Positions 1 to 64,000 of a stretch of DNA of 64,000 nt are shown one piece after another (positions within the stretch are counted from its first letter, which is position 1; each line of letters starts with the position of its first letter). The DNA lies in NCBI GenBank assembly GCA_016213105.1, contig JACRBN010000026.1, positions 1-64,000 of the forward strand, in the 5' to 3' direction. The notes beneath the pieces were generated by a model. It did no database searches. It was not told the origin of the DNA and worked only from the letters and a program-made list of their open reading frames with translations. Made by a program: the position numbers and the translations under genes. Origin of the DNA: Chloroflexota bacterium. Lineage in GTDB: Bacteria > Chloroflexota > Anaerolineae > Anaerolineales > Villigracilaceae.

Positions 1-1
1 A

Positions 2-1816
2 AAGAAAAATGAATTGGCTGTTCCAGACGAATTCTTGACGAAGGAATATCTCGTTCAAGAACGTGATGGTGGTCGTTATGTCGTTCGCAAAAAAGAAGTT
101 GGTGGCTCGACAGTTGCCATACTTTTTCCACGAGTTCTCCCCGTTTTTCTTCGCGACATTAAGTTTGATAAAACCATGCGCTGGAACGACTCAGGCGTGG
201 CTTTCTCACGTCCCATCCGCTGGTACGTGGCTTTGCTCGGTGACATGGTCATCCCGTTCGAATATGCGGGCGTGGTCAGCGGCAACGTGACGCGTGGACT
301 GCGTCCGTACGACTCACCCGAAATCAAGGTCGCTTCTGCCGATAAATATTTTGAGACCATTCGCGCAGCAGGTATTTTGCTCGACAAGGAAGAACGCAAA
401 GCCTCCATCGTCGAACAGGTCAACCAGGCCGCAGCCTTGCTCGGCGGACAAGCCATCATCGAAGAAGGCTTGCTCAACGAAGTCACAAACTTAATCGAAA
501 TGCCCACCGCTGTCATGGGCGGCTTCAATGAAGAATTCCTCGCCTTGCCTCGTGATGTGCTCATCTCGGTGATGAAGAAACATCAACGGTACTTCCCAGT
601 TCAGTCAAAAGTCGAAAGTCAAAAGTCAGACCAGACCTTCGACCTTAGACCTTCGACGCTCTTGCCCAATTTCATCGCCATCCGTAACGGCGACGATCTG
701 CACATCGACATCGTCCGCCAGGGGAATGAGCATGTCCTGGGCGCGCGTTTTGCAGATGCGAATTTTTTCGTGCGCGAGGACATCAAACTCAAGCTGGAAG
801 AATACCGCCCCAAACTCTCGGCGCTGACCTTCCACACCAAACTCGGCTCCATGCTCGATAAATCCGACCGCATGTTGAAACTTGGCGCGGAACTGGCGGC
901 CCTGCTCGGCTACAAGGATGTAGCCCTGATCAAGCCCGTGGCGCGCGCCGTCTACCTCTCCAAGGCCGACCTGGCCACACAGATGGTGACCGAGATGACC
1001 TCCCTGCAGGGCATCATCGGCGGCGAGTATGCCCTGCGCAGCGGCGAACCCGCCGAGGTGGCGCAGGCCGTCAGCGAACAGTACCAGACCGTCCCGCAGA
1101 CGAAGATCGGCTTGGTGGTGGCGCTGGCCGACCGCCTCGACTCGCTGGTCGGCTTGTTCGCGGCGGGATTGGCTCCCACGGGCGCGAAGGATCCCTTCGG
1201 CCTGCGCCGCGCCGCCATCGGCATCGTTCAGCCGCTGATCGAGCAGGACGTGGACTTCGACCTGGTCGAGGCGGTCAAGCAGTCGGCCAAGACCCAGCCC
1301 ATCGAGGTCAAGCCCGAGGCGCAGAAACAAATCCTAGATTTCCTGACGGGGCGCCTCTCGGTGGCCTTGAAGGATGCGGGTTACAAATACGACGTGGTGG
1401 ATGCCGTTCTCGCGGCGCAATCCGCCAACCCGGCCGCCGCGGCCCGCGCGGTGAAGCAGCTCCAGGCCTGGGTCGGGCGCGAGGACTGGTCCACCATCCT
1501 GCCCGGCTTCGCGCGCTGTGTGCGCATCACCCGCGACCAGCGGGACATCCACCCTGTCAAGGAAAAGCACCTGCGCGAGATCGAAGAGCGCACCCTGTAC
1601 GAGGTCTTCAACCTTCAGCCCACGACCTTCAACGGCAATGTGGACGCGTTCCTCAAGGTGGTGGTGACGCTCATCCCCTCGATCAACGCCTTCTTCGACC
1701 GGGTGCTGGTCATGGCCGAGGACAGGGACATCATGCAAAACCGCTTGGGTCTGCTGCAAAGGATCGCGGCGCTCTCCAGCGGGGTGGCCGACCTGAGCAA
1801 GCTCGAAGGCTTCTAA
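2..1816 (+). CDS. glyS: Glycyl-tRNA synthetase beta subunit/domain, 5' end outside window
   Basis: Charges tRNA-Gly with glycine in the bacterial alpha2beta2-type enzyme; the beta part carries the tRNA-binding and HD-like domains. The frame is already open at the window edge (residues KKNE precede the first possible TTG), so the gene starts upstream. It could be a free beta subunit or the C-terminal part of an alpha-beta fusion; the window cannot tell. Family hallmarks seen are RWNDSGVAFSRPIRW near the start, KHQRYFP, and a C-terminal DALR-like anticodon-binding region ending ALSSGVADLSKLEGF. After KHQRYFP the protein carries about 18 residues that look like a translated inverted repeat (604-657), replacing the short loop expected before the following LPNFIAIRNGD. 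A strong terminator follows the stop codon. Confidence 0.95.
   Translation, partial: KKNELAVPDEFLTKEYLVQERDGGRYVVRKKEVGGSTVAILFPRVLPVFLRDIKFDKTMRWNDSGVAFSRPIRWYVALLGDMVIPFEYAGVVSGNVTRGLRPYDSPEIKVASADKYFETIRAAGILLDKEERKASIVEQVNQAAALLGGQAIIEEGLLNEVTNLIEMPTAVMGGFNEEFLALPRDVLISVMKKHQRYFPVQSKVESQKSDQTFDLRPSTLLPNFIAIRNGDDLHIDIVRQGNEHVLGARFADANFFVREDIKLKLEEYRPKLSALTFHTKLGSMLDKSDRMLKLGAELAALLGYKDVALIKPVARAVYLSKADLATQMVTEMTSLQGIIGGEYALRSGEPAEVAQAVSEQYQTVPQTKIGLVVALADRLDSLVGLFAAGLAPTGAKDPFGLRRAAIGIVQPLIEQDVDFDLVEAVKQSAKTQPIEVKPEAQKQILDFLTGRLSVALKDAGYKYDVVDAVLAAQSANPAAAARAVKQLQAWVGREDWSTILPGFARCVRITRDQRDIHPVKEKHLREIEERTLYEVFNLQPTTFNGNVDAFLKVVVTLIPSINAFFDRVLVMAEDRDIMQNRLGLLQRIAALSSGVADLSKLEGF
604..657. 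repeat. 54-bp imperfect inverted repeat inserted in frame within glyS
   Basis: Two 24-base arms (604-627 and 634-657) separated by 6 bases are near inverted copies, both built on a 7-base GTCnAAn period. Left arm read forwards and right arm reverse-complemented agree at 17 of 24 positions, and the differences are almost all A/G transitions. The length is 18 codons exactly, and the glyS frame stays open through it. It resembles palindromic elements that tolerate insertion into coding sequence. Confidence 0.7.
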
Positions 1817-1821
1817 CCTGG

Positions 1822-1853
1822 AACGGGACGGGCATCAGCCTGTCCCGTTTTTT
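1822..1853 (+). terminator. Rho-independent terminator of glyS
   Basis: A 12-base-pair stem (1822-1833 with 1838-1849, one G-U pair) closes on the loop ATCA and runs into TTTTTT. It lies 5 bases after the glyS stop codon. Confidence 0.9.
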
Positions 1854-1910
1854 GACTGGGGTCGGTTTTTCCAAATGTCCCGCATTTTGCAGCTCCTCCA
1901 TACAAGAGGC

Positions 1911-1940
1911 GAGGAACAGGTTCATGCCTGTTCCTCTTTT
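1911..1940 (+). terminator. Second terminator-like hairpin downstream of glyS
   Basis: A perfect 10-base-pair stem (1911-1920 with 1927-1936), loop TTCATG, followed by TTTT. It has no gene of its own directly upstream, so it may be a back-up terminator or a repeat element. Confidence 0.6.
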
Positions 1941-1983
1941 GTTTGTGATAAATGTCATCTATCAATTCGGGCGTCGTCTACCC

Positions 1984-1989
1984 TATAAT
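1984..1989 (+). promoter_or_regulatory. Putative -10 box for the TPR-thioredoxin gene
   Basis: TATAAT lies about 60 bases before the proposed GTG start and after the two glyS terminators. No convincing -35 hexamer is visible, so this is a weak call. Confidence 0.4.
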
Positions 1990-2051
1990 ATTCATGTCAT
2001 AACCGGGAGGCCGGGCTCCATTCCCTGGCTATGGATCAAAAGGAGACGCAC

Positions 2052-3197
2052 GTGGACACTTTGGGTGGCAACCTTCTGCAACAAGCCGAAACACTTCTAC
2101 GCAATGGCAACCGACAGGCTGCGCTTCCCCTGCTGGTGGAGTACCTGCAGCGCTATCCCAACTCCGCCCGCGGCTGGTGGGTGCTTGGCATTGCGGTGAC
2201 CGATCCGCGCCAGCAGATTGACTGCATGGAGCATGTCCTGGCCATCGACCCGGGCTTTGCGCCCGCCCGCGCCCGCCTCGAGAAGCTCAAGCAGCGGCTG
2301 GAACCGTCTGCCCCGTTTGCATTCGAGCAGCCCGCGCCGCAGCGGGAACCTGCCAGGCCGTCTGCCCCGGCCTTCGAAGAGCAGCCCGCCCCCAGTTGGG
2401 CCTCCGAACCGTCGGCGCCGTACACCTTCGAGGAGCAGGCCCGCCCCGCTCCCGTCCATCCCGCTCCGCGGCGCGCCCCGGCCAAAAAGTCGACGGGCTG
2501 GGTCCTGCCGGTCATGGTGGGTTTGATCCTGACCTGTGCGCTGTTCGGCGTGATCGGGGTCATCGTTATTTGGAATATGCAGCGCACCACGCTGGCCGCG
2601 CCCCTGCCTGTGGTCAGCCTTGTGGCACGCACCCTGGAGCCCACCTGGACGCCGACCGCCACCCTCACGCCGCGCCCCACCCTGACGCCCATCCCCTCCT
2701 ACACGCCCCTGCCGCCCTTGTCCCTGCTGGACGGCCCGACCGGGGGCGGCAGCGGCCCGGCCTATGGCAGTCCGTCCATTGACTTTACCCTCAACTCCCT
2801 GGATGGAGAGCGGGTCAGTCTGTCCAGCTATCGCGGACAGCCGGTGCTGCTCTTCTTCTGGGCCACCTGGTGTCCGTATTGCCGCAATGAAGTGGCGGCA
2901 TTGAAGGATATCCACACCGCCTACAAGGACCAGGGTCTGGTCGTCCTGGCAGTGGAGGTGGGCGAAACCGCCTCCGCGGGACGCTCCTTCCGCGACCAGT
3001 ACGATCTGTCCTTCCCGATCCTGAGCGATACGTCCGGCAACGTGTTCCGCGGTTACTCGGGCGAGGCCATTCCCTTGAATTACTTCATCGACGCCAACGG
3101 CAATGTCAACTATTCCCAACTGGGGATGATGGATTACACCAATCTTAACCTGCGGGTGCGCACCCTGCTGAACCTGATCCCCACGCCCGTCCAGTAA
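2052..3197 (+). CDS. TPR - membrane anchor - thioredoxin-like (TlpA/redoxin) fusion protein
   Basis: The first 70 or so residues look like tetratricopeptide helices (QAETLLRNGNRQAALPLLVEYL and following repeats). A Pro/Glu/Ala-rich linker, one transmembrane helix (VLPVMVGLILTCALFGVIGV) and a Thr/Pro-rich spacer follow. The last 145 residues are a TlpA-type redoxin with the active-site motif WATWCPYC. By family knowledge the redoxin would sit outside the membrane as a thiol-disulfide exchange domain, leaving the TPRs in the cytoplasm. I chose GTG 2052 because AAGGAG lies 6 bases before it; the in-frame ATG at 2031 has no Shine-Dalgarno. It stands alone, between glyS terminators and the dnaG promoter. 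The partner of the TPR part is unknown. Confidence 0.85.
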   Translation: MDTLGGNLLQQAETLLRNGNRQAALPLLVEYLQRYPNSARGWWVLGIAVTDPRQQIDCMEHVLAIDPGFAPARARLEKLKQRLEPSAPFAFEQPAPQREPARPSAPAFEEQPAPSWASEPSAPYTFEEQARPAPVHPAPRRAPAKKSTGWVLPVMVGLILTCALFGVIGVIVIWNMQRTTLAAPLPVVSLVARTLEPTWTPTATLTPRPTLTPIPSYTPLPPLSLLDGPTGGGSGPAYGSPSIDFTLNSLDGERVSLSSYRGQPVLLFFWATWCPYCRNEVAALKDIHTAYKDQGLVVLAVEVGETASAGRSFRDQYDLSFPILSDTSGNVFRGYSGEAIPLNYFIDANGNVNYSQLGMMDYTNLNLRVRTLLNLIPTPVQ

Positions 3198-3381
3198 CCT
3201 TCCTGCATCCCCTTGCCTGGGCGGGATCCGTCGCTTCGTTTGTGTGAGGCGCCGTCCCAACCTCTTCATTTTTTGTCTTTCTGTGGGACGTTGTGTGTGC
3301 CCGAAGTCAGATGTATCGATACCCATGTCACCAATTGCGCTTTGCCTACTTTAAAAGAGGGCAATTTGCGAGCGCGCTGGG

Positions 3382-3387
3382 TATAAT
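3382..3387 (+). promoter_or_regulatory. -10 box placed for a leaderless dnaG transcript
   Basis: TATAAT ends 8 bases before the dnaG ATG, so transcription would begin at or within 1-3 bases of the start codon. No Shine-Dalgarno precedes the ATG, and the -35 region is poor. Confidence 0.55.
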
Positions 3388-3395
3388 TCCCCTGC

Positions 3396-5348
3396 ATGTC
3401 CACCATAGACGAGATCAAAGCCAAAATAGACATCGTCGACCTCGTCTCCGAGGCCGGGGTGAAGTTGCGCAAGGCGGGGCGCAACTATACGGGATTCTGT
3501 CCCTTCCACGATAACAAGCATACGCCCGCCTTCGTGGTCTGGCCCGAGTCGGGCACCTGGCGCTGTTTCGGGCAATGCAACGAGGGCGGCGACATCTTCA
3601 AGTTCGTGATGAAGCGCGAAGGGCTGGATTTCAAGGATACGCTCGAGAAACTGGCGGCGCGCGCCGGGGTGCAGGTCGAGGAATTTCGTCCACGCGAAAC
3701 GCCGCAGATCAAGGAAGCCAACGAGCACCTGCGCAAACTGCTCGAAGATGCGCTCATTTTTTATCGCACGCATCTTTTCAATAACAGGGATGTGCTGGCC
3801 TATCTGCACGACAAACGCAAGCTGACTGACGCCACCATCGAGACCTTTGGCCTGGGTTACGCGCCCAATCAGTGGGACGCGGCCCTCAAGCATTTCACCG
3901 CCAAGGGCTACCTGCAGCAGGACATGATCGACTCCGGCCTGTTGACCGTGCGCGAGAATGACGCTGAACCCTTCGACAAGCTCAGGCCGCCGCATTCAAC
4001 GTCCAACGCTCAACGCGTGTATGACCGCTTCCGCCACCGCATCATGATCCCCATCCGCGACGAGAACGGACGCATGGCGGGCTTCGGCGCGCGCATCGTC
4101 GACCCAACGGACATCCCCAAATTCCTCAACTCGCCCGAGACGCCCATCTTCACCAAGGGACACCTGCTCTACGGCCTCGACCGCGCCCGCAAACCGATCC
4201 GCGCGGCGGACCAGGCCGTGATCGTCGAGGGCTACCTGGATGTGATTGCCCTGCACCAGGCCGGCTACGAGAACGTCGTCTCGCCCATGGGCACGGCCCT
4301 GACCGAGGACCAGATCCGCCTGCTCAAGAAGTTTACGCGGCGCATTGTGCTGGCGCTCGACCCCGATACCGCGGGACAGAAGGCCGTCCTGCGCGGGCTG
4401 GACGCGGCGCGCGCCGCCATGGACAAGGAAGGTGAGTGGGGTTTCGATGCGCGCGGGCTGCTGCGCAACGAGGCGCGTTTGCAGGCCGACCTGCGCGTCG
4501 CCTCCATGCCCGATGACCTCGATCCCGACGAGCTTGTGGCGCGCGACAAGGATGAATGGAAACGCCTGATCGAAAAGGCCAAGCCCATCGTGGAGCACGT
4601 GCTCGATGCGCTGCTGGCCGACCGCGACATAAACGACCCCAAGGTCAAGAACCAGGTGGCCCAGCAGGTTCTGCCGCTCATTGCCGACCTGCCGAATGCC
4701 ATCGAGCGCGATACGTACCGTCAGATGCTGGCGAGACGCCTGAGGGTGGATGAGCGCGCCCTGGCCGGGGAACAAGCCCAGGCTCCGGTTCTTCGGCGCA
4801 AGCCGCGTTCCACGGAACCAAAAGCGGGTGTGGCCGCGCCCGTGGTGGCGGCTGTCCGCCCGGGCCAGAAAATCGAAGCCCAGGCGCTGGGTGTGCTGTT
4901 CCGCAAACCCGAGTTGTGCTACCGCCTCGACCGCCTGCTGGAGGGGGCCGAATTGGCCGCGCTGGCCCCCGAGGATTTCGAGTATACTGACCATCAGTTG
5001 TTCTTTCGTGTGGTGCGCCAGTCGCTTGAACAGGTGGAGGCCGACCACCACGCGTTTGTGACGGCGCGCATTCCCGAGGATTTGCTGGGGCTGGCGAAGG
5101 ACCTGTTGGCCCATACTGAAAAGCTCGACCCTGTCGACGACCGCCTGCTGGAGGAGTTATTCCGCAACGTGGTGAAGATGCGCCGCCTGGTGGTCGAGGA
5201 GAACTTCAATCAATTGCGCTTTATCATGGAAGATGCGCAGCAGGAAGGCGACCTGCGCGTAAAAAATTACCAGGAACTGGCCATGCAATACAGCCGTCTG
5301 CGCCATCACCTGGATCGCGCCTTGAAAACGATCAACGCCCGCAAGTAA
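3396..5348 (+). CDS. dnaG: DNA primase DnaG
   Basis: Makes the RNA primers for chromosome replication. The N-terminal CHC2 zinc ribbon has ligands C35, H38, C57 and C61, with a three-residue gap in CFGQC instead of the common two. The catalytic core follows, with the TOPRIM signature [22 protein letters not shown] and the acidic DPD motif ([11 protein letters not shown]). The C-terminal part after about residue 470 is the helicase-binding region. The length of 650 residues is normal to slightly long. About 17 residues between LLTVREN and RVYDRFRHR look like translated repeat sequence (3964-4015). The gene is followed after 50 bases by rpoD, the replication/transcription pairing common in bacteria. 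The start is supported by the family N-terminus and an adjacent TATAAT. Confidence 0.97.
3964..4015. repeat. REP-like sequence inserted in frame within dnaG
   Basis: The stretch begins CTGAACCCTTCGACAAGCTC, which matches the style of widespread REP-like palindromes of the CCTGAGCTTGTCGAAGGG type. It continues with a CAACG-rich run. It encodes [16 protein letters not shown] between conserved DnaG blocks without breaking the frame. The boundaries are approximate. Confidence 0.5.
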
Positions 5349-5398
5349 TTGCACGGAAGACGCCCATTCTTTTATTGTCCCTCTCCCCAAAGGTGTCC

Positions 5399-7006
<1,608 letters not shown>

Positions 7007-7041
7007 AACAAATGGCGGCCATTCGGCCGCCGTTTGTTTTT
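7007..7041. terminator. Bidirectional terminator between rpoD and the convergent lipoprotein gene
   Basis: An AAACAAA/TTTGTTT-flanked stem GGCGGCC/GGCCGCC with loop ATTC and a T-rich tail on both strands. It begins right after the rpoD stop, and the opposing gene ends at 7040. Confidence 0.85.
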
Positions 7042-8527
7042 AAGGAAGCCAGAGATATTCGTGCAACCAACAATACTTTACGCGGCACGTATCGATCAAA
7101 ACTGGCTCTCCACTTGGAATGGACACATAATATAGGCGTTCTCTTTTCTCGTATAAAAATGCGCCGGTGGAATCGGGCCGCCACGTGATGTCGGAAAGTT
7201 TTATATCCCATGTTCGCAGCAACTGATCTCTGGAAAACAGTACTAAGCCTTTTGATGTCGGAATCAAGGTGTACATTCCATTGGGCGATGTGCGGGGCGG
7301 ATACTGATACTCGATCTTTTGCCCCAGGTCGGTAACACTTCCATTCTGGTGGATGAGAAAAAGGTGGTCTGCTCCATCGATTGCAAGGAAATCTGCGTTT
7401 GGCTGAGTCTCAACCGGGTAATAGATTTCATCTGTCGCTTTTTGATATGTTCCATCCAAGTCCACCCAATATAAACCTGCTTCTGGTTCAGGCTGTTTTT
7501 CACTTGTTCCGTATGGAAAAGACAGGAACAGGATTTTTGGCCTGTCTGGGTCGGCAAGAAACATGTCGACTGTATAAGGCCAAAACTCCCTGACCTGATT
7601 CGTATCCACATTAATGGATGCAAAACTGTAAAGGGGACCACCATCCCCAGCTCCATGCACAACGTATTCATTATCCGACATCCAACCCAGGCTTCCCCAA
7701 AAGGTTCCTTCGTAGATCGCCTTTGGACTTTGCGGACTTTGGATGTTGGGATCTGCGATGTGAAGGGATGTGCTGGCGTAGATCATCCCGGGATATGAAT
7801 TGACGTAGAGGAGCTTCTTTCCGTTGGGAGCCCATTCAAGAGCGGAGATGTTTGGCAGGTCATCGGTCAATCGACGAATGGTTTGGCTATCGATATCGTA
7901 GATGTACACATCTGAGGATGGCCCATCGATTTGGGCGGTAAAAGCCAATTGGGTGCTATTAGGAGACCATGCCAGGGTCTGGATATAAAAGGACAAGTTG
8001 TTTTGTGCCTGGTAAATTTTGCATTCTACATCGCATGACCATCCCCCCGTATCCTTGATTATGGATGTCATGGGCTCAAGATTGTCTGGAAAGCCAGGGG
8101 CGATCAGGTTTGTCACAGTCCTTGTCGTTTTTTCGGAAAGATTCAGTAAATGCAGGGAAAAGTCATAGGGTTCCGATTCTTTTGTGCCGGTAAAATAAGC
8201 CACCCACTTTCCGTCCGGGGAAACAGATGCTTTCAGGTTATATAGGTGCCCGGGCAGGTGAATTTCTGTCCTGCCCTGACCATCGGCATCCAGTAATGCT
8301 AAATTTGTGTGATCCCATGTGTACATTAGGTACGGCCCCTGAGTATGTAAGGGGGGATATGTCGTTGCTGTTGTGGTCGTTTGCAAGATGGGTGTAGGCG
8401 GAATGCGGGTGGGAAGCGCATATGTTGCAGATGGCGTAGGAGTAATTGGCGTGAGTGGGGTGCATGCCGCCATGTACATGGCCGCCAACAGAAAGGAAAT
8501 CGATCTTGTAAAGGTTGAAAATTTCAT
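7040..8527 (-). CDS. Secreted lipoprotein with TolB/WD40-like beta-propeller
   Basis: A signal peptide with lipobox (LLAAMYMAAC) is followed by a Thr/Pro-rich linker (TPITPTPSATYALPTRIPP). About 430 residues follow with repeated SPDGKWVAYFTG, SPNSTQLAFTA and APNGKKLLYVN blades typical of PD40/TolB-like propellers. It is probably anchored outside the membrane as a binding or scaffold protein; no enzyme motif is visible. ATG 8527 has AAGGGG just upstream and starts exactly at the signal peptide. The frame is open 36 bases further. Base composition is lower in GC than its neighbours. A similar lipoprotein lies at 27884-29242, suggesting a mobile or expanded paralogous family. Confidence 0.8.
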   Translation of the reverse strand: MKFSTFTRSISFLLAAMYMAACTPLTPITPTPSATYALPTRIPPTPILQTTTTATTYPPLHTQGPYLMYTWDHTNLALLDADGQGRTEIHLPGHLYNLKASVSPDGKWVAYFTGTKESEPYDFSLHLLNLSEKTTRTVTNLIAPGFPDNLEPMTSIIKDTGGWSCDVECKIYQAQNNLSFYIQTLAWSPNSTQLAFTAQIDGPSSDVYIYDIDSQTIRRLTDDLPNISALEWAPNGKKLLYVNSYPGMIYASTSLHIADPNIQSPQSPKAIYEGTFWGSLGWMSDNEYVVHGAGDGGPLYSFASINVDTNQVREFWPYTVDMFLADPDRPKILFLSFPYGTSEKQPEPEAGLYWVDLDGTYQKATDEIYYPVETQPNADFLAIDGADHLFLIHQNGSVTDLGQKIEYQYPPRTSPNGMYTLIPTSKGLVLFSRDQLLRTWDIKLSDITWRPDSTGAFLYEKRERLYYVSIPSGEPVLIDTCRVKYCWLHEYLWLP

Positions 8528-8706
8528 AGAGCCCCTTTCTTGAGAATTGCCTTCATTATACACATCTGTTTTATCTTTGCGCTACGAACAATCATAAGCG
8601 GTGTTGATATGTACGCAGGCTTGATATTGCCCCGCCTTTTTTATGTCTAAAATTCCATTATTTGTCAATATGACCATCATCGTCCAGTTTTGTGAAATGT
8701 GACACA

Positions 8707-8735
8707 TTGATTTACTCCTATAAGACCTTTATGAT
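8707..8735 (+). promoter_or_regulatory. Promoter of the nuo operon
   Basis: TTGATT (8707-8712), a spacer of exactly 17 bases, and TATGAT (8730-8735). It lies about 125 bases before nuoA, in an otherwise gene-free 330-base stretch between two divergent genes. That stretch also holds the inverted repeat at 8799-8833. Confidence 0.7.
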
Positions 8736-8798
8736 ATACTTCACCGAACTACGTGGCATTTTTCACGTTCCACAACCTAGCCAAAACCTGATCCAACA

Positions 8799-8833
8799 TG
8801 TCATTCTGGGCTGCAAAGCGGTTCAGAATGACA
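8799..8833. repeat. Inverted-repeat element with TGTCATTCTG ends
   Basis: Perfect 10-base arms (8799-8808 and 8824-8833) enclose 15 bases. The same terminal sequence recurs at 54265-54352. It lies in the 5' leader of the nuo operon, about 28 bases before the nuoA start codon. Confidence 0.7.
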
Positions 8834-8861
8834 TATGATTATGTCGGCTATAAGAGGTATC

Positions 8862-9218
8862 ATGCTGCCAGAGTATATTTCCATCGCTGTTCTGCTGGTC
8901 TTATCCACCGCCGTCGCCTTGATCGCAGTGGGCCTGGGGACGATTTTTGGACCGCAGAAGAAGTCGGAAGCCAAGTCCATGCCGTATGAATCGGGCATGA
9001 ACCCATACGGTGAGGGGACGCGCCGCATGCCCGTTCGCTTCTACCTGATCGCCGTGCTCTTCATTTTGTTCGATATCGAAGTGGTGTTTTTCCTGCCTTG
9101 GGCGGTGGTTTTCCGCCAGTTGGGCTGGTTCGGTCTGGTCGAAATGGCCGTGTTTATTACGCTTTTACTGGTTGGATACCTTTACGCCTGGAAGAAAGGA
9201 GCTCTCGAATGGGAGTAG
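8862..9218 (+). CDS. nuoA: NADH-quinone oxidoreductase subunit A
   Basis: Small membrane subunit of respiratory complex I, at the junction between arms. It has three hydrophobic helices (residues about 5-30, 60-80 and 90-110) and the family stretch [31 protein letters not shown] split by the first loop. The chosen ATG (8862) has AAGAGG just upstream; upstream in-frame ATGs at 8835 and 8841 would add residues not seen in the family. At 118 residues it matches the usual size. Its last 10 bases overlap nuoB, and it is the first gene of the 14-gene operon. Confidence 0.95.
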
Positions 9219-9700
9219 AACAAAAACTCGGCAACATGGGTGTCGTGACGACCACCCTCGAAAGCGTCGTCAACTGGGGGCGCACCAACGCCATGTGGCC
9301 GATGCTCTTCGGCCTGGCCTGCTGCGCGATCGAAATGATGTCGGCCCAGTCTTCCACGTATGACATGAGCCGCTTCGGCATGGAACTGATGCGCGCCAGC
9401 CCCCGTCAATCGGATTTGATGATCGTGGCCGGGCGCGTTTCGCGCAAGATGGCCCCGGTGTTGCGTCGCCTGTACGACCAGATGCCCGAACCCAAGTGGG
9501 TGATCGCCATGGGTGATTGCGCCTCCTGCGGCGGCGTGTTCAACAACTACGCCATCCTGCAGGGCGTGGACGAGATCGTGCCGGTGGACGTGTACGTGGC
9601 GGGCTGCCCGCCGCGCCCCGAGGCCCTCATCCACGGTGTGATGACGCTGCACGAGAAGGTCAAGGCTGAGAAATTCAAGGACCTGGCTCAAATCAAATAA
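9209..9700 (+). CDS. nuoB: NADH-quinone oxidoreductase subunit B (cluster N2)
   Basis: Carries iron-sulfur cluster N2, the last electron donor to quinone. Ligands are visible as the adjacent pair C38-C39 ([10 protein letters not shown]), C104 in GDCASCGG and C133 in [10 protein letters not shown]. The start ATG lies inside the end of nuoA, with AAAGGAG 8 bases before it, so the two genes are translationally coupled. At 163 residues it is typical. A 70-base gap with two hairpins separates it from nuoC, the largest gap in the operon. Confidence 0.97.
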
Positions 9701-9709
9701 AAAGGCTCT

Positions 9710-9750
9710 GGCCGCCGCGAAAGGCGGCCTCCTGCGTCTTGAGGCGCAGG
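9710..9750 (+). repeat. Pair of hairpins in the nuoB-nuoC gap
   Basis: GGCCGCC/GGCGGCC (9710-9716 with 9723-9729) is followed by CCTGCGTC/GGCGCAGG (9731-9738 with 9743-9750). Neither has a T-run, so they look like REP-type or mRNA-stabilising hairpins rather than a terminator. Confidence 0.55.
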
Positions 9751-9770
9751 GAGCGGAGTAGACAAAAAGC

Positions 9771-10283
9771 ATGGATGCAAAACTTGAACCCATCGTAAAA
9801 GCGTTGCAGGCGGAGTTTGGCGGCGAGATCGAGGAGTTTCGCGGCGAGGCGCATTGTTTCGTCCAGCCCGAACAGATCGTCGCGGCGCTGACCTTGTTGC
9901 GTGACCGGCACCAGTTCGAATTGCTCTCGGCGCAGACGGCCGTGGACTACTGGCCGCAGATGTCGCCGCGTTTCCACGTCATCTATCAACTGACCTCGCT
10001 GGCCCAAAACCTGTCGGTGCAGTTGCGCGTCCCGTTAAACGGGGACAACCCCACCGTCCCGACGGCGACCGGGGTGTACGACTCGGCCAACTGGCGCGAG
10101 CGCGAACTGCTGGATATGTTCGGCATCCAATGCGAAGGTCATCCCGATCCGCGCCGCATTCTGAACCCGGATGACTCCGAGGGACACCCCCTGCGCAAGG
10201 ATTATCCGCTTGGGTACGAAGAGCCGCAATTCACCTTCAACTTTGAAGAGATCGATTTGCGCAAACCGTACGCGAAGGAATAA
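9771..10283 (+). CDS. nuoC: NADH-quinone oxidoreductase subunit C
   Basis: Peripheral-arm subunit of complex I, not cofactor-binding. The conserved C-terminal signature is present: ANWRERELLDMFGIQCEGHP followed by RRILNPDDSEGHPLRKDYPLGYE. The first 60 residues are the variable N-terminal lobe. At 170 residues it is a separate protein, not the NuoCD fusion of enterobacteria. The stop is 2 bases before nuoD. Confidence 0.95.
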   Translation: MDAKLEPIVKALQAEFGGEIEEFRGEAHCFVQPEQIVAALTLLRDRHQFELLSAQTAVDYWPQMSPRFHVIYQLTSLAQNLSVQLRVPLNGDNPTVPTATGVYDSANWRERELLDMFGIQCEGHPDPRRILNPDDSEGHPLRKDYPLGYEEPQFTFNFEEIDLRKPYAKE

Positions 10284-10285
10284 TT

Positions 10286-11515
10286 ATGACCGAACTGCAA
10301 GAAGTCACTGTTGATCAATATCGGCATCTCGTCTCGGAGCGCGCGCTCTCGGGCGAGACTATGCTGTTGAACATGGGCCCCCAGCACCCGTCCACACACG
10401 GGGTGCTGCGTCTGCTGCTTGAGCTCGATGGCGAGATCGTCATTAACTGCATTCCCGATGTCGGGTACCTGCACACGGGCATCGAGAAGAACATGGAGGC
10501 CAAGACCTACCAGAAGGCCGAAGTGATGACCGACCGCCTCGACTACATGAACACGATGGGCAACAATCTGGCCTACGTGATGGCGGTGGAAAAGCTGGTC
10601 GATCTGGATGTGCCGGAGCGCGCCCTGGTTTTGCGCGTCATCCTGACCGAGCTTCAGCGCATCGCCTCGCACCTGGTCTGGCTGGGCACCTCGGGCCTCG
10701 ACCTGGCGGCCATGTCCATGTTCCTGTACTGTTTCCGCGAGCGCGAACAGATCCTCGACATCTTCGAGCTGGTCTCGGGCCAGCGCATGATGACCACCTA
10801 CTTCCGTCCCGGCGGCCTGTGGCGCGACGTGCCCGTGGAATTCGAAGCCGCCGTGCGCGACTTCATCAAGATCTTCCCCAAACGTGTCGACGAATACGAA
10901 TCCCTGCTGACGAAGAATCCGCTCTTCCTGGACCGTATGCTGGGCATCGGCAAATTGGACGCGGCCACCGCCCTTTCACACAGCGTGACCGGGCCCATGC
11001 TGCGCGCCTCGGGCGTGAACTGGGACTTGCGCAAGGCCCGCCCGTACATGGGCTATGAACAGTACGATTTCAATGTGCCCACCCACACCGAGGGCGACAC
11101 CTATGCGCGCTACCTGGTGCGCATCCAGGAAATGCGCGAGTCGCTCAAGATCGTGGTGCAGGCGCTGAACAAATTACCCTTTGGCCCCGTTCGCTCGGAC
11201 AACCGCAAATTCGTCCCGCCGCCGCGTTCGGAGATCGGCGTCAGCATGGAAGCGTTGATCCACCACTTCAAGTTGTGGACCGAGGGCTTCCCCGCCCCGC
11301 AGGCATCCATTTACAGCGCGGTCGAATCGCCGCGCGGCGAACTGGGCGTCTTCCTCGAAGGCGACGGCGGCCCCAAGCCCTATCGCGTTCACATGCGCAC
11401 GCCCTCCTTTGACAACCTGTCCGTCCTGCCCAAGATCGTAAAGGGGCACCTCGTGGCGGACCTGGTGGCGATCCTGTCCTCCACCGACATCGTGCTCGGA
11501 GATATTGACCGATGA
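10286..11515 (+). CDS. nuoD: NADH-quinone oxidoreductase subunit D
   Basis: Forms the quinone-binding cavity with NuoB. It has the 49-kDa subunit signatures: LNMGPQHPSTHGVLRLLLELDG, the histidine-containing strand that binds the quinone head, then GYLHTGIEKNMEAKTYQKAE, DRLDYMNTM and the C-terminal DIVLGDIDR. The length of 409 residues is standard. The ATGA at its end overlaps the nuoE start by 4 bases, which implies coupled translation. Confidence 0.97.
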   Translation: MTELQEVTVDQYRHLVSERALSGETMLLNMGPQHPSTHGVLRLLLELDGEIVINCIPDVGYLHTGIEKNMEAKTYQKAEVMTDRLDYMNTMGNNLAYVMAVEKLVDLDVPERALVLRVILTELQRIASHLVWLGTSGLDLAAMSMFLYCFREREQILDIFELVSGQRMMTTYFRPGGLWRDVPVEFEAAVRDFIKIFPKRVDEYESLLTKNPLFLDRMLGIGKLDAATALSHSVTGPMLRASGVNWDLRKARPYMGYEQYDFNVPTHTEGDTYARYLVRIQEMRESLKIVVQALNKLPFGPVRSDNRKFVPPPRSEIGVSMEALIHHFKLWTEGFPAPQASIYSAVESPRGELGVFLEGDGGPKPYRVHMRTPSFDNLSVLPKIVKGHLVADLVAILSSTDIVLGDIDR

Positions 11516-12018
11516 GTCTGGCACAAAAATATCCAAACGAAGTCAATCAGATCATGGCAAAGTATCCGCCGCAGCACAAACGCTCGGCGGTCATGCCGTT
11601 GTTGTACCTGGCCCAGCGTGAGGAAGGCTGCGTGACCAAGTCCGCGCTGAAGGACATTGCGCAGATGCTTGAGATCACCGAAACGGACGTGGCCTCCATC
11701 GTCGGCTTTTACTCGCTGTATCACGACCAGAAGGCGGGTAAGTACCGCATGCAGGTCTGCACCGACCTGCCCTGCGCACTGCGCGGCGCGGACAGGTTCC
11801 TTGAGGAACTGTGCGGCAACCTGGGCATCCAGGTCGGCGAGACGACTGCCGACGGCCTGGTGACTGTCGAAGGCGTGATGTGCCTGGCGGCCTGTGACAA
11901 GGCTCCCATGTTCCAGACCCAGGGTCCCGACGGCATCCGATATCACGAGAACATGACCGTGGACAAGACCCTGGAATTGATCGAAGCGCTCAAAAAGTCG
12001 GGCAGGGAGGTCGAATAA
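11512..12018 (+). CDS. nuoE: NADH-quinone oxidoreductase subunit E (2Fe-2S, N1a)
   Basis: Part of the NADH-oxidising module with NuoF. It has an N-terminal helical bundle and a thioredoxin-like 2Fe-2S domain with ligands C83 and C88 (VCTDLPCALRG) and C124 and C128 (CLAACDKAP). The length of 168 residues is normal. The start overlaps the nuoD stop and its own stop shares one base with the nuoF start. Confidence 0.97.
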   Translation: MSLAQKYPNEVNQIMAKYPPQHKRSAVMPLLYLAQREEGCVTKSALKDIAQMLEITETDVASIVGFYSLYHDQKAGKYRMQVCTDLPCALRGADRFLEELCGNLGIQVGETTADGLVTVEGVMCLAACDKAPMFQTQGPDGIRYHENMTVDKTLELIEALKKSGREVE

Positions 12019-13265
12019 TGGCGCACATCCTGCTTCGTCATCGCGACATCCCCGACATCAACCGGCTGGATGTTTACCAGAAGAACGGCGGCTTCGAGGC
12101 CTTCAAGAAGGCCGTGACCGCCATGAAACCGACCGAGGTGACCGACGTGGTCAAGGCCTCGGGCCTGCGCGGCCGCGGCGGCGCGGGCTTCCCGACCGGC
12201 ATGAAGTGGTCGTTCATCGACAACAAGAACTGGCCGCACTACGTGGTGGCCAATGCCGACGAGTCCGAGCCGGGCACCTTCAAGGATCGCGAGATCATGG
12301 AGAGCAATCCCTTCCAATTCCTGGAGGGACTCGCCATTGCCTCGTATGCTGTCGGCGCGACTGCCGCCTACATCTACCTGCGCGGCGAGTTCTGGCAGGT
12401 GGCCGCCTTCCTCGACGAGCGCATCGCCGACATGGAGAAGGCCGGCCTGTTGGGCGACAAAATCCTCGGCAGCGATTATTCCCTGAAAATTTTCACCCAC
12501 CTCGGCGCGGGCGCGTACATCTGCGGTGAGGAAACGGCGCTGCTCGAATCGATCGAGGGCAAACGCGGCCAGCCGCGCATCCGCCCGCCGTTCCCGCCCG
12601 CGGTTGGCTTGTATGGCAAGCCGACCATCGTCAACAACGTGGAGACCTTCACCAATGTGCCGCCCATCCTGGTCAACGGCGCGGACTGGTACAAATCCCT
12701 AGGCACACCCGACAGCGCGGGCGTCAAGATCTTCTCGCTTTCGGGGCGCGTCAAAAATCCAGGCAACTACGAGCTGCCCTTCGGCGTCACCTTCCGCAAG
12801 TTGGTCTACGAATACGGCGGCGGCATCATCGACGACCGCCCGATCAAGGCCATCATGCCGGCCGGCGCGTCCTCCTCGCTGATCGTGGTGGACGACAAGG
12901 CCCTCGACACGCCCATGGATTACGCCAGCGTGCGCACGATCGGCGGCGACCTCGGCTCGGCCTCGGTGATCGTGATCGACGATACCGTGTCCATCGACTG
13001 GGTCATCAACAAGACCATTCATTTCTTCAAGCACGAGTCGTGCGGGAAATGCACCCCCTGCCGCGAAGGCAATTACTGGATGCTGCACATGACCGAGCGC
13101 ATTCACTCGGGCACGGGCACGCAGGCCGACGTGGACCTGCTGCTCAACGTCGCCAAACAGATGCAGGGCAAATGCCTGTGCGCGCTGGGTGAGTTCGCCA
13201 CCATGGCGGTGGTGACCGGCATCGAACGCTTCCCGCAGGACTTTCAAAAAGCGGTGAAGGCTTAA
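12018..13265 (+). CDS. nuoF: NADH-quinone oxidoreductase subunit F (FMN, NADH-binding)
   Basis: Entry point of electrons: binds NADH and FMN and holds cluster N3. Visible motifs are GLRGRGGAGFPTGMKW (NADH/FMN site), YICGEETALLESIEGKRGQP, and the 4Fe-4S ligands in ESCGKCTPCREG near residue 340 plus the later cysteine in GKCLCALGEF. The length of 415 residues is standard. The TAATG junction links it to nuoE. This module shows that the complex is of the NADH-oxidising kind rather than an 11-subunit ferredoxin type. Confidence 0.97.
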   Translation: MAHILLRHRDIPDINRLDVYQKNGGFEAFKKAVTAMKPTEVTDVVKASGLRGRGGAGFPTGMKWSFIDNKNWPHYVVANADESEPGTFKDREIMESNPFQFLEGLAIASYAVGATAAYIYLRGEFWQVAAFLDERIADMEKAGLLGDKILGSDYSLKIFTHLGAGAYICGEETALLESIEGKRGQPRIRPPFPPAVGLYGKPTIVNNVETFTNVPPILVNGADWYKSLGTPDSAGVKIFSLSGRVKNPGNYELPFGVTFRKLVYEYGGGIIDDRPIKAIMPAGASSSLIVVDDKALDTPMDYASVRTIGGDLGSASVIVIDDTVSIDWVINKTIHFFKHESCGKCTPCREGNYWMLHMTERIHSGTGTQADVDLLLNVAKQMQGKCLCALGEFATMAVVTGIERFPQDFQKAVKA

Positions 13266-13275
13266 CGGAGTCCGC

Positions 13276-15735
13276 ATGACGAAACAGTTCACGCTCACGA
13301 TTGACGGGGTCCAGGTAACGGTCCCTGAAGGAACCCTGGTGGTGGATGCGGCCAAGTTGGCCGGCATCGACATCCCCGTCTTCTGCTATCATCCCAAGAT
13401 GGAACCAGCCGGCAACTGCCGCATGTGCCTGGTGGAGATCGGCCGCCCGGTGCTCGACCGCGCCAGCGGTCAGGCCGTCATGGAAAACGGCCAGCCCAAG
13501 ATCCAATTCATGCCCAAGCTTGAAACGGCCTGCACCAATACCGTCTCTGAAGGCATGGTTGTCCTGACCCAGACCGAGAAGGCCAGGGACGGACAGAAGG
13601 GCACGCTCGAATTCCTGTTGACCTCCCACCCGCTGGATTGCCCGATCTGCGACAAGGGCGGCGAATGTCCGCTCCAAAACCTGACCGTGGAACACGGCCC
13701 GGGCAAGAGCCGCTTCCTCTACGATGAAAAGCTGCACTTCGCCAAGCAGGTCCCGCTGGGCGAGTTGATCTGGCTCGACCGCGAGCGCTGCATTCAGTGC
13801 GCGCGCTGCATCCGCTTCCAGGATGAGGTCGTGGGCGAGGCCGTGCTCGGCTTCGAGGAACGCGGCCGCTCGACGCAGATTATTTCGCTCTCCGAGCCCG
13901 GGTTTGATTCCGTTTTCTCGGGCAACACCACTGACATCTGCCCCGTCGGCGCGCTGACCACCGCGGACTTCCGCTTCGGCGCGCGCCCGTGGGAGCTCTC
14001 GGCCTCGGCCTCGATCTGTTCGCAGTGCCCGGTCGGATGCAACACGACCCTCAATACGCGCCGCGAGGCCAAGGCCGGCGGCGGGATCGTGGTCAAGCGC
14101 GTCATGCCGCGCCAGAACGAGGAAGTCAACGAAATCTGGATGTGCGACAAGGGCCGCTTCGCCCATCACTACGCGGAGAGCCAGCAGCGCCTGGTCAAGC
14201 CTTCCATCCGTCAGGCCAAAGCCTCGTGGACGGATGCCTTCGAGCTGGTGACGAAGAATTTCGAATCGTCCAGGTCGGACGTGGTGGTGCTGGCCTCGGG
14301 CCGCCTCTCCAACGAAGACCTGTTCAACCTCAAGTCCCTGGCCGACGGCCTGGGCGGCAGGTCGATCCTCTATACCGACATGGGCGGCGGCGACCTGACC
14401 GCGCTCGTGGGCGTGGGACAGGGTACCGATCTCGGCAAGCTCGGCAAGGGCGACGTCCTCCTGGTGGTGGCCTCGGATTTATATGAAGAGGCGCCCATTT
14501 GGTATCTGCGCGTCAAGCAGGCCGCCGACCGCGGCGCGACGCTGATCGTGGCCAATGCGCGCGCGACCAAGCTCGAACGCTTCGCCAAATACGCCATCCG
14601 CTACGCCAACGGCGACGAACTCAAGACGATTGCCGGCCTGCATGGGGATGGGAAGATCGCGCAGGAATTCGCGAACGCGCAAAACGCGGTCGTGTTCTAC
14701 GGCGGCGACGGCCTGGGCTTGGGCGGCACCACGGACCTGGCCCCGGCCTGCGCCAAACTCTTGAAAGATACCAATCATATCGGTCGGGCCAACAACGGCC
14801 TGGTCGGCGTCTGGCAGCGCGCCAACGACCAGGGCGCCTGGGAGATGGGCTTCCGCCCCGAAGCGGACCTGGCTTCCGCGCTCAAGGGCAGGGTTGTTTA
14901 CATCGTCGGCGCGGACCCCGCGGGCGACGATCCCGCGCTGGCTTTGGCCCTCAAGGGTGCGAAGTTCATCGTGGCGCAGGACATCCTCGAAACGCTCACG
15001 ACCCAGATGGCGGACGTGGTGCTGCCTGCGCAGGCCTACACCGAGCGCGAAGGCAGCTACACCTCTGGCGAGCGCCGCGTGCAGCGCTTCTATGCGGCGG
15101 TGCCCGTCCGCGGCGAGGCCAAGGCCGATTTCGCCATTGCAGGTGAGATTGGACGCCGCCTCGGCCTGAACATGGAGAACGGCTCGGCGCGCATCACCTT
15201 CGACCGCCTGGCCGCGAACCTCAAGGATTTTGCGGGTCTGGATTACAACAAGCTGGCCGAAGTCAAGCCGCAGTGGCCGATTGTCGGGCGCGGCGACCTG
15301 TACTACGGCGGCACAACGTACGAGAACAAGCAGGGGTTGGGCGTCCAACTCTCGACGGCGGCGGAACGCGGCGAAACGGTCAGCCTGCCCGAGGTCCGCA
15401 AAGACTCGGCCCTGCGTCCCAAAGAGGATGAATTGCTGGCTGTTCCCGTCACGAAGCTGTACGACCTGGGCGCGACCGTCAGCTCGACCGGGCTGCTGTG
15501 CCAACGCATCGGCGCGGCGACCATCAGCCTGCATCCTGAGGCGGCCAAACGGCTGGGCCTGGAAGCGGGCATGCGCGTGGCGCTCAGTTTCGACGGTCTG
15601 GGTGGGGAGGCGCTGGTGAAGATCGACGATACCATCTCGGCGGGTGTGGCGCTGGTGCCGCGCAGCATGGGCCTGGCAGTCCGTGAGCCTGTGTCTGTGC
15701 GCGTGCAAATCCTGGCCGAAGCGAAGGTGAATTGA
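13276..15735 (+). CDS. nuoG: NADH-quinone oxidoreductase subunit G (multi-cluster)
   Basis: Carries the chain of clusters from FMN to N2. The N-terminal ferredoxin-like 2Fe-2S domain has C37, C48, C51 and C86. The histidine-ligated N5 site is H118, C122, C125, C131. The N4 site is ERCIQCARCIRF with the later DICPVGALT. A further CSQCPVGC motif at about residue 253 matches the extra 4Fe-4S cluster (N7 type) found in some bacteria. The remainder is a molybdopterin-oxidoreductase-like fold without a visible molybdenum ligand motif. The length of 819 residues is typical. It lies 10 bases after nuoF and 1 base before nuoH. Confidence 0.96.
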   Translation: MTKQFTLTIDGVQVTVPEGTLVVDAAKLAGIDIPVFCYHPKMEPAGNCRMCLVEIGRPVLDRASGQAVMENGQPKIQFMPKLETACTNTVSEGMVVLTQTEKARDGQKGTLEFLLTSHPLDCPICDKGGECPLQNLTVEHGPGKSRFLYDEKLHFAKQVPLGELIWLDRERCIQCARCIRFQDEVVGEAVLGFEERGRSTQIISLSEPGFDSVFSGNTTDICPVGALTTADFRFGARPWELSASASICSQCPVGCNTTLNTRREAKAGGGIVVKRVMPRQNEEVNEIWMCDKGRFAHHYAESQQRLVKPSIRQAKASWTDAFELVTKNFESSRSDVVVLASGRLSNEDLFNLKSLADGLGGRSILYTDMGGGDLTALVGVGQGTDLGKLGKGDVLLVVASDLYEEAPIWYLRVKQAADRGATLIVANARATKLERFAKYAIRYANGDELKTIAGLHGDGKIAQEFANAQNAVVFYGGDGLGLGGTTDLAPACAKLLKDTNHIGRANNGLVGVWQRANDQGAWEMGFRPEADLASALKGRVVYIVGADPAGDDPALALALKGAKFIVAQDILETLTTQMADVVLPAQAYTEREGSYTSGERRVQRFYAAVPVRGEAKADFAIAGEIGRRLGLNMENGSARITFDRLAANLKDFAGLDYNKLAEVKPQWPIVGRGDLYYGGTTYENKQGLGVQLSTAAERGETVSLPEVRKDSALRPKEDELLAVPVTKLYDLGATVSSTGLLCQRIGAATISLHPEAAKRLGLEAGMRVALSFDGLGGEALVKIDDTISAGVALVPRSMGLAVREPVSVRVQILAEAKVN

Positions 15736-15736
15736 T

Positions 15737-16903
15737 ATGGACTGGACGATCTGGCTCGAGTGGACCATTAAATCGCTGTTCGTGATCTTTTCCCTGTTGA
15801 CGGGCTTTGCCTACCTGACCCTGTACGAGCGCCGCGCGCTGGCCAGGATCCAGGTGCGCATCGGCCCGAATCGCGCCGGCTGGCAGGGGTTGTTGCAGCC
15901 CGTGGCCGACGCGGTCAAATTGATCTTCAAGGAAGAACTGACTCCCGCCAAGGCGGACAAGCTGGTCTTCTTCTGGGCGCCGATCATCACGATGGTGCCG
16001 TCCATCGTGATCGCGGCGGTCATTCCGTTCGGCCCGACGACCACGCTGTTTGGGCGCGAGATCGTCTTCTCGGTGGCGGACATCAACGTGGGTGTGCTGT
16101 TCCTGATGGCGGTGGCCTCCATCGCTGTGTATGGCATCGTGCTGGCGGGCTGGTCATCCAACAACAAGTACGCTATGCTGGGCGGACTGCGCTCCTCGGC
16201 GCAGATGATCTCCTACGAACTCTCGCTGGGGCTGGGCTTCGTGACCGCCATCCTGCTGGGCAATTCGATGAACCTGAACGACATCGTGGATGCGCAGAAG
16301 GGGATGTGGTTTGCCGTGGTTCAGCCGGTCGGCGCGTTGATCTTCATGATCGTGACGCTGGCCGAGGTCAACCGCGCCCCGTTCGACATGCCCGAAGCCG
16401 AGCAGGAATTGACGGCAGGCTACCACTCCGAATATTCGGGGATGAAGTTTGCGCTGTTCTTCATGGCTGAGTATCAGAAGATGATCGCCATCTGCATGAT
16501 CGCGGCTACCCTGTTCTTCGGCGGTTACCGCGAGTTCTGGTTCCTGCAAAATACGTTCCTGAGCGTCGACGCGCTCTGGACGATTGGCGCCTGGCAGTTC
16601 CAGGCCTGGTTCCTGGGCCCGCTCTACCTGCTGTTGAAGGTCGTCGTCCTGCTGTTCTTCATGATCTGGATCCGCGCCACCTGGCCGCGCATCCGCTATG
16701 ACCGTCTCATGTCCTTTGGCTGGAAGGTCCTGCTTCCGCTTTCGCTGGTGATGGTGTTCATTTCCGCTGTCGGCGTTTTACTGGCACAGGAAATTGGCCC
16801 GGGCTACATCTGGCTGATCCCCGTTGTTTCGATTGCCGTGGGACTCTTTGCAACCGCCATGATCGACCTGGCCCTGAGGAGAAAGAAATATGCGAGTCAT
16901 TGA
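15737..16903 (+). CDS. nuoH: NADH-quinone oxidoreductase subunit H
   Basis: Membrane subunit that joins the two arms and lines the quinone tunnel. About eight hydrophobic helices are visible. Conserved motifs are TLYERRALARIQVRIGPNRAGW after the first helix and EVNRAPFDMPEAEQELTAGY in the acidic loop near the quinone site. The length of 388 residues is within the family range. Its last 14 bases overlap nuoI. Confidence 0.96.
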   Translation: MDWTIWLEWTIKSLFVIFSLLTGFAYLTLYERRALARIQVRIGPNRAGWQGLLQPVADAVKLIFKEELTPAKADKLVFFWAPIITMVPSIVIAAVIPFGPTTTLFGREIVFSVADINVGVLFLMAVASIAVYGIVLAGWSSNNKYAMLGGLRSSAQMISYELSLGLGFVTAILLGNSMNLNDIVDAQKGMWFAVVQPVGALIFMIVTLAEVNRAPFDMPEAEQELTAGYHSEYSGMKFALFFMAEYQKMIAICMIAATLFFGGYREFWFLQNTFLSVDALWTIGAWQFQAWFLGPLYLLLKVVVLLFFMIWIRATWPRIRYDRLMSFGWKVLLPLSLVMVFISAVGVLLAQEIGPGYIWLIPVVSIAVGLFATAMIDLALRRKKYASH

Positions 16904-17408
16904 GCCTATTTGGGAACTCAGCCGCGGCCTGGCGCGTACTTTTCTGTCGCTGTTCGAGAAGCCCGTCACGGTGCAATACCCCGAGGAAAAACGGGAAGTA
17001 CGCCCGCGCTTCCGCGGCCGCCACGTGTTGAAACGCTACGACAACGGCCTGGAGAAGTGCATCGGCTGTTCGCTGTGCGCGGCCGCCTGCCCCGCGGATG
17101 CGATCTTCGTGGAAGCCGCCGAGAACACGGACGAGAAGCGTTTTTCGCCCGGTGAGCGCTACGCCTCCACCTATGAGATCAACATGCTGCGCTGCATCTA
17201 CTGCGGCTTCTGCGAGGACGCCTGTCCGACCGAGGCCATTGTGCTGGGCGACAACTACGAACTGTCCTTTACAGACCGCCGCGACGCGATCTATCCCAAG
17301 GAAATGCTGCTCGAACCTGTGTCCGCTGCCTCCCTGCTCACGCCCCGCAGCGTGGAGCCGGGTGTCTTCAAGCGTTCGGTGCCCGCCATGAAAGATCCAC
17401 AGGATTAG
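16890..17408 (+). CDS. nuoI: NADH-quinone oxidoreductase subunit I (2x 4Fe-4S)
   Basis: Ferredoxin-like subunit holding clusters N6a and N6b. Two CxxCxxCxxxCP motifs are present: C57, C60, C63, C67 and C102, C105, C108, C112. The N-terminal amphipathic helix and GRHVLKRYDNGLEKCIGC are typical. At 172 residues it has a short C-terminal extension. It overlaps nuoH by 14 bases, and nuoJ starts 3 bases after the stop. Confidence 0.97.
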   Translation: MRVIEPIWELSRGLARTFLSLFEKPVTVQYPEEKREVRPRFRGRHVLKRYDNGLEKCIGCSLCAAACPADAIFVEAAENTDEKRFSPGERYASTYEINMLRCIYCGFCEDACPTEAIVLGDNYELSFTDRRDAIYPKEMLLEPVSAASLLTPRSVEPGVFKRSVPAMKDPQD

Positions 17409-17411
17409 TCC

Positions 17412-17935
<524 letters not shown>

Positions 17936-17936
<1 letters not shown>

Positions 17937-18238
17937 TGGTCCCAACCAATTTTTACATCACCCTGTCTGCCATCCTCTTCGCCACCGGCGCGATGGGGGT
18001 GCTCGTCCGCCGCAACCCGCTGATCATTTTCATGTCGGTCGAGTTGATGCTCAACGCCGCCAACCTGGCCTTCGTGGCCTTTGCCAGCCAGCATGGCAGC
18101 CTGGACGGCCAGATCTTCGTCTTCTTCGTGATGACGGTGGCCGCCGCTGAAGTGGCCGTGGGCCTGGCGTTGATCGTGCAGATCTTCAAGTCCAAGCACA
18201 GCATCAACGTGGACGAAGTCAACAGCCTGAAGGGATAA
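17936..18238 (+). CDS. nuoK: NADH-quinone oxidoreductase subunit K
   Basis: Small three-helix membrane subunit, homologous to MrpC of Na+/H+ antiporters. The two conserved glutamates are visible in [15 protein letters not shown] and [18 protein letters not shown] 17936 gives the canonical 100 residues. It overlaps the nuoJ stop by one base and is preceded by GGAGG. Confidence 0.96.
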
Positions 18239-18241
18239 CGC

Positions 18242-20350
<2,109 letters not shown>

Positions 20351-20372
20351 CTCGTAGAAACGAGGAACGGAC

Positions 20373-21929
20373 ATGGAATTTCTTTCGCAACCTCTTACAC
20401 TCCTGACTTTCTTCCCGCTCGTGGGGGTGCTTGCGCTGGCCTTCATCCCGGGCGAGCGGAAGAACCTCCTGCGCTGGACGGCGCTGGGCACCTCGCTGGT
20501 GGTCTTCGCCCTGTCGCTGTGGGTGCTCTCGATGTTCGATGCGTCGAACCCGTCCCTGCAGCTGGGCAAACCTCTGCCCTGGATCTATGTCGCGGGTTGG
20601 AACATCCACTACCACCTGGGCATTGACGGCCTGAGCATCCTGCTCGTGCTGCTGACCGGCTTCCTGACCCCCATTTCGATCCTCTCCACGTGGACGGCGG
20701 TGGAGGAGCGCGTGAAGGACTTCATGATGTTCTTCCTGCTGCTCGAAGTGGGCATGATGGGCGTCTTCCTGGCGCAGGACCTGTTCCTGTTTTACATCTT
20801 CTGGGAATTCACCCTCGTCCCGATGTACTTCCTGATCGGCATCTGGGGCGGCCCGCGCCGCATCTACGCCGCGGTGAAGTTCTTCCTGTACACCATGGCG
20901 GGCTCCATCCTGATGTTGCTGGCCATTCTGTTCGTCGCCATCAAGGCTGGGACTTTCTCCGTGCCCGGGCTGATTACACAACTCCCTGAACTGTATGCCA
21001 GCGGTGTGATCGACCCGCAGACGCAGATCTGGCTGTTCCTGGCCTTCACTGCCGCCTTCGCCATCAAGGTGCCGATGTGGCCGCTGCACTCGTGGCTGCC
21101 CGACGCCCACGTGGAGGCGCCCACGGCTGGCTCCGTCATCCTGGCGGGCGTCCTGCTCAAGATGGGTACCTACGGCTTCCTGCGCTTCAACATCCCGCTC
21201 TTCCCCCAGGCCGCCGTGCAACTGGCTCCCTGGCTGGCGCTCTTCGCGACCATCGGTATCATCTATGGCGCGGCGGTCTCCTACGCCCAATCCGACGTCA
21301 AGAAGCTGGTGGCTTATTCGTCCGTCAGCCACCTTGGCTTCGTCATGCTCGGCATGTTCGCGTTGAATGAGCAGGGCATCGAAGGCGCCATCCTGCAAAT
21401 GATCAACCACGGTCTCAGCACCGGCGCGTTGTTCCTCTTGATCGGCATGATCTACGAGCAGACCCACACCCGTGAGATCAAGGTCTACGGCGGCCTGTGG
21501 AAGATCACCCCGATCTTCGGCACCATCATGCTGATCGCCTCGCTTTCCTCGATGGGCCTGCCCGGCCTTAACGGTTTCGTGGGCGAGTTCACCATCCTGC
21601 TCGGCGCATTCGGCGCAGGCCTGGATGGCGGCGCCTTCCAGCCGATGGGCGGCGTGTGGTGGGCGTCCATTTCCGCCTTCGGCGTCATCATGGCGGCGGT
21701 CTACATCCTGTACATGTTCCAGAAGATGTTCCTCGGCCCGACCGGCTCCATCGTTGAGGAGGTCAAGCATCACGGTCACCCCCTGCGCGATTTGAACTGG
21801 CGCGAGATTCTCACCGTCCTGCCGCTGCTTATCTTCATCTTCTGGATCGGCTTGTATCCCAAGCCCTTCTTCGACCTGATGGCCCCCACGGTGAAAGCCC
21901 TTGTGGCCGCCCTGCCTCTCGTGCCGTAG
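20373..21929 (+). CDS. nuoM: NADH-quinone oxidoreductase subunit M (antiporter-like)
   Basis: Second antiporter-like pump subunit. Signatures are FFLLLEVGMMGVFLAQDLFLFY with the essential glutamate, IKVPMWPLHSWLPDAHVEAP, and SDVKKLVAYSSVSHLGFVMLG. It has about 14 helices over 518 residues, the usual size. It is separated from nuoL by 22 bases that contain a Shine-Dalgarno (GAGGAACGG). Confidence 0.96.
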   Translation: MEFLSQPLTLLTFFPLVGVLALAFIPGERKNLLRWTALGTSLVVFALSLWVLSMFDASNPSLQLGKPLPWIYVAGWNIHYHLGIDGLSILLVLLTGFLTPISILSTWTAVEERVKDFMMFFLLLEVGMMGVFLAQDLFLFYIFWEFTLVPMYFLIGIWGGPRRIYAAVKFFLYTMAGSILMLLAILFVAIKAGTFSVPGLITQLPELYASGVIDPQTQIWLFLAFTAAFAIKVPMWPLHSWLPDAHVEAPTAGSVILAGVLLKMGTYGFLRFNIPLFPQAAVQLAPWLALFATIGIIYGAAVSYAQSDVKKLVAYSSVSHLGFVMLGMFALNEQGIEGAILQMINHGLSTGALFLLIGMIYEQTHTREIKVYGGLWKITPIFGTIMLIASLSSMGLPGLNGFVGEFTILLGAFGAGLDGGAFQPMGGVWWASISAFGVIMAAVYILYMFQKMFLGPTGSIVEEVKHHGHPLRDLNWREILTVLPLLIFIFWIGLYPKPFFDLMAPTVKALVAALPLVP

Positions 21930-21962
21930 GTATGAACTCCATGCCTGTTCCTGGAGTATCCA

Positions 21963-23414
21963 ATGCCCCAGCTTAATCTCTCCGACTTCTATACCCTCCT
22001 GCCCGCCTTTGTGTTGACCGGCTGGGCCAGTATGCTCCTGGTGTTGGATCTCTTCATCCCGCGCGGGAGCAAGGGATTGACCGCCTTCCTGGCCGCCGTC
22101 GGCCTGGGACTGACCCTCGGCATCACGCTGGTCCAGGCTGGCAGTTCGAGCCTCGGCTTCAACGGCATGGTGGTGCTGGACGGTTTCTCGGTCTTCCTCA
22201 ATGCCCTGCTGCTGGTCAGCGGTTTGCTTGGCATCGCGCTGGCCTACGGCTATGTCAGGCGCATGGGCCTCGAACGCGGCGAATACTACACCTTGATGCT
22301 CTTCAGCGTGGTCGGCATGATGCTGATGGTGCAGGCCGCCGACTTGATCGTGGTCTTCATTGCCCTCGAACTGCTCTCCATTCCGCTCTACGTGCTGGCC
22401 GCCTTCAACAACCGCAGCCCCGAATCCGAAGAGGCTGGACTCAAGTACTTCCTGCTCGGCGCCTTCTCGACGGGATTTGTCGTCTACGGCATCGCCCTGG
22501 TCTTCGGCGCGGCGGGCAGCACCTCCCTGTATGGGATCGTGGCGGCTGCCGCCAGCGGCGCCCCGACCCTGCTCCTGTCCATCGGCGCGGCCCTGATCCT
22601 GGTGGGTTTCGGCTTCAAGGTCGCGGCTGTGCCCTTCCACATGTGGACGCCCGACGTGTATCAGGGTGCGCCCACGGCCGTGACGGCCTTCATGTCTTCG
22701 GGCGCCAAGATCGCGGGTTTCGCCGCCCTGCTGCGCGTCTTCGCCGTCGCCTTCCCCTCCCTCACCGCCGACCTGACTCCCGTCCTCGCGGCCCTGGCCG
22801 CCCTGACGATGATCGTCGGCAACCTGATCGCCGTTTCGCAGAACAACATCAAGCGCCTGCTGGCCTATTCCAGCATTGCGCACGCGGGCTACATCCTGAT
22901 GGCCTTCGTGCCCTACGGCAACCCGCAGGTCATGCCCGTCTCGGTGGCGGCGGGATTGTTCTACCTGGTGGCCTACGCCGTGACCAACTTCGGCGCGTGG
23001 GGTGTGGTCATTGCCTTGGAGAAGGAAGACGGCAAGGGACTCGAGATCAGCGACTACGCCGGTCTGTTCTGGAAGAACCGTCCGCTCGCGATTGCGATGA
23101 CGATCTTCCTGCTCTCGCTGATCGGCTTCCCGCCCACCATCGGCATGGTCGGCAAGTTCTACCTCTTCCGCGCGGTGATCGACGGCGGCTTCGTCTGGCT
23201 GGCCATCGTCGGCGTGTTGACCTCGCTCGTCTCCGCATACTACTACCTGCGCGTGGTCGTGACCATGTTCATGCAGGAAGGCGAGCCGCAGGCGGCCAGC
23301 GAGTTCTGGCTGAACTTCACCTGGGGCCTGACCGCCCTGGTGACGGTGATTGTCAGCTTCGTGCCCCAACTCCTGTTCGAGTGGGCCAGCAACGCGGTGC
23401 TGCGGTTGTTCTGA
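21963..23414 (+). CDS. nuoN: NADH-quinone oxidoreductase subunit N (antiporter-like)
   Basis: Third antiporter-like subunit, next to NuoK. Signatures are LIVVFIALELLSIPLYVLAAF, AAVPFHMWTPDVYQGAPTAVTAFMS and NNIKRLLAYSSIAHAGYILM. The length of 483 residues is standard. It is the last gene of the nuo operon, and a hairpin follows 35 bases later. Confidence 0.96.
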   Translation: MPQLNLSDFYTLLPAFVLTGWASMLLVLDLFIPRGSKGLTAFLAAVGLGLTLGITLVQAGSSSLGFNGMVVLDGFSVFLNALLLVSGLLGIALAYGYVRRMGLERGEYYTLMLFSVVGMMLMVQAADLIVVFIALELLSIPLYVLAAFNNRSPESEEAGLKYFLLGAFSTGFVVYGIALVFGAAGSTSLYGIVAAAASGAPTLLLSIGAALILVGFGFKVAAVPFHMWTPDVYQGAPTAVTAFMSSGAKIAGFAALLRVFAVAFPSLTADLTPVLAALAALTMIVGNLIAVSQNNIKRLLAYSSIAHAGYILMAFVPYGNPQVMPVSVAAGLFYLVAYAVTNFGAWGVVIALEKEDGKGLEISDYAGLFWKNRPLAIAMTIFLLSLIGFPPTIGMVGKFYLFRAVIDGGFVWLAIVGVLTSLVSAYYYLRVVVTMFMQEGEPQAASEFWLNFTWGLTALVTVIVSFVPQLLFEWASNAVLRLF

Positions 23415-23449
23415 GTAAAAAAATAAACTGAGGGGCCTGCATATTAATC

Positions 23450-23479
23450 AAAGCGGACGGCAACACTGCCGTCCGCTTT
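23450..23479. terminator. Terminator between nuoN and the convergent TPM-domain gene
   Basis: A perfect 13-base-pair stem (23450-23462 with 23467-23479) with loop ACAC. The ends are AAA/TTT, so it can serve both strands, though the T-runs are short. Confidence 0.75.
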
Positions 23480-23481
23480 CG

Positions 23482-24270
23482 TTACCAGCCTCCACCTCCA
23501 CCATCTCCCGACCCTCCGTCTCCACCTCCGCCGTCGCCGCCACCGTCACCACCTACTCCTCCATCTCCACCCCCTATGCCAATGCCGCCGCCTGAGTTCC
23601 CCTGCACCAGGGCAGCCACCACCACAAAAGCAATCATAAAAAGGAACAAATTACCAGCGTGATCCTGGCGCACCTCTGCCCACCAGGATCTGAAACTCAA
23701 CTCCTTGGGGAATTCCGGCTTGACCAGGTCGCGTCCTGCCAGGATGCTGGTCATGGCCCGTGCGCCTTGCAGGATTCCGCTGCTGTATTGATGATTCCGA
23801 AAATTGGGGAGCATGTAGCGGTTTATGACGTATTGGGTCTGGACATTGTACTTTTTCTCGTAACTCCCACCAAATTCAATCCGGACCTCCCTGTCCAGCA
23901 GGGACACCAGGATGAGCATTCCCTGTCCCTTGCCATCCGAGTCCATGTCCCAGACTTTGAAGAGGTGATACGCAAACTCCTCGAGGCTGTCCTCCCTGGT
24001 TGTAAATGTCCGATAGGAGGGTATGGTCAATACACTGACCTTGACGTTGTTTTCCCTTTCAAAATCCAAAAGCAGGCGCTTCAATTCCTGCCTGTCCTCG
24101 AAGTTTATGATACTTGCGTAATCGTTTATGTAGGGATCGATCCGCGGCGGATAGCCCAGGAACATGGACAGCAGGGCGCCAAGTGCTACCAGCACCAGCA
24201 GCCCCAGCACAATCTTGTATGGGGAGGATCTTCTTCTTGTATCCCTGTCTGTGTCCAGGATGGTGCGCAT
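23482..24270 (-). CDS. TPM-domain membrane protein with Gly/Asp-rich tail
   Basis: Residues 15-40 form one transmembrane helix. Residues about 45-170 match the TPM (YgcG-like) fold, with INDYASIINFEDRQELKRLL and GKGQGMLILVSLLDREVRIEFG. A second helix (LFLFMIAFVVVAALV) and a tail of Gly, Asp and Ser ending in GGGGW follow. TPM proteins are membrane-associated and of poorly defined role (thylakoid repair phosphatase in plants). I chose ATG 24270 because TATAAT on this strand (24282-24277) sits directly before ATG 24276, so a transcript would begin near 24270. It is convergent with the nuo operon. Confidence 0.8.
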   Translation of the reverse strand: MRTILDTDRDTRRRSSPYKIVLGLLVLVALGALLSMFLGYPPRIDPYINDYASIINFEDRQELKRLLLDFERENNVKVSVLTIPSYRTFTTREDSLEEFAYHLFKVWDMDSDGKGQGMLILVSLLDREVRIEFGGSYEKKYNVQTQYVINRYMLPNFRNHQYSSGILQGARAMTSILAGRDLVKPEFPKELSFRSWWAEVRQDHAGNLFLFMIAFVVVAALVQGNSGGGIGIGGGDGGVGGDGGGDGGGGDGGSGDGGGGGW

Positions 24271-24374
24271 GTTCATATTATATGTGTTTTATCATCCCAT
24301 TGTTTACGATGCTCAAAGGGTGTGTACGCAAAACATGCCAGTCAATTTGCTCCCTGCGTCGTATGCCCCGTCCT

Positions 24375-25286
24375 TCAAGGCAGCATGGACTCGATTTCCC
24401 GCGCGATGGGATCGAGGAAATGATCGTCGGTCAGGTAGCCGTTGTGCGCCAGCGGATTCCAGAATTGGAGCAGGTTGCCCGCGTGGATCTCGTGATCCTC
24501 GACCAGTTCGGCGTAGGTGGGATGGTCCGCATATTGCGGATCCTTCAATCCCTTGCGGCCGCGCAGGGGATTCATCGGGTATCCCAACACGTCGTTTCGG
24601 CTGTAATAGTTCAGCCACTTGAAATTGGGATTGGGCCTCTTGAAGGGCACGATATAATCATGACCGGCGGTGAACAACGGGATGTTGCATCCGCAGGTGT
24701 ACAGGCGGTGGAGCGAGGTCAACTTCAGGAACTCCAACTCGCCCGCCTCGATGGGCCTCAGGTTGGATTCCCGCCCCCAAAAGCCGACGCGGGTTTGCTT
24801 GCTGCTAGCGACCTCATCCGCCTCCTGCTGTGCGTCCCAGATGTAACTGGAGATGACCTGGCACCCGAGCGAATGAGCCACGATGATGACCCCGGCCTTT
24901 TCGTTCCCGCCCAGTTCGCCGAAGACGCGCTGCAACTCGGCCACGATCTTGGCCTGGGTTTGGTGGTAGGCGCTGTCCCTGCTGGACTTGTCGTTTTCCA
25001 GGCTGCCCGGGTCGGCGAAGTAGAACAGCAGAAATTCGCGCAGGAGCCGCCACAAAATGAAACTCTTGAACGGCGTCCCGGCCTTTTGCATCTGTTCGTA
25101 CACAAACGTTTCGTTGGGTTCGAGGGTGTCCTGGTAGTAGATGTGCCCAAAGGCCAGGCGATTCCAGCGCTCCCCGAGCTTGCGCTGCAACCCGGCTTCG
25201 AAGCCCTTGTAGTAATCCACGTCCTCCCTGCCCATGCCGTGGATCGTGATCACGGCAATTTCCTTCATATTCGTTTCAGCGTGCAT
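24375..25286 (-). CDS. Alpha/beta-hydrolase-like protein
   Basis: A serine-hydrolase fold is suggested by an early VITIHGMG strand-turn (oxyanion region), the nucleophile elbow AHSLGC with flanking VIIVAHSLGCQVISSYIWD, and a late HAGNLLQFWNPLAHNGYLTD that may hold the catalytic histidine. The substrate is unknown. The start ATG 25286 has GGGAGG 5 bases before it; a second ATG lies 6 codons later. There is no signal peptide, so it is probably cytoplasmic. It diverges from the HAD gene with a 77-base gap. Confidence 0.75.
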   Translation of the reverse strand: MHAETNMKEIAVITIHGMGREDVDYYKGFEAGLQRKLGERWNRLAFGHIYYQDTLEPNETFVYEQMQKAGTPFKSFILWRLLREFLLFYFADPGSLENDKSSRDSAYHQTQAKIVAELQRVFGELGGNEKAGVIIVAHSLGCQVISSYIWDAQQEADEVASSKQTRVGFWGRESNLRPIEAGELEFLKLTSLHRLYTCGCNIPLFTAGHDYIVPFKRPNPNFKWLNYYSRNDVLGYPMNPLRGRKGLKDPQYADHPTYAELVEDHEIHAGNLLQFWNPLAHNGYLTDDHFLDPIAREIESMLP

Positions 25287-25363
25287 GGCGCCTCCCGTCG
25301 CACGAATGTGCGTTTTCACCGATGATGAATCAAGTATAGCATGCCGACCACCCTGGAGAAAAT

Positions 25364-26038
25364 ATGTCTTTGAAATCCCTGATCTTCGATTTCGACGGTC
25401 TCATCCTCGATACCGAAACGCCCGAGTTCCTCGTCTGGCAATCCATCTATCGCGAGCATGGACACGAGATGCCCATCGAGCAGTGGGGCCGCATCATCGG
25501 CGGCTGGGGCCTGTCCCACTTCGACGCGGCGCAGCATTTGGCGGAACTGACCCGCGGCGGCGTCGATGCCGCTTTGGCGCGCGCCATGCACGTGTCCAGG
25601 AGCGCTGAGTTGATCCTCTCCCAGCCTGTGCAGCCCGGGGTGCTGGACCTGCTGGATGAGGCCCGCATCCGCGACATGGGACTGGTCATCGCTTCGAGTT
25701 CACCCCACTCGTGGGTGGATGCCCACCTCTCCCGCCTGGGCCTGTTCGACCGTTTCGACGGCATCATCTGCGCCGACGACGTCCCCGCGGGCCGCACCAA
25801 GCCCAATCCCGACCTGTTCCTCAAGGCGCTGGACGTGCTGGGAGTGCGGGCGGACGAGGCGGTGGTGTTCGAGGATTCCCCCAACGGCGTGAAGGCCGCG
25901 CAGGCGGCGGGCATCTTCGTGGTGGCCGTGCCCAACCCGGTCACGGCCATGCTCGAATTTGACGGAGAAAACATGCGCGTAGATTCATTAGGAAATTTAC
26001 CGTTCGCCAGACTTCGAGCACTTTTTGATATAAAATAA
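25364..26038 (+). CDS. HAD-superfamily hydrolase (beta-phosphoglucomutase/phosphatase-like)
   Basis: A haloacid-dehalogenase fold with all four motifs: DFDGLILDTE (D9 nucleophile, D11 acid/base), SSS in the second motif (VIASSSPHSW), the lysine in GRTKPNPDLF, and VFEDSPNGVKAAQAAG. The helical cap between residues 20 and 85 places it in subfamily I with phosphoglycolate phosphatase and beta-phosphoglucomutase. The exact sugar phosphate cannot be told. GGAG lies 7 bases before the ATG. The desaturase follows after 14 bases, so they are probably co-transcribed. Confidence 0.9.
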   Translation: MSLKSLIFDFDGLILDTETPEFLVWQSIYREHGHEMPIEQWGRIIGGWGLSHFDAAQHLAELTRGGVDAALARAMHVSRSAELILSQPVQPGVLDLLDEARIRDMGLVIASSSPHSWVDAHLSRLGLFDRFDGIICADDVPAGRTKPNPDLFLKALDVLGVRADEAVVFEDSPNGVKAAQAAGIFVVAVPNPVTAMLEFDGENMRVDSLGNLPFARLRALFDIK

Positions 26039-26052
26039 ATTTGGAGGTACCC

Positions 26053-27066
26053 ATGTCAACTGAAAAAATTCGCTGGCAGGGGATCGTGGCCAAATACGCG
26101 TTCCCCGACACATGGCGAAGTATTTGGCAGGTATTGAATTCGGTCGTCCCCTTTATCGTGATGTGGTATTTGATGTACCGCGCGCTGGAAGTGGGCTACT
26201 GGCTGACCCTGATCTTGTCCGTGCCCGCCGCGGGCTTCATGGTGCGCATGTTCATCCTGTTCCACGACTGCTGCCACGGCTCATTCCTCAAGACCCAGAA
26301 GGCCAATGATCGCATGGGCCTGATGCTGGGCGTGCTGGTGTGGACGCCGTATTTCGAGTGGAAACACGACCACGCCATCCATCACGCCACCGCGGGCGAC
26401 CTGGACCGCCGCGGCATCGGCGATGTGTACACCATGACCGTGGAGGAATACATGGCCGCGTCGTGGTGGAAGAAGGTTGGATATCGCATCATGCGCAGTC
26501 CGATGATCCTGTTTACCATCGGGTCTTTCCTGGTCTTTACGGTTGCGCACCGCTTCTGGCGTCCGGGCGTGGGCAGGCGCGAACGCAACAGCGTGATCTG
26601 GACCAACCTGGCCCTGGTCGCGGTCGTCGGCTGGATCATGCTCAAGATCGGCTGGGCGGCCTTTTTGCTGGTCGAGGTGCCGATCCTGTTGATCGCCTGC
26701 TCGGCGGGCGTGTGGCTGTTCTACGTCCAGCACAATTTCGATCCCACCTATTGGGAACGGCATGAGAACTGGCAGTTCTTCAAGGCGGGCATGGCGGGTA
26801 GTTCGTTCTACAAACTGCCCAAGGTGCTGCAGTGGTTCACCGGCAATATCGGTTTTCACCACATCCATCACCTCAGCCCGAAGATCCCCAACTACAAGCT
26901 GGAGAAATGTCACAATGAGAATCCCCTCTTCCAGATCGAGCCGCTGACCTTCCGCAAGAGCCTCAAGTCGCTGTTTTATCGATTATGGGACGAAAAGGAA
27001 AGGATGCTGGTCGGCTGGAATGCGTTGAAGAAATATCGCTCGCAGAACATGAAGCTGGATACGTGA
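26053..27066 (+). CDS. Membrane fatty acid desaturase
   Basis: Introduces double bonds into acyl chains of membrane lipids. The three di-iron histidine boxes are present: HDCCH (H71, H75), HDHAIHH (105-111) and HHIHH (269-273). Four hydrophobic helices flank them. The length of 337 residues fits the DesA/FADS group. ATG 26053 has GGAGG 5 bases upstream. Oxygen and an electron donor would be required, which agrees with the respiratory complex I nearby. It ends at a strong terminator. Confidence 0.92.
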   Translation: MSTEKIRWQGIVAKYAFPDTWRSIWQVLNSVVPFIVMWYLMYRALEVGYWLTLILSVPAAGFMVRMFILFHDCCHGSFLKTQKANDRMGLMLGVLVWTPYFEWKHDHAIHHATAGDLDRRGIGDVYTMTVEEYMAASWWKKVGYRIMRSPMILFTIGSFLVFTVAHRFWRPGVGRRERNSVIWTNLALVAVVGWIMLKIGWAAFLLVEVPILLIACSAGVWLFYVQHNFDPTYWERHENWQFFKAGMAGSSFYKLPKVLQWFTGNIGFHHIHHLSPKIPNYKLEKCHNENPLFQIEPLTFRKSLKSLFYRLWDEKERMLVGWNALKKYRSQNMKLDT

Positions 27067-27070
27067 ACGA

Positions 27071-27101
27071 AAAGAGACTGGTGAAAGCCAGTCTCTTTTT
27101 T
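27071..27101 (+). terminator. Rho-independent terminator of the desaturase gene
   Basis: AAAGAGACTGG pairs with CCAGTCTCTTT around a GAAA tetraloop, followed by TTTTTT. It starts 5 bases after the stop codon. Confidence 0.92.
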
Positions 27102-27104
27102 ATC

Positions 27105-27225
27105 GTCATTGCGAGCCGCGCTTTTGGCGGCGAAGCAATCTCCTGCATGGCAAATGTTCCTGCCAAACGTGACGGAGATCCGCCTTTCGATCACAGTCAT
27201 TGATGGCCCGCTCAGGATGACACAG
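27105..27225. repeat. Composite of short interspersed repeats downstream of the desaturase
   Basis: The stretch opens GTCATTGCGAGCCGCGC...GCGAAGCAATC and ends TCAGGATGACA. Both are the style of dispersed intergenic repeats; the TCAGGATGACA end recurs in the element at 54265-54352. No protein-coding signal is convincing here. Confidence 0.5.
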
Positions 27226-27229
27226 CGGG

Positions 27230-27754
27230 TTATGTTGCAAACCCCTCGGGCATGGACGTGTCATCCACATCACATCCCAGCCTGTGGATATCTTCGGCGC
27301 GGTCGGGATACAGGCTGAGCAGGTGTTCGCGCGTGCCGCCCTCGAACATGCTGGATGTAAAGCCCGGGGCCAGCGTGCAGCCGAACAGGGAGTAGCGTCC
27401 ACCCGCCTGCATGTGGCCCGCCTGCCAGGCGCCCGCAGGGATGACGAACTGCACGGACTGCCCCTGCAGCGGGTCGCTGCCAAGGATAACGTCCCTGCTG
27501 GAGCCATCCGGGTACAGCAGGATCAGCCGCAGCGGGTCGCCACCGTAGAAATGCCAGACCTCGTCGGTGGTTAGCCGGTGAAACAGCGACAGGCTGCGCG
27601 GCTCGTCGCAGTACAGGCCGATCATGGCCGTGCCAATCGGTCCGCCGCCTTCCACCTCCTGCGCCGAGCGGTAGGTGCTGACGAACAGCGTCCCCTCCAC
27701 GGGCAGGGGCTGGAAGTTATAGTACTCGATCAAGGCTTTGACTTCAGGGTGCAT
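27230..27754 (-). CDS. Cupin-like protein of the DUF985 type
   Basis: A single-domain beta-barrel protein of 174 residues with EVWHFYGGDPLRL and VQFVIPAGAWQAG, which are features of the DUF985/YML079w-like cupins. Conserved C-terminal landmarks are YSLFGCTLAPGF and REHLLSLYP. The family is structurally known, but its ligand is not established. The neighbouring truncated copy at 29262-29585 shares the first 77 residues nearly identically, showing a local duplication. It is transcribed leftwards and ends in the repeat region after the desaturase. Confidence 0.85.
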   Translation of the reverse strand: MHPEVKALIEYYNFQPLPVEGTLFVSTYRSAQEVEGGGPIGTAMIGLYCDEPRSLSLFHRLTTDEVWHFYGGDPLRLILLYPDGSSRDVILGSDPLQGQSVQFVIPAGAWQAGHMQAGGRYSLFGCTLAPGFTSSMFEGGTREHLLSLYPDRAEDIHRLGCDVDDTSMPEGFAT

Positions 27755-27883
27755 GGGAGTCCTGTTGATGTTTTTTCATTGCGTGTGAAGGGAAAATTGA
27801 GAAGGCTTGTGAACACTGACAGTCATTTTAACGAGAGGATCACAAAGGACTTTTTGGGAGAAAATCGATGACCGCCTCACCCA

Positions 27884-29242
27884 CTACCAGGTGGCAAACC
27901 AGAGGCGATAATGTTTAATGCGTTTATCGGTTTTGAGATCTGCATTCATTGCTTCTTGAATCTTGGCAGGAAGTGCCAACTTGCTCCATTCTCTTGTTTC
28001 AAGGTCATAAATGACCAACAACGTAGTTTCCTCGAACCTTGAGGCTACAAAGAGAATCTTCTTGCCATCTTGTGAGACATGCCAGTCATCGCTAACCCCA
28101 AATGGGAGTGTTTGCGCTAAAACAAATTTTTCTGGAGTATAGTCAAAAACAAACACCCGACTTGGGGCAGCCTCGGAGGGGAATTTTTGTGTGTAGATGA
28201 TGCGTTGTCCGCCAGACAGCCAATGGATAGGTCCGATCCAATCGTCATTATTTGGATTAGGGATGGATCGCAGAACGTTCGTTTCGAGATTTAATATGTA
28301 TATCAATTCATAGGACGGACCTATGCGATCATCAAAATAGGGCGTCATTGGATCATCGAAATCTTTTATCCCGGCAATGGCAATGGAATTTCCATCTGGA
28401 GATAATGCCAAATCCTCTATCCACCATTCACCCTCCAATATTTGTTGGCCCTTTTGTTCACCCAGAGTTAGCAAATATAAGCCATCGGTTCTGGAAAATA
28501 TCATCTTTTGGCTGTCAGGCGTCCATACGAAGTTCTGGCTCCCTTCAACATCGGTTATTCGAGAGGAGACGATATCCAGGATGTGGATGACGCTTTCTTC
28601 CGTGCCTCTCGAAAATGTGTAATAGGCAAGTTTCTTGCTGTCAGGAGACCAGATCGGAGTAGAGATGGATTCCTGGGCTAGGGGGATGCTGAATGTACTC
28701 TCCATCATTTTTGTTTCGATATTGAGCACATGGATGATCGTTTCGCCCGTACAATTAAAAAAATCGTAAACAGCCACGCAATAGTTTATGGCTTCCTGCC
28801 ATGCAATTCTAGTGCGATCGGGAGAAAGCTGAAGCGAAGTTGGGAATATGTTAATAACTGTTTCCTCTGGATCAATTTGCTGAGTATTTGGATCCTGAAG
28901 AACAATTTGGCGAATCACTTCTGCACCATCTTCAGTGAGGTATCCAGCGCTTACTGCTTGTTTTAAAGATTTTGAATCGGGGATCTCGTATAGTACAACT
29001 GAGCTCCCCATGGGGGTAATTTGCCATAATTGATGGGCAGCATTTCTTGTCCACCAAAAGTATATGATGTCTGGCTCAGGCTGGGGGCTTGGAGTGGATG
29101 TCTGTGTGGGTACAATTATTGGCGTGTGTGTAATTGGGACAGGGGTGAATGGCTTGACAGTGGAAGTTGATGAGTTAACGTTCCCATTGCACCCGCATAA
29201 TAGTGTCAAGACCACAGCAAATAGTATTTGGTTTGTTTTCAT
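27884..29242 (-). CDS. Secreted lipoprotein with TolB/WD40-like beta-propeller
   Basis: Lipobox LTLLCGC after a short signal peptide, then a Thr/Pro-rich linker (PVPITHTPIIVPTQTSTP) and propeller blades with SPDRTRIAWQ, SPDSKKLAYYT, TPDSQKMIFSR, SPDGNSIAIAG and SQDGKKILFVA. It is most likely surface-anchored. It is similar in plan to 7040-8527, though not closely identical. GC content is clearly lower than the surrounding genes. It lies between an intact and a truncated cupin copy, so it may have arrived with or after that duplication. Confidence 0.82.
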   Translation of the reverse strand: MKTNQILFAVVLTLLCGCNGNVNSSTSTVKPFTPVPITHTPIIVPTQTSTPSPQPEPDIIYFWWTRNAAHQLWQITPMGSSVVLYEIPDSKSLKQAVSAGYLTEDGAEVIRQIVLQDPNTQQIDPEETVINIFPTSLQLSPDRTRIAWQEAINYCVAVYDFFNCTGETIIHVLNIETKMMESTFSIPLAQESISTPIWSPDSKKLAYYTFSRGTEESVIHILDIVSSRITDVEGSQNFVWTPDSQKMIFSRTDGLYLLTLGEQKGQQILEGEWWIEDLALSPDGNSIAIAGIKDFDDPMTPYFDDRIGPSYELIYILNLETNVLRSIPNPNNDDWIGPIHWLSGGQRIIYTQKFPSEAAPSRVFVFDYTPEKFVLAQTLPFGVSDDWHVSQDGKKILFVASRFEETTLLVIYDLETREWSKLALPAKIQEAMNADLKTDKRIKHYRLWFATW

Positions 29243-29261
29243 ATGTTGATTCCCAATGAGA

Positions 29262-29585
29262 CTATATTTCTTTCTCCAACGAAACCGTCAAAATGCACTG
29301 TGATCCGCCTCGTAAGATCGAGTCTTCAACCGTTACATGGATGTTATCCTGGCTCAATCGCAGCGGGTCGCCGCCGTAGAAATGCCAGACCTCGTCGGTT
29401 GTCAGCCGATGGAACAGTGACAGGCTGTGCGGCTCGTCGCAGTACAGGCCGATCATGGCCGTACCGACGGGACCGCCGCCTTCCACCTCCTGCGCCGAGC
29501 GATAAGTGCTGACGAACAGCGTCCCCTCCACGGGCAGGGGTTGGAAATGGTAATGTTTGATCAAGGCTTTGACTTCTGGGTGCAT
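29262..29585 (-). pseudogene. Truncated duplicate of the DUF985 cupin
   Basis: The first 77 residues are nearly identical to the intact cupin at 27230-27754, and the DNA is visibly alike over about 230 bases. Homology stops abruptly after GGDPLRL. The remaining 30 residues (SQDNIHVTVEDSILRGG onward) are unrelated and AT-rich. The second half of the barrel is missing, so it is probably non-functional, although the frame is intact and could still make a 107-residue protein. Confidence 0.8.
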
Positions 29586-29612
29586 TAGCCTCCTAGAAAA
29601 GTAAGTGCATTT

Positions 29613-30512
29613 TTAGTATCGATAGAATGGCCAGGTAGCCACAAAATACTTACCATCGCAATCTTTCACAACTTTAACTTGAAATTGTGAAATCATCGTA
29701 CTCTCTTTACGATCACCCTCACTATATGGCCTTTGATAAAGGCTTCCATCTTCTCTTTGGTACTCGACAGTGAAATGGAATTCCATTGGGGAAATCTGCT
29801 CCTTGTTGATAATACGAGACACCCTTAAAGTACATTTATAGTCGTTGAATTCACAAGCTGTTTGAAGCAAGGCCGGATAATCTTCTACATTTATCTTGGG
29901 ATTCCACATAATGATTCCCCCATAGCCACCAATGAATATCTTTGAAGCTTCCTCATATTTTTTGCTATACAGAAGATCATAGAAACTGATAAGGGTGTTC
30001 TGGGCCTGCATCATTGATGCTTTGTCATTAATGGGTGTGGAAGTTGAGGGATAAGCTTCCTGTGTGATGGAAGACATTGGAAAATCGGTCGGATCTAAGT
30101 GAATGTCCGTGTCATGGATGGCTGGAACAAATGCCCATCCCTGTTGATTGTTGCATAGATCGACCAATATCCAATTCACACGCTTATCCAACACATCAAA
30201 CATAACAATGGGGTCTTCGCGTACAGGTATGGACTGTATGGCATCATATTCACACCCAGGACCCTGACGAATTGCAAAGGCTGGAGTCTGGTCCAGATAA
30301 ACAATGGAACCAGTTGCATTTGAATGACAACTGGACTGTGGTGTCGATGTAGAAGGCAGCGTGGAAGTCGCAGATACTTTAGGTTGTACAGTGGGTGTGT
30401 CAGGAATGACACTTTCTTGAACAGTTGGCAATGTTGTAGGCGGAATGGAATAGTTTGAACTACAGGCAGTGATGACTGATAGACAAAACAGGGATACAAG
30501 AAATTTTTTCAA
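29613..30512 (-). CDS. Lipoprotein with SH3-like domain
   Basis: A signal peptide KKFLVSLFCLSVITAC with lipobox is followed by a Ser/Thr/Pro linker. A segment at about residues 70-135 resembles bacterial SH3-like repeats (YLDQTPAFAIRQGPGCEYDAI...NQQGWAF separated by one loop). The C-terminal 150 residues have no recognisable family. I chose TTG 30512 because GGAGG lies 6 bases upstream and this begins exactly at the positively charged signal-peptide start. The TTG overlaps the stop codon of the methyltransferase by 4 bases (TTGA), so translation is coupled. GC content is lower than upstream genes. Confidence 0.72.
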   Translation of the reverse strand: MKKFLVSLFCLSVITACSSNYSIPPTTLPTVQESVIPDTPTVQPKVSATSTLPSTSTPQSSCHSNATGSIVYLDQTPAFAIRQGPGCEYDAIQSIPVREDPIVMFDVLDKRVNWILVDLCNNQQGWAFVPAIHDTDIHLDPTDFPMSSITQEAYPSTSTPINDKASMMQAQNTLISFYDLLYSKKYEEASKIFIGGYGGIIMWNPKINVEDYPALLQTACEFNDYKCTLRVSRIINKEQISPMEFHFTVEYQREDGSLYQRPYSEGDRKESTMISQFQVKVVKDCDGKYFVATWPFYRY

Positions 30513-31192
30513 TTTTTCTCCTCCTTCTTCCATACCAGCGAATAACGCCAGAAGAAATGACGCGTTACCCTGGCCTTGGGCAGCGAGGTGCAGGCCCGCA
30601 GTACCTGTGCCAGCGTGGGATACACATCCGTGCGGCCGTGTTCTTCCCAGGCGGCGCGCACTTCTTCGGGCTCGCCCAGATGTCCTGTCTTGAGCAGTTT
30701 GAGGATGGGGTTGAGCGGCATGGCCAGCGCCCCCACGGCGAAATCTGCGAGGCTTTCAGCTTTGAGCAGGTCCAGCACCAGCAGGGAGCCGTTGGGTTGC
30801 AGCAGGTCGCGCAGTTGGGTGAGGATGCTTTCAAGCGGAAGATGATGCAGGGTGGCGATGGATGCGATACAGCCGAAGCTGCGGGCAGAGAAGTCGTAGT
30901 TCAGCACATCTGCCACCTGGAAGTCGATGTTGGGATACGCCTGGGAACGTTCGCGCGCGATCTCGATCATGCGCGGCGACAGGTCCAGGGCCAGTACACG
31001 TCGATGGCGCTGCGCCAGCAGGCGGGAGAATCCGCCCGTGCCGCAGCCGATCTCCAGCGCATCCGCGTCGCTGGCGGCGGGCAGTTGCTTCAAGAGAAAG
31101 GCATGATAATGGCTGTTGTGATCCCAGCCTTCGTTCGAGAATTCGGCCAGGCGGTCGAAGTCATGTTGGATTTTGGAGGATGGAGTGTTCAT
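30509..31192 (-). CDS. Class I SAM-dependent methyltransferase
   Basis: Motif I is ALEIGCGTGGFSRLL, motif II is VLALDLSPRMIEIA, and the post-motif LHHLPLESILTQLRDLLQPNGSLLVLD is split by loops, typical of the Methyltransf_11/UbiE-like fold. The N-terminus has GWDHNSHYHAFLLKQLP, frequent in small-molecule methyltransferases of this type. The substrate is unknown. It overlaps the DinB gene upstream by 4 bases and the lipoprotein downstream by 4 bases, so the three form one coupled unit. Confidence 0.87.
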   Translation of the reverse strand: MNTPSSKIQHDFDRLAEFSNEGWDHNSHYHAFLLKQLPAASDADALEIGCGTGGFSRLLAQRHRRVLALDLSPRMIEIARERSQAYPNIDFQVADVLNYDFSARSFGCIASIATLHHLPLESILTQLRDLLQPNGSLLVLDLLKAESLADFAVGALAMPLNPILKLLKTGHLGEPEEVRAAWEEHGRTDVYPTLAQVLRACTSLPKARVTRHFFWRYSLVWKKEEKN

Positions 31193-31707
31193 TCGAAGGG
31201 CCAGTGCTGTCCGCTATGTTTGATGAAGTGCAGCAGGATGTCGAGCGTCGGCAGGGGATACCCAAGCCCCGTCATGACGATGGACAGTTCCCCGCGATGA
31301 TGGACAGAATGGATCATCGCCTGGGTCATGAGTTCCCAGATCGGAAAGACGAGTTGCTGTCCGCGAATCTGCAATTGGACGGTGCTGGCAAGGGCGGCCC
31401 CGCTCAGCGATTGGATGAAATCGACCTGCTCCCGTTCGAGCATGTTCCAGGCTGCCCTCATATCCTCCAGCCTGGAGATGTCCCCCGCCTCCAATGCGCT
31501 GTCGCGTCCCCGGCATTCGGCCAGGAAGAACGCCTCACACTCCAGCATGTGAGACAGGATACCCCGCACCGAATCGTGGCTGGGGCTGCTTTGTTGCGTG
31601 AATTGTTCCACGGTCAAATGTTCGGCCGTGTCGAGCACGAGTTTATTGGCGTGGGCGTTGTAGGCGTACAACGACAGCAGACCGTCCCGATCGATCCCTC
31701 CCGACAT
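31189..31707 (-). CDS. DinB-like four-helix metal-binding protein
   Basis: A four-helix bundle of 172 residues. Potential metal-ligand histidines lie in LYAYNAHANKLVLD, ILSHMLECEAFF and SVHHRGEL, the positions seen in DinB/YfiT-type proteins. Members include thiol transferases and stress proteins; the activity here is not known. ATG 31707 has GGAAGG upstream, and earlier in-frame codons give sequence unlike the family. It overlaps the methyltransferase start by 4 bases. Another DinB-like gene lies 44 bases upstream. Confidence 0.8.
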   Translation of the reverse strand: MSGGIDRDGLLSLYAYNAHANKLVLDTAEHLTVEQFTQQSSPSHDSVRGILSHMLECEAFFLAECRGRDSALEAGDISRLEDMRAAWNMLEREQVDFIQSLSGAALASTVQLQIRGQQLVFPIWELMTQAMIHSVHHRGELSIVMTGLGYPLPTLDILLHFIKHSGQHWPFE

Positions 31708-31751
31708 GTGTACCTTCCTTTCCACAGGTTCTCCACACTCCGCGCCTTGTT

Positions 31752-32432
31752 TCAGCGGAGCTTGCGCTTGATCTCCAGCGCCTCGTTCAGGTGAACAAGG
31801 TTGTGCCGCGTGGCGGGCATCAACAGCAGTCCCGCCACGTTGCGTTTCCCCCAATATGCGACAATCTCACCGGCAGCCGGCTCGACTGCTCCCTGCTCCC
31901 AAACCTGCTGCAGGTCCGCGGCCTGCACCTTGCGCTTCAAATCCGCGGGCTGCAACTGCATGATCACCTCCCGCGTCCGGCGGCCCACGGCCGCGCGATA
32001 GGCCCGCAGCGCCTCGATATCGACCGTATTGCTGAAATTGGCGATCTCGTTCCCATCCATGGTGTTCCCCGTATCGCGGACTGTGACCTTCAGCCGTCCC
32101 AGCCATTTGTCGCGCAGCAGGATTTGCGGGCTGCCGGCCACCAATAGGTTCATGGTGATGTCTTCACAGCGCGCCATATGCCAGACGAGCCAGACCACCG
32201 AATGCTCACCGTTGCGCGGGATTTGTCGAGCCTGTTCCACGGGCAGGTCGCTGAAGACTTCGTCTTCGAATGACCAGGGTTCGCTCCCGGCCATTTGAGC
32301 CGAATGGAGCACGGCGTGCTGGTTCAGGAGAAATTGGATCGCCTGGTCATAGGGATCGGGGCGCAGCAAAACACGGCGCAGCTCGCTTTGTTGTTTGAGG
32401 CACATCTTTCGATAGGCTTCGCTTGTTATCAT
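31752..32432 (-). CDS. DinB-superfamily protein
   Basis: A 226-residue protein with the DinB_2-like N-terminal bundle: LLNQHAVLHSAQM and HSVVWLVWHMARCEDITMN, including histidines that could bind a metal. The C-terminal ATRHNLVHLNEALEIKRKLR supplies a third histidine. I chose ATG 32432 because GGGAG precedes it by 7 bases; an ATG 33 bases upstream lacks such a site. Probably the first gene of the unit with the second DinB protein, the methyltransferase and the SH3-like lipoprotein. The role is unknown. Confidence 0.75.
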   Translation of the reverse strand: MITSEAYRKMCLKQQSELRRVLLRPDPYDQAIQFLLNQHAVLHSAQMAGSEPWSFEDEVFSDLPVEQARQIPRNGEHSVVWLVWHMARCEDITMNLLVAGSPQILLRDKWLGRLKVTVRDTGNTMDGNEIANFSNTVDIEALRAYRAAVGRRTREVIMQLQPADLKRKVQAADLQQVWEQGAVEPAAGEIVAYWGKRNVAGLLLMPATRHNLVHLNEALEIKRKLR

Positions 32433-32527
32433 CTGTAGCTCCCGTGTATCAGTGCGTTGTGTCATTTCGGCTTTTCAAAAGCCTGGAGTCCGCCCTTGTG
32501 TAGTACATGCCAATACCGTTCCGTGAT

Positions 32528-32920
32528 TTAGACGCTGCCTTTTTTCTTTTTTGTTTTGGCTTTTTCCAAATTCTCCCTGACCCTGAATTCCGTAATTTGG
32601 CCGATCAACTCATACGGAATCGGTTGATCCAGCGGAAATTGCACCGATCCTTTTGCGCCCTTGTAAACGGCCAGTTGCTGCTTGAATTTCTCGATGCCCG
32701 ATGGGGTCGGATAAAATCCAATATGGTTTTTATAGGCGGCAAAATGCACCAGGTTGCCCTCGAGGGTAAAGGTGGGCATTTGATAGTTGATGGTTTCCTT
32801 GGCCTGCGGTGCCGCTTTGCGGATCGTTGCCCTTATCTTTTCCAGGATGCCTTGAATGTCCCGGGGAAACTCCGCAATATATTCATCCATGGTCTTTTGG
32901 GGGGTGTCATCGGCTTTCAT
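32528..32920 (-). CDS. DUF1801-family (YdhG-like) small protein
   Basis: A 130-residue single-domain protein with TMDEYIAEFPRDIQGILEKIR, ETINYQMPTFTLEGNLVHFAAYKNHIGFYP separated by a turn, and a lysine-rich C-terminus. This pattern is that of the DUF1801/YdhG family, some members of which have been proposed to be iron-binding; the function is unproven. ATG 32920 has AAGGAA upstream. The 200 bases between it and the next gene hold no other gene that I can support. Confidence 0.82.
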   Translation of the reverse strand: MKADDTPQKTMDEYIAEFPRDIQGILEKIRATIRKAAPQAKETINYQMPTFTLEGNLVHFAAYKNHIGFYPTPSGIEKFKQQLAVYKGAKGSVQFPLDQPIPYELIGQITEFRVRENLEKAKTKKKKGSV

Positions 32921-33126
32921 GCAATTTCCTTTTTGTCGGTCCATTCTGCCTGTCAAACATGGCGGATCCTTAACCCCTTGAATGATGACCAAGGACTGGC
33001 AAGAATCAATCCAGTTGGGTACAGGAATTGTCCATCCCGGAGAAACGCAAACTGCAATTTCCCGCACGGCTGCCCCTTGGTTTCAGGCATCGGCGGGAGA
33101 TGGAATGACCTGCACCGATGTGCAGG

Positions 33127-33786
33127 TCAGGGGGTGATGTATTCGCGCAGGTTGTGCTCCACGGCATAGGCTGCCGCCTCGGCGCGGTTGTTCACGCTCA
33201 GCTTCGAGAGGATGCTCGAAACGTAGTTTCGCACCGTGCCCTCGCCCAGGAACAACGCCTTGGCGATCTCGCGGTTGGTCTTCCCTTCGGAAACCAGCAG
33301 CAGCACGTGCTTCTCCTGCTGGCTCAGGTGGGCAAAGGCCGAGGCCTCCTCCTCCTTCACCGCGCGGCGCACCTCCTGGAAGACACGCTGGGTCACAGCC
33401 GGGTCGAGCAGCGCCTCGCCGCGTCCCACCGCTTCGAGCGCCTTCACCAGGTCCTCGCTGCCGATCTGCTTCAGGATGTACCCCGAAGCCCCCGCGCGAA
33501 TGGCCGAGAAGAGCATCTCGTCCTCCGCGTACGAGGTCAGCATGATGACCTTTGTGCCCGGGAAGCGGTTCACGATCTCCTCGCAGGCCTCGATCCCCGA
33601 GGTGCCCGGCAGGCGGATGTCCATCACCACCACGTCCGGCTGCAGGGTTGTCACCTGCTCGATGGCATCCCGCGCCGAGCCAGCCTCGCCAACGATTTCG
33701 AACTGTTGGTTGCGCTCCAAAAGGGCTTTCAGCCCCAGGCGCACGACTTCGTGATCATCTACAAGAAGAATGCGTTGTTTTGTCAT
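33127..33786 (-). CDS. NarL/LuxR-type response regulator
   Basis: The receiver domain has D10-D11, the phospho-acceptor D56 ([10 protein letters not shown]), a T/S switch in MLTSYAE and the conserved lysine in YILKQIG. The C-terminal LuxR helix-turn-helix is [43 protein letters not shown], split between residues 150 and 195. It controls transcription on phosphorylation. No histidine kinase is adjacent, so it is an orphan in this window. It lies downstream of hsp20 on the same strand, behind that gene's terminator. Confidence 0.92.
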
Positions 33787-33830
33787 GATGGGACAATTTT
33801 ACCCTATCTTTGTCGGGAAAGTCGAGATGA

Positions 33831-33869
33831 AAGCCGGCGGAGGCTCGTCAAATGGGCCTCCGCCGGCTT
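33831..33869 (-). terminator. Terminator of hsp20
   Basis: A 14-base-pair perfect stem (33831-33844 with 33856-33869) around an 11-base loop, ending in TTTC on the minus strand. It lies 37 bases beyond the hsp20 stop codon. Confidence 0.75.
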
Positions 33870-33905
33870 GTTTGGACCTGTAAACGGGTCCCGTTCGAGG
33901 GACGT

Positions 33906-34346
33906 TTACTTCGCCTTGACGGAGATCGTCTTCGGGCGCACTTCCTCTGCCTTGGGCAGGGTGATGGTCAGGATGCCGTTCTCGAACTCGGCTTTGGCCT
34001 TGTCGGCCACCACCTCGGTGGGCAGCATGATCCTGCGCTCGAAGGAACCCCAGCGCTGGTCGCGGATGTGCCAGGCCTTTTCCCTGGTTTCGTCCGCCGT
34101 TTTCGTCTCGCCCTTGATGCTCAACACGTCGCCGGTCACGTTGATCTGCACTTCATCGGCCTTTACGCCCGGGACGGCCGCCTTGACCACCAGTTCCTCG
34201 TCGGTCTGGTACATGTCGATGGCGGGCGCGGACAGGCTGCCCGTCATGCTGATCGGGCGGGTGAAGGCATCATCGAACAGACGGTCCATCGCCTCACGCA
34301 GGGTCATCATCTCACGAGCGGGCTCCCAACGGATTAAGTTTGACAT
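33906..34346 (-). CDS. Small heat shock protein, Hsp20/alpha-crystallin family
   Basis: ATP-independent chaperone that holds unfolding proteins. The alpha-crystallin domain spans about residues 40-140, with AIDMYQTDEELVVKAAVPGV, the hydrophobic L/I-x-L strand and AEFENGILTITLPKAEE. The N-terminus MSNLIRWEPAREMMTLREAMDRLFDD is typical of bacterial class A-like members. A very strong Shine-Dalgarno (AAAGGAGG) precedes the ATG. No CIRCE-like operator is visible. It sits between two response regulators, just beyond the terminator of the six-gene signalling operon. Confidence 0.95.
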   Translation of the reverse strand: MSNLIRWEPAREMMTLREAMDRLFDDAFTRPISMTGSLSAPAIDMYQTDEELVVKAAVPGVKADEVQINVTGDVLSIKGETKTADETREKAWHIRDQRWGSFERRIMLPTEVVADKAKAEFENGILTITLPKAEEVRPKTISVKAK

Positions 34347-34389
34347 AGCAACCTCCTTTTTGGTTGATTGGTTTGGATGCTCTTAATAT

Positions 34390-34422
34390 AAAAAGCCTGC
34401 GTTGGAATCGCGCAAGCTTTTT
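34390..34422 (-). terminator. Terminator of the kinase-phosphatase signalling operon
   Basis: AAAAAGCTTGCG pairs with CGCAGGCTTTTT (minus-strand reading, one wobble) around a 9-base loop, ending in TTTTT. It lies about 55 bases beyond the last gene of the operon. Confidence 0.8.
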
Positions 34423-34476
34423 GTCAAAAAAACGTATGAAATTGGCTCATGGAATGCGGCCTTCACCGCGCTCCGA

Positions 34477-35196
34477 TTATTCCCTGTTCCGCTTGAAATC
34501 CACGAAGCGATAGCCCACGCCGCGCTCGGTGAGGATGTACTTTGGGTTGGCGGGGTCCTTCTCCAGTTTTTGGCGCAGGTAGTTGATGTACAGGCGCACG
34601 TAATGCGGCTCGTCGCGGTATTCGTAGCCCCACACCTTTTGCAGGAGCTGGTCGTGTGAAACCACCCAGCCCGCATTCTGCACCAGGTGGAAGAGCAGAC
34701 GGTATTCGGTGGGACGCAGCTTGACCAGCTTGCCCTCCAGCCAGATCTCGCGGCGGTCGAAATCGATCTTCAGGCGTTCATCGATCTCGATCAGGCCGTG
34801 CATCGAGCCGCTGGCCGATTCCGTGCGGCGCAGGACTGCCTTCACGCGGCTAACCAGTTCGCGCGGGCTGAACGGCTTGGTGACGTAGTCGTCCGCGCCG
34901 AGTTCCAGGCCGCGCACGCGGTCATCCTCCTCGCCCTTGGCGGTCAGCATGATGACGGGCACGTTGCTCAACTCGCGCACGGTCTCGAGCACTTCGAAAC
35001 CGTCCAGGTCGGGCATCATCACGTCCAGCAGGATCAGGTCGGGGTTTACGTCACGGATCTTGCTGATGGCCTGCTTGCCGTTGAACGCCTCACTGACCTG
35101 GAAGCCGTCGTGCTCCAGGTTCATGCGGATGAAACGCACCATGCGCTCCTCGTCGTCCACGACCAGGATGCGGCGGCGGTCAAAAGGTTCGGGCAT
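34477..35196 (-). CDS. OmpR/PhoB-type response regulator
   Basis: Receiver domain residues 8-122 with acidic pocket DDE, phospho-acceptor D58 ([16 protein letters not shown]), T in [10 protein letters not shown] and lysine in [14 protein letters not shown]. The C-terminal winged helix has [21 protein letters not shown] and [17 protein letters not shown]. It regulates transcription. It is the last gene of the leftward operon, 3 bases after the 80-residue protein, and no histidine kinase is adjacent. It could link the Ser/Thr kinase circuit upstream to gene expression, but that is inference. Confidence 0.93.
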
Positions 35197-35199
35197 GGT

Positions 35200-35442
35200 T
35201 TATTCCCTCACGAAGCCGATGATCTTTTCTTCTTCCTCACCTTGCAGCACTTCGATCAACGTGAGCTTGTTCATCGGCCAGATCACCTTGCTGACGTTGG
35301 CTTCGATGTAGTGCAGGTCCTTGCCGTCGCGCGTGCGCGGGTTGCTGACGATCACCAGCGTGTCGGTCGGCTTGGGAAGTTCCTCGATTTCCCCGGCAAT
35401 CGAGACTTCGCCCGCGATGTGAAGAATGACATGGTGTGCCAT
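35200..35442 (-). CDS. Small conserved-looking protein of unknown function
   Basis: 80 residues, with no family that I recognise. Predicted mostly beta strands (MAHHVILHIAGEVSIAGEIE, DTLVIVSNPRTRDGK, MNKLTLIEVLQGEEEEKIIGF). No cysteine, signal peptide or membrane helix. The gene has good coding character and tight spacing: 26 bases after the FHA gene and 3 bases before the response regulator. A Shine-Dalgarno (GAAAGGAAA) precedes the ATG. It is likely an accessory of the signalling operon, perhaps a small binding module. Confidence 0.7.
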   Translation of the reverse strand: MAHHVILHIAGEVSIAGEIEELPKPTDTLVIVSNPRTRDGKDLHYIEANVSKVIWPMNKLTLIEVLQGEEEEKIIGFVRE

Positions 35443-35468
35443 GGATTTCCTTTCGTGGTGCGCCTGAC

Positions 35469-35990
35469 TCAGGCGGGTTTCAGCAGGATTTGGATCTTGA
35501 GCTTGCCCAGCATCGCCACGTCTCCATGCCGCAGGAACTGCTCCATATTGGGGGGGATGCGCTTGCCGTTCAGGTAGGTGCCGTTCGAGGAGCCCAGATC
35601 CATCAAAATGATCTGTTCGTCCCTGCGCTTGACCACCGCGTGGAGCCGCGAAACGCCATTGGCATAGGCGTGATAGGGCGAGAGGTCGATGTCGGGCATG
35701 ATCGGCTGGCCGTCGCTGATGCGCCCAAGCGTGAACTCGTTACGGTCCGAAAGCGGCAGCATTTGGCCGGTCTCCAGCAGATGCAGCGTGCCCCACGTGT
35801 CGAGTTTGCTGCCCGCCACACGATGCACGCCCGTAACGGGACGAATGGAGATATCCTCCTCCATATCCTGTTGGTCGGGGGCGATGTTTTGCGTGACGAG
35901 GTTATCTGTCGTCATCAGATGGGCGCCACATTCGCTGCAAAACATGGCCCCGTTCATATTGTTATGGCGGCAATTTGGACAAACGATCAT
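35469..35990 (-). CDS. Zinc-ribbon FHA-domain protein
   Basis: The N-terminal zinc ribbon has C4, C7, C18 and C21. The C-terminal forkhead-associated domain (about residues 80-165) has LGRISDG, SRLHAVV (the Ser-Arg-x-x-His phosphothreonine pocket) and LMDLGSSNGTYLNGKRI. FHA domains read phosphothreonine, so it is the expected reader of the kinase at the head of the same operon. It overlaps the end of the DnaJ-vWA gene by 4 bases. Confidence 0.92.
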   Translation of the reverse strand: MIVCPNCRHNNMNGAMFCSECGAHLMTTDNLVTQNIAPDQQDMEEDISIRPVTGVHRVAGSKLDTWGTLHLLETGQMLPLSDRNEFTLGRISDGQPIMPDIDLSPYHAYANGVSRLHAVVKRRDEQIILMDLGSSNGTYLNGKRIPPNMEQFLRHGDVAMLGKLKIQILLKPA

Positions 35991-37465
35991 TTCTGATTCT
36001 CCTTCGCGCCCGAGAGTAGGAGGGCGCGGGTGCGATACTTGATTTCCTTGGAGCGCTCTGCACCCCAGGCGCGGGTGCGTTCCAGGCTGTCCGCTTCCAG
36101 CAGGGCTGTGCGGGCCAGGCTTTGTTCCCCTTGTGAGAGCAGGTGCGCCGCCAGGTTCTTCAGGTGGCGGGTGGCGGAATCGATCCGCCCGGCATCGGCT
36201 TCATTTCGGGCTTTTTCCTGTAAACGGTAAAGGGTCAGACGCGAGAGCGCGCTGAGGATTTTCGTGGGGGGTGGTTCGGACGCCGCCTCGGTGTTGATCG
36301 CCCGCGTCAGGGGCACACGGATGGGCGGGATGGGTTGGGCGCGGGATGCAATCGAAACCTTCATGAGGCCGTTCAATACGGTAAGCGCATCCCCCTTCAG
36401 GGCGGATGGTTCGACGATGAATTCCAGCAGCGTGTTGAGCGGCACGTCCTGCAGGATCGGGCCGAGTTTGAGCGGATTCTCCAGCGACACAGGTCCGCCT
36501 TCGGGCTGAATGCGAAAGGCATAATTCAGTTTGACCCCGTCCTGCGGTGTGTAGCTGAGCGAGACCTCATCGGCGAATGTGTTGGCCAGGGCCTTGAACT
36601 TTTCGGTCAGGATGCGCTGAATATCCTTGGGCTGCGCGATGTAGGCGCTGTTCCCGCCGGTGCGGCTGGCCAGCGCATCCAGGAAGATATCGTTCCAGTC
36701 CGAGCCGATGCCCATGCCGCTCACGCCGATATTTTCCGCCGCGGCGCGCGCCGCCAGGTCCAGGCAGGCGGCTTCGTCCCCGTAGGTGTGGCCGTCGGTC
36801 AACAGGATGATGTGGTTGACGCGGGAGGGATCCAGGCTGCGCCGCACTTCGCCCAGGCCAGCCTCCAGCCCGTGGAAAATTTCGGTCGCCCCGCCGGTCT
36901 GCATCATTTGGATGTGCGACTCCATCTTTGCGCGGTCGCGCTGGAAGGCGGCCGGGATGATGACTTCGGCCTTGTCGCTGAATGCGACCACGCTCAGGAT
37001 GTCTTCGGGACGCAGGCTGCGCAGTAGTTGGATGGCGGCCGCCTTGACCATGTCCATCTTGCCGCCCTGCATCGAGGTGGAGCGGTCGAGCACCAGCGCC
37101 ACGTTGAGGGGCGGCGCGGGGATCGTATCCTTTTCGCGCGGGGCAACTTCGATCAGGGCATACAGCAATTGCGGTTCTGCCAGCCTCACCAGGTTGCCGC
37201 GGCTGAAGTAGATGTGATGTTGAATGAGGGCGCTGGCAGGTTCCTGGGCGGGCAGGGTGGCGTCGTATTGAGCGCGCCGTTTGGGGTTGGACAGCGTTTC
37301 ATAGGCCTGCTGGATGTCGAGGAAAAGCTCGGTTTCACCCGGCGCCTTGTTTTTGTCGGGATGCAGTCGTTGGGCCGCCTCGAAGTAGGCGCGTTTGATC
37401 TCCTCGAGCGAGGCGTCGCGCAAAACTCCGAGAATGGTGTAGTAATCGACTGCTTTTGCGGGCAT
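35987..37465 (-). CDS. DnaJ-domain / von Willebrand factor A fusion protein
   Basis: The N-terminal J domain (residues 6-70) has the catalytic HPD at 35-37 and could stimulate a DnaK ATPase. A beta-rich segment of about 40 residues links it to a vWA domain (about 118-300) with the MIDAS motif DRSTS at 127-131, a downstream threonine in GGATEIF and an aspartate in LLTDGHTYGD, all needed for metal-dependent ligand binding. The C-terminal 190 residues include a beta-sandwich like those after vWA in TerY/YfbK-type proteins and a helical tail. It lies 1 base after the PP2C gene and overlaps the FHA gene by 4 bases. J-domain fusion to vWA is not a standard architecture that I know. Confidence 0.88.
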   Translation of the reverse strand: MPAKAVDYYTILGVLRDASLEEIKRAYFEAAQRLHPDKNKAPGETELFLDIQQAYETLSNPKRRAQYDATLPAQEPASALIQHHIYFSRGNLVRLAEPQLLYALIEVAPREKDTIPAPPLNVALVLDRSTSMQGGKMDMVKAAAIQLLRSLRPEDILSVVAFSDKAEVIIPAAFQRDRAKMESHIQMMQTGGATEIFHGLEAGLGEVRRSLDPSRVNHIILLTDGHTYGDEAACLDLAARAAAENIGVSGMGIGSDWNDIFLDALASRTGGNSAYIAQPKDIQRILTEKFKALANTFADEVSLSYTPQDGVKLNYAFRIQPEGGPVSLENPLKLGPILQDVPLNTLLEFIVEPSALKGDALTVLNGLMKVSIASRAQPIPPIRVPLTRAINTEAASEPPPTKILSALSRLTLYRLQEKARNEADAGRIDSATRHLKNLAAHLLSQGEQSLARTALLEADSLERTRAWGAERSKEIKYRTRALLLSGAKENQK

Positions 37466-37466
37466 G

Positions 37467-38381
37467 TTATCCGATCAACTGCACGAGAATGACGCTGATG
37501 TTGTCCGGTCCGCCGGCCAGGTTGGCGGCTTCCACCAGGTTTTGACAGGCACGCTGCAGGTTGGGCGCCTCGGTAATGTTGCGATAAATATCCTGGTCGG
37601 TGATCACGCCCCACAACCCGTCGCTGCACAGCATGAGGTAGCCGGGCTGGGGAAAGGAGACGGTGAATACGTCGGCTTCGAGAGCCTCGCCCTGGCCGAG
37701 CGCGCGGATGAGCACGTTGCGGTGCGGGAAGTTGGCGGCCTCGTCTGCGCTCAGATGGCCGAGTTCCTCCAGCCGCTTGACCAGGCTGTGGTCGCGTGTG
37801 ACGGTGTTGATGCGGCCATCCGGGTAGATGGAATAGGCGCGGCTGTCGCCCACGTGCGCAATGGTCACCTGTTGGCCGAGCACCAGGGCGGCCGTCACGG
37901 TGGTGCCGCTGCCCGGCGCTTCGCGCTGCACGAAGCGGTGCGCGTCCTTGATGGCGTTCTCCATGATCTCCTGGAGCGGATCCTGGATGGCCTGGGAGGG
38001 CATGCCGTAGAGATACGAGTTGAAGCTGCGCATGACGTGCGCGGAGATGATGCGAACGGCGGCATTGCTGGCCACCTCGCCGAATTGGTGCCCGCCCATG
38101 CCGTCCGCGACGATGTACAACCCGAAGGGAATGTTCCCCGAGTTGCCAGCCACCGTGGTCGTGGCCGCCAGCAGGCTGTCCTCATTGTGCTCGCGCTGTT
38201 TGCCCACCGACTGTCCGGTGGCGGCAATCAATTGCTGGATCTCGTAGCGCGGGCTTTGGTTCTGGAGGATGGACTGGATCTGGTGATCCGTGAGCGGGGC
38301 GGTGGTGGCTCCATCCATGACGACCGGCGGTTCGCGGCGCTGCTCTTTTTTCTTGAAAAACTTGTGGAAAAATTCAACCAC
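37467..38381 (-). CDS. PP2C-type serine/threonine protein phosphatase
   Basis: Metal-dependent phosphatase that would reverse the kinase upstream. The motifs of the bacterial PP2C (Stp/PrpC) family are present: REHNEDSL, IVADGMGGHQFGEVASN, VTIAHVGDSRAYSI, LMLCSDGLWGV and GGPDNISVILV. The aspartates of the di-metal centre are in ADGMGG, SDGL and PDN. About 60 extra N-terminal residues, basic then linker-like, precede the domain. It lies 17 bases after the kinase gene and 1 base before the vWA gene. Confidence 0.94.
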   Translation of the reverse strand: MVEFFHKFFKKKEQRREPPVVMDGATTAPLTDHQIQSILQNQSPRYEIQQLIAATGQSVGKQREHNEDSLLAATTTVAGNSGNIPFGLYIVADGMGGHQFGEVASNAAVRIISAHVMRSFNSYLYGMPSQAIQDPLQEIMENAIKDAHRFVQREAPGSGTTVTAALVLGQQVTIAHVGDSRAYSIYPDGRINTVTRDHSLVKRLEELGHLSADEAANFPHRNVLIRALGQGEALEADVFTVSFPQPGYLMLCSDGLWGVITDQDIYRNITEAPNLQRACQNLVEAANLAGGPDNISVILVQLIG

Positions 38382-38398
38382 GGATTCTCCTTCACCCT

Positions 38399-40276
38399 CT
38401 AGGCGATCAGGGCGTAGATGTTGTGATCTGTCGAGCCGATGTAGATGATATCGTCGAAGGCCAGGGGTGAACCGGTAATGGGTCCTTTGGTTTCGTATTT
38501 CCAGCGCAGGCGGCCGGTGCGATATTCCAGGCAGTACAAACTGCTGTCCACCGAGCCAAAGTATAACGAGTCTTTGTAAATCGTGGGCGAACTGCTGATT
38601 TGATTCTCAGTGCGGAACCGCCAGACTTCCTTGGCGGTGCGCGTGTCGACGCAGTACATGAAACCGTCCGCCGCCCCGACGAAGATGTAATCGTCCGCCA
38701 CGGCGGGCGAGGAGATGGAGCCCTTGCCCAGACGGAAACGCCATAGCGGCCAACTGTTCTTGGCATCCAGGGCGTAGAGCGTCCCATCCAGGGAGGCAAA
38801 GTAGACAGCCGCTCCCTTGAGAACCGGCGAGGAGGTGATGGCGCGCTTGGCCTGGAAACGCCATTTCATGGTGCCGCGGAAATCCACCGCATACAGGTCT
38901 CCGCTCTCCGTGCCGGCATAGACCAGTTCATTGGCCACGTAGGGCGTGGAGCGGATGGCGTCGGCCGATTCGAATTTCCAGACCGCGCGGCCCGTGTTCA
39001 CGTTGATGGCGTGCAGGTAATGGTCATCGGAGCCGATGAAGATGTGCCCCTCCGCCAGGCGCGGGGAGGAACGGATCTTGCCGTCGGTGTAGTAGGTCCA
39101 CACCACCTTGCCCGAGCGCTGCGTGACCACGTGCAGGCGCTGATCCTCGGAGCCAAAGTACACGTTGCCTTCGTACACGGCCGGACGGGAAACGATCCCG
39201 CCGTCGGTGGCGTATTTCCATTGGAACTGTCCGTCGGTGGCGCTGATGGCGTACAGGTTGTTGTCGTAACAGCCGGCGAACAGCAGTCCTTGGTGCAGGG
39301 TGGGGGTGCCGCGCACCTCATCCTCGCATTTAAAGGTCCACAACGGTTTGATCGCGTTGGTCTGGGCCGGCAGGGCGGCGGTGATCTTGTTCAGCGCGCC
39401 CGTCTTGCGGGCCACGCCCATCAGGGCATCGCGCATGTCGTTCGCATTTTGGAAGCGTTCGCTCGGATTGTATTGCAGGCTGCTGGTCAGGACCAGCTCC
39501 AACTCGGGCGAGACGCTCTGGTTGATGCGGCGGATGGGCCGTTCGGCGAACGAGAACGGCGGCTCCAGGCGCGGGTCGCGGCGGGTGAGGGCGTGGTGCA
39601 GGGTGGCGCCCAACGAATAGATGTCGGCCAGCGGGGTGGCTTCGCCGCGGTACTGCTCGGGCGGGGAATAGCCCTCCGTGCCGATCATCGTGCCCTTGAT
39701 GCCGCTCTGGAAGGTCTTGGCAATGCCGAAATCCACCAGGACGATGTCCCCGTTGTGATTGATCATCACGTTCGAGGGCTTCATATCGCGGAAGATGATC
39801 GGGTCGGGTTTGTGGCCGTGCAGGTACGAGAGTACGTCACACAGGCTGATGCCCCAGCCCAGGATCTGTTCCTCGGGCAGGAAACCATTGGTGTCATTGA
39901 TGATCGCCTCCATGTCCTTGCCGTGAACGAATTCCAGCACAAGGTAGGAGCGGTCATCCTCGGAGAAATAATCGTAAATCCGCGGGATGGACGGGTGATT
40001 GAGCGTGGCCAGCAGGTTGGCCTCACGCTCGAAGTTTTGCACGATGGTCTTGCGCACCAGTGGATCGGGCGCCATGTTGACCATTTCCTTGACAGCCACC
40101 AGTTTGACCACGTTGGGGAAGTGCAGATCGCGGGCGCGGTAAACGGACCCCATGCCGCCAACGCCGATCACTTCCTGAATGTGATAACGGTGGACGAGCG
40201 TGGTGCCAGATTGTAACTGCCGTCGGGGTGAAGAACCTTCGTCACCCAGCGGTTGCGTGATGTGTTTGGTATCCAG
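38399..40276 (-). CDS. Ser/Thr protein kinase with C-terminal PQQ-type beta-propeller
   Basis: The Hanks-type kinase domain has IGVGGMGSVYRA (P-loop), VAVKEM (ATP lysine), FRDMKPSN in the catalytic loop (Phe in place of the usual His of HRD), VDFGIAK (DFG) and GYSPPEQY. After a short linker, about 320 residues form repeated PQQ-like blades (GRAVWKFESADAIRSTPYV, KEVWRFRTENQISSSPTIY). No transmembrane helix separates the halves, so the propeller is probably cytoplasmic. The frame is open to TTG 40342, but that TTG lies in the promoter's -35 box. CTG 40276, with GAGGAG 6 bases upstream, is the best start I see. First gene of the six-gene operon. Confidence 0.9.
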   Translation of the reverse strand: MDTKHITQPLGDEGSSPRRQLQSGTTLVHRYHIQEVIGVGGMGSVYRARDLHFPNVVKLVAVKEMVNMAPDPLVRKTIVQNFEREANLLATLNHPSIPRIYDYFSEDDRSYLVLEFVHGKDMEAIINDTNGFLPEEQILGWGISLCDVLSYLHGHKPDPIIFRDMKPSNVMINHNGDIVLVDFGIAKTFQSGIKGTMIGTEGYSPPEQYRGEATPLADIYSLGATLHHALTRRDPRLEPPFSFAERPIRRINQSVSPELELVLTSSLQYNPSERFQNANDMRDALMGVARKTGALNKITAALPAQTNAIKPLWTFKCEDEVRGTPTLHQGLLFAGCYDNNLYAISATDGQFQWKYATDGGIVSRPAVYEGNVYFGSEDQRLHVVTQRSGKVVWTYYTDGKIRSSPRLAEGHIFIGSDDHYLHAINVNTGRAVWKFESADAIRSTPYVANELVYAGTESGDLYAVDFRGTMKWRFQAKRAITSSPVLKGAAVYFASLDGTLYALDAKNSWPLWRFRLGKGSISSPAVADDYIFVGAADGFMYCVDTRTAKEVWRFRTENQISSSPTIYKDSLYFGSVDSSLYCLEYRTGRLRWKYETKGPITGSPLAFDDIIYIGSTDHNIYALIA

Positions 40277-40313
40277 CTTGGTCTCCTCTTCACGCGCATC
40301 GCGAAGATGACAA

Positions 40314-40342
40314 ATTATAGTGTTTATGGACGGGATTGACAA
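40314..40342 (-). promoter_or_regulatory. Promoter of the kinase-phosphatase-FHA operon
   Basis: Minus-strand TTGTCA (40342-40337), exactly 17 bases, then TATAAT (40319-40314). Transcription would start near 40307, leaving a leader of about 30 bases before the proposed CTG start. Confidence 0.8.
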
Positions 40343-40470
40343 CAGTAATTTCCCTCCTTTCCTTCAGTTTTGTAAGTTTTGGCGCGAATATTTGACCTGC
40401 TGTTTGTCCAATGTTAACTTTCCGTTTGGGCCGGCTTAAAGAAATCTTCTTAGAATCCGTATGGATTGAT

Positions 40471-41418
40471 ATGAGCGCAGTCAAGAAGACCTACCCCACC
40501 ATGACCCGCCCAACCGGCTATGTGACTGTTCCCGTCAGCGTTTCCGACCTGCCCATGCATGACTACAGCGTTCTTCCCGATACGCTGACGGAGGAGGTCA
40601 CCACCCACTTGGATGCCCACCCGGAACTGCCCGGGGTCATTTTGCTTGAAGGGGAAAAAATATATGGAATGCTTCCCCGCAAGCGCATGTTCGAACGTCT
40701 CGGGCATCGCTATGGGGTCGAATTGTTCCTGCGCAAGCCGATCTGGGAATTGTTCGACAAACTGCAGCCAGAAATCTTTACCGTGCATCCCCATGCCCGC
40801 GTCGACGATGCGGTCTACCTGGCCCTTGACCGGCCTGCCAGCGCGTTGTACGAGCCGCTGGTCGTCCTTTCCGAGGTTCACGGGGCGCGGCTTTTGGATT
40901 TTCACACCCTGCTCCTGGCGCAGTCCCAGATGCTCAACAACATGAACAACCTGTTCTCGACGCTTAACCGCATCGAGGCCGCCATTCGCCAGATGGGCGA
41001 TTTGCATGAACGCCTGGCAACCATCCTCGATGGCTTGCGGCAGGTGGTGCCCTATCATCATGCCGCCGTCCTACCCAGGGACGCCCGCGGCATACACCTT
41101 TCAGATCGCGAAATCGTGGCCTATACCCCAATCGTTCCCGTGGTGCAGAATGCGATCTACCAGGCCGTGCTCCAACACAACCAGCCTATCTATCTGGAGG
41201 ATGTCAGTCAAACCCCCGGCTGGAATGATCTGGGACTGGGGACGCAGGTCGACATGCGCACCTGGATGGGCATACCCCTGCGAGGCGATGGCCTCGCACT
41301 GGGCATCCTCTCCCTGGGGCGGCGGACACTTTCCCCCTTTCGCAGGGATGAAATGTCCATTGCCGAAACCTTTGGCAACTATATCAGCCAGGTCCTGCAA
41401 AAGAGCCATACGTCCTAA
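40471..41418 (+). CDS. CBS-like plus GAF domain protein
   Basis: The N-terminal 150 residues resemble the module found before GGDEF or histidine kinase domains, with GVILLEGEKIYGMLPRKRMFERLGHRYGVELFLRKPI (split by a turn) and a CBS-like PHARVDDAVYLALDRP. A short coiled segment (LNNMNNLFSTLNRIEAAIRQM) precedes a GAF domain (about 180-310). No output domain follows, so it is probably a ligand-sensing partner. ATG 40471 follows a TAGAAT box by 14 bases and has no Shine-Dalgarno; an ATG at 40411 in the same frame is possible. It diverges from the kinase operon. Confidence 0.72.
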   Translation: MSAVKKTYPTMTRPTGYVTVPVSVSDLPMHDYSVLPDTLTEEVTTHLDAHPELPGVILLEGEKIYGMLPRKRMFERLGHRYGVELFLRKPIWELFDKLQPEIFTVHPHARVDDAVYLALDRPASALYEPLVVLSEVHGARLLDFHTLLLAQSQMLNNMNNLFSTLNRIEAAIRQMGDLHERLATILDGLRQVVPYHHAAVLPRDARGIHLSDREIVAYTPIVPVVQNAIYQAVLQHNQPIYLEDVSQTPGWNDLGLGTQVDMRTWMGIPLRGDGLALGILSLGRRTLSPFRRDEMSIAETFGNYISQVLQKSHTS

Positions 41419-41459
41419 CTCTTGCAGGGAAACCTGTTCTACGGCACAATACGGGGGCC

Positions 41460-42089
41460 ATGAAGATCCTTGCCGTCAGCGACCAGGTCGTGGAACGCCT
41501 TTACGCCCTCATTTCCAGCGATCACTTCCATGATGTGGATCTGTTGCTCGGCTGCGGCGACCTGCCCTACCCGTACCTTGAAAATATCGTCACCCTGCTC
41601 AACGTGCCGCTCTGCTATGTGCCGGGCAACCACGATCCCGCGTACGATGAGCGTCAGGTACGGACGCGCGCCGAGGGCGGCCTGAACGTGGATTTGAAGA
41701 CGACCCTCGTCAAAGGGCTGCTCATCGGCGGCTTTGGCGGCAGTGTGCGCTACCACCCCAACGGCGTGAATCAGTACACTCAAACGCAGGCCTATGCGCG
41801 CGCCTTCCGCCTGCTGCCTGCCCTGTGGTGGAACCGCCTGCGCTACGGGCGGGCGCTCGACATCCTCATCAGCCACTCGCCCCCCTATGGCATCCACGAT
41901 GAGGAGACCCAGGCTCACCGCGGCCTGCGCGCCCTGAACTGGCTCCTGCGGGTGGCGCGTCCGCGTTACCATTTCCACGGGCACACCCATTTTCACCGAC
42001 GGAACCTGGAGGCCTCGGCAACCCGCCTGGGCCTGACCGACATCGTGAACATTTACCCCTATAAAACCATCGAGATCCGAAATGTCTGA
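41460..42089 (+). CDS. Calcineurin-like metallophosphoesterase, first motif altered
   Basis: Has the family motifs GCGDLPY (GD), VPGNHDPAY (GNHD), ISHSPPYG (metal His) and HGHTHFH (GHxH). The first motif, normally DxH, reads SDQV at residues 7-10, so a metal-ligand histidine appears replaced by Val. Activity could be reduced or the metal shell altered. The start ATG gives the family-typical N-terminus MKILAVSD. It overlaps the next gene by 8 bases, so it belongs to a three-gene unit with the ParB-like and DapA-like genes. Confidence 0.85.
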   Translation: MKILAVSDQVVERLYALISSDHFHDVDLLLGCGDLPYPYLENIVTLLNVPLCYVPGNHDPAYDERQVRTRAEGGLNVDLKTTLVKGLLIGGFGGSVRYHPNGVNQYTQTQAYARAFRLLPALWWNRLRYGRALDILISHSPPYGIHDEETQAHRGLRALNWLLRVARPRYHFHGHTHFHRRNLEASATRLGLTDIVNIYPYKTIEIRNV

Positions 42090-42930
42090 CGAACTTTCCT
42101 CCCGCGTGCGCTCCGATTACAGCCGGGCGCGCTTCAAGGCCTTTCTGAACGGCGTATGGGCCACCCTCTCGGGCCAGCCCAACCGCCTGCTGTCGTACGA
42201 TGAGGTCAAGGAAAAACTGCACGTCGGCGGACCGATCTATCGCGGCATGCAGACCGTCCGCGTGGAGCAGATCGCGGGCAGCCTCAACCGCTACCACCAA
42301 TTCGACCGCGCCTTCCTGCCCATCCAGGACGACACCTCCGCCCGCTGGCTCTCCATCAACCGCGCCTTCTACCAGGACGTGAGCCTGCCGCCCGTGGTGC
42401 TCTACAAGGTCGGCCAGGTCTACTTCGTGGTGGATGGGCATCACCGCGTCTCTGTGGCGCGTGAGCAGGGACAGGTGTTCATCGACGCGGAGGTGCGCGA
42501 ATGCGCCACGCGCGTCAACATCACGCCCGACCTTAAGACCGAGGATCTTGAGATCCTGGAAGACAAGGTGCGCTTCCTCGAACGCACCGCACTGGACCAG
42601 TTGTGCCCGGGTTCCAACGTCAAGCTCACCATTCCCGACGGCTTCGAGCGCATGTTGGAGCATATCGCCGTTCACCGCTACTTCATGGGCCTTGATCTCA
42701 AACGCGACATCTCCGAGCAGGAGGCCGTCATTCATTGGTATGACACGGTTTACCTGCCCATCGTCCATGTGATCCGCGAGAGCGGCGTGCTGGAGGATTT
42801 CCCCGGCAAGACCGAGGGCGACCTGTACCTGTGGGTGCTTGACCACCAGCACTACCTGGCGAAGTCCGAGGGCCAGCCGCTCCAGCCGCCCGAAGCCGCG
42901 GCGCGCGATTTCATCGAAGAACAGGAATAA
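42082..42930 (+). CDS. ParB-like domain protein of unknown role
   Basis: 282 residues. A ParB/sulfiredoxin-like core is suggested by PPVVLYKVGQVYFVVDGHHRVSVAREQG, read in two halves, where DGHHR stands where ParB proteins have a GERR-type motif. The C-terminus, after residue 170, is helical and acidic with HWYDTVYLPIVHVIRESG and LYLWVLDHQHYL, resembling an uncharacterised family. It is a conserved-looking soluble protein with no clear DNA-binding helix-turn-helix. It overlaps the phosphoesterase gene by 8 bases and precedes the DapA-like gene by 3. Confidence 0.7.
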   Translation: MSDELSSRVRSDYSRARFKAFLNGVWATLSGQPNRLLSYDEVKEKLHVGGPIYRGMQTVRVEQIAGSLNRYHQFDRAFLPIQDDTSARWLSINRAFYQDVSLPPVVLYKVGQVYFVVDGHHRVSVAREQGQVFIDAEVRECATRVNITPDLKTEDLEILEDKVRFLERTALDQLCPGSNVKLTIPDGFERMLEHIAVHRYFMGLDLKRDISEQEAVIHWYDTVYLPIVHVIRESGVLEDFPGKTEGDLYLWVLDHQHYLAKSEGQPLQPPEAAARDFIEEQE

Positions 42931-42933
42931 GAT

Positions 42934-43839
42934 ATGACTGACCTGCATCCCCTGGCCGGCGTCTACACCGCCGCCGTCACCCCCCTTAAAGCCGATTCGA
43001 CCCTGGACTTGGAAGCAGTGCCCGTTTTGCTGCGTTTCCTCGCCTCGCGCGGGAGCCACGGCGCCCTGCTCTTCGGCACGACCGGCGAGGGACCGTCCTT
43101 CTCGCCGGCCGAACGCGAGACCCTGCTGCGCTCGGTGCGCGTCTTTCGACAGCAGGTGCCGGGCTTCCGCCTGTTGGCCGGCACCGGGACACCCAGCCTG
43201 GGCGAGACGATTGACTTGACCAAACTGGCCTTCAGCCTGGGTTTCAACGGCGTGGTCGTCCTGCCGCCGTATTACTTCCGCAAGGTCAGTGACGACGGCC
43301 TGTTCGAGTGGTTCAGCGAGGTCATCCGCAAGGCCGTGCCCAGCCAGGGATACGTGTTGGGCTATCACATCCCCAGCGTGGCAGGCGTGGGCTTCTCGCT
43401 CGGCCTGCTGCGCCGCCTCAAGGATGCCTTCCCGCGTCAGTTTGCCGGCATCAAGGATTCCTCTCACGATGCCGACTTTGCCCGTTCGCTGGGTGAACAC
43501 TTCGGTTCGGACATGCTTGTATTGAACGGCACGGATTCCTATCTGCAATTGGCCGTCGAGAACCAGGCGCAGGGCTGCATCACTGCCGCCGCCAACCTGA
43601 TCTCGCCCGACCTGCGCGCCGTGTGGGACACGATGCAATCGGGAAATGATCCCGCCGAGATGCAAGCCCGCGTCACCGCCCAGCGTCACGTGCTGGAGAA
43701 ATATCAGCCCTTCGCGCCGACGCTCAAGGCGCTCATGCACCGCGTGCACGGCCTGCCGCGCTGGAGCGTCCGCCCGCCGCTGATGCCCCTTTCCGTGGAG
43801 GTCGAGGAGCAGGTGGTGCGGGAATTCAACGCGGTATAA
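42934..43839 (+). CDS. DapA-family (dihydrodipicolinate synthase-like) aldolase
   Basis: A TIM-barrel class I aldolase. It has the GTTGEGPSFSPAER substrate loop, the catalytic tyrosine in GYHIPS and the Schiff-base lysine in AGIKDSS near residue 165. The length of 301 residues is standard. It could be a true DapA of lysine synthesis or one of the related keto-acid/sialic acid aldolases; YHIP instead of YNVP and a context without lysine genes favour the latter. A terminator follows. Confidence 0.85.
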   Translation: MTDLHPLAGVYTAAVTPLKADSTLDLEAVPVLLRFLASRGSHGALLFGTTGEGPSFSPAERETLLRSVRVFRQQVPGFRLLAGTGTPSLGETIDLTKLAFSLGFNGVVVLPPYYFRKVSDDGLFEWFSEVIRKAVPSQGYVLGYHIPSVAGVGFSLGLLRRLKDAFPRQFAGIKDSSHDADFARSLGEHFGSDMLVLNGTDSYLQLAVENQAQGCITAAANLISPDLRAVWDTMQSGNDPAEMQARVTAQRHVLEKYQPFAPTLKALMHRVHGLPRWSVRPPLMPLSVEVEEQVVREFNAV

Positions 43840-43885
43840 ATCGAAATTCCGCAAGTAGAACTTGCGGAGTTCATGACTGGAAATT

Positions 43886-43917
43886 AAAAGTGCCAACAGT
43901 TACTGCTGGCACTTTTT
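43886..43917 (+). terminator. Terminator of the phosphoesterase-ParB-aldolase unit
   Basis: GTGCCA/TGGCAC with inner CAG/CTG pairs around TTA, flanked by AAAA and TTTTT. A smaller hairpin (TCCGCAAGT/ACTTGCGGA) lies just before it. Confidence 0.85.
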
Positions 43918-43938
43918 CGATGCGAGGGGGATGGAGAA

Positions 43939-44766
43939 TTATGAAGACTTTGGATCATCCAATGGTTTGATGGGTTCCTCAACCGCAAAGGCAATATCGA
44001 AGGCCTCCACGCGGATGCGCAGGTCGTAGTAGATCAGCACCATGACAGCCACGCTGAATGGAGAGACGATCACCAAAATGAACTGGCTCAGAATGGCGGT
44101 GGCCAGTTCCACCTGCATCGTCGGAATGGATAACCAATCCGCCAGGAAAGTGACGAACAAGGTTGGAAATATTCCGACCAGGAGGACGAGCAGGTTTGCA
44201 GCCATCGATGTGCCCAGGACCCGCCAAAAATAATCCCTGGTCAGGCTCCAGCTTCGATACAATCCGTCCATGGCCCTTGCTTTTTCGAGGACGATTATTG
44301 GCGCTGAAATCGACCAGCGGGTGGATAGGTAGATCAAAAATGGCAGACCCAGCAGGAGCAACAGGATCAGTCCCAGTTCTCGCAGGATGGCGCCGAGAAT
44401 TCCCATGACCACAGCCGGGACCAGGATGGCAAGGCCTATCAGAATTCGCGATCCCAGGACCGCCGGGAATCTATCCAAACCCAGCTTGTAGGCCTGCCTG
44501 ATGGACACCGGTGTCGCCAGGTATGTTCCCGCCACAAAGACGATCAAGGCAGTGGTGGTGATGTTGGAAAGAATGGCGTTTTGAAATAGATCAACGAGTC
44601 TCGTGTTTCCCAAATACACAAGACTGAGGATTTGGAGAAGCGTCGCGGGGATGTAAATCACAGCCGCAATCCCGATCAGAGGCAGGAATTTTGCGCGATA
44701 CAACCGGAATGCCTTGTCCAGCAGTTCGCCGACGCTCAATTCTCGCAGGATGGGTTTCTCGTTCAT
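43939..44766 (-). CDS. Multi-pass membrane protein resembling the GDPD membrane-domain family
   Basis: 275 residues with about six hydrophobic helices (for example FLPLIGIAAVIYIPATLLQI and LGLILLLLLGLPFLIYLSTRW). The N-terminal SVGELLDKAFRLYRAKFLPLI and mid-region APIIVLEKARAMDGLYRSW are typical of the glycerophosphodiester phosphodiesterase membrane-domain-like or DUF975-like proteins. No catalytic domain is attached. The role is unknown, perhaps membrane organisation. GGAGGAAA precedes the ATG. Confidence 0.72.
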   Translation of the reverse strand: MNEKPILRELSVGELLDKAFRLYRAKFLPLIGIAAVIYIPATLLQILSLVYLGNTRLVDLFQNAILSNITTTALIVFVAGTYLATPVSIRQAYKLGLDRFPAVLGSRILIGLAILVPAVVMGILGAILRELGLILLLLLGLPFLIYLSTRWSISAPIIVLEKARAMDGLYRSWSLTRDYFWRVLGTSMAANLLVLLVGIFPTLFVTFLADWLSIPTMQVELATAILSQFILVIVSPFSVAVMVLIYYDLRIRVEAFDIAFAVEEPIKPLDDPKSS

Positions 44767-44808
44767 GGTTTCCTCCTAAAGTGGTGTGTGGATCGAGTGA
44801 TTTTTATT

Positions 44809-44835
44809 GTAGCGCAAGATGCCATCTTGCGCTAC
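44809..44835. repeat. 27-bp perfect palindrome containing the rnhB stop codon
   Basis: GTAGCGCAAGATG and CATCTTGCGCTAC flank a single C. The rnhB stop TAG (44834-44832) lies inside the right arm. The same core CGCnnGnTG/CAnCnnGCG recurs at 45449-45471 and 52972-52990. Confidence 0.85.
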
Positions 44836-45461
44836 GCCTTGATTTTGAACGTCTTACGATGAATGGGGGTATGCCCCAGCCTTTGAATGGCGGTGCGATG
44901 TACGAGTGTGCCGTAGCCCTTATGCCTTTTCAATCCGTAGCCTGGATACTGGCTGTCCAGGTCGCACATCAACGCGTCGCGGGCGGTCTTGGCCAGCACC
45001 GAGGCGGCAGCGATGCTGAACGATTTCTGGTCGCCTTTGACGATGGCGGCTTGCGGCAGGTCCAGTTCGGGCAGTTCGAGGCGGAAGTCGGTCAGCAGGG
45101 TATCGGGGAAGATCGTCAGGGCTTCGAGGGCGCGCAGGGCGGCCAGACGCGTGGCGGGGACGATGCCTAGCGTGTCGATCTCCGCAGCGGAGGCGAAGCC
45201 CACGCCCCAGGTCCGCGCGGATTGTTGGATGAGCGGGGCCAGGCGGGAACGCTCGGGCGGAGTCATCAGCTTGGAGTCGCGCAGCCCGCTCAAGGTCGAG
45301 GGCAGGTTGGGGTTATTGTGGGGGAGGATGACCGCGCCCACGGCCACGGGCCCGGCCAGGGCGCCGCGTCCTGCTTCGTCCAATCCCGCCACATGCAGCA
45401 GGCCAGCCTGCCAGAGGGGAGATTCGAAGGCCAGGTCGGGGAACGTGGCGCGGGATGGCAT
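44832..45461 (-). CDS. rnhB: Ribonuclease HII
   Basis: Removes ribonucleotides from DNA and cuts RNA in RNA-DNA hybrids. The catalytic acidic residues are D28 and E29 (GLDEAGRGALAGPV), an Asp in GLRDSKLM and the late Asp in LAKTARDALM. The family block KGDQKSFSIAAASVLAK is present. The length of 209 residues is normal. The start ATG lies inside one palindromic repeat (45449-45471) and the stop lies inside another (44809-44835), so residues 2-5 derive from repeat DNA. The true start could alternatively lie downstream. It is followed leftwards by the membrane protein gene. Confidence 0.93.
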   Translation of the reverse strand: MPSRATFPDLAFESPLWQAGLLHVAGLDEAGRGALAGPVAVGAVILPHNNPNLPSTLSGLRDSKLMTPPERSRLAPLIQQSARTWGVGFASAAEIDTLGIVPATRLAALRALEALTIFPDTLLTDFRLELPELDLPQAAIVKGDQKSFSIAAASVLAKTARDALMCDLDSQYPGYGLKRHKGYGTLVHRTAIQRLGHTPIHRKTFKIKA

Positions 45462-45471
45462 CCCGCGTTAC
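45449..45471. repeat. Palindrome spanning the glycosyltransferase stop and rnhB start
   Basis: CGCGGGATG and CATCCCGCG flank one G, followed by TTAC as in the related elements. On the minus strand its TAA is the stop of the glycosyltransferase and its ATG is the start of rnhB. Confidence 0.8.
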
Positions 45472-46190
45472 CCGTAAATTCCGCGGCGGGCGTTGGCGTG
45501 GATGCGGAATATGTCGCGGATCATGTTGAGCGCATCCCTGATTGCGCTGACCTTGCTGTCGTCGCCGAAGTACCAGTGGATCGGGATCTCGCGGATGCGC
45601 ATATTGGCGCGGCGGGCCAGGTAGAGCAGTTCGATGTCGAATGACCAGCCGGGCATGGTTTGCAGCCTGAACAGGCGCTCGCTGGCTTCGGCGGTGAAGC
45701 ACTTGAAGCCGCATTGCGTGTCCTGCAAACCGGGCAGGATCAGCAGGCGGATGACCAGGTTGATGCCGCGTCCGCCCCAGTGACGGTAGGCGGGTTCGTT
45801 GTAGCGCACCGCGCCGCGCGCCTCGCGCGAGCCGATGGCCACCTCGAAATCGGTGAGGGCGGGCGGGATGAACTTGGCGACCTCCTCGATGGGCATGGAG
45901 AGGTCGGCATCGCAGATGAAGCGGTATGCGCCGCGCGCCTCCAGCATCCCCAGGCGGACGGCCAGACCCTTGCCGCGCTCGTCGTTTTGCAGGACGCGCA
46001 ATTGCGGGTGCTGTTCTGCAAAACTGCGGGCGACCTCCAGGGTGCGGTCGGAACTGCCGTTTTCCACGACCAGGACCTCCGCGCTGTAATCCTGTGTTTC
46101 CAGGAAAGCAAAGACCTGCTCCAGCGTGCGGGGCAGGCGGTTCTCTTCGTTATGGGCAGGGATGACAATGGAAAGGAAGACGGAGGTCAA
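45468..46190 (-). CDS. Family 2 glycosyltransferase (dolichyl-phosphate glucosyltransferase-like)
   Basis: A GT-A fold with VIPAHNEENRLPRTL, VVENGSSDRTLEVA, the metal-binding FICDADLSMPIEEV (DxD-like) and DTQCGFKCFTAEA, a signature of the DPG/polyprenyl-phosphate glycosyltransferase group. It would transfer a sugar from a nucleotide to a lipid carrier or glycan at the membrane. No C-terminal membrane helices are present. The stop codon lies inside a palindromic repeat shared with rnhB. The NERD-like gene lies 9 bases upstream. Confidence 0.88.
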   Translation of the reverse strand: MTSVFLSIVIPAHNEENRLPRTLEQVFAFLETQDYSAEVLVVENGSSDRTLEVARSFAEQHPQLRVLQNDERGKGLAVRLGMLEARGAYRFICDADLSMPIEEVAKFIPPALTDFEVAIGSREARGAVRYNEPAYRHWGGRGINLVIRLLILPGLQDTQCGFKCFTAEASERLFRLQTMPGWSFDIELLYLARRANMRIREIPIHWYFGDDSKVSAIRDALNMIRDIFRIHANARRGIYG

Positions 46191-46199
46191 AGCGTTGAT

Positions 46200-47138
46200 C
46201 TAAATGGGGTTGAGGATGTAATAGTAGTAATAGATGGCGGCGACGGCAATGGACAGGACACACAGCCCAACCAGCAGCATGACGCCCAGGATGATCCATT
46301 GCCCGACGGTCATGCCCATGTACAGTTTCCTGCGGGCGGGCAAGGAGTCAGAGTCGTTGGCGGTGGAGCGCAGCAGGCCGGGCGGCAGGCTTTCGGACGC
46401 GCCCTCGTCTTCATCGAAGGCAAAGGAGATGTCCTCCTGGCTGCCCGTGTTTTTGGGGGAGGGGGAGGCGTCGAAGATGGCCCTGGCGCGCGAGGCGGGT
46501 TTCTGCTGGGCAGGCTGGGGCGCGGCGGCCACGGCGGTCTCATCCACCCTGGGGAGGGTGATGCGCTCCGCCAGGTCGTAGACCTGTTCGTTGCGCAGGA
46601 TCGAGCGGGTTTGCAGCACCGTGGAGGCAAACTGGGCAATCGCGTCGCTTTTGACCACGCGGATGATCGGGCGCAGGCTTTCCATGTTGAGGCCCGGCTC
46701 GGCGGCCATCAAGACCGGTTCGACCCGCCCGGGGATGGCGATCTGCTGGATCTCGAAATATTTCTGGGTGGCGCGCGCCAGCCGTTCGGTGATACTGATC
46801 AGGTTGCGCTGCGCGGGCGCGGCGCGGCCCTGGTCGATCTTGTTCCACTGGTCGCCCTTGGCCTCGTAGAAGCCCTTGAGATGGGTGACATAGATGACGA
46901 ATACCCCACTGGGAGTAAGCAGGATCATCGGCACGATGACTTCGCTGCCCGGCAGGTTGAAGTTACGGATGAGCACGTACCCTTTTTCGAACAGGCGGTC
47001 CAGCTGGGCGATCACCGCCTTCTGGGCAGACTGTTCGGGGTACCAACTCGGGCCGTATTTCAACGTCGCCTGGGCGCGGCCAATTAGATCGATTTCTCCC
47101 TTTTCGTTTTGGAACGGGGTTTTATCTATGATTCTCAT
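46200..47138 (-). CDS. NERD-like domain protein with C-terminal membrane anchor
   Basis: The N-terminal 130 residues resemble the nuclease-related domain (NERD): FEKGYVLIRNFNLPG and LTPSGVFVIYVTHLKGFYE, which parallel the GVFVIEVK strand of the family, though the catalytic Glu and Lys appear replaced by Tyr and Thr. A middle region and a disordered Ala/Pro/Asp/Glu-rich linker follow. The last 40 residues hold one hydrophobic helix (WIILGVMLLVGLCVLSIAV) and a YYYYY tail. It is likely not an active nuclease. It is co-directional with the glycosyltransferase gene. Confidence 0.6.
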   Translation of the reverse strand: MRIIDKTPFQNEKGEIDLIGRAQATLKYGPSWYPEQSAQKAVIAQLDRLFEKGYVLIRNFNLPGSEVIVPMILLTPSGVFVIYVTHLKGFYEAKGDQWNKIDQGRAAPAQRNLISITERLARATQKYFEIQQIAIPGRVEPVLMAAEPGLNMESLRPIIRVVKSDAIAQFASTVLQTRSILRNEQVYDLAERITLPRVDETAVAAAPQPAQQKPASRARAIFDASPSPKNTGSQEDISFAFDEDEGASESLPPGLLRSTANDSDSLPARRKLYMGMTVGQWIILGVMLLVGLCVLSIAVAAIYYYYYILNPI

Positions 47139-47158
47139 GGGACTCCCGTACGGGTGAT

Positions 47159-47464
47159 TTAGAAAACGGGGACGCCCTCAAGATCATCGTGATCGGCCTG
47201 GGCGCGGGTGGAAATGAACTCGCGGCCGTTCTGTTTCACGGCCTGTACGGGTTTGTCCAGCACGAAGGTGCTGGCCAGGAATTCCTTGCGCTGTCCGGTC
47301 ATGACTTTCTTGCCATTCTCCAGCCGCCCCGCCAGGTCGCTGCGCGCGATCAGGACGCGGTCTGAGAATGTGGCGCCCCGGCGCTCGTAGGCGCGCACGC
47401 AGGCAATTTGTCCGTTTTCGTAACGGACGGCTTCGATCAAGACATCAAACTTCTTCAAGGCCAT
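47159..47464 (-). CDS. Small protein of unknown function
   Basis: 101 residues, mostly charged and strand-rich, with LKKFDVLIEAVRYENGQIAC and DRVLIARSDLAGRLENGKKV. No family recognised, no signal or membrane helix. Codon use is like that of its GC-rich neighbours. It lies 20 bases upstream of the NERD-like gene on the same strand and is the last ordinary gene before the AT-rich island. Confidence 0.6.
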   Translation of the reverse strand: MALKKFDVLIEAVRYENGQIACVRAYERRGATFSDRVLIARSDLAGRLENGKKVMTGQRKEFLASTFVLDKPVQAVKQNGREFISTRAQADHDDLEGVPVF

Positions 47465-47534
47465 CAGCCCTCCATCCGCTATTTTAACATGAAAGCTGCC
47501 GGGATTTCTGCCTGGCGACTCTATGAATCATTTA

Positions 47535-47563
47535 TTGACAAAAAAGATCACATGTTCTAAAAT
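47535..47563 (+). promoter_or_regulatory. Consensus promoter upstream of the AT-rich module
   Basis: TTGACA (47535-47540), 17 bases, TAAAAT (47558-47563). A small inverted repeat GTCTG/CAGAC follows at 47581-47597 and could be an operator or a leader hairpin. Confidence 0.7.
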
Positions 47564-47636
47564 AAATGTGCAGTGACTCAGTCTGCCCTCCTCAGACAAA
47601 GACGTTGCAATTTTGTAAAGTGTTAACATTTGAGCG

Positions 47637-47645
47637 TGTTATAAT
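47637..47645 (+). promoter_or_regulatory. Extended -10 promoter directly before the AT-rich module
   Basis: TG, one base, then TATAAT (47640-47645), 38 bases before the start ATG of the 308-residue gene. A Shine-Dalgarno (AGGAGG) follows at 47673-47678. Confidence 0.65.
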
Positions 47646-47683
47646 ATTTTAAATGTCGTTTTTTATCACAGCTAGGAGGAAAT

Positions 47684-48610
47684 ATGCAACAGAATACAAT
47701 TGAAAGAGAAATTCACTTTTATCGTGTTGATACTGGATTTGACCCAAGTGGTAGTCCAAAATCTTTTAACCCAGTCCCTGTATTAAAACATATAGAAAAA
47801 TTGAAATTTAAAGATGGTAATAATTACTGGAACGATGATGGTAAAACTGTTGCATGTTGGGTATATGGCACGGATATGCCTTGTAAAATAGCTTTAGGAA
47901 ATATTCGCAGGAATGATTTTCCGCTTATTGAAAATCAAGGAGAGTTAACTCCCTTGGAGATTCCTGAAAAAGCGGGCTTAACTGAACAGACTCATATCAT
48001 GTTTTTTGAGGATAACATTGTTGGATGTGATATTAATTTTTATGGTCCTAGGATAACAAAACTATCATATTATCTTGCTGAAAAAGCAGTCGGTGTTGCT
48101 CCAGAGATATTGAATTTCAATCCTATTTTACGGAAAGATATTTATCAGCAACTTGAAAGATTAAAATTTTTGCGAATGATAAGATTGAAATTACGGTCTT
48201 CTCATTCAGATGCTATTTCTAGTATTGATGATGGTTTAGGGGAAGCGTTGAAGGCTACATATATGGCAGTGTCAGGTGATGGCGATCTTGACATGGATAT
48301 TATATTAAAAGCTGCCAAACGCTCGAAGGGTTGGTTAGCCGATCACCTGAATGATGTAGTTAAACGATTGTATAAAAAGCCAGATATTAGATATGATGTT
48401 GAGAAACTTGTAATCAAAGGCTATGATGCCGAAAAACAAAAAAATGTTACACTCGATTTATTAAGTGATAAGTTGATTATTAAAAGAGAGATTTTGAGGA
48501 TGGGCTATAAGTCTAAAGGACTCAATCCGAACTCTGCTTTTAGAGCTATTGCATCGGCTTATGAAGAATTAAAAGATGAGCTAAAGCAGTCGCCGAGTAT
48601 GGTTTTATGA
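47684..48610 (+). CDS. Uncharacterised 308-residue soluble protein of an AT-rich two-gene module
   Basis: No confident family. The N-terminal half (about 1-135) looks like an alpha/beta domain with EIHFYRVDTGFDP, TVACWVYGTDMPCKIALG and HIMFFEDNIVGCDINFYGP. The middle is helical (YQQLERLKFLRMIRLKLRSS). The C-terminal part has VEKLVIKGYDAEKQKNVTLDL and a final helix. No membrane helix or signal peptide. AT-rich codon use contrasts sharply with all neighbours and suggests transfer. AGGAGG precedes the ATG, and the stop is 1 base before the membrane-protein gene. The layout (soluble protein plus small membrane protein beside a tRNA) is like known phage-defence pairs, but the function is unknown. 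Confidence 0.85.
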   Translation: MQQNTIEREIHFYRVDTGFDPSGSPKSFNPVPVLKHIEKLKFKDGNNYWNDDGKTVACWVYGTDMPCKIALGNIRRNDFPLIENQGELTPLEIPEKAGLTEQTHIMFFEDNIVGCDINFYGPRITKLSYYLAEKAVGVAPEILNFNPILRKDIYQQLERLKFLRMIRLKLRSSHSDAISSIDDGLGEALKATYMAVSGDGDLDMDIILKAAKRSKGWLADHLNDVVKRLYKKPDIRYDVEKLVIKGYDAEKQKNVTLDLLSDKLIIKREILRMGYKSKGLNPNSAFRAIASAYEELKDELKQSPSMVL

Positions 48611-48611
48611 C

Positions 48612-49103
48612 ATGAGAACAATCTTGAAATACTGGAGCGCACATTTTCTTACACTTGAAATGGTGTTGGCAGTTGTTTGCTCCCTATTGTTCGTTGTGTG
48701 GTCTGAAACTATAAATAATGGTGTTTTTGTATCACAATTCTTTGGTGATGGTCGTCAGGAACTATATAATGCATTAGCTACGATATTTGGGTCGATGCTT
48801 GGTTTTTCTATCACGGCTGTTTCTATTGTTTTGGGGTACGCACAAAATGAAAAACTTGAGATTTTGAGGATAAGTAAACATTATTCTGTATTATGGGATG
48901 TGTTTAAATCCACAATAAAAGTATTAGCAGCTTCAACAGTTATGGCCCTTGTGGGTTTGATAGGTGATAAAGATGCTAATCCTTCTAATGTGATTTTATA
49001 TTTAAATTTGTTTCTTTCTATGCTCTGTGCTTTTAGAATATCAAGAACGATATGGGTTCTGGAATATATTATTGCAATCGTAGCTACAAAAAAACGCACC
49101 TGA
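48612..49103 (+). CDS. Four-helix membrane protein, partner of the 308-residue protein
   Basis: 163 residues with about four hydrophobic helices (residues 12-30, 52-76, 103-120 and 126-158). The second has GSMLGFSITAVSIVLGYAQN, a pattern seen in small membrane proteins of unknown function. It starts 1 base after the upstream stop, so the pair is translationally coupled. The same AT-rich composition supports joint transfer. The frame ends in KKRT right after a run of seven A; with one A fewer, the reading would continue for 13 codons to a TGA and then 22 more. The C-terminus may therefore be truncated. Confidence 0.8.
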   Translation: MRTILKYWSAHFLTLEMVLAVVCSLLFVVWSETINNGVFVSQFFGDGRQELYNALATIFGSMLGFSITAVSIVLGYAQNEKLEILRISKHYSVLWDVFKSTIKVLAASTVMALVGLIGDKDANPSNVILYLNLFLSMLCAFRISRTIWVLEYIIAIVATKKRT

Positions 49104-49203
49104 AGATGTACTTACGGCTTCTGGTTTAGGTTGAGTAATTAAAGATGTAATTAAATTAATAGTGAATGAAGGAAAGGGTCTAAATGATTTAGCTATTTTC
49201 TGA
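49104..49203 (+). pseudogene. Decayed 3' extension of the membrane-protein gene
   Basis: In the frame reached by removing one A from the A7 run at 49088-49094, the sequence reads NAPEDVLTASGLG, a TGA, then VIKDVIKLIVNEGKGLNDLA and a stop. It is AT-rich and coding-like. It may be the lost C-terminal tail, or a small separate remnant. Confidence 0.4.
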
Positions 49204-49236
49204 TAAACAAGAACTGAACATCTTTATTCCAAAATG

Positions 49237-49269
49237 AACACCGCCATATCAAAGATTGGCGGTGTTTTT
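49237..49269. terminator. Terminator between the AT-rich module and tRNA-Pro
   Basis: AACACCGCCA pairs with TGGCGGTGTT around a 10-base loop, with TTTTT on the plus strand and a weaker T-rich tail on the minus strand. It can end both the module and the tRNA transcript. Confidence 0.85.
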
Positions 49270-49272
49270 GTG

Positions 49273-49347
49273 TCGGGGCGAAAGGATTCGAACCTTCGAC
49301 CTCTTGCTCCCAAAGCAAGCGCGCTAACCGGACTGCGCCACGCCCCG
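49273..49347 (-). tRNA. tRNA-Pro (UGG)
   Basis: A cloverleaf can be folded on the minus strand. The 7-base-pair acceptor CGGGGCG/CGCCCCG has discriminator A. The D arm contains GGTTAGCGC-type loop sequence. The anticodon stem CTTGC/GCAAG encloses TTTGGGA with anticodon TGG. The T arm has GGTTCGAATCC. CCA is not encoded. Its 3' end faces the AT-rich two-gene module. Confidence 0.95.
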
Positions 49348-49375
49348 AATGGACCGGGCGAGTATAATGCGAAGG

Positions 49376-50260
49376 ATGATGACCCGTCAAGCAAAAATGG
49401 CTTTGCTGGCCTGTTCCGTTCTTCTTGGACTTTTCGCCTGCACCCCGTCGAATCAAGCCATCCTCACCCCAAGTGCCGTCCCGCCAACCATTACCCCATC
49501 GCCCGTTCCGCCCACCCGCACCCCCACGCTGACTCCCACCGCCGCGCCGGCGGCCTGTCTCAGCCAGCCGGGCCGCGTGGAGGAGGGCGTGCTCGAAAGT
49601 ACCAAGCCGCCCCAACAATTCCTCATCTACCTGCCGCCCTGTTACGATCAGCAAACGGATTCGCACTACCCCGTGCTCTACCTGCTGCACGGACAGACCT
49701 ACACCGACGATCAGTGGGTGCGCCTCGGCGCGGCCCGCATCGCGGACGAGTTGATCCACTCGGGCGAGGCTGCGCCCTTCCTCATCGTCTTTCCCGATGA
49801 CCGCTACTGGAACCTGCCGCCGGGTCCGCTGTTCGGCGAGCGCTTGATCGACGCGCTGATCCCCCACATCGACCAGACCTATCGCACCCTGGATGACCGC
49901 GGGCACCGCGCGCTGGGCGGCCTCTCGCGCGGCGGCGGCTGGACCGTGAACCTCGGCCTGACCCACCCCGAGCTGTTCGGCATGTTGGGCTTGCACTCGC
50001 CCGCCGTCTTCACCGGCGACGGCGGACTCATCGAGGACTGGGTGGAGGCCATTCCGCCCGACCAGGTTCCGCGCGTGTGGCTGGACGTGGGCGACCAGGA
50101 TCGGGAGCTGGGCTACGCCCGCCTGTTCAGCGGCATCCTGGCGCAGTACGGCATCCTGCTTGAATTCCACGTGTATTCGGGCGATCACAGTGAAATCTAC
50201 TGGGGCCAGCACGTGGAGGAATACCTGCGCTGGTACACCCAGGGCTGGGCTGAAAATTAA
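49376..50260 (+). CDS. Secreted lipoprotein esterase (esterase D / Fes-like alpha-beta hydrolase)
   Basis: A signal peptide with lipobox VLLGLFAC is followed by a Thr/Pro linker (PTITPSPVPPTRTPTLTPT). The hydrolase domain has YPVLYLLHGQTYTDDQW, the nucleophile elbow GGLSRGGGW, an Asp in WLDVGDQDRELG and a catalytic His in YSGDHSEIYW. This is the putative-esterase family, which includes feruloyl and enterochelin esterases and mycolyltransferases. The substrate is unknown. ATG 49376 lies 7 bases after TATAAT, so the transcript may be leaderless; ATG 49367 and 49379 are alternatives. Confidence 0.85.
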   Translation: MMTRQAKMALLACSVLLGLFACTPSNQAILTPSAVPPTITPSPVPPTRTPTLTPTAAPAACLSQPGRVEEGVLESTKPPQQFLIYLPPCYDQQTDSHYPVLYLLHGQTYTDDQWVRLGAARIADELIHSGEAAPFLIVFPDDRYWNLPPGPLFGERLIDALIPHIDQTYRTLDDRGHRALGGLSRGGGWTVNLGLTHPELFGMLGLHSPAVFTGDGGLIEDWVEAIPPDQVPRVWLDVGDQDRELGYARLFSGILAQYGILLEFHVYSGDHSEIYWGQHVEEYLRWYTQGWAEN

Positions 50261-50264
50261 TATC

Positions 50265-50298
50265 GTTGCGAGGAGGGCCGAAGGCCCGGTGAAGCAAC
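50265..50298. repeat. Short interspersed hairpin repeat after the esterase gene
   Basis: GTTGC/GCAAC ends enclose GCGAGGAGGGCCGAAGGCCC with a GGGCC/GGCCC hairpin. It is the same style as the GTCATTGCGAG...GAAGCAATC repeat at 27105. Confidence 0.55.
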
Positions 50299-50310
50299 CT
50301 CCGAAACCAC

Positions 50311-50386
50311 CCTTGCGAAGGTTGGAGGCAGCCAAAACCTGTTTTTGGATCAAGAAAGTGTACGTTGCAAAATAACCTTCGCAAGG
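50311..50386. repeat. 76-bp inverted-repeat element upstream of galE
   Basis: Perfect 13-base ends CCTTGCGAAGGTT and AACCTTCGCAAGG. The same ends occur in the 93-bp element at 51411-51503, on the other side of galE. Confidence 0.8.
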
Positions 50387-50423
50387 TTTTGCTGAATAAA
50401 CCTATACTCATTCAGGAGACTCC

Positions 50424-51401
<978 letters not shown>

Positions 51402-51410
51402 TTCGAACAG

Positions 51411-51503
51411 CCTTGCGAAGGTTTGGAATCCAACGATACTGCCGTTTGGGACGGCTTGTAAGCTCAAAAGAGCACGTTTGTTCGTGACCTAACCTTCGCA
51501 AGG
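51411..51503. repeat. 93-bp inverted-repeat element downstream of galE
   Basis: It has the same 13-base ends as the element at 50311-50386, with a different interior, which itself contains CCGTTTGGGACGG. It lies between galE and the MBL-fold gene. Confidence 0.8.
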
Positions 51504-51525
51504 TTGTGAACCGATGGAGCATCAC

Positions 51526-52209
51526 ATGGCATTTTCCTTTCATCGCATCCCCGTGGGGATCTGCAACTGCTACCTGCTGCGCGGCGAGCGCACCGTGCTC
51601 GTCGACGCGGGCGCATGGGGCGGGACGCCGGCGTTCGTGCGCGGCATGAACGCTCTGGGCGTCGATCCCAAACAGATCGATCTGATCGTGATCACACACG
51701 GGCACTGGGACCACATCACCTGTCTGAGCGACATCCGCGCGATGAGCGGGGCGCAGGTCGCCGTCCACCAACGGGACCAGGCCTGGGTCGAGACGGGCAG
51801 GTCGCCCTTCCCGAACGGGGTGGGCGCCTACGGCCGCGCCATGTCTGCACTGGCGAAGACGCTCCTGCATCCCAAACTCCCGCCGGTCAAGGTGGATGTG
51901 TCCATCGGCGATGACGGCCTGTCGCTGGCGGAGTATGGCATCCCAGGCCGGGTCGTGTATACGCCTGGACATTCGCTGGGCCACGTCAGCGTCCTGCTCG
52001 ACTCGGGCGATGCACTGGTCGGCGACATGGCGATGAACGACTGGTACCTGCGCTGGACGCCCGGCCTGCCCGTGTTGGCCGATGACGTCCATTTGATGAT
52101 CGCGAGCTGGAGGAAAATTTTGCCGATGGGCATCCAGACCGTATATCCCTCCCACGGCGCGGAATTCCCCGTGACCGTGATCCGCAAAGAAATCGAGGCC
52201 TTCCAATGA
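51526..52209 (+). CDS. MBL-fold metallo-hydrolase
   Basis: A metallo-beta-lactamase fold with the zinc motif THGHWDH (H58, H60, D62, H63), a following H in TPGHSLGHVS and the Asp/Ala pair in LVGDMAM, then SHGAEF. It belongs to the glyoxalase II-like/generic hydrolase group; the substrate is unknown. ATG 51526 has GGAG 6 bases upstream. It overlaps the protease gene by 4 bases (ATGA), so the two are coupled. Confidence 0.9.
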   Translation: MAFSFHRIPVGICNCYLLRGERTVLVDAGAWGGTPAFVRGMNALGVDPKQIDLIVITHGHWDHITCLSDIRAMSGAQVAVHQRDQAWVETGRSPFPNGVGAYGRAMSALAKTLLHPKLPPVKVDVSIGDDGLSLAEYGIPGRVVYTPGHSLGHVSVLLDSGDALVGDMAMNDWYLRWTPGLPVLADDVHLMIASWRKILPMGIQTVYPSHGAEFPVTVIRKEIEAFQ

Positions 52210-52850
52210 CTTTTATCGTTGTGTTGATCGGTTGGGTTTTCTCGTTGTGCCTGCACGAATTCTCGCACGCCTTCGTGGCCTACCAGGGCGGCGACTATAC
52301 CGTGAAGGACAAGGGCTACCTCACCTTCAATCCGCTCAAGTACACGCACCCCGTCTATTCGCTGCTCCTGCCCGTATTGTTCCTCGTCGCCGGCGGGATC
52401 GGCCTGCCGGGCGGCGCGGTGTACATTGAACGCTGGCGTCTGCGCGGTCCGCGCTGGGAGACGGCCGTTTCGCTGGCGGGTCCGTTCTCGAACGCCCTGC
52501 TGGCCCTGGTCCTGGGTCTGACCCTGCGCTTTACCTCGCTGGCAGATACGGTCTTCGGGCCTGGGCTGGCCTTCCTGGCCCTGCTGCAAGTCTCGGCCGT
52601 GGTGCTGAACCTGCTGCCCGTCCCGCCCTTCGACGGCTTCGGCGCGCTCGAACCGTACCTGCCGATGGAGTGGCGCGTCAAACTGGCCGAGACGCGCGGC
52701 GCGCTTTCGATCATCGTGTTTATCGTGTTGTGGTACGTACCCTTCATCAATCGCGGCTTTTGGCTGCTGGTGGGATTGCTCGCTCGCCTGAGCGGCATTC
52801 CGCTCGACACGGCCATGTTGGGATACGATCAATTCCTGTTTTGGCAATGA
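52206..52850 (+). CDS. Site-2 protease family (M50-like) membrane protein
   Basis: An intramembrane zinc metalloprotease-like protein with HEFSH at 17-21 (HExxH) and the second ligand motif NLLPVPPFDGF near residue 141. Five to six hydrophobic helices are present and there is no PDZ domain. The length of 214 residues matches the small Chloroflexota/Firmicutes homologues of unknown substrate. Coupled to the MBL gene and followed by a strong terminator. Confidence 0.9.
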   Translation: MTFIVVLIGWVFSLCLHEFSHAFVAYQGGDYTVKDKGYLTFNPLKYTHPVYSLLLPVLFLVAGGIGLPGGAVYIERWRLRGPRWETAVSLAGPFSNALLALVLGLTLRFTSLADTVFGPGLAFLALLQVSAVVLNLLPVPPFDGFGALEPYLPMEWRVKLAETRGALSIIVFIVLWYVPFINRGFWLLVGLLARLSGIPLDTAMLGYDQFLFWQ

Positions 52851-52853
52851 ACG

Positions 52854-52886
52854 AAACGCGGCCCGTCTCTGAGACGGGCCGCGTTT
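52854..52886 (+). terminator. Terminator after the site-2 protease gene
   Basis: AAACGCGGCCCGTC pairs with GACGGGCCGCGTTT around TCTGA and is followed by TT. It lies 3 bases after the stop codon. Confidence 0.9.
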
Positions 52887-52912
52887 TTGATGGGGGAGAA
52901 TTTGTAGCAATC

Positions 52913-52941
52913 TTTACAATTCGGATATTTTTTATTATAAT
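52913..52941 (+). promoter_or_regulatory. Promoter of the NDH-2 gene
   Basis: TTTACA (52913-52918), 17 bases, TATAAT (52936-52941), in an AT-rich stretch between a terminator and the gene. Confidence 0.75.
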
Positions 52942-52971
52942 AATAGTGTAATATTTCACAAATAGACAGGA

Positions 52972-52990
52972 CGCAAGTTGCCAACTTGCG
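52972..52990. repeat. Palindrome in the NDH-2 leader
   Basis: CGCAAGTTG and CAACTTGCG flank one C, followed by CTAC as in the rnhB palindromes. It lies 17 bases before the NDH-2 start codon, and GGAGAG follows directly. Confidence 0.8.
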
Positions 52991-53007
52991 CTACAGGAGA
53001 GAGACCC

Positions 53008-54257
53008 ATGATCGCAGAGAAGCTCCCCCACGTGGTCATTATCGGTGCTGGATTTGGCGGCTTGCAGGCCGCGCGGAAACTGGCGAAGGCGCCGGTGCGC
53101 ATCACGTTGATCGATCGCCAGAATTATCATTTATTCCAACCGCTGCTGTACCAGATCGCCATCGCGGGCCTGGTGCCTTCGCAGATTGCCTATCCCATCC
53201 GCACCATCTTCCGCGGGCAGAAGAACCTGAATTTCCAAATGGGTGAAGTGACCGAGGTCAACCTGGCGGAGCGCTACGTCAAGCTGGACGGTTCGGTCAT
53301 TGCCTACGATCATCTCATCCTGGCTGCGGGCGGACAGACGAATTTCTTCGGCCTGGATTCGGTCGAGCGCAACGGCTTTGACCTGAAGAACGTGGAGAGC
53401 GCGGTGCAGACGCGCAATCACCTGCTTTCGGCTTTCGAGAGCGCCAGCCGTGAAGCGGACGCCGACAAACGCCGCGCCCTGCTGACCTTCGTCGTGGTTG
53501 GCGCAGGCCCGACGGGAGTCGAGACTTCGGGCGCGCTGGCTGAGTTGATCCGCCACGTGATGGTCAAGGAGTATCCCGCCATCGACATGAACGAGGCGCG
53601 CGTGCTGCTGCTCGAAGCGGGGCCGACCGTCATGCCCGCCTATCCCGACGAATTGCGCCAATCCACACAGCGACTGTTGACGGGCAAGCGCGTGGAGGTG
53701 CTGCTCAACGCCAAATTAACCGACTACAACGGCGAGCGGGTCACGCTGGCCGACGGCACGATCATCCCTGCGCACACCCTGATCTGGACGGCGGGCGTGA
53801 AGGCGGCAGGGCTGGCGTCGAAGCTGGGGTGCGGCAGGCAGGCGCGGGCCGCGTGGTGACCGAGTCCACGCTGCAATTGCCTGGGCATCCCGAGGTCTTC
53901 GTCATCGGCGACATGGCCTACGTCGAAGATGGGAACGGCCATCCGCTGCCGATGCTTTCGACGGTGGCGCTCCAGCAGGCCGACTCTGTGGCGGAGAATA
54001 TTCGCCGCATCCTCGCCAGTGAGGTCCTGCGTCCCTTCCATTACAAGGATCCTGGCCTGTTGGCCACGGTGGGACGCAACGCCGCCGTGGCGCGCATCTG
54101 GGGCCTGTCGTTCAGCGGATTCATCGCCTGGCTGATCTGGGTCTTCCTGCACATCTATCGCCTGATCGGCTTCCGCAACCGCATCGTGGTGCTGATCAAC
54201 TGGGCCTGGGATTATTTTTTCTACGATACGCAGGTGCGGTTGATTACGAAGGAGTAA
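53008..54257 (+). pseudogene. Type II NADH dehydrogenase-like flavoprotein, frameshifted
   Basis: Non-pumping NADH:quinone oxidoreductase family. It has an FAD motif IIGAGFGGLQAARKL, the YHLFQPLLYQIA family block, the NADH motif VVVGAGPTGVETSG and a C-terminal membrane-associating helix region (FSGFIAWLIWVFLHIYRL). The first frame runs to 53859, the second continues from about 53830 with VRQAGAGRVVTEST and VFVIGDMAYVEDG. One extra G in the GGGG run at 53826-53829 would join them perfectly. Either the gene is broken by a one-base deletion or the base was lost in sequencing. ATG 53008 has GGAGAG upstream. Confidence 0.85.
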
Positions 54258-54264
54258 AAAATTG

Positions 54265-54352
54265 TGTCATTCTGAGCAACCGAAGGGAGCGAAGAATCTC
54301 ATCACAACGAGCGGGATCCTTCGGGCGCAGCGAACGCGCCTTCAGGATGACA
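54265..54352. repeat. 88-bp repeat with TGTCATTCTGA ends
   Basis: TGTCATTCTGA at the left and TCAGGATGACA at the right form near-perfect inverted ends; the interior is GC-rich with GAGCGAAGAATCTC and CGCAGCGAACGCG. The same end sequence occurs at 8799-8833 and 27215-27225. Confidence 0.75.
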
Positions 54353-54373
54353 AAACGATACGTTTGTTGTGAT

Positions 54374-54401
54374 AAACTCACCCCGCTAAAGGAGTGAGTT
54401 T
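54374..54401 (+). promoter_or_regulatory. Hairpin enclosing the ribosome-binding site of the EamA gene
   Basis: AAACTCAC (54374-54381) pairs with GTGAGTTT (54394-54401). The loop holds AAAGGAG, the ribosome-binding site, and the TTG start follows the stem directly. It could modulate translation or be a weak terminator for the upstream gene. Confidence 0.45.
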
Positions 54402-55271
54402 TTGAAACCCAAACATTGGCTTGTTTTTATCCTGCTCGGGACGATCTGGAGTTCCTCGTTCCTGTGGATCAAGATCGCGGTGTCCGAGATCGGCCCGATG
54501 ACGCTGGTCGCCTTCCGTGTGCTGTTCGGACTGCTTTTCGCGGGCGGGGCGGTTTTCATCCAGCGCGTGGAGTGGCCGCGCGACCGCAAGACCTGGACCT
54601 CGTTCATCATTATCGGTATTACCAGCGTGGCCATCCCGTTCTTCCTGATTTCGTGGGGCGAGCAGGTAATCGACTCGGCCGTGGCTTCGATCCTCAATGC
54701 CACCGTGCCGCTTTTTACCATCGTTATCGCGCACCTGTACCTGCACGACGACAAAATGACCGCTCAAAAAGTCATCGGCCTGCTGGTCGGTTTTGCGGGC
54801 GTGATCGTCCTGATGAGCGAGGATATGCACGCCTCGCAAAGTTCCCTGCTTGGGCAGGGCGCGGTCGTCCTGGCCAGCCTGTTCTATGCGGGCAGCGCCG
54901 TGTACGCGCGCCGCACCACCGCCCATGCGTCCGGCCTGGTGCGCGGCGCAGCTCCGCTCGTTTCGGCCACGGCGCTGATGTGGATCGTCGCGCCCATCGC
55001 GGAAAGCCCGTTCGAGATTCCGCACCTGCCCATCACGTGGATCGCGCTGCTGTGGCTGGGCGTGCTCGGCTCGGGCCTGGCGCTGATCCTTAACTATTAC
55101 CTGATCCACGAGATCGGCCCGACGCGCGCCACGATGGTTACCTACGTCTTCCCGCTGGGCGGCGTGATCCTGGGCGTCCTCTTTTTAAATGAGCATCTCT
55201 CCTGGCAACTGCTGGCAGGCGCGGTGCTGATCATCTCAAGTTTGGTGGTTGTGAATTGGAAAAAACAATGA
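54402..55271 (+). CDS. EamA/DMT-family membrane transporter
   Basis: 289 residues with ten predicted helices in two EamA repeats: the first begins LVFILLGTIWSSSFLWIKIA, the second VVLASLFYAGSAVYARR. Members export or import metabolites and drugs; the substrate is unknown. The start is TTG 54402, after AAAGGAG inside a hairpin loop. Its stop overlaps the era start by 4 bases (ATGA), so era is coupled to it. Confidence 0.88.
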   Translation: MKPKHWLVFILLGTIWSSSFLWIKIAVSEIGPMTLVAFRVLFGLLFAGGAVFIQRVEWPRDRKTWTSFIIIGITSVAIPFFLISWGEQVIDSAVASILNATVPLFTIVIAHLYLHDDKMTAQKVIGLLVGFAGVIVLMSEDMHASQSSLLGQGAVVLASLFYAGSAVYARRTTAHASGLVRGAAPLVSATALMWIVAPIAESPFEIPHLPITWIALLWLGVLGSGLALILNYYLIHEIGPTRATMVTYVFPLGGVILGVLFLNEHLSWQLLAGAVLIISSLVVVNWKKQ

Positions 55272-56206
55272 ATACTGAAAATTTTCGCTCTGGTTTCGTG
55301 GCCGTCATCGGCCGCCCGAACGTGGGCAAGTCCACGCTCGTCAATGCGCTGCTCGGACAGAAGATCGCGGCAGTCTCGCCCAAGCCGCAGACCACGCGCC
55401 GCCGTCAGTTGGGCATCCTGACCAACGAGTCCGCGCAGATCGTTTTTGTCGATACGCCTGGCCTGCACGTGGCGCGCCATAAGCTGGGTGAGTTCCTCAA
55501 CCAGGAGGCGCAGGAGTCGCTCGAACACGTGGATGCGATCCTGTTCGTGGTGGATATTTCCGATGAGCCGGCCGAGGAGGACAAGGCGGTGGCCGACCTG
55601 CTCAACCGCGTCTCGATGCGCACGCCCCGCTTCCTGGTCCTGAACAAAATCGATTTGCCGGCGCCCGAGGCGATTCCCGCCCGGGCGGAGGCGTACTCCA
55701 ATTTGCTGATCCAGCCCAAGGTCCAGCAGGTCTCGGCCCGCAACGGCAGCGGATTGCCCGAGCTGATCGCCGCGCTGACGGAAGTCCTGCCCAAGCGTCC
55801 GCCCGAATATCCCGAGGACCAGGTGACCGACTCGTACGAACGCGACATCGCCGCGGACCTGGTGCGTGAGGCGGCGTTGCTCAACCTGCGTGACGAGGTG
55901 CCGCACGGCATCGCCGTCCGCATCGACGAGTTTGCTGAGCGCGAGAACGGCATGGCCTACATCGCCGCCACGATCTTCGTGGAGCGCGAGTCGCAGAAGG
56001 GCATCGTCATCGGCGAGGGCGGCTCGATGCTCAAGCGCATCGGCTCCTCGGCGCGCAAGGAGATCGAGTCGATGGGCGGGCGGCCTGTCTTTTTGGAGTT
56101 GCGTGTGAAGGTGCTCAAGGAATGGCGCAAGGACGAGAATGCGCTGCAACGCTTTGGGTACAAGATCAAAGGCGGGAAAAAGAAAGATACAAGAAAGAAG
56201 AAGTGA
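55268..56206 (+). CDS. era: GTPase Era
   Basis: Ribosome-assembly GTPase that binds 16S rRNA. G motifs: GRPNVGKST (G1), the T of TTRRRQLG (G2), DTPG (G3), NKID (G4) and SARNGSG (G5). The C-terminal KH domain is GIVIGEGGSMLKRIGSSAR. The length of 312 residues fits, with a lysine-rich tail (GGKKKDTRKKK). ATG 55268 overlaps the EamA stop; an upstream TTG at 55256 is less likely. Confidence 0.96.
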   Translation: MNTENFRSGFVAVIGRPNVGKSTLVNALLGQKIAAVSPKPQTTRRRQLGILTNESAQIVFVDTPGLHVARHKLGEFLNQEAQESLEHVDAILFVVDISDEPAEEDKAVADLLNRVSMRTPRFLVLNKIDLPAPEAIPARAEAYSNLLIQPKVQQVSARNGSGLPELIAALTEVLPKRPPEYPEDQVTDSYERDIAADLVREAALLNLRDEVPHGIAVRIDEFAERENGMAYIAATIFVERESQKGIVIGEGGSMLKRIGSSARKEIESMGGRPVFLELRVKVLKEWRKDENALQRFGYKIKGGKKKDTRKKK

Positions 56207-56213
56207 TATGTAG

Positions 56214-56234
56214 GGGCGACCTGCCGGGTCGCCC
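56214..56234. repeat. Palindromic repeat after era
   Basis: GGGCGACC and GGTCGCCC around TGCCG, preceded by TAG. It is in the style of short interspersed palindromes, and lies between the era stop and the next gene's Shine-Dalgarno. Confidence 0.65.
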
Positions 56235-56259
56235 TTTGAATTGGAACAAGGAGATTGGG

Positions 56260-56922
56260 ATGGCTGTTTTGCCAATTCTGGCAATTTTGTTCGCGGGGTT
56301 GGAATCGTATGCGTTGTGGAGCGGCAGGCGCTCGTTGGAATTCATCGCCAAGCCTGCGGTGATGATCTGCCTGTCCGCCTGGCTGTACCTGTCCACAGGC
56401 TGGCAGGGCGCGGCGCTGTGGTTTGGGCTGGGAGCCCTGCTCTCGCTGGCGTGGGATGTGTTCCTGCTCTGGCTGGATCGTTTCTTCGTGTTCGGGCTGG
56501 CGGCCTTTCTGCTGGGACACCTCGCCTACCTGGTGGGATTCAACACCCCGCTCCCGCCGGTCACAATGTGGAGCGTCCTGCTTGGGCTGATCGTCGGCCT
56601 GAGCGCGGTGCGGGTCATGCGGCGCATCCTGACAGGCGTGCATGCCTCGGGCCAGTCGCGCATGGGGATCCCTGTGGCAATCTACGGTGCGGTCATCACC
56701 CTGATGCTGCTCTCGGCGCTGCTGACCCTCTCCAACGTGCAATGGAGCGCGCTGGCCTCCGCTTTCGTGGCGCTGGGCGCGCTGTTGTTCTACGCCTCGG
56801 ATATCGTGCTGGCCTGGAACAAGTTCATCCAGCCCATGCCGCGCGGACGGGTGTTGAACATCAGCCTGTATCACGCCGGTCAGTTTTTGCTGATCGCAGG
56901 GGTGGTGTTGCAATTCTCGTAA
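56260..56922 (+). CDS. YhhN-family membrane protein (lysoplasmalogenase-like)
   Basis: 220 residues with about eight hydrophobic helices. It fits the YhhN/TMEM86 family: FIAKPAVMICLSAWLY with the conserved KP, GALLSLAWDVFLLW with the conserved Asp, and the C-terminal ALLFYASDIVLAWNKF with Asp and Trp. Eukaryotic members hydrolyse the vinyl-ether bond of lysoplasmalogens; the bacterial role is not settled. ATG 56260 has AAGGAG 6 bases upstream. Confidence 0.85.
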   Translation: MAVLPILAILFAGLESYALWSGRRSLEFIAKPAVMICLSAWLYLSTGWQGAALWFGLGALLSLAWDVFLLWLDRFFVFGLAAFLLGHLAYLVGFNTPLPPVTMWSVLLGLIVGLSAVRVMRRILTGVHASGQSRMGIPVAIYGAVITLMLLSALLTLSNVQWSALASAFVALGALLFYASDIVLAWNKFIQPMPRGRVLNISLYHAGQFLLIAGVVLQFS

Positions 56923-56977
56923 GGCAATTGGACACGGATTACGCGGATACCGCGGAGCGGCACGGAAAATTAACGAT

Positions 56978-57008
56978 GAAGGGCGCAAAGATTTTCTTTG
57001 CGCCCTTC
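56978..57008. terminator. Hairpin between the YhhN and YitT genes
   Basis: Perfect 14-base-pair stem GAAGGGCGCAAAGA/TCTTTGCGCCCTTC around a TTT loop, between two convergent genes. The T-tails are weak. The preceding 45 bases contain GACACGGATTACGCGGATA-type repeat text. Confidence 0.65.
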
Positions 57009-57027
57009 GCTTCTTCGTGGTTATTTT

Positions 57028-57918
57028 TTACTGCTGCTTCAACGGCCCGAATCCCTCGCCCAGGGCCTCGTGGGCCACGCCAATGACCATGAACGCCTTC
57101 GGGTCGACCTCATGCACGATGGACTTGAGCGCCGCCACTTCCGCGCGGGTGATGACGCAGTACAGCACAGGACGCGCCGCGCCTGTGAATCCGCCCGTGC
57201 CTTCGAGGAGCGTTACGCCGCGCACCAGTTCATCGATGATCCTTTTGGATACGGCTTCAGCATGATCGGTGACGATCATCGCGGTGCGCACCGTCCCGCC
57301 GCCTTCGAGGGTGGTCTCGGCCACGATGCCGCTGACGTAGAGCGTGATCATCGAGTAGAGCGCCTCCTTCCAGCCGAAGACGAATCCCGCCGAGAGGATG
57401 ACGGCCGTATCCACGATCAGGTAGCTTTGCGTCATCGGCACGCCGCGCCAGTGATTGAGGATGCGCGCCAGGATGTCCGAGCCGCCGCTGGTGCCGCGCG
57501 CGCGATAGACCAGCCCAAAGCCGATGCCGCTGACGATGGCCCCGTACAATGCGTTGAGGAAGATGTCGCCCTGCAGGTCGGCGATCAATTGTGTGGCCGC
57601 GCCGTGGGGAGCGAAGAGCGGTAGTTTCAGAACCAGGTCCGCCAGCAGGGAGTAGGTCACGATGGCGAAGGCCGTGCGCAGGGCAAAGCTCCGCCCGCCC
57701 AGGAATCGCCAGCCGAGCAGGAACAGCGGGATGTTGCCCAGGAAGACCATCAGGCCGATGGGCCAGTCCGTGTAATGGTTGAGCAGCTGCGCGATGCCGC
57801 TGACCCCGCCCGAGGCCAGGTTTGCGGGCACAAAAAACAGACGCAGGGCAAAGGCCTGCATGACGGAACTAACGCCGATCAAAATGTAATCGCGCAGGGT
57901 GGGCCAGTATTTTTTCAT
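57028..57918 (-). CDS. YitT-family membrane protein (DUF161 plus DUF2179)
   Basis: 296 residues: about six membrane helices in the first 200 residues (DUF161-like, with NLASGGVSGIAQLLNHY and ARGTSGGSDILARIL), then a cytoplasmic DUF2179 domain (GVTLLEGTGGFTGAARPVLYC and EVAALKSIVHEVDPKAF). The family is conserved in Firmicutes and Chloroflexota; its transport or regulatory role is not established. It is convergent with the YhhN gene. Confidence 0.9.
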   Translation of the reverse strand: MKKYWPTLRDYILIGVSSVMQAFALRLFFVPANLASGGVSGIAQLLNHYTDWPIGLMVFLGNIPLFLLGWRFLGGRSFALRTAFAIVTYSLLADLVLKLPLFAPHGAATQLIADLQGDIFLNALYGAIVSGIGFGLVYRARGTSGGSDILARILNHWRGVPMTQSYLIVDTAVILSAGFVFGWKEALYSMITLYVSGIVAETTLEGGGTVRTAMIVTDHAEAVSKRIIDELVRGVTLLEGTGGFTGAARPVLYCVITRAEVAALKSIVHEVDPKAFMVIGVAHEALGEGFGPLKQQ

Positions 57919-57995
57919 TCAACCTCTTGCAAAACAGGAAGTAAATTTTCGCGCCGCCCATTTGTGGAAAAACGGATGGCCAATGGAATGGCAGG

Positions 57996-58958
57996 CTACA
58001 GGGTCGCGTACACCTGATCCAGCAGGGCCATGAATTCCCCGGTGGGCCGCTGGCTCAGAATGTTCTTGCGGGTTTCCCGATCCAGCGTTTTCAATAACAG
58101 GTATTGCACCGCGTACTTGCGGAACAGGCGCTGGCCGTCCTCTTCGCCGTAGAAGTCGACGCTCTTTTCGAGCTGACGATGCACGGTCTCGCGCACCTGC
58201 GCAGGCGTGACCTGTTCACGGTCGAGCCGCGAGAAGATCCACGGGTTGGAGAGCGCGCCGCGTCCGATCATGACCGCGTCACAGCCCGTGTGGCGCTTCA
58301 TGCGCTGGATGTCCTCGACGCGTTTGACGTCCCCGTTGCCGATGACGGGAATCTTGACCGCCGCCTTGACCTCGGCGATGGCGTCCCAATCCGCGACGCC
58401 GCCGTAGCTTTGTTCCTTCGTCCGCCCGTGGATGGCGATCAACGCGCCGCCGTTCTCCTCCACGATGCGGGCGATCAGCTTGTAATTCTTGTCCTTCTCC
58501 CAGCCCAGGCGGATCTTTCCTGTGACAGGCACCTTCAGCGCGGAGGTCAACTTCTTGAAGGTCTCGGCGATCTTGAGCGGGGACTTCATCATGCCCACGC
58601 CCGCGCCGCGGTCCGAGATGCTCTTGGCGGGGCAGCCCATGTTGATGTCGATGACGTCGGGACCCCATTCCTGCACGCGCAGGGCCGCTTCGAGGATGGT
58701 GTCGGGATTGTCTCCGTACAGTTGAAAGGTGACGGGACGTTCGACCGCTTCGAAATACAATTTCTTGGCAGGCTGCTTCGAGCGGCTGAGGATCTTCTCC
58801 ACCTTGACGAACTCGGTGTAGCTCATGGCCGATCCCAGCTCGCGGCACAGCGAGCGGAACGGCCAGTCGGAGTAGCCGTCCATGGGCGCGAGGATGGCGT
58901 CGCCGTACACGGGCACGTCGCGGATGGTAAAGGTGGGCGAAAGAGTCTCGTTCGTCAT
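57996..58958 (-). CDS. tRNA-dihydrouridine synthase
   Basis: An FMN-dependent enzyme that reduces uridine in the D loop of tRNA. It has APMDGYSDWPFRSLCRELG, the catalytic cysteine in DINMGCPAKSI, IHGRTKEQSYGG and VMIGRGALSNPWIF. The length of 320 residues is standard for the DusB/DusA-like group. ATG 58958 is chosen as the family N-terminus; a TATACT box lies 11 bases upstream and there is no Shine-Dalgarno, so the leader is very short. Confidence 0.93.
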   Translation of the reverse strand: MTNETLSPTFTIRDVPVYGDAILAPMDGYSDWPFRSLCRELGSAMSYTEFVKVEKILSRSKQPAKKLYFEAVERPVTFQLYGDNPDTILEAALRVQEWGPDVIDINMGCPAKSISDRGAGVGMMKSPLKIAETFKKLTSALKVPVTGKIRLGWEKDKNYKLIARIVEENGGALIAIHGRTKEQSYGGVADWDAIAEVKAAVKIPVIGNGDVKRVEDIQRMKRHTGCDAVMIGRGALSNPWIFSRLDREQVTPAQVRETVHRQLEKSVDFYGEEDGQRLFRKYAVQYLLLKTLDRETRKNILSQRPTGEFMALLDQVYATL

Positions 58959-58977
58959 AATGATGCGGTAGTATAAC

Positions 58978-59016
58978 AAAAAATCAGACCCTAAAGGTTT
59001 GGGGACATTTAGGGTC
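58978..59016 (-). terminator. Terminator of msrA
   Basis: On the minus strand GACCCTAAA pairs with TTTAGGGTC and is followed by TGATTTTTT. The 12-base loop contains TTGGGGACA in plus-strand reading. Confidence 0.75.
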
Positions 59017-59023
59017 TTTATCT

Positions 59024-59572
59024 TTATACAGGCTGCTTCTTCAACCTGTCCACGAAGTGCTTGCGGAATTTGGCCACCTTTGGCTCGACCACCACGCGGC
59101 AATAAGGCTGGTTGGGATTGTGGATGAAGTATTCTTGGTGGTAATCCTCGGCCACGTAGAATTTGTCCAGCGGCGTGACCTCGGTGACGATGGGGTCTGC
59201 CCACAAACGCGACTCGCCGATTTCGCGGATGACGGCCTCGGCGGCGGCGCGCTGGGACTCGTCGTGGGTGAAGATGGCCGAGCGGTACTGCGTGCCCACA
59301 TCCGCGCCCTGCCGGTTGAGCGTGGTCGGGTCGTGGATGGTGAAGAAGACGCGCAGCAGGTCGGCGTAATCCAGCACGGACGGGTCGAAGGTGACCTGCA
59401 CCACTTCGGCGTGCCCCGTCATGCCCGTGCAGACCGCCTGGTAGGACGGGTTGGGGACGCGCCCGCCCGCGTAGCCCGACTCGACCGAGACCACGCCCTT
59501 GAGTTGATCGAAGACGGCTTCCAGACACCAGAAACAGCCGCCTGCCAGGGTTGCCTTTTGAAGATCGCTCAT
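59024..59572 (-). CDS. msrA: Peptide methionine sulfoxide reductase MsrA
   Basis: Repairs methionine S-sulfoxide in oxidised proteins. The catalytic GCFWC motif is at residues 12-16, with the family block LKGVVSVESGYAGG and the C-terminal EDYHQEYFI. The length of 182 residues is typical. ATG 59572 has AAGGAG upstream. Monocistronic, with its own terminator. Confidence 0.96.
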   Translation of the reverse strand: MSDLQKATLAGGCFWCLEAVFDQLKGVVSVESGYAGGRVPNPSYQAVCTGMTGHAEVVQVTFDPSVLDYADLLRVFFTIHDPTTLNRQGADVGTQYRSAIFTHDESQRAAAEAVIREIGESRLWADPIVTEVTPLDKFYVAEDYHQEYFIHNPNQPYCRVVVEPKVAKFRKHFVDRLKKQPV

Positions 59573-59671
59573 GATAAATTCTCCTTCTTTCGAATGATGA
59601 CGATGCCCTTTTGACGCAGCGGGAGACCGAAATCTGATTAAGAAAAGATTATAGATTGCTGGCTGCACGGT

Positions 59672-59699
59672 TTACCATACCCGCAGGCATTATATAATC
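59672..59699 (+). promoter_or_regulatory. Promoter of the CPBP protease gene
   Basis: TTTACC (59672-59677), 16 bases, TATAAT (59694-59699), 28 bases before the start ATG, with AAGGAG between. Confidence 0.7.
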
Positions 59700-59727
59700 A
59701 CCCAATCCCACGCAAGGAGCTTTCAGG

Positions 59728-60687
59728 ATGGACTGGTTTTCCAACAGCAGGTTGTTCGAACTGGCGCGCCAGGGCAAACGGCTGACGCATATCCTCGCAG
59801 TCATGCCGCTTTCGTTGTTGTTCATGTTTGTGGCGGGATTTGGGGTGATCCCAGTCTATATTCTAATGGCGGCCATATACGGGTTGTCCGAGGTGGTGTT
59901 GACCCTGGAGGGGATGCCGCCCCTGGTTTCAGGGGTGTGGATGGCTCTGCTGTTGATCTCGGGATTCTTCCTGACCTACGTGTTCGTGGGACTGTGGGTG
60001 CGCTTCTTTGAGAAGCGTCCCGTTTGGACGTTGGGGTACGAACTCAAAAATGCGCTCCTGCAATACGGCCGCGGATTCCTGATTGGCGCGGGGATGTTTG
60101 CGGGTGCGGTCGCCATTCTGGCTGTGTTGGGGACGCTGTCCTTCGAACAGGGCGACCCATCCAATCAGGGGGTGGCTGCGCTGGGCGGGGTGCTGGTCGT
60201 GCTGCTCGGTTGGGTGGTGCAGGGCGGCGGCGAGGAGGTGGTCATGCGCGGCTGGGTGCTGCCCGTGCTGGGCGCGCGTTACCGTCCCTGGGTGGGACTG
60301 CTGGTCTCGTCCATTCTGTTTTCCGTCATGCACGCCTTGAATCCCGGGCTGAGCGTGCTGGCGCTGGTCAACCTGGCGTTGTTTGGCGTGTTCGCGGGCC
60401 TGTATGCCATGCGCGAGGGTTCGTTGTGGGGCATCAGCGCCCTGCATACGGTCTGGAACTGGGTGCAGGGAAACGTCTTCGGGCTGGCGGTCAGCGGCAC
60501 CGAGACCGGCGGCGGGATGCTATTCAATCTCCAGGCGGCAGGTCCCGATTGGGTAACGGGCGGCGCCTTCGGCCCGGAGGGCGGGGCGGCGGTTACGGTT
60601 GTGTTGACCGTGGGCATCCTGGCTGTGTTGTTCGCGCCGAGGCTTTCCACGTTGGAGGAGGAAGTCCCCTCCCAGCCCTTGCCCTAG
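59728..60687 (+). CDS. CPBP-family intramembrane metalloprotease
   Basis: Membrane protein with about eight helices. Abi/CaaX-protease motifs are GGGEEVVMRGW (EExxxR, residues about 168-174), the His in SVMHALNPG and HTVWNWVQG. Family members cut prenylated proteins or signalling precursors; the bacterial substrate is unknown. The length of 319 residues is typical, with a Thr/Gly/Pro-rich C-terminal region. AAGGAG precedes the ATG. Confidence 0.92.
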   Translation: MDWFSNSRLFELARQGKRLTHILAVMPLSLLFMFVAGFGVIPVYILMAAIYGLSEVVLTLEGMPPLVSGVWMALLLISGFFLTYVFVGLWVRFFEKRPVWTLGYELKNALLQYGRGFLIGAGMFAGAVAILAVLGTLSFEQGDPSNQGVAALGGVLVVLLGWVVQGGGEEVVMRGWVLPVLGARYRPWVGLLVSSILFSVMHALNPGLSVLALVNLALFGVFAGLYAMREGSLWGISALHTVWNWVQGNVFGLAVSGTETGGGMLFNLQAAGPDWVTGGAFGPEGGAAVTVVLTVGILAVLFAPRLSTLEEEVPSQPLP

Positions 60688-60701
60688 GATTTCAGGGAAT
60701 C

Positions 60702-60736
60702 AAAAACGTCCAGCTTGCAGGGCTGGACGTTTTTTT
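60702..60736. terminator. Bidirectional terminator between the CPBP gene and PTS operon
   Basis: AAAAACGTCCAGC pairs with GCTGGACGTTTTT around TTGCAGG, with long A and T runs on both sides. Confidence 0.93.
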
Positions 60737-60749
60737 GTTGTCGGGATGA

Positions 60750-61835
60750 CTAGGCTTCCGCAGCTTCGGCGGGGACGGGTTTCTTCAGCAGGAAGAGCAT
60801 ACCCGTGGTCACCAGGGTGCCAGCCAGCAGGGCCACCACGTACATGCCGAGGTTGTCGACCGCGTTCGGGATGGGCAGCACGAAGATGCCGCAGTGCGGG
60901 ACGTGCAACTGGCAGCCCGATACCGCCGAGATGGCGCCGGCGACGGCCGACCCAACCATGATGGAGGGGATAACCGCAAACGGGTCGCGGGCGGCGTAGG
61001 GGATCGCGCCTTCGGTGATGAAGGAGATGCCGAGGATGGCGGTGGAGGAGGCGGCTTCCTGCTCATCCACGGTGAAGCGATTCTTGAAGAGGAACGCGGC
61101 CAGCGCGATGCCGAGCGGAGGGGTCATGCCAGCGGCCATCACAGCGGCCATCGGCAGGGAGACATTGCTGGAGAGCAGGCCAACCGAGAAGGCGTAGGCC
61201 GCTTTGTTGACCGGGCCGCCCATGTCGAAGGCCATCATGGCGCCGAGGATCAAACCGAGCAGGGCGGCGCTGCCCGCCTGCATACCGGTCAGCCAGGTGG
61301 TCAGGGCGTCCAGCGCAGCCTTGACGGGCACGCCGACCACGTAGAACATCACCAGGCCGACCACCAGGGAACTGACCAGCGGCAGGATCAGGACGGGCTT
61401 GAGACCTGCCAGGTTCCGCGGCAGTTTGATAAGTCCATTGAGCCACTGGGTGAAGTAACCAGCCACGAAACCGGCGATGATGCCGCCGAGGAAGCCCGAG
61501 CCGGTCACACCAGCCAGGATGCCGCCGATCATGCCAGGGGCCAGGCCCGGGCGGTCAGCGATGGAGTAGGAAATGTAGCCCGCCAGGATGGCAACCATCA
61601 GGCCAAAACCGCCCTTGGCGCCGATGGCGAAGATGTTCGCCCAGAAGGTGGTCCAGGCAGTGGCTTCCATGGTGGAGCCGTCCAGCGCCAGGGTGGCGTC
61701 ATAGGCGTAGATGCCGCGCGCGGCAAAACCGACGGCGATCAGCAGACCGCCTGCGACCACGAACGGGATCATGTAGGACACGCCCGTCATGAGGTGCTTG
61801 TAGGCACCCGAGAAACTTGCCTTGTTTGTTGCCAT
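60750..61835 (-). CDS. Fructose PTS transporter subunit EIIC
   Basis: Membrane channel for fructose import with phosphorylation. About nine helices. Fructose-family EIIC motifs are [16 protein letters not shown] at the start and [34 protein letters not shown], and [13 protein letters not shown]. The length of 361 residues fits a stand-alone EIIC. It is the last gene of the leftward cluster, 24 bases after EIIB. Confidence 0.93.
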
Positions 61836-61859
61836 TTCTTTGCTCTCCTCTTGTGTGTG

Positions 61860-62162
61860 TTACGAAGCCAGCGCCGCGTTGATGACGCTCACTCCATCTT
61901 TGATTGCCGCGTTGCTGGAGGTTTCATAGATTTTCTTGCCTCCGAAGCGGCTGAGATCCACTCTGGTGTCGGCGGCGATGATGACCAGGTCGGCTTCCGC
62001 GATCTCGCTCGTGGTCAGCTTGTTCTCCGCGCCGATGGAACCCTGAGTCTCCACCTTGATGGTGTGACCCAGTTTTTTCGCGCCGCGTTCCAGGCCTTCG
62101 GCGGCCATGAAGGTGTGCGCGATCCCCGTGGGACATGAGGTAATTGCTACGATCTTTGCCAT
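61860..62162 (-). CDS. Fructose PTS subunit EIIB
   Basis: Carries phosphate from EIIA to the incoming sugar. The active-site cysteine is C10 in [18 protein letters not shown]. The length of 100 residues is standard for fructose EIIB. GGAGAAT precedes the ATG, 33 bases after fruK. EIIA does not appear in the window; it may be fused to the EI-type protein that runs off the right edge. Confidence 0.95.
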
Positions 62163-62195
62163 TTGATTCTCCTTGTTGATAATGGCTTTGACCAG

Positions 62196-63145
62196 TCAGC
62201 CCTGCGGCTGCTCGATCACAAAGGGGGTGATGGTGACTTGTTTTTTATACGCATCGATCACGCCTGCTTCGGGACGTCCGCGCCCCAGGCGGGTGATCGC
62301 ACTCAACGAGAACGCCGTCGCCAGGCGGGCACACTCGGTCAGTTTCAGATTTTGGGTCAGCCCGGCCACCAGCCCGGCTACCATCGCATCCCCCGCGCCG
62401 ACCGTGGACTTAACCGCTACCATCGGCGGCCTAGCCACGAAAGCCTGGTCCCGCTCAACGAACAGGGCGCCCTCTCCGCCCATCGAGATGACCACCAGCC
62501 GCGTGTCCGCGTTCAGCAGGGAGCGCGCCGCCTTGTGGATCGCAGGCAGGCCGCTCAAGGTTTCGCGCGTCAATTGGCTCAACTCATCCACGTTGGGCTT
62601 GAGGATGCTCGGCCCCGCCAACAGGCCCGCGAACAGGGCGTCTCCGCTCGTGTCGAGCACGATCTGCTTGTTCTTCCGCTTCAGGATTTTGATGATCTGT
62701 CCGTAAAAATCGGGGGCCAGCCCCGGCTGGAGGTTGCCCGCCAGGATGAACCAATCGCACGTCTCAGCCAGGAAATCGACCTGATCGAGCAGGTCATGAA
62801 TTTTGTTCTCGTCTGCGGCCTGGCCCGGCATGTTGATGTCGGTGGTCTCCTGGTTGCGCTCGTCGGTGATCTTCACGTTGACGCGCGTCTCGCCGGGGAT
62901 GCGCACGAAATGGTCGGCGATCTTCTTGTGCGCGAAATGCCGTTCGAAGATGGATGCGTTTTCCACGCCCAGGAAACCTGTCACAGCCACGTCCATGCCG
63001 TAGTCCGCGAGGAAGGAGGCCACGTTCACGCCCTTGCCGCCCGCATCGAAGCGCATCGCGCGTCCGCGGTTGACCGTCCCGATCTGGAAATCATCCGTGG
63101 ACACGGTCTGGTCGATGGCAGGGTTGAGCGTAACGGTTGCAATTC

Positions 63146-63149
<4 letters not shown>
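62196..63149 (-). CDS. fruK: 1-phosphofructokinase
   Basis: Phosphorylates fructose-1-phosphate from the PTS to fructose-1,6-bisphosphate. A PfkB fold: N-terminal TVTLNPAIDQTV, FDAGGKGVNVA, the substrate site KPNVDEL and the catalytic Asp in STVGAGDAMVAG. The length of 317 residues is normal. It overlaps the EI gene by 4 bases (ATGA). Confidence 0.95.

Positions 63150-64000
<851 letters not shown>

Follow-up and report, generated by a model that had tools for sequence, protein, structure and literature searches.

A RexAB-like two-gene unit inserted beside tRNA-Pro in a Chloroflexota chromosome

A pair of adjacent genes in the window (the whole 64,000-nt stretch of Chloroflexota DNA analysed here) encodes a soluble protein with a RexA-like fold and a four-helix membrane partner. 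Computational analysis revealed a strict pairing of the two genes among their relatives and the acquisition of the unit by insertion where related genomes have an empty site. With good confidence, we read the pair as an abortive-infection operon of the RexAB type that a Chloroflexota chromosome has acquired, in which a soluble sensor would trigger a membrane effector. Five RexAB-like systems have been described, all from phages or prophages (PMC12894663). Since a DefenseFinder survey of 2022, which warns of limited detection, reported RexAB from Proteobacteria alone, for the most part on prophages (PMC9090908), the present pair is a divergent branch of RexAB, a known kind of system in a new setting, namely a host chromosome without a recognisable prophage.

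Organization of the two-gene unit and its surroundings

The features of the region, in window coordinates, are as follows.

46200..47138, minus strand: NERD-domain gene, left neighbour and synteny anchor (Pfam NERD, 1.5e-6)
47518..49261 (equally 47513-49256), unstranded: inserted segment, absent from relatives (BLASTN against congeneric G668)
47535..47563, plus strand: promoter-like TTGACA-17-TAAAAT within the insert (11/12 consensus match, nothing beyond consensus)
47637..47645, plus strand: possible second promoter, an extended -10 TGTTATAAT lacking a good -35 (putative, read by eye)
47674..47679, plus strand: Shine-Dalgarno-like AGGAGG, 4 nt upstream of ATG (read from the sequence)
47684..48610, plus strand: rexA-like gene for a soluble protein of 308 aa (ORF list; RexA fold and profile matches)
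48612..49103, plus strand: rexB-like gene for a four-helix membrane protein of 163 aa (ORF list; helix model; RexB profile signal)
49236..49269, plus strand: terminator-like hairpin, stem 49236-49267, plus a T run (predicted fold, -18.4 kcal/mol)
49272..49347, minus strand: tRNA-Pro(UGG), conserved gene next to the insertion site (tRNA found; adjoins the NERD gene in 14/16 fetched loci of relatives)

The rexA-like and rexB-like ORFs are both open and uninterrupted, and a gap of 1 nt separates them on the same plus strand. An earlier note on this DNA had described them as a 308-residue protein and a four-helix membrane protein 1 base apart, which agrees with the ORF list, the four hydrophobic segments of the second product and its structure model (mean pLDDT 86.0). 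The same note's remark that the pair is far more AT-rich than its surroundings is borne out as well: the GC content of the pair is 0.348 against 0.597 in the remaining 62,580 bases of the window, and the 1-kb bin with the lowest GC of the whole window (0.343) is 47501-48500. Another frame (49086-49201) could lengthen the membrane protein at its C-terminus, but it contains a stop codon, and the nearest homologue stops at the same point as the window protein; we therefore treated this extension as chance.

Two promoters had been proposed for the pair. The upstream site matches the consensus well, while the second is only possible. Several promoter-like sites are expected from AT-richness alone, as 12 were observed in the region against 6.7 in shuffles. 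The proposed terminator is retained as a predicted hairpin with a T run; its 3' arm spans the right boundary of the insert, and its absence from the terminator scan is probably due to the interrupted stem. The tRNA-Pro gene lies on the opposite strand, with its 3' end facing the gene pair.

Ten flanking proteins were compared with Pfam at 1e-5, and nine of them have a family, including RNase HII, glycosyltransferase, NERD domain, esterase and epimerase, while one has none. No repressor or integrase is found among these families, nor do the Pfam matches of the ten proteins indicate the CI-type repressor or prophage setting that is typical of described RexAB, though not defining. No PADLOC match at 1e-4 was obtained for any of the ten flanking proteins, and the window copy therefore lies outside any defence island.

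The soluble protein resembles lambda RexA

Single-sequence searches with the soluble protein gave only hints. PADLOC RexA matches the window protein with an E-value of 5e-5 over residues 106-190 only (85 residues), and this model is matched by 2/9 family members. In PHROGs, two groups of unknown function appear at 1.3e-7 and 2.2e-5, followed by a RexA-like group at 0.022. The sole Pfam match at E<=1 is DUF6731 (PF20505), which covers the C-terminal half at 17 bits, below its cut-off; Pfam RexA (PF15969) does not match the window protein at E<=1, and the NCBIfam search gave no match for the pair. Two matches from the PDB sequence search, with E-values of 0.18 and 0.76, were taken as chance. Relatives were therefore gathered for profile work, and nine RexA-like rows were aligned (A7, which leaves out the archaeal virus protein described below and three later family members).

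A structure model built from A7 (m98b098ac868b; mean pLDDT 77.3, pTM 0.74) was searched with Foldseek against 350,542 PDB chains, and the lambda RexA chains of 8TWQ took ranks 1 and 2 with E-values of 5.9e-8 and 3.5e-7 and a probability of 1.00. A second structural comparison, made on 158 of the 308 residues after low-confidence stretches were dropped, gave 8TWQ a Z-score of 13.8 at 3.4 Å with 11% identity. The next matches are kinetochore Chl4/CENP-N chains at Z 7.3 and below, and RdgC (2OWL, Z 4.4) and TATA-binding-protein-like chains match at Z <5. The published structural relatives of lambda RexA are RdgC and the kinetochore IML3-CHL4 pair (PMC11077077). Superposition of the whole chain on 8TWQ is poor (TM-score 0.39/0.43, rmsd 16 Å over 315 columns), which we tentatively ascribe to domain orientation. 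Against viral structure models, the search at E<=0.001 yielded just two matches, both uncharacterised siphovirus proteins (1.8e-14 and 1.1e-12).

Profile comparison points in the same direction. Using hhalign, A7 aligned with four lambda-type RexA proteins over 143 columns (E 1.9e-6, probability 89.6), with a score of 49.3 against 28.1 for the best of 600 shuffles and 14.0 for the reversed profile. Positions shared with lambda RexA are widely kept in A7: G114, G121 and P122 in 8/9 rows (L003 being the exception), P147 in 8/9, R150 in 7/9, and D258 and L260 in 9/9. A double change of R219 and K221 abolishes DNA binding in lambda RexA (PMC11077077); in the alignment R219 corresponds to K245, which is basic in 7/9 rows, and K221 corresponds to Y247, which is basic in 5/9 rows only. 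Collectively, homology of the soluble protein to RexA is well supported, and by analogy the protein is probably a DNA-binding sensor.

The membrane protein and its likeness to RexB

The membrane protein of the window has four hydrophobic segments and is modelled as four long helices; no PDB counterpart of the model was found at E<=0.001. PADLOC RexB is matched by 5/9 family members, window included, at E<=0.1 (best 2.3e-4), and the window protein alone gives a weak match (E 0.05). An alignment of the membrane-partner proteins (A8) was compared by hhalign with three lambda-type RexB proteins and gave an E-value of 1.5e-4, with only 51 columns aligned. Its score of 31.6 exceeds the best of 600 shuffles (27.6) by a small margin, and the reversed profile scored 13.5. 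The cross pairs, A7 against RexB and A8 against RexA, score about 14. The membrane protein is thus a probable, not a proven, homologue of RexB, as judged from these profiles, and by analogy it is probably the effector. As for a housekeeping family, only the sub-threshold Pfam matches DUF6731, DUF2254 and TgpA_N were found for the pair, and this assignment was rejected. The earlier note had placed the soluble protein in no known family; the HMM and structure searches revise this to a RexA/RexB-like pair.

The two genes occur as a pair

Thirteen non-redundant loci were compared (the window, L001, L003, L004, L010, L012, L013, L014, L015, L016, L071, L072 and L073), with L011 left uncounted as a near-duplicate of L010. 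All 12 loci whose sequence continues, window included, have the partner gene immediately downstream; the contig of L071 ends 47 nt past the first gene. The contig of L014 ends within the partner gene, and the partner of L016 has a broken frame; all ten complete partners have four hydrophobic segments. Furthermore, identity values of the soluble protein rise and fall with those of the membrane protein (r 0.877, 0/5000 permutations, 11 pairs, with L071 and L016 omitted and L014 entered with its partial partner), which indicates a shared history of the pair and not by itself an interaction.

Insertion at an empty site beside tRNA-Pro

The NERD gene on the left of the pair is present in 37/41 genomes of the family, own genome included, and 16 of the 36 other loci were fetched for synteny. 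The two fetched loci in which the adjoining tRNA-Pro(UGG) is not seen are L053, near a contig end, and L060, which shows no tRNA. From the NERD-gene start to the tRNA 3' end, the distance is 2133 nt in the window and 374 nt in G668, the sole congeneric genome compared; the 14 relatives measured, with G668 among them, range from 112 to 750 nt, too short for the pair in 14/14. BLASTN against G668 aligned the left flank to 47517 and the right flank from 49257, and the 5-bp TGGCG stands at both boundaries of the insert (47513-47517 and 49257-49261). The comparison of the tRNA locus in relatives, which the earlier note had called for, thus shows a site that is empty in G668, and the spacing and GC data show that the pair is no conserved core of similar base composition at this place.

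The earlier note had also placed the pair against the 3' side of tRNA-Pro(UGG), the usual face for integration. The orientation holds and the contact does not, as the insert ends 10-15 nt from the tRNA. With this gap, and as the repeat search found no second tRNA 3' end at the far insert boundary, a classical tRNA-att scar is absent. The insert holds no further ORF of at least 100 aa besides the gene pair, and hence none of integrase size. Integration by the usual tRNA route was accordingly dropped, and so was a standard tRNA-targeting integrative element, the only boundary repeat being the 5-bp TGGCG. In G668, the counterpart stretch could form a hairpin directly behind the tRNA (read by eye), so the insertion point seems to be the terminator region and not the tRNA itself.

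A second rexA-like gene in a comparable position was found in G719, where it follows tRNA-Pro(GGG) and a 122-aa gene. Six loci congeneric with G719 were fetched; the 122-aa gene is kept in 2/6, and a tRNA-SeC lies further on in 3/6. Recurrence of rexA-like insertion behind tRNA-Pro, in the window and in G719, is only suggestive, because the contig of G719 stops right after the rexA-like gene. Adjacency to a tRNA is not general: of the other loci checked for tRNAs, L001, L003, L009, L012-L016, L072 and L073 show none, and L010 has a tRNA-Val about 1.8 kb off.

Distribution and genomic setting of the relatives

Hosts with a name comprise MAGs of Chloroflexi, Dehalococcoidia, Dormibacterota and Gemmatimonadetes, together with Acetobacteraceae AT-5844. 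The pair is also present on two distinct IMG/VR contigs, on one of them between putative tail genes and a putative lysin (roles recognised by eye), and the archaeal pleolipovirus GahPV1 (Geoglobus ahangari pleomorphic virus 1) carries it as gp18/gp19. The pair is rare in every sample searched, own genome included: 2/396 genomes of the class with a single protein as query, 4/150 of the family with A7, and 3/301 (A1) and 3/400 (A7, five candidates scored per genome) of the phylum. In the genus of G751, 2/41 genomes matched; the samples overlap. The plasmid search gave no match. Peptide-pattern scans of viral_contigs and genome_contigs with the window protein recovered no relative, and the scan with the L004 protein recovered only L004 itself. 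No DUF6731 was found in 61 relatives, own genome included, which indicates that this model misses the present branch.

In 10/10 loci compared together the pair has a lower GC content than its surroundings, and so has the first gene of L071; the two genes of L072 and L073 come close to the local mean. The PADLOC search of neighbours covered L013, L014 and L015 and revealed type IIG and type II restriction-modification, oligonucleotide cyclase, DrmD-like and RmrA-like genes close by, a co-location observed in these three loci and no measure of enrichment. The check for defence islands proposed in the earlier note thus finds homologous pairs among defence genes in these three loci, and not so the window copy. 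In conclusion, the view of the pair as acquired cargo, probably anti-phage, is upheld by the empty site in relatives, the patchy distribution, and the homologues on viral contigs and near defence genes.

Discussion

Drawing on the lambda, CarolAnn, Sbash and P. putida systems, we infer that the pair senses infection, triggers a response and aborts the infection. The RexA-like protein, probably a dimer, would bind DNA or DNA-protein intermediates of phage replication. In the DNA-bound state it would change shape and activate the RexB-like protein, which would open or damage the inner membrane; growth would then stop and the infection would abort. Since a promoter and a terminator of its own are predicted, the pair could be expressed without the promoter of a prophage repressor, in contrast to lambda rexAB. 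In P. putida, the membrane protein of RexABpp is described as an effector that RexA triggers and that arrests growth; an excess of RexA suppressed growth and damaged membranes in a RexB-dependent manner, with the damage seen in a small subpopulation, and two-hybrid tests did not show RexA-RexB binding (PMC12894663).

The Butters pair gp30/gp31 is proposed to work in the reversed sense (PMC7542560, PMC12894663), and the window pair, while RexAB-like by descent, may do the same, with the soluble protein as the antiviral effector and the membrane protein keeping it inactive. The sequences fit the sensor-first and the reversed mode alike. We consider the reversal unlikely, as RexABpp, CarolAnn and Sbash, three of the five systems described so far, are lambda-like, with both proteins needed and RexB as the effector (PMC12894663).

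A role outside defence, as a relic or a regulator such as a lysogeny-switch modulator left by a decayed prophage, appears decidedly improbable. It would accord with lambda RexA, which biases the CI/Cro switch and stabilises the lytic state independently of RexB (PMC11077077), and with G751 and G762, where the pair sits between the same neighbours at near-average GC and looks old and settled. Against it stand the flanks of the window pair, which are free of repressor and integrase families on the Pfam evidence given above, the insert with its two open genes and no further ORF of at least 100 aa, and the three homologues among defence genes.

The pair could also have been ancestral at the tRNA-Pro site and lost in relatives, and three other genomes of the family do carry homologues. 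These have different neighbours, however, and only 4/150 family genomes match; with the short NERD-tRNA spacing in every relative measured and the AT-richness of the segment, such a history is very hard to credit. The Kiwa analogy (KwaA membrane protein plus KwaB) drawn in the earlier note shares only the general layout of a soluble and a four-helix membrane protein and can practically be dismissed, as no Kiwa model appears among the PADLOC matches of either protein at E<=1 and the fold and profile evidence favour Rex.

A RexAB-type abortive-infection operon thus remains our preferred reading, and it invites a broader and much more tentative one. RexAB might be an old abortive-infection module common to bacterial chromosomes, tailed phages and archaeal viruses, of which lambda would be a derived branch that came under the lysogeny repressor; the more general kind would then be the free-standing form with its own promoter, a 1.7-kb cassette moving into the terminator region that follows tRNA genes. 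Among the literature matches listed, which lie mostly outside subscription journals and preprints, none reports the pair in Chloroflexota or in an archaeal virus. The copies in Chloroflexota and other chromosomes, those with defence-gene neighbours and that of the archaeal virus provide RexAB examples free of a lysogeny switch, and such examples permit a direct test of exclusion against switch control as the original function. Furthermore, A7 and A8 can serve as seed alignments for better RexAB detection models.

Comparison with known systems

One structural likeness is that to E. coli RdgC (2OWL), a structural relative of lambda RexA (PMC11077077) that is also listed for the window model. It differs in reaching a Z-score of only 4.4 to that model. 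RdgC is a single-gene recombination-associated protein and is not known to have a membrane partner. DUF6731 (PF20505), a Pfam family of unknown function, matches the GahPV1 protein above its cut-off (27.6 against 27 bits), again in the C-terminal half; a tie between DUF6731 and RexA is suggested through the present family alone.

GahPV1 gp18/gp19 are adjacent and in the same order as the two window proteins, with 27.2% and 28.3% identity to them, respectively. They differ in belonging to an element of an archaeal host, a pleolipovirus, and both are annotated as hypothetical; a term search of PMC10919331, a paper that lists the GahPV1 provirus, found no 'RexA' in its main text.

The actinobacteriophage pairs Sbash gp30/31, CarolAnn gp44/43 and Butters gp30/31 share the two-protein layout (PMC12894663, PMC11077077, PMC7542560); they are phage-encoded, unlike the window pair, and are likened here by description only. 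P. putida RexABpp (PP_5643-5644) likewise combines a RexA-like DNA-binding protein with a four-pass membrane protein; it differs in residing in a cryptic prophage, downstream of a CI-like repressor, and is also likened by description only (PMC12894663).

Lambda RexA/RexB (8TWQ), which is known to block rival phages, has adjacent genes, with the soluble RexA fold first and the four-pass membrane protein second, as in the window. Lambda RexA also shares G114, G121-P122, P147, R150, D258 and L260, and its R219 is likewise matched by a basic residue. Lambda rexAB is prophage-borne, whereas no repressor or prophage is seen beside the window pair; and it is expressed from the CI repressor promoter, whereas the window pair has a predicted promoter and terminator of its own.

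Other stretches of the window

Past the stop of the rexB-like gene, a different frame of around 38 codons is readable at positions 49104-49201 of the window, with one stop inside, and this frame is absent from the closest homologue. Positions 27230-30533 are AT-rich, with GC as low as 0.43 in 1-kb bins, and hold two lipoprotein-like ORFs, each adjoining one copy of the same small protein; the stretch looks like a duplicated unit. The small-protein copies and a further AT-rich ORF lie as follows:

27230-27754, small protein, first copy
29262-29585, small protein, second and shorter copy
7040-8563, ORF of 507 aa (GC 0.48) with a lipoprotein-like start, in GC-rich surroundings

Homologous loci

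The RexA-like member on an IMG/VR contig (L010:9980-10921) also matches the PADLOC candidate PDC-M67A (2.4e-5), which may be an additional RexA-like group. At L016 (the same locus as L007), the frame of the rexB-like gene is broken (L016:10889-11401) by decay or an assembly error, and the adjoining rexA-like gene is open. In genome G719 (L071:7219-9094), tRNA-Pro(GGG) is followed by a 122-aa gene, a small ORF and then the rexA-like gene. This spot may be variable, because tRNA-SeC lies further along in three of the six fetched congeneric loci. The RexA-like/RexB-like pair of the archaeal pleolipovirus GahPV1 corresponds to gp18/gp19 (L001:6004-7468, BK065157.1), both annotated as hypothetical, and the annotation places wHTH regulators, an AAA ATPase, and a RelE/ParE-type toxin in their vicinity.
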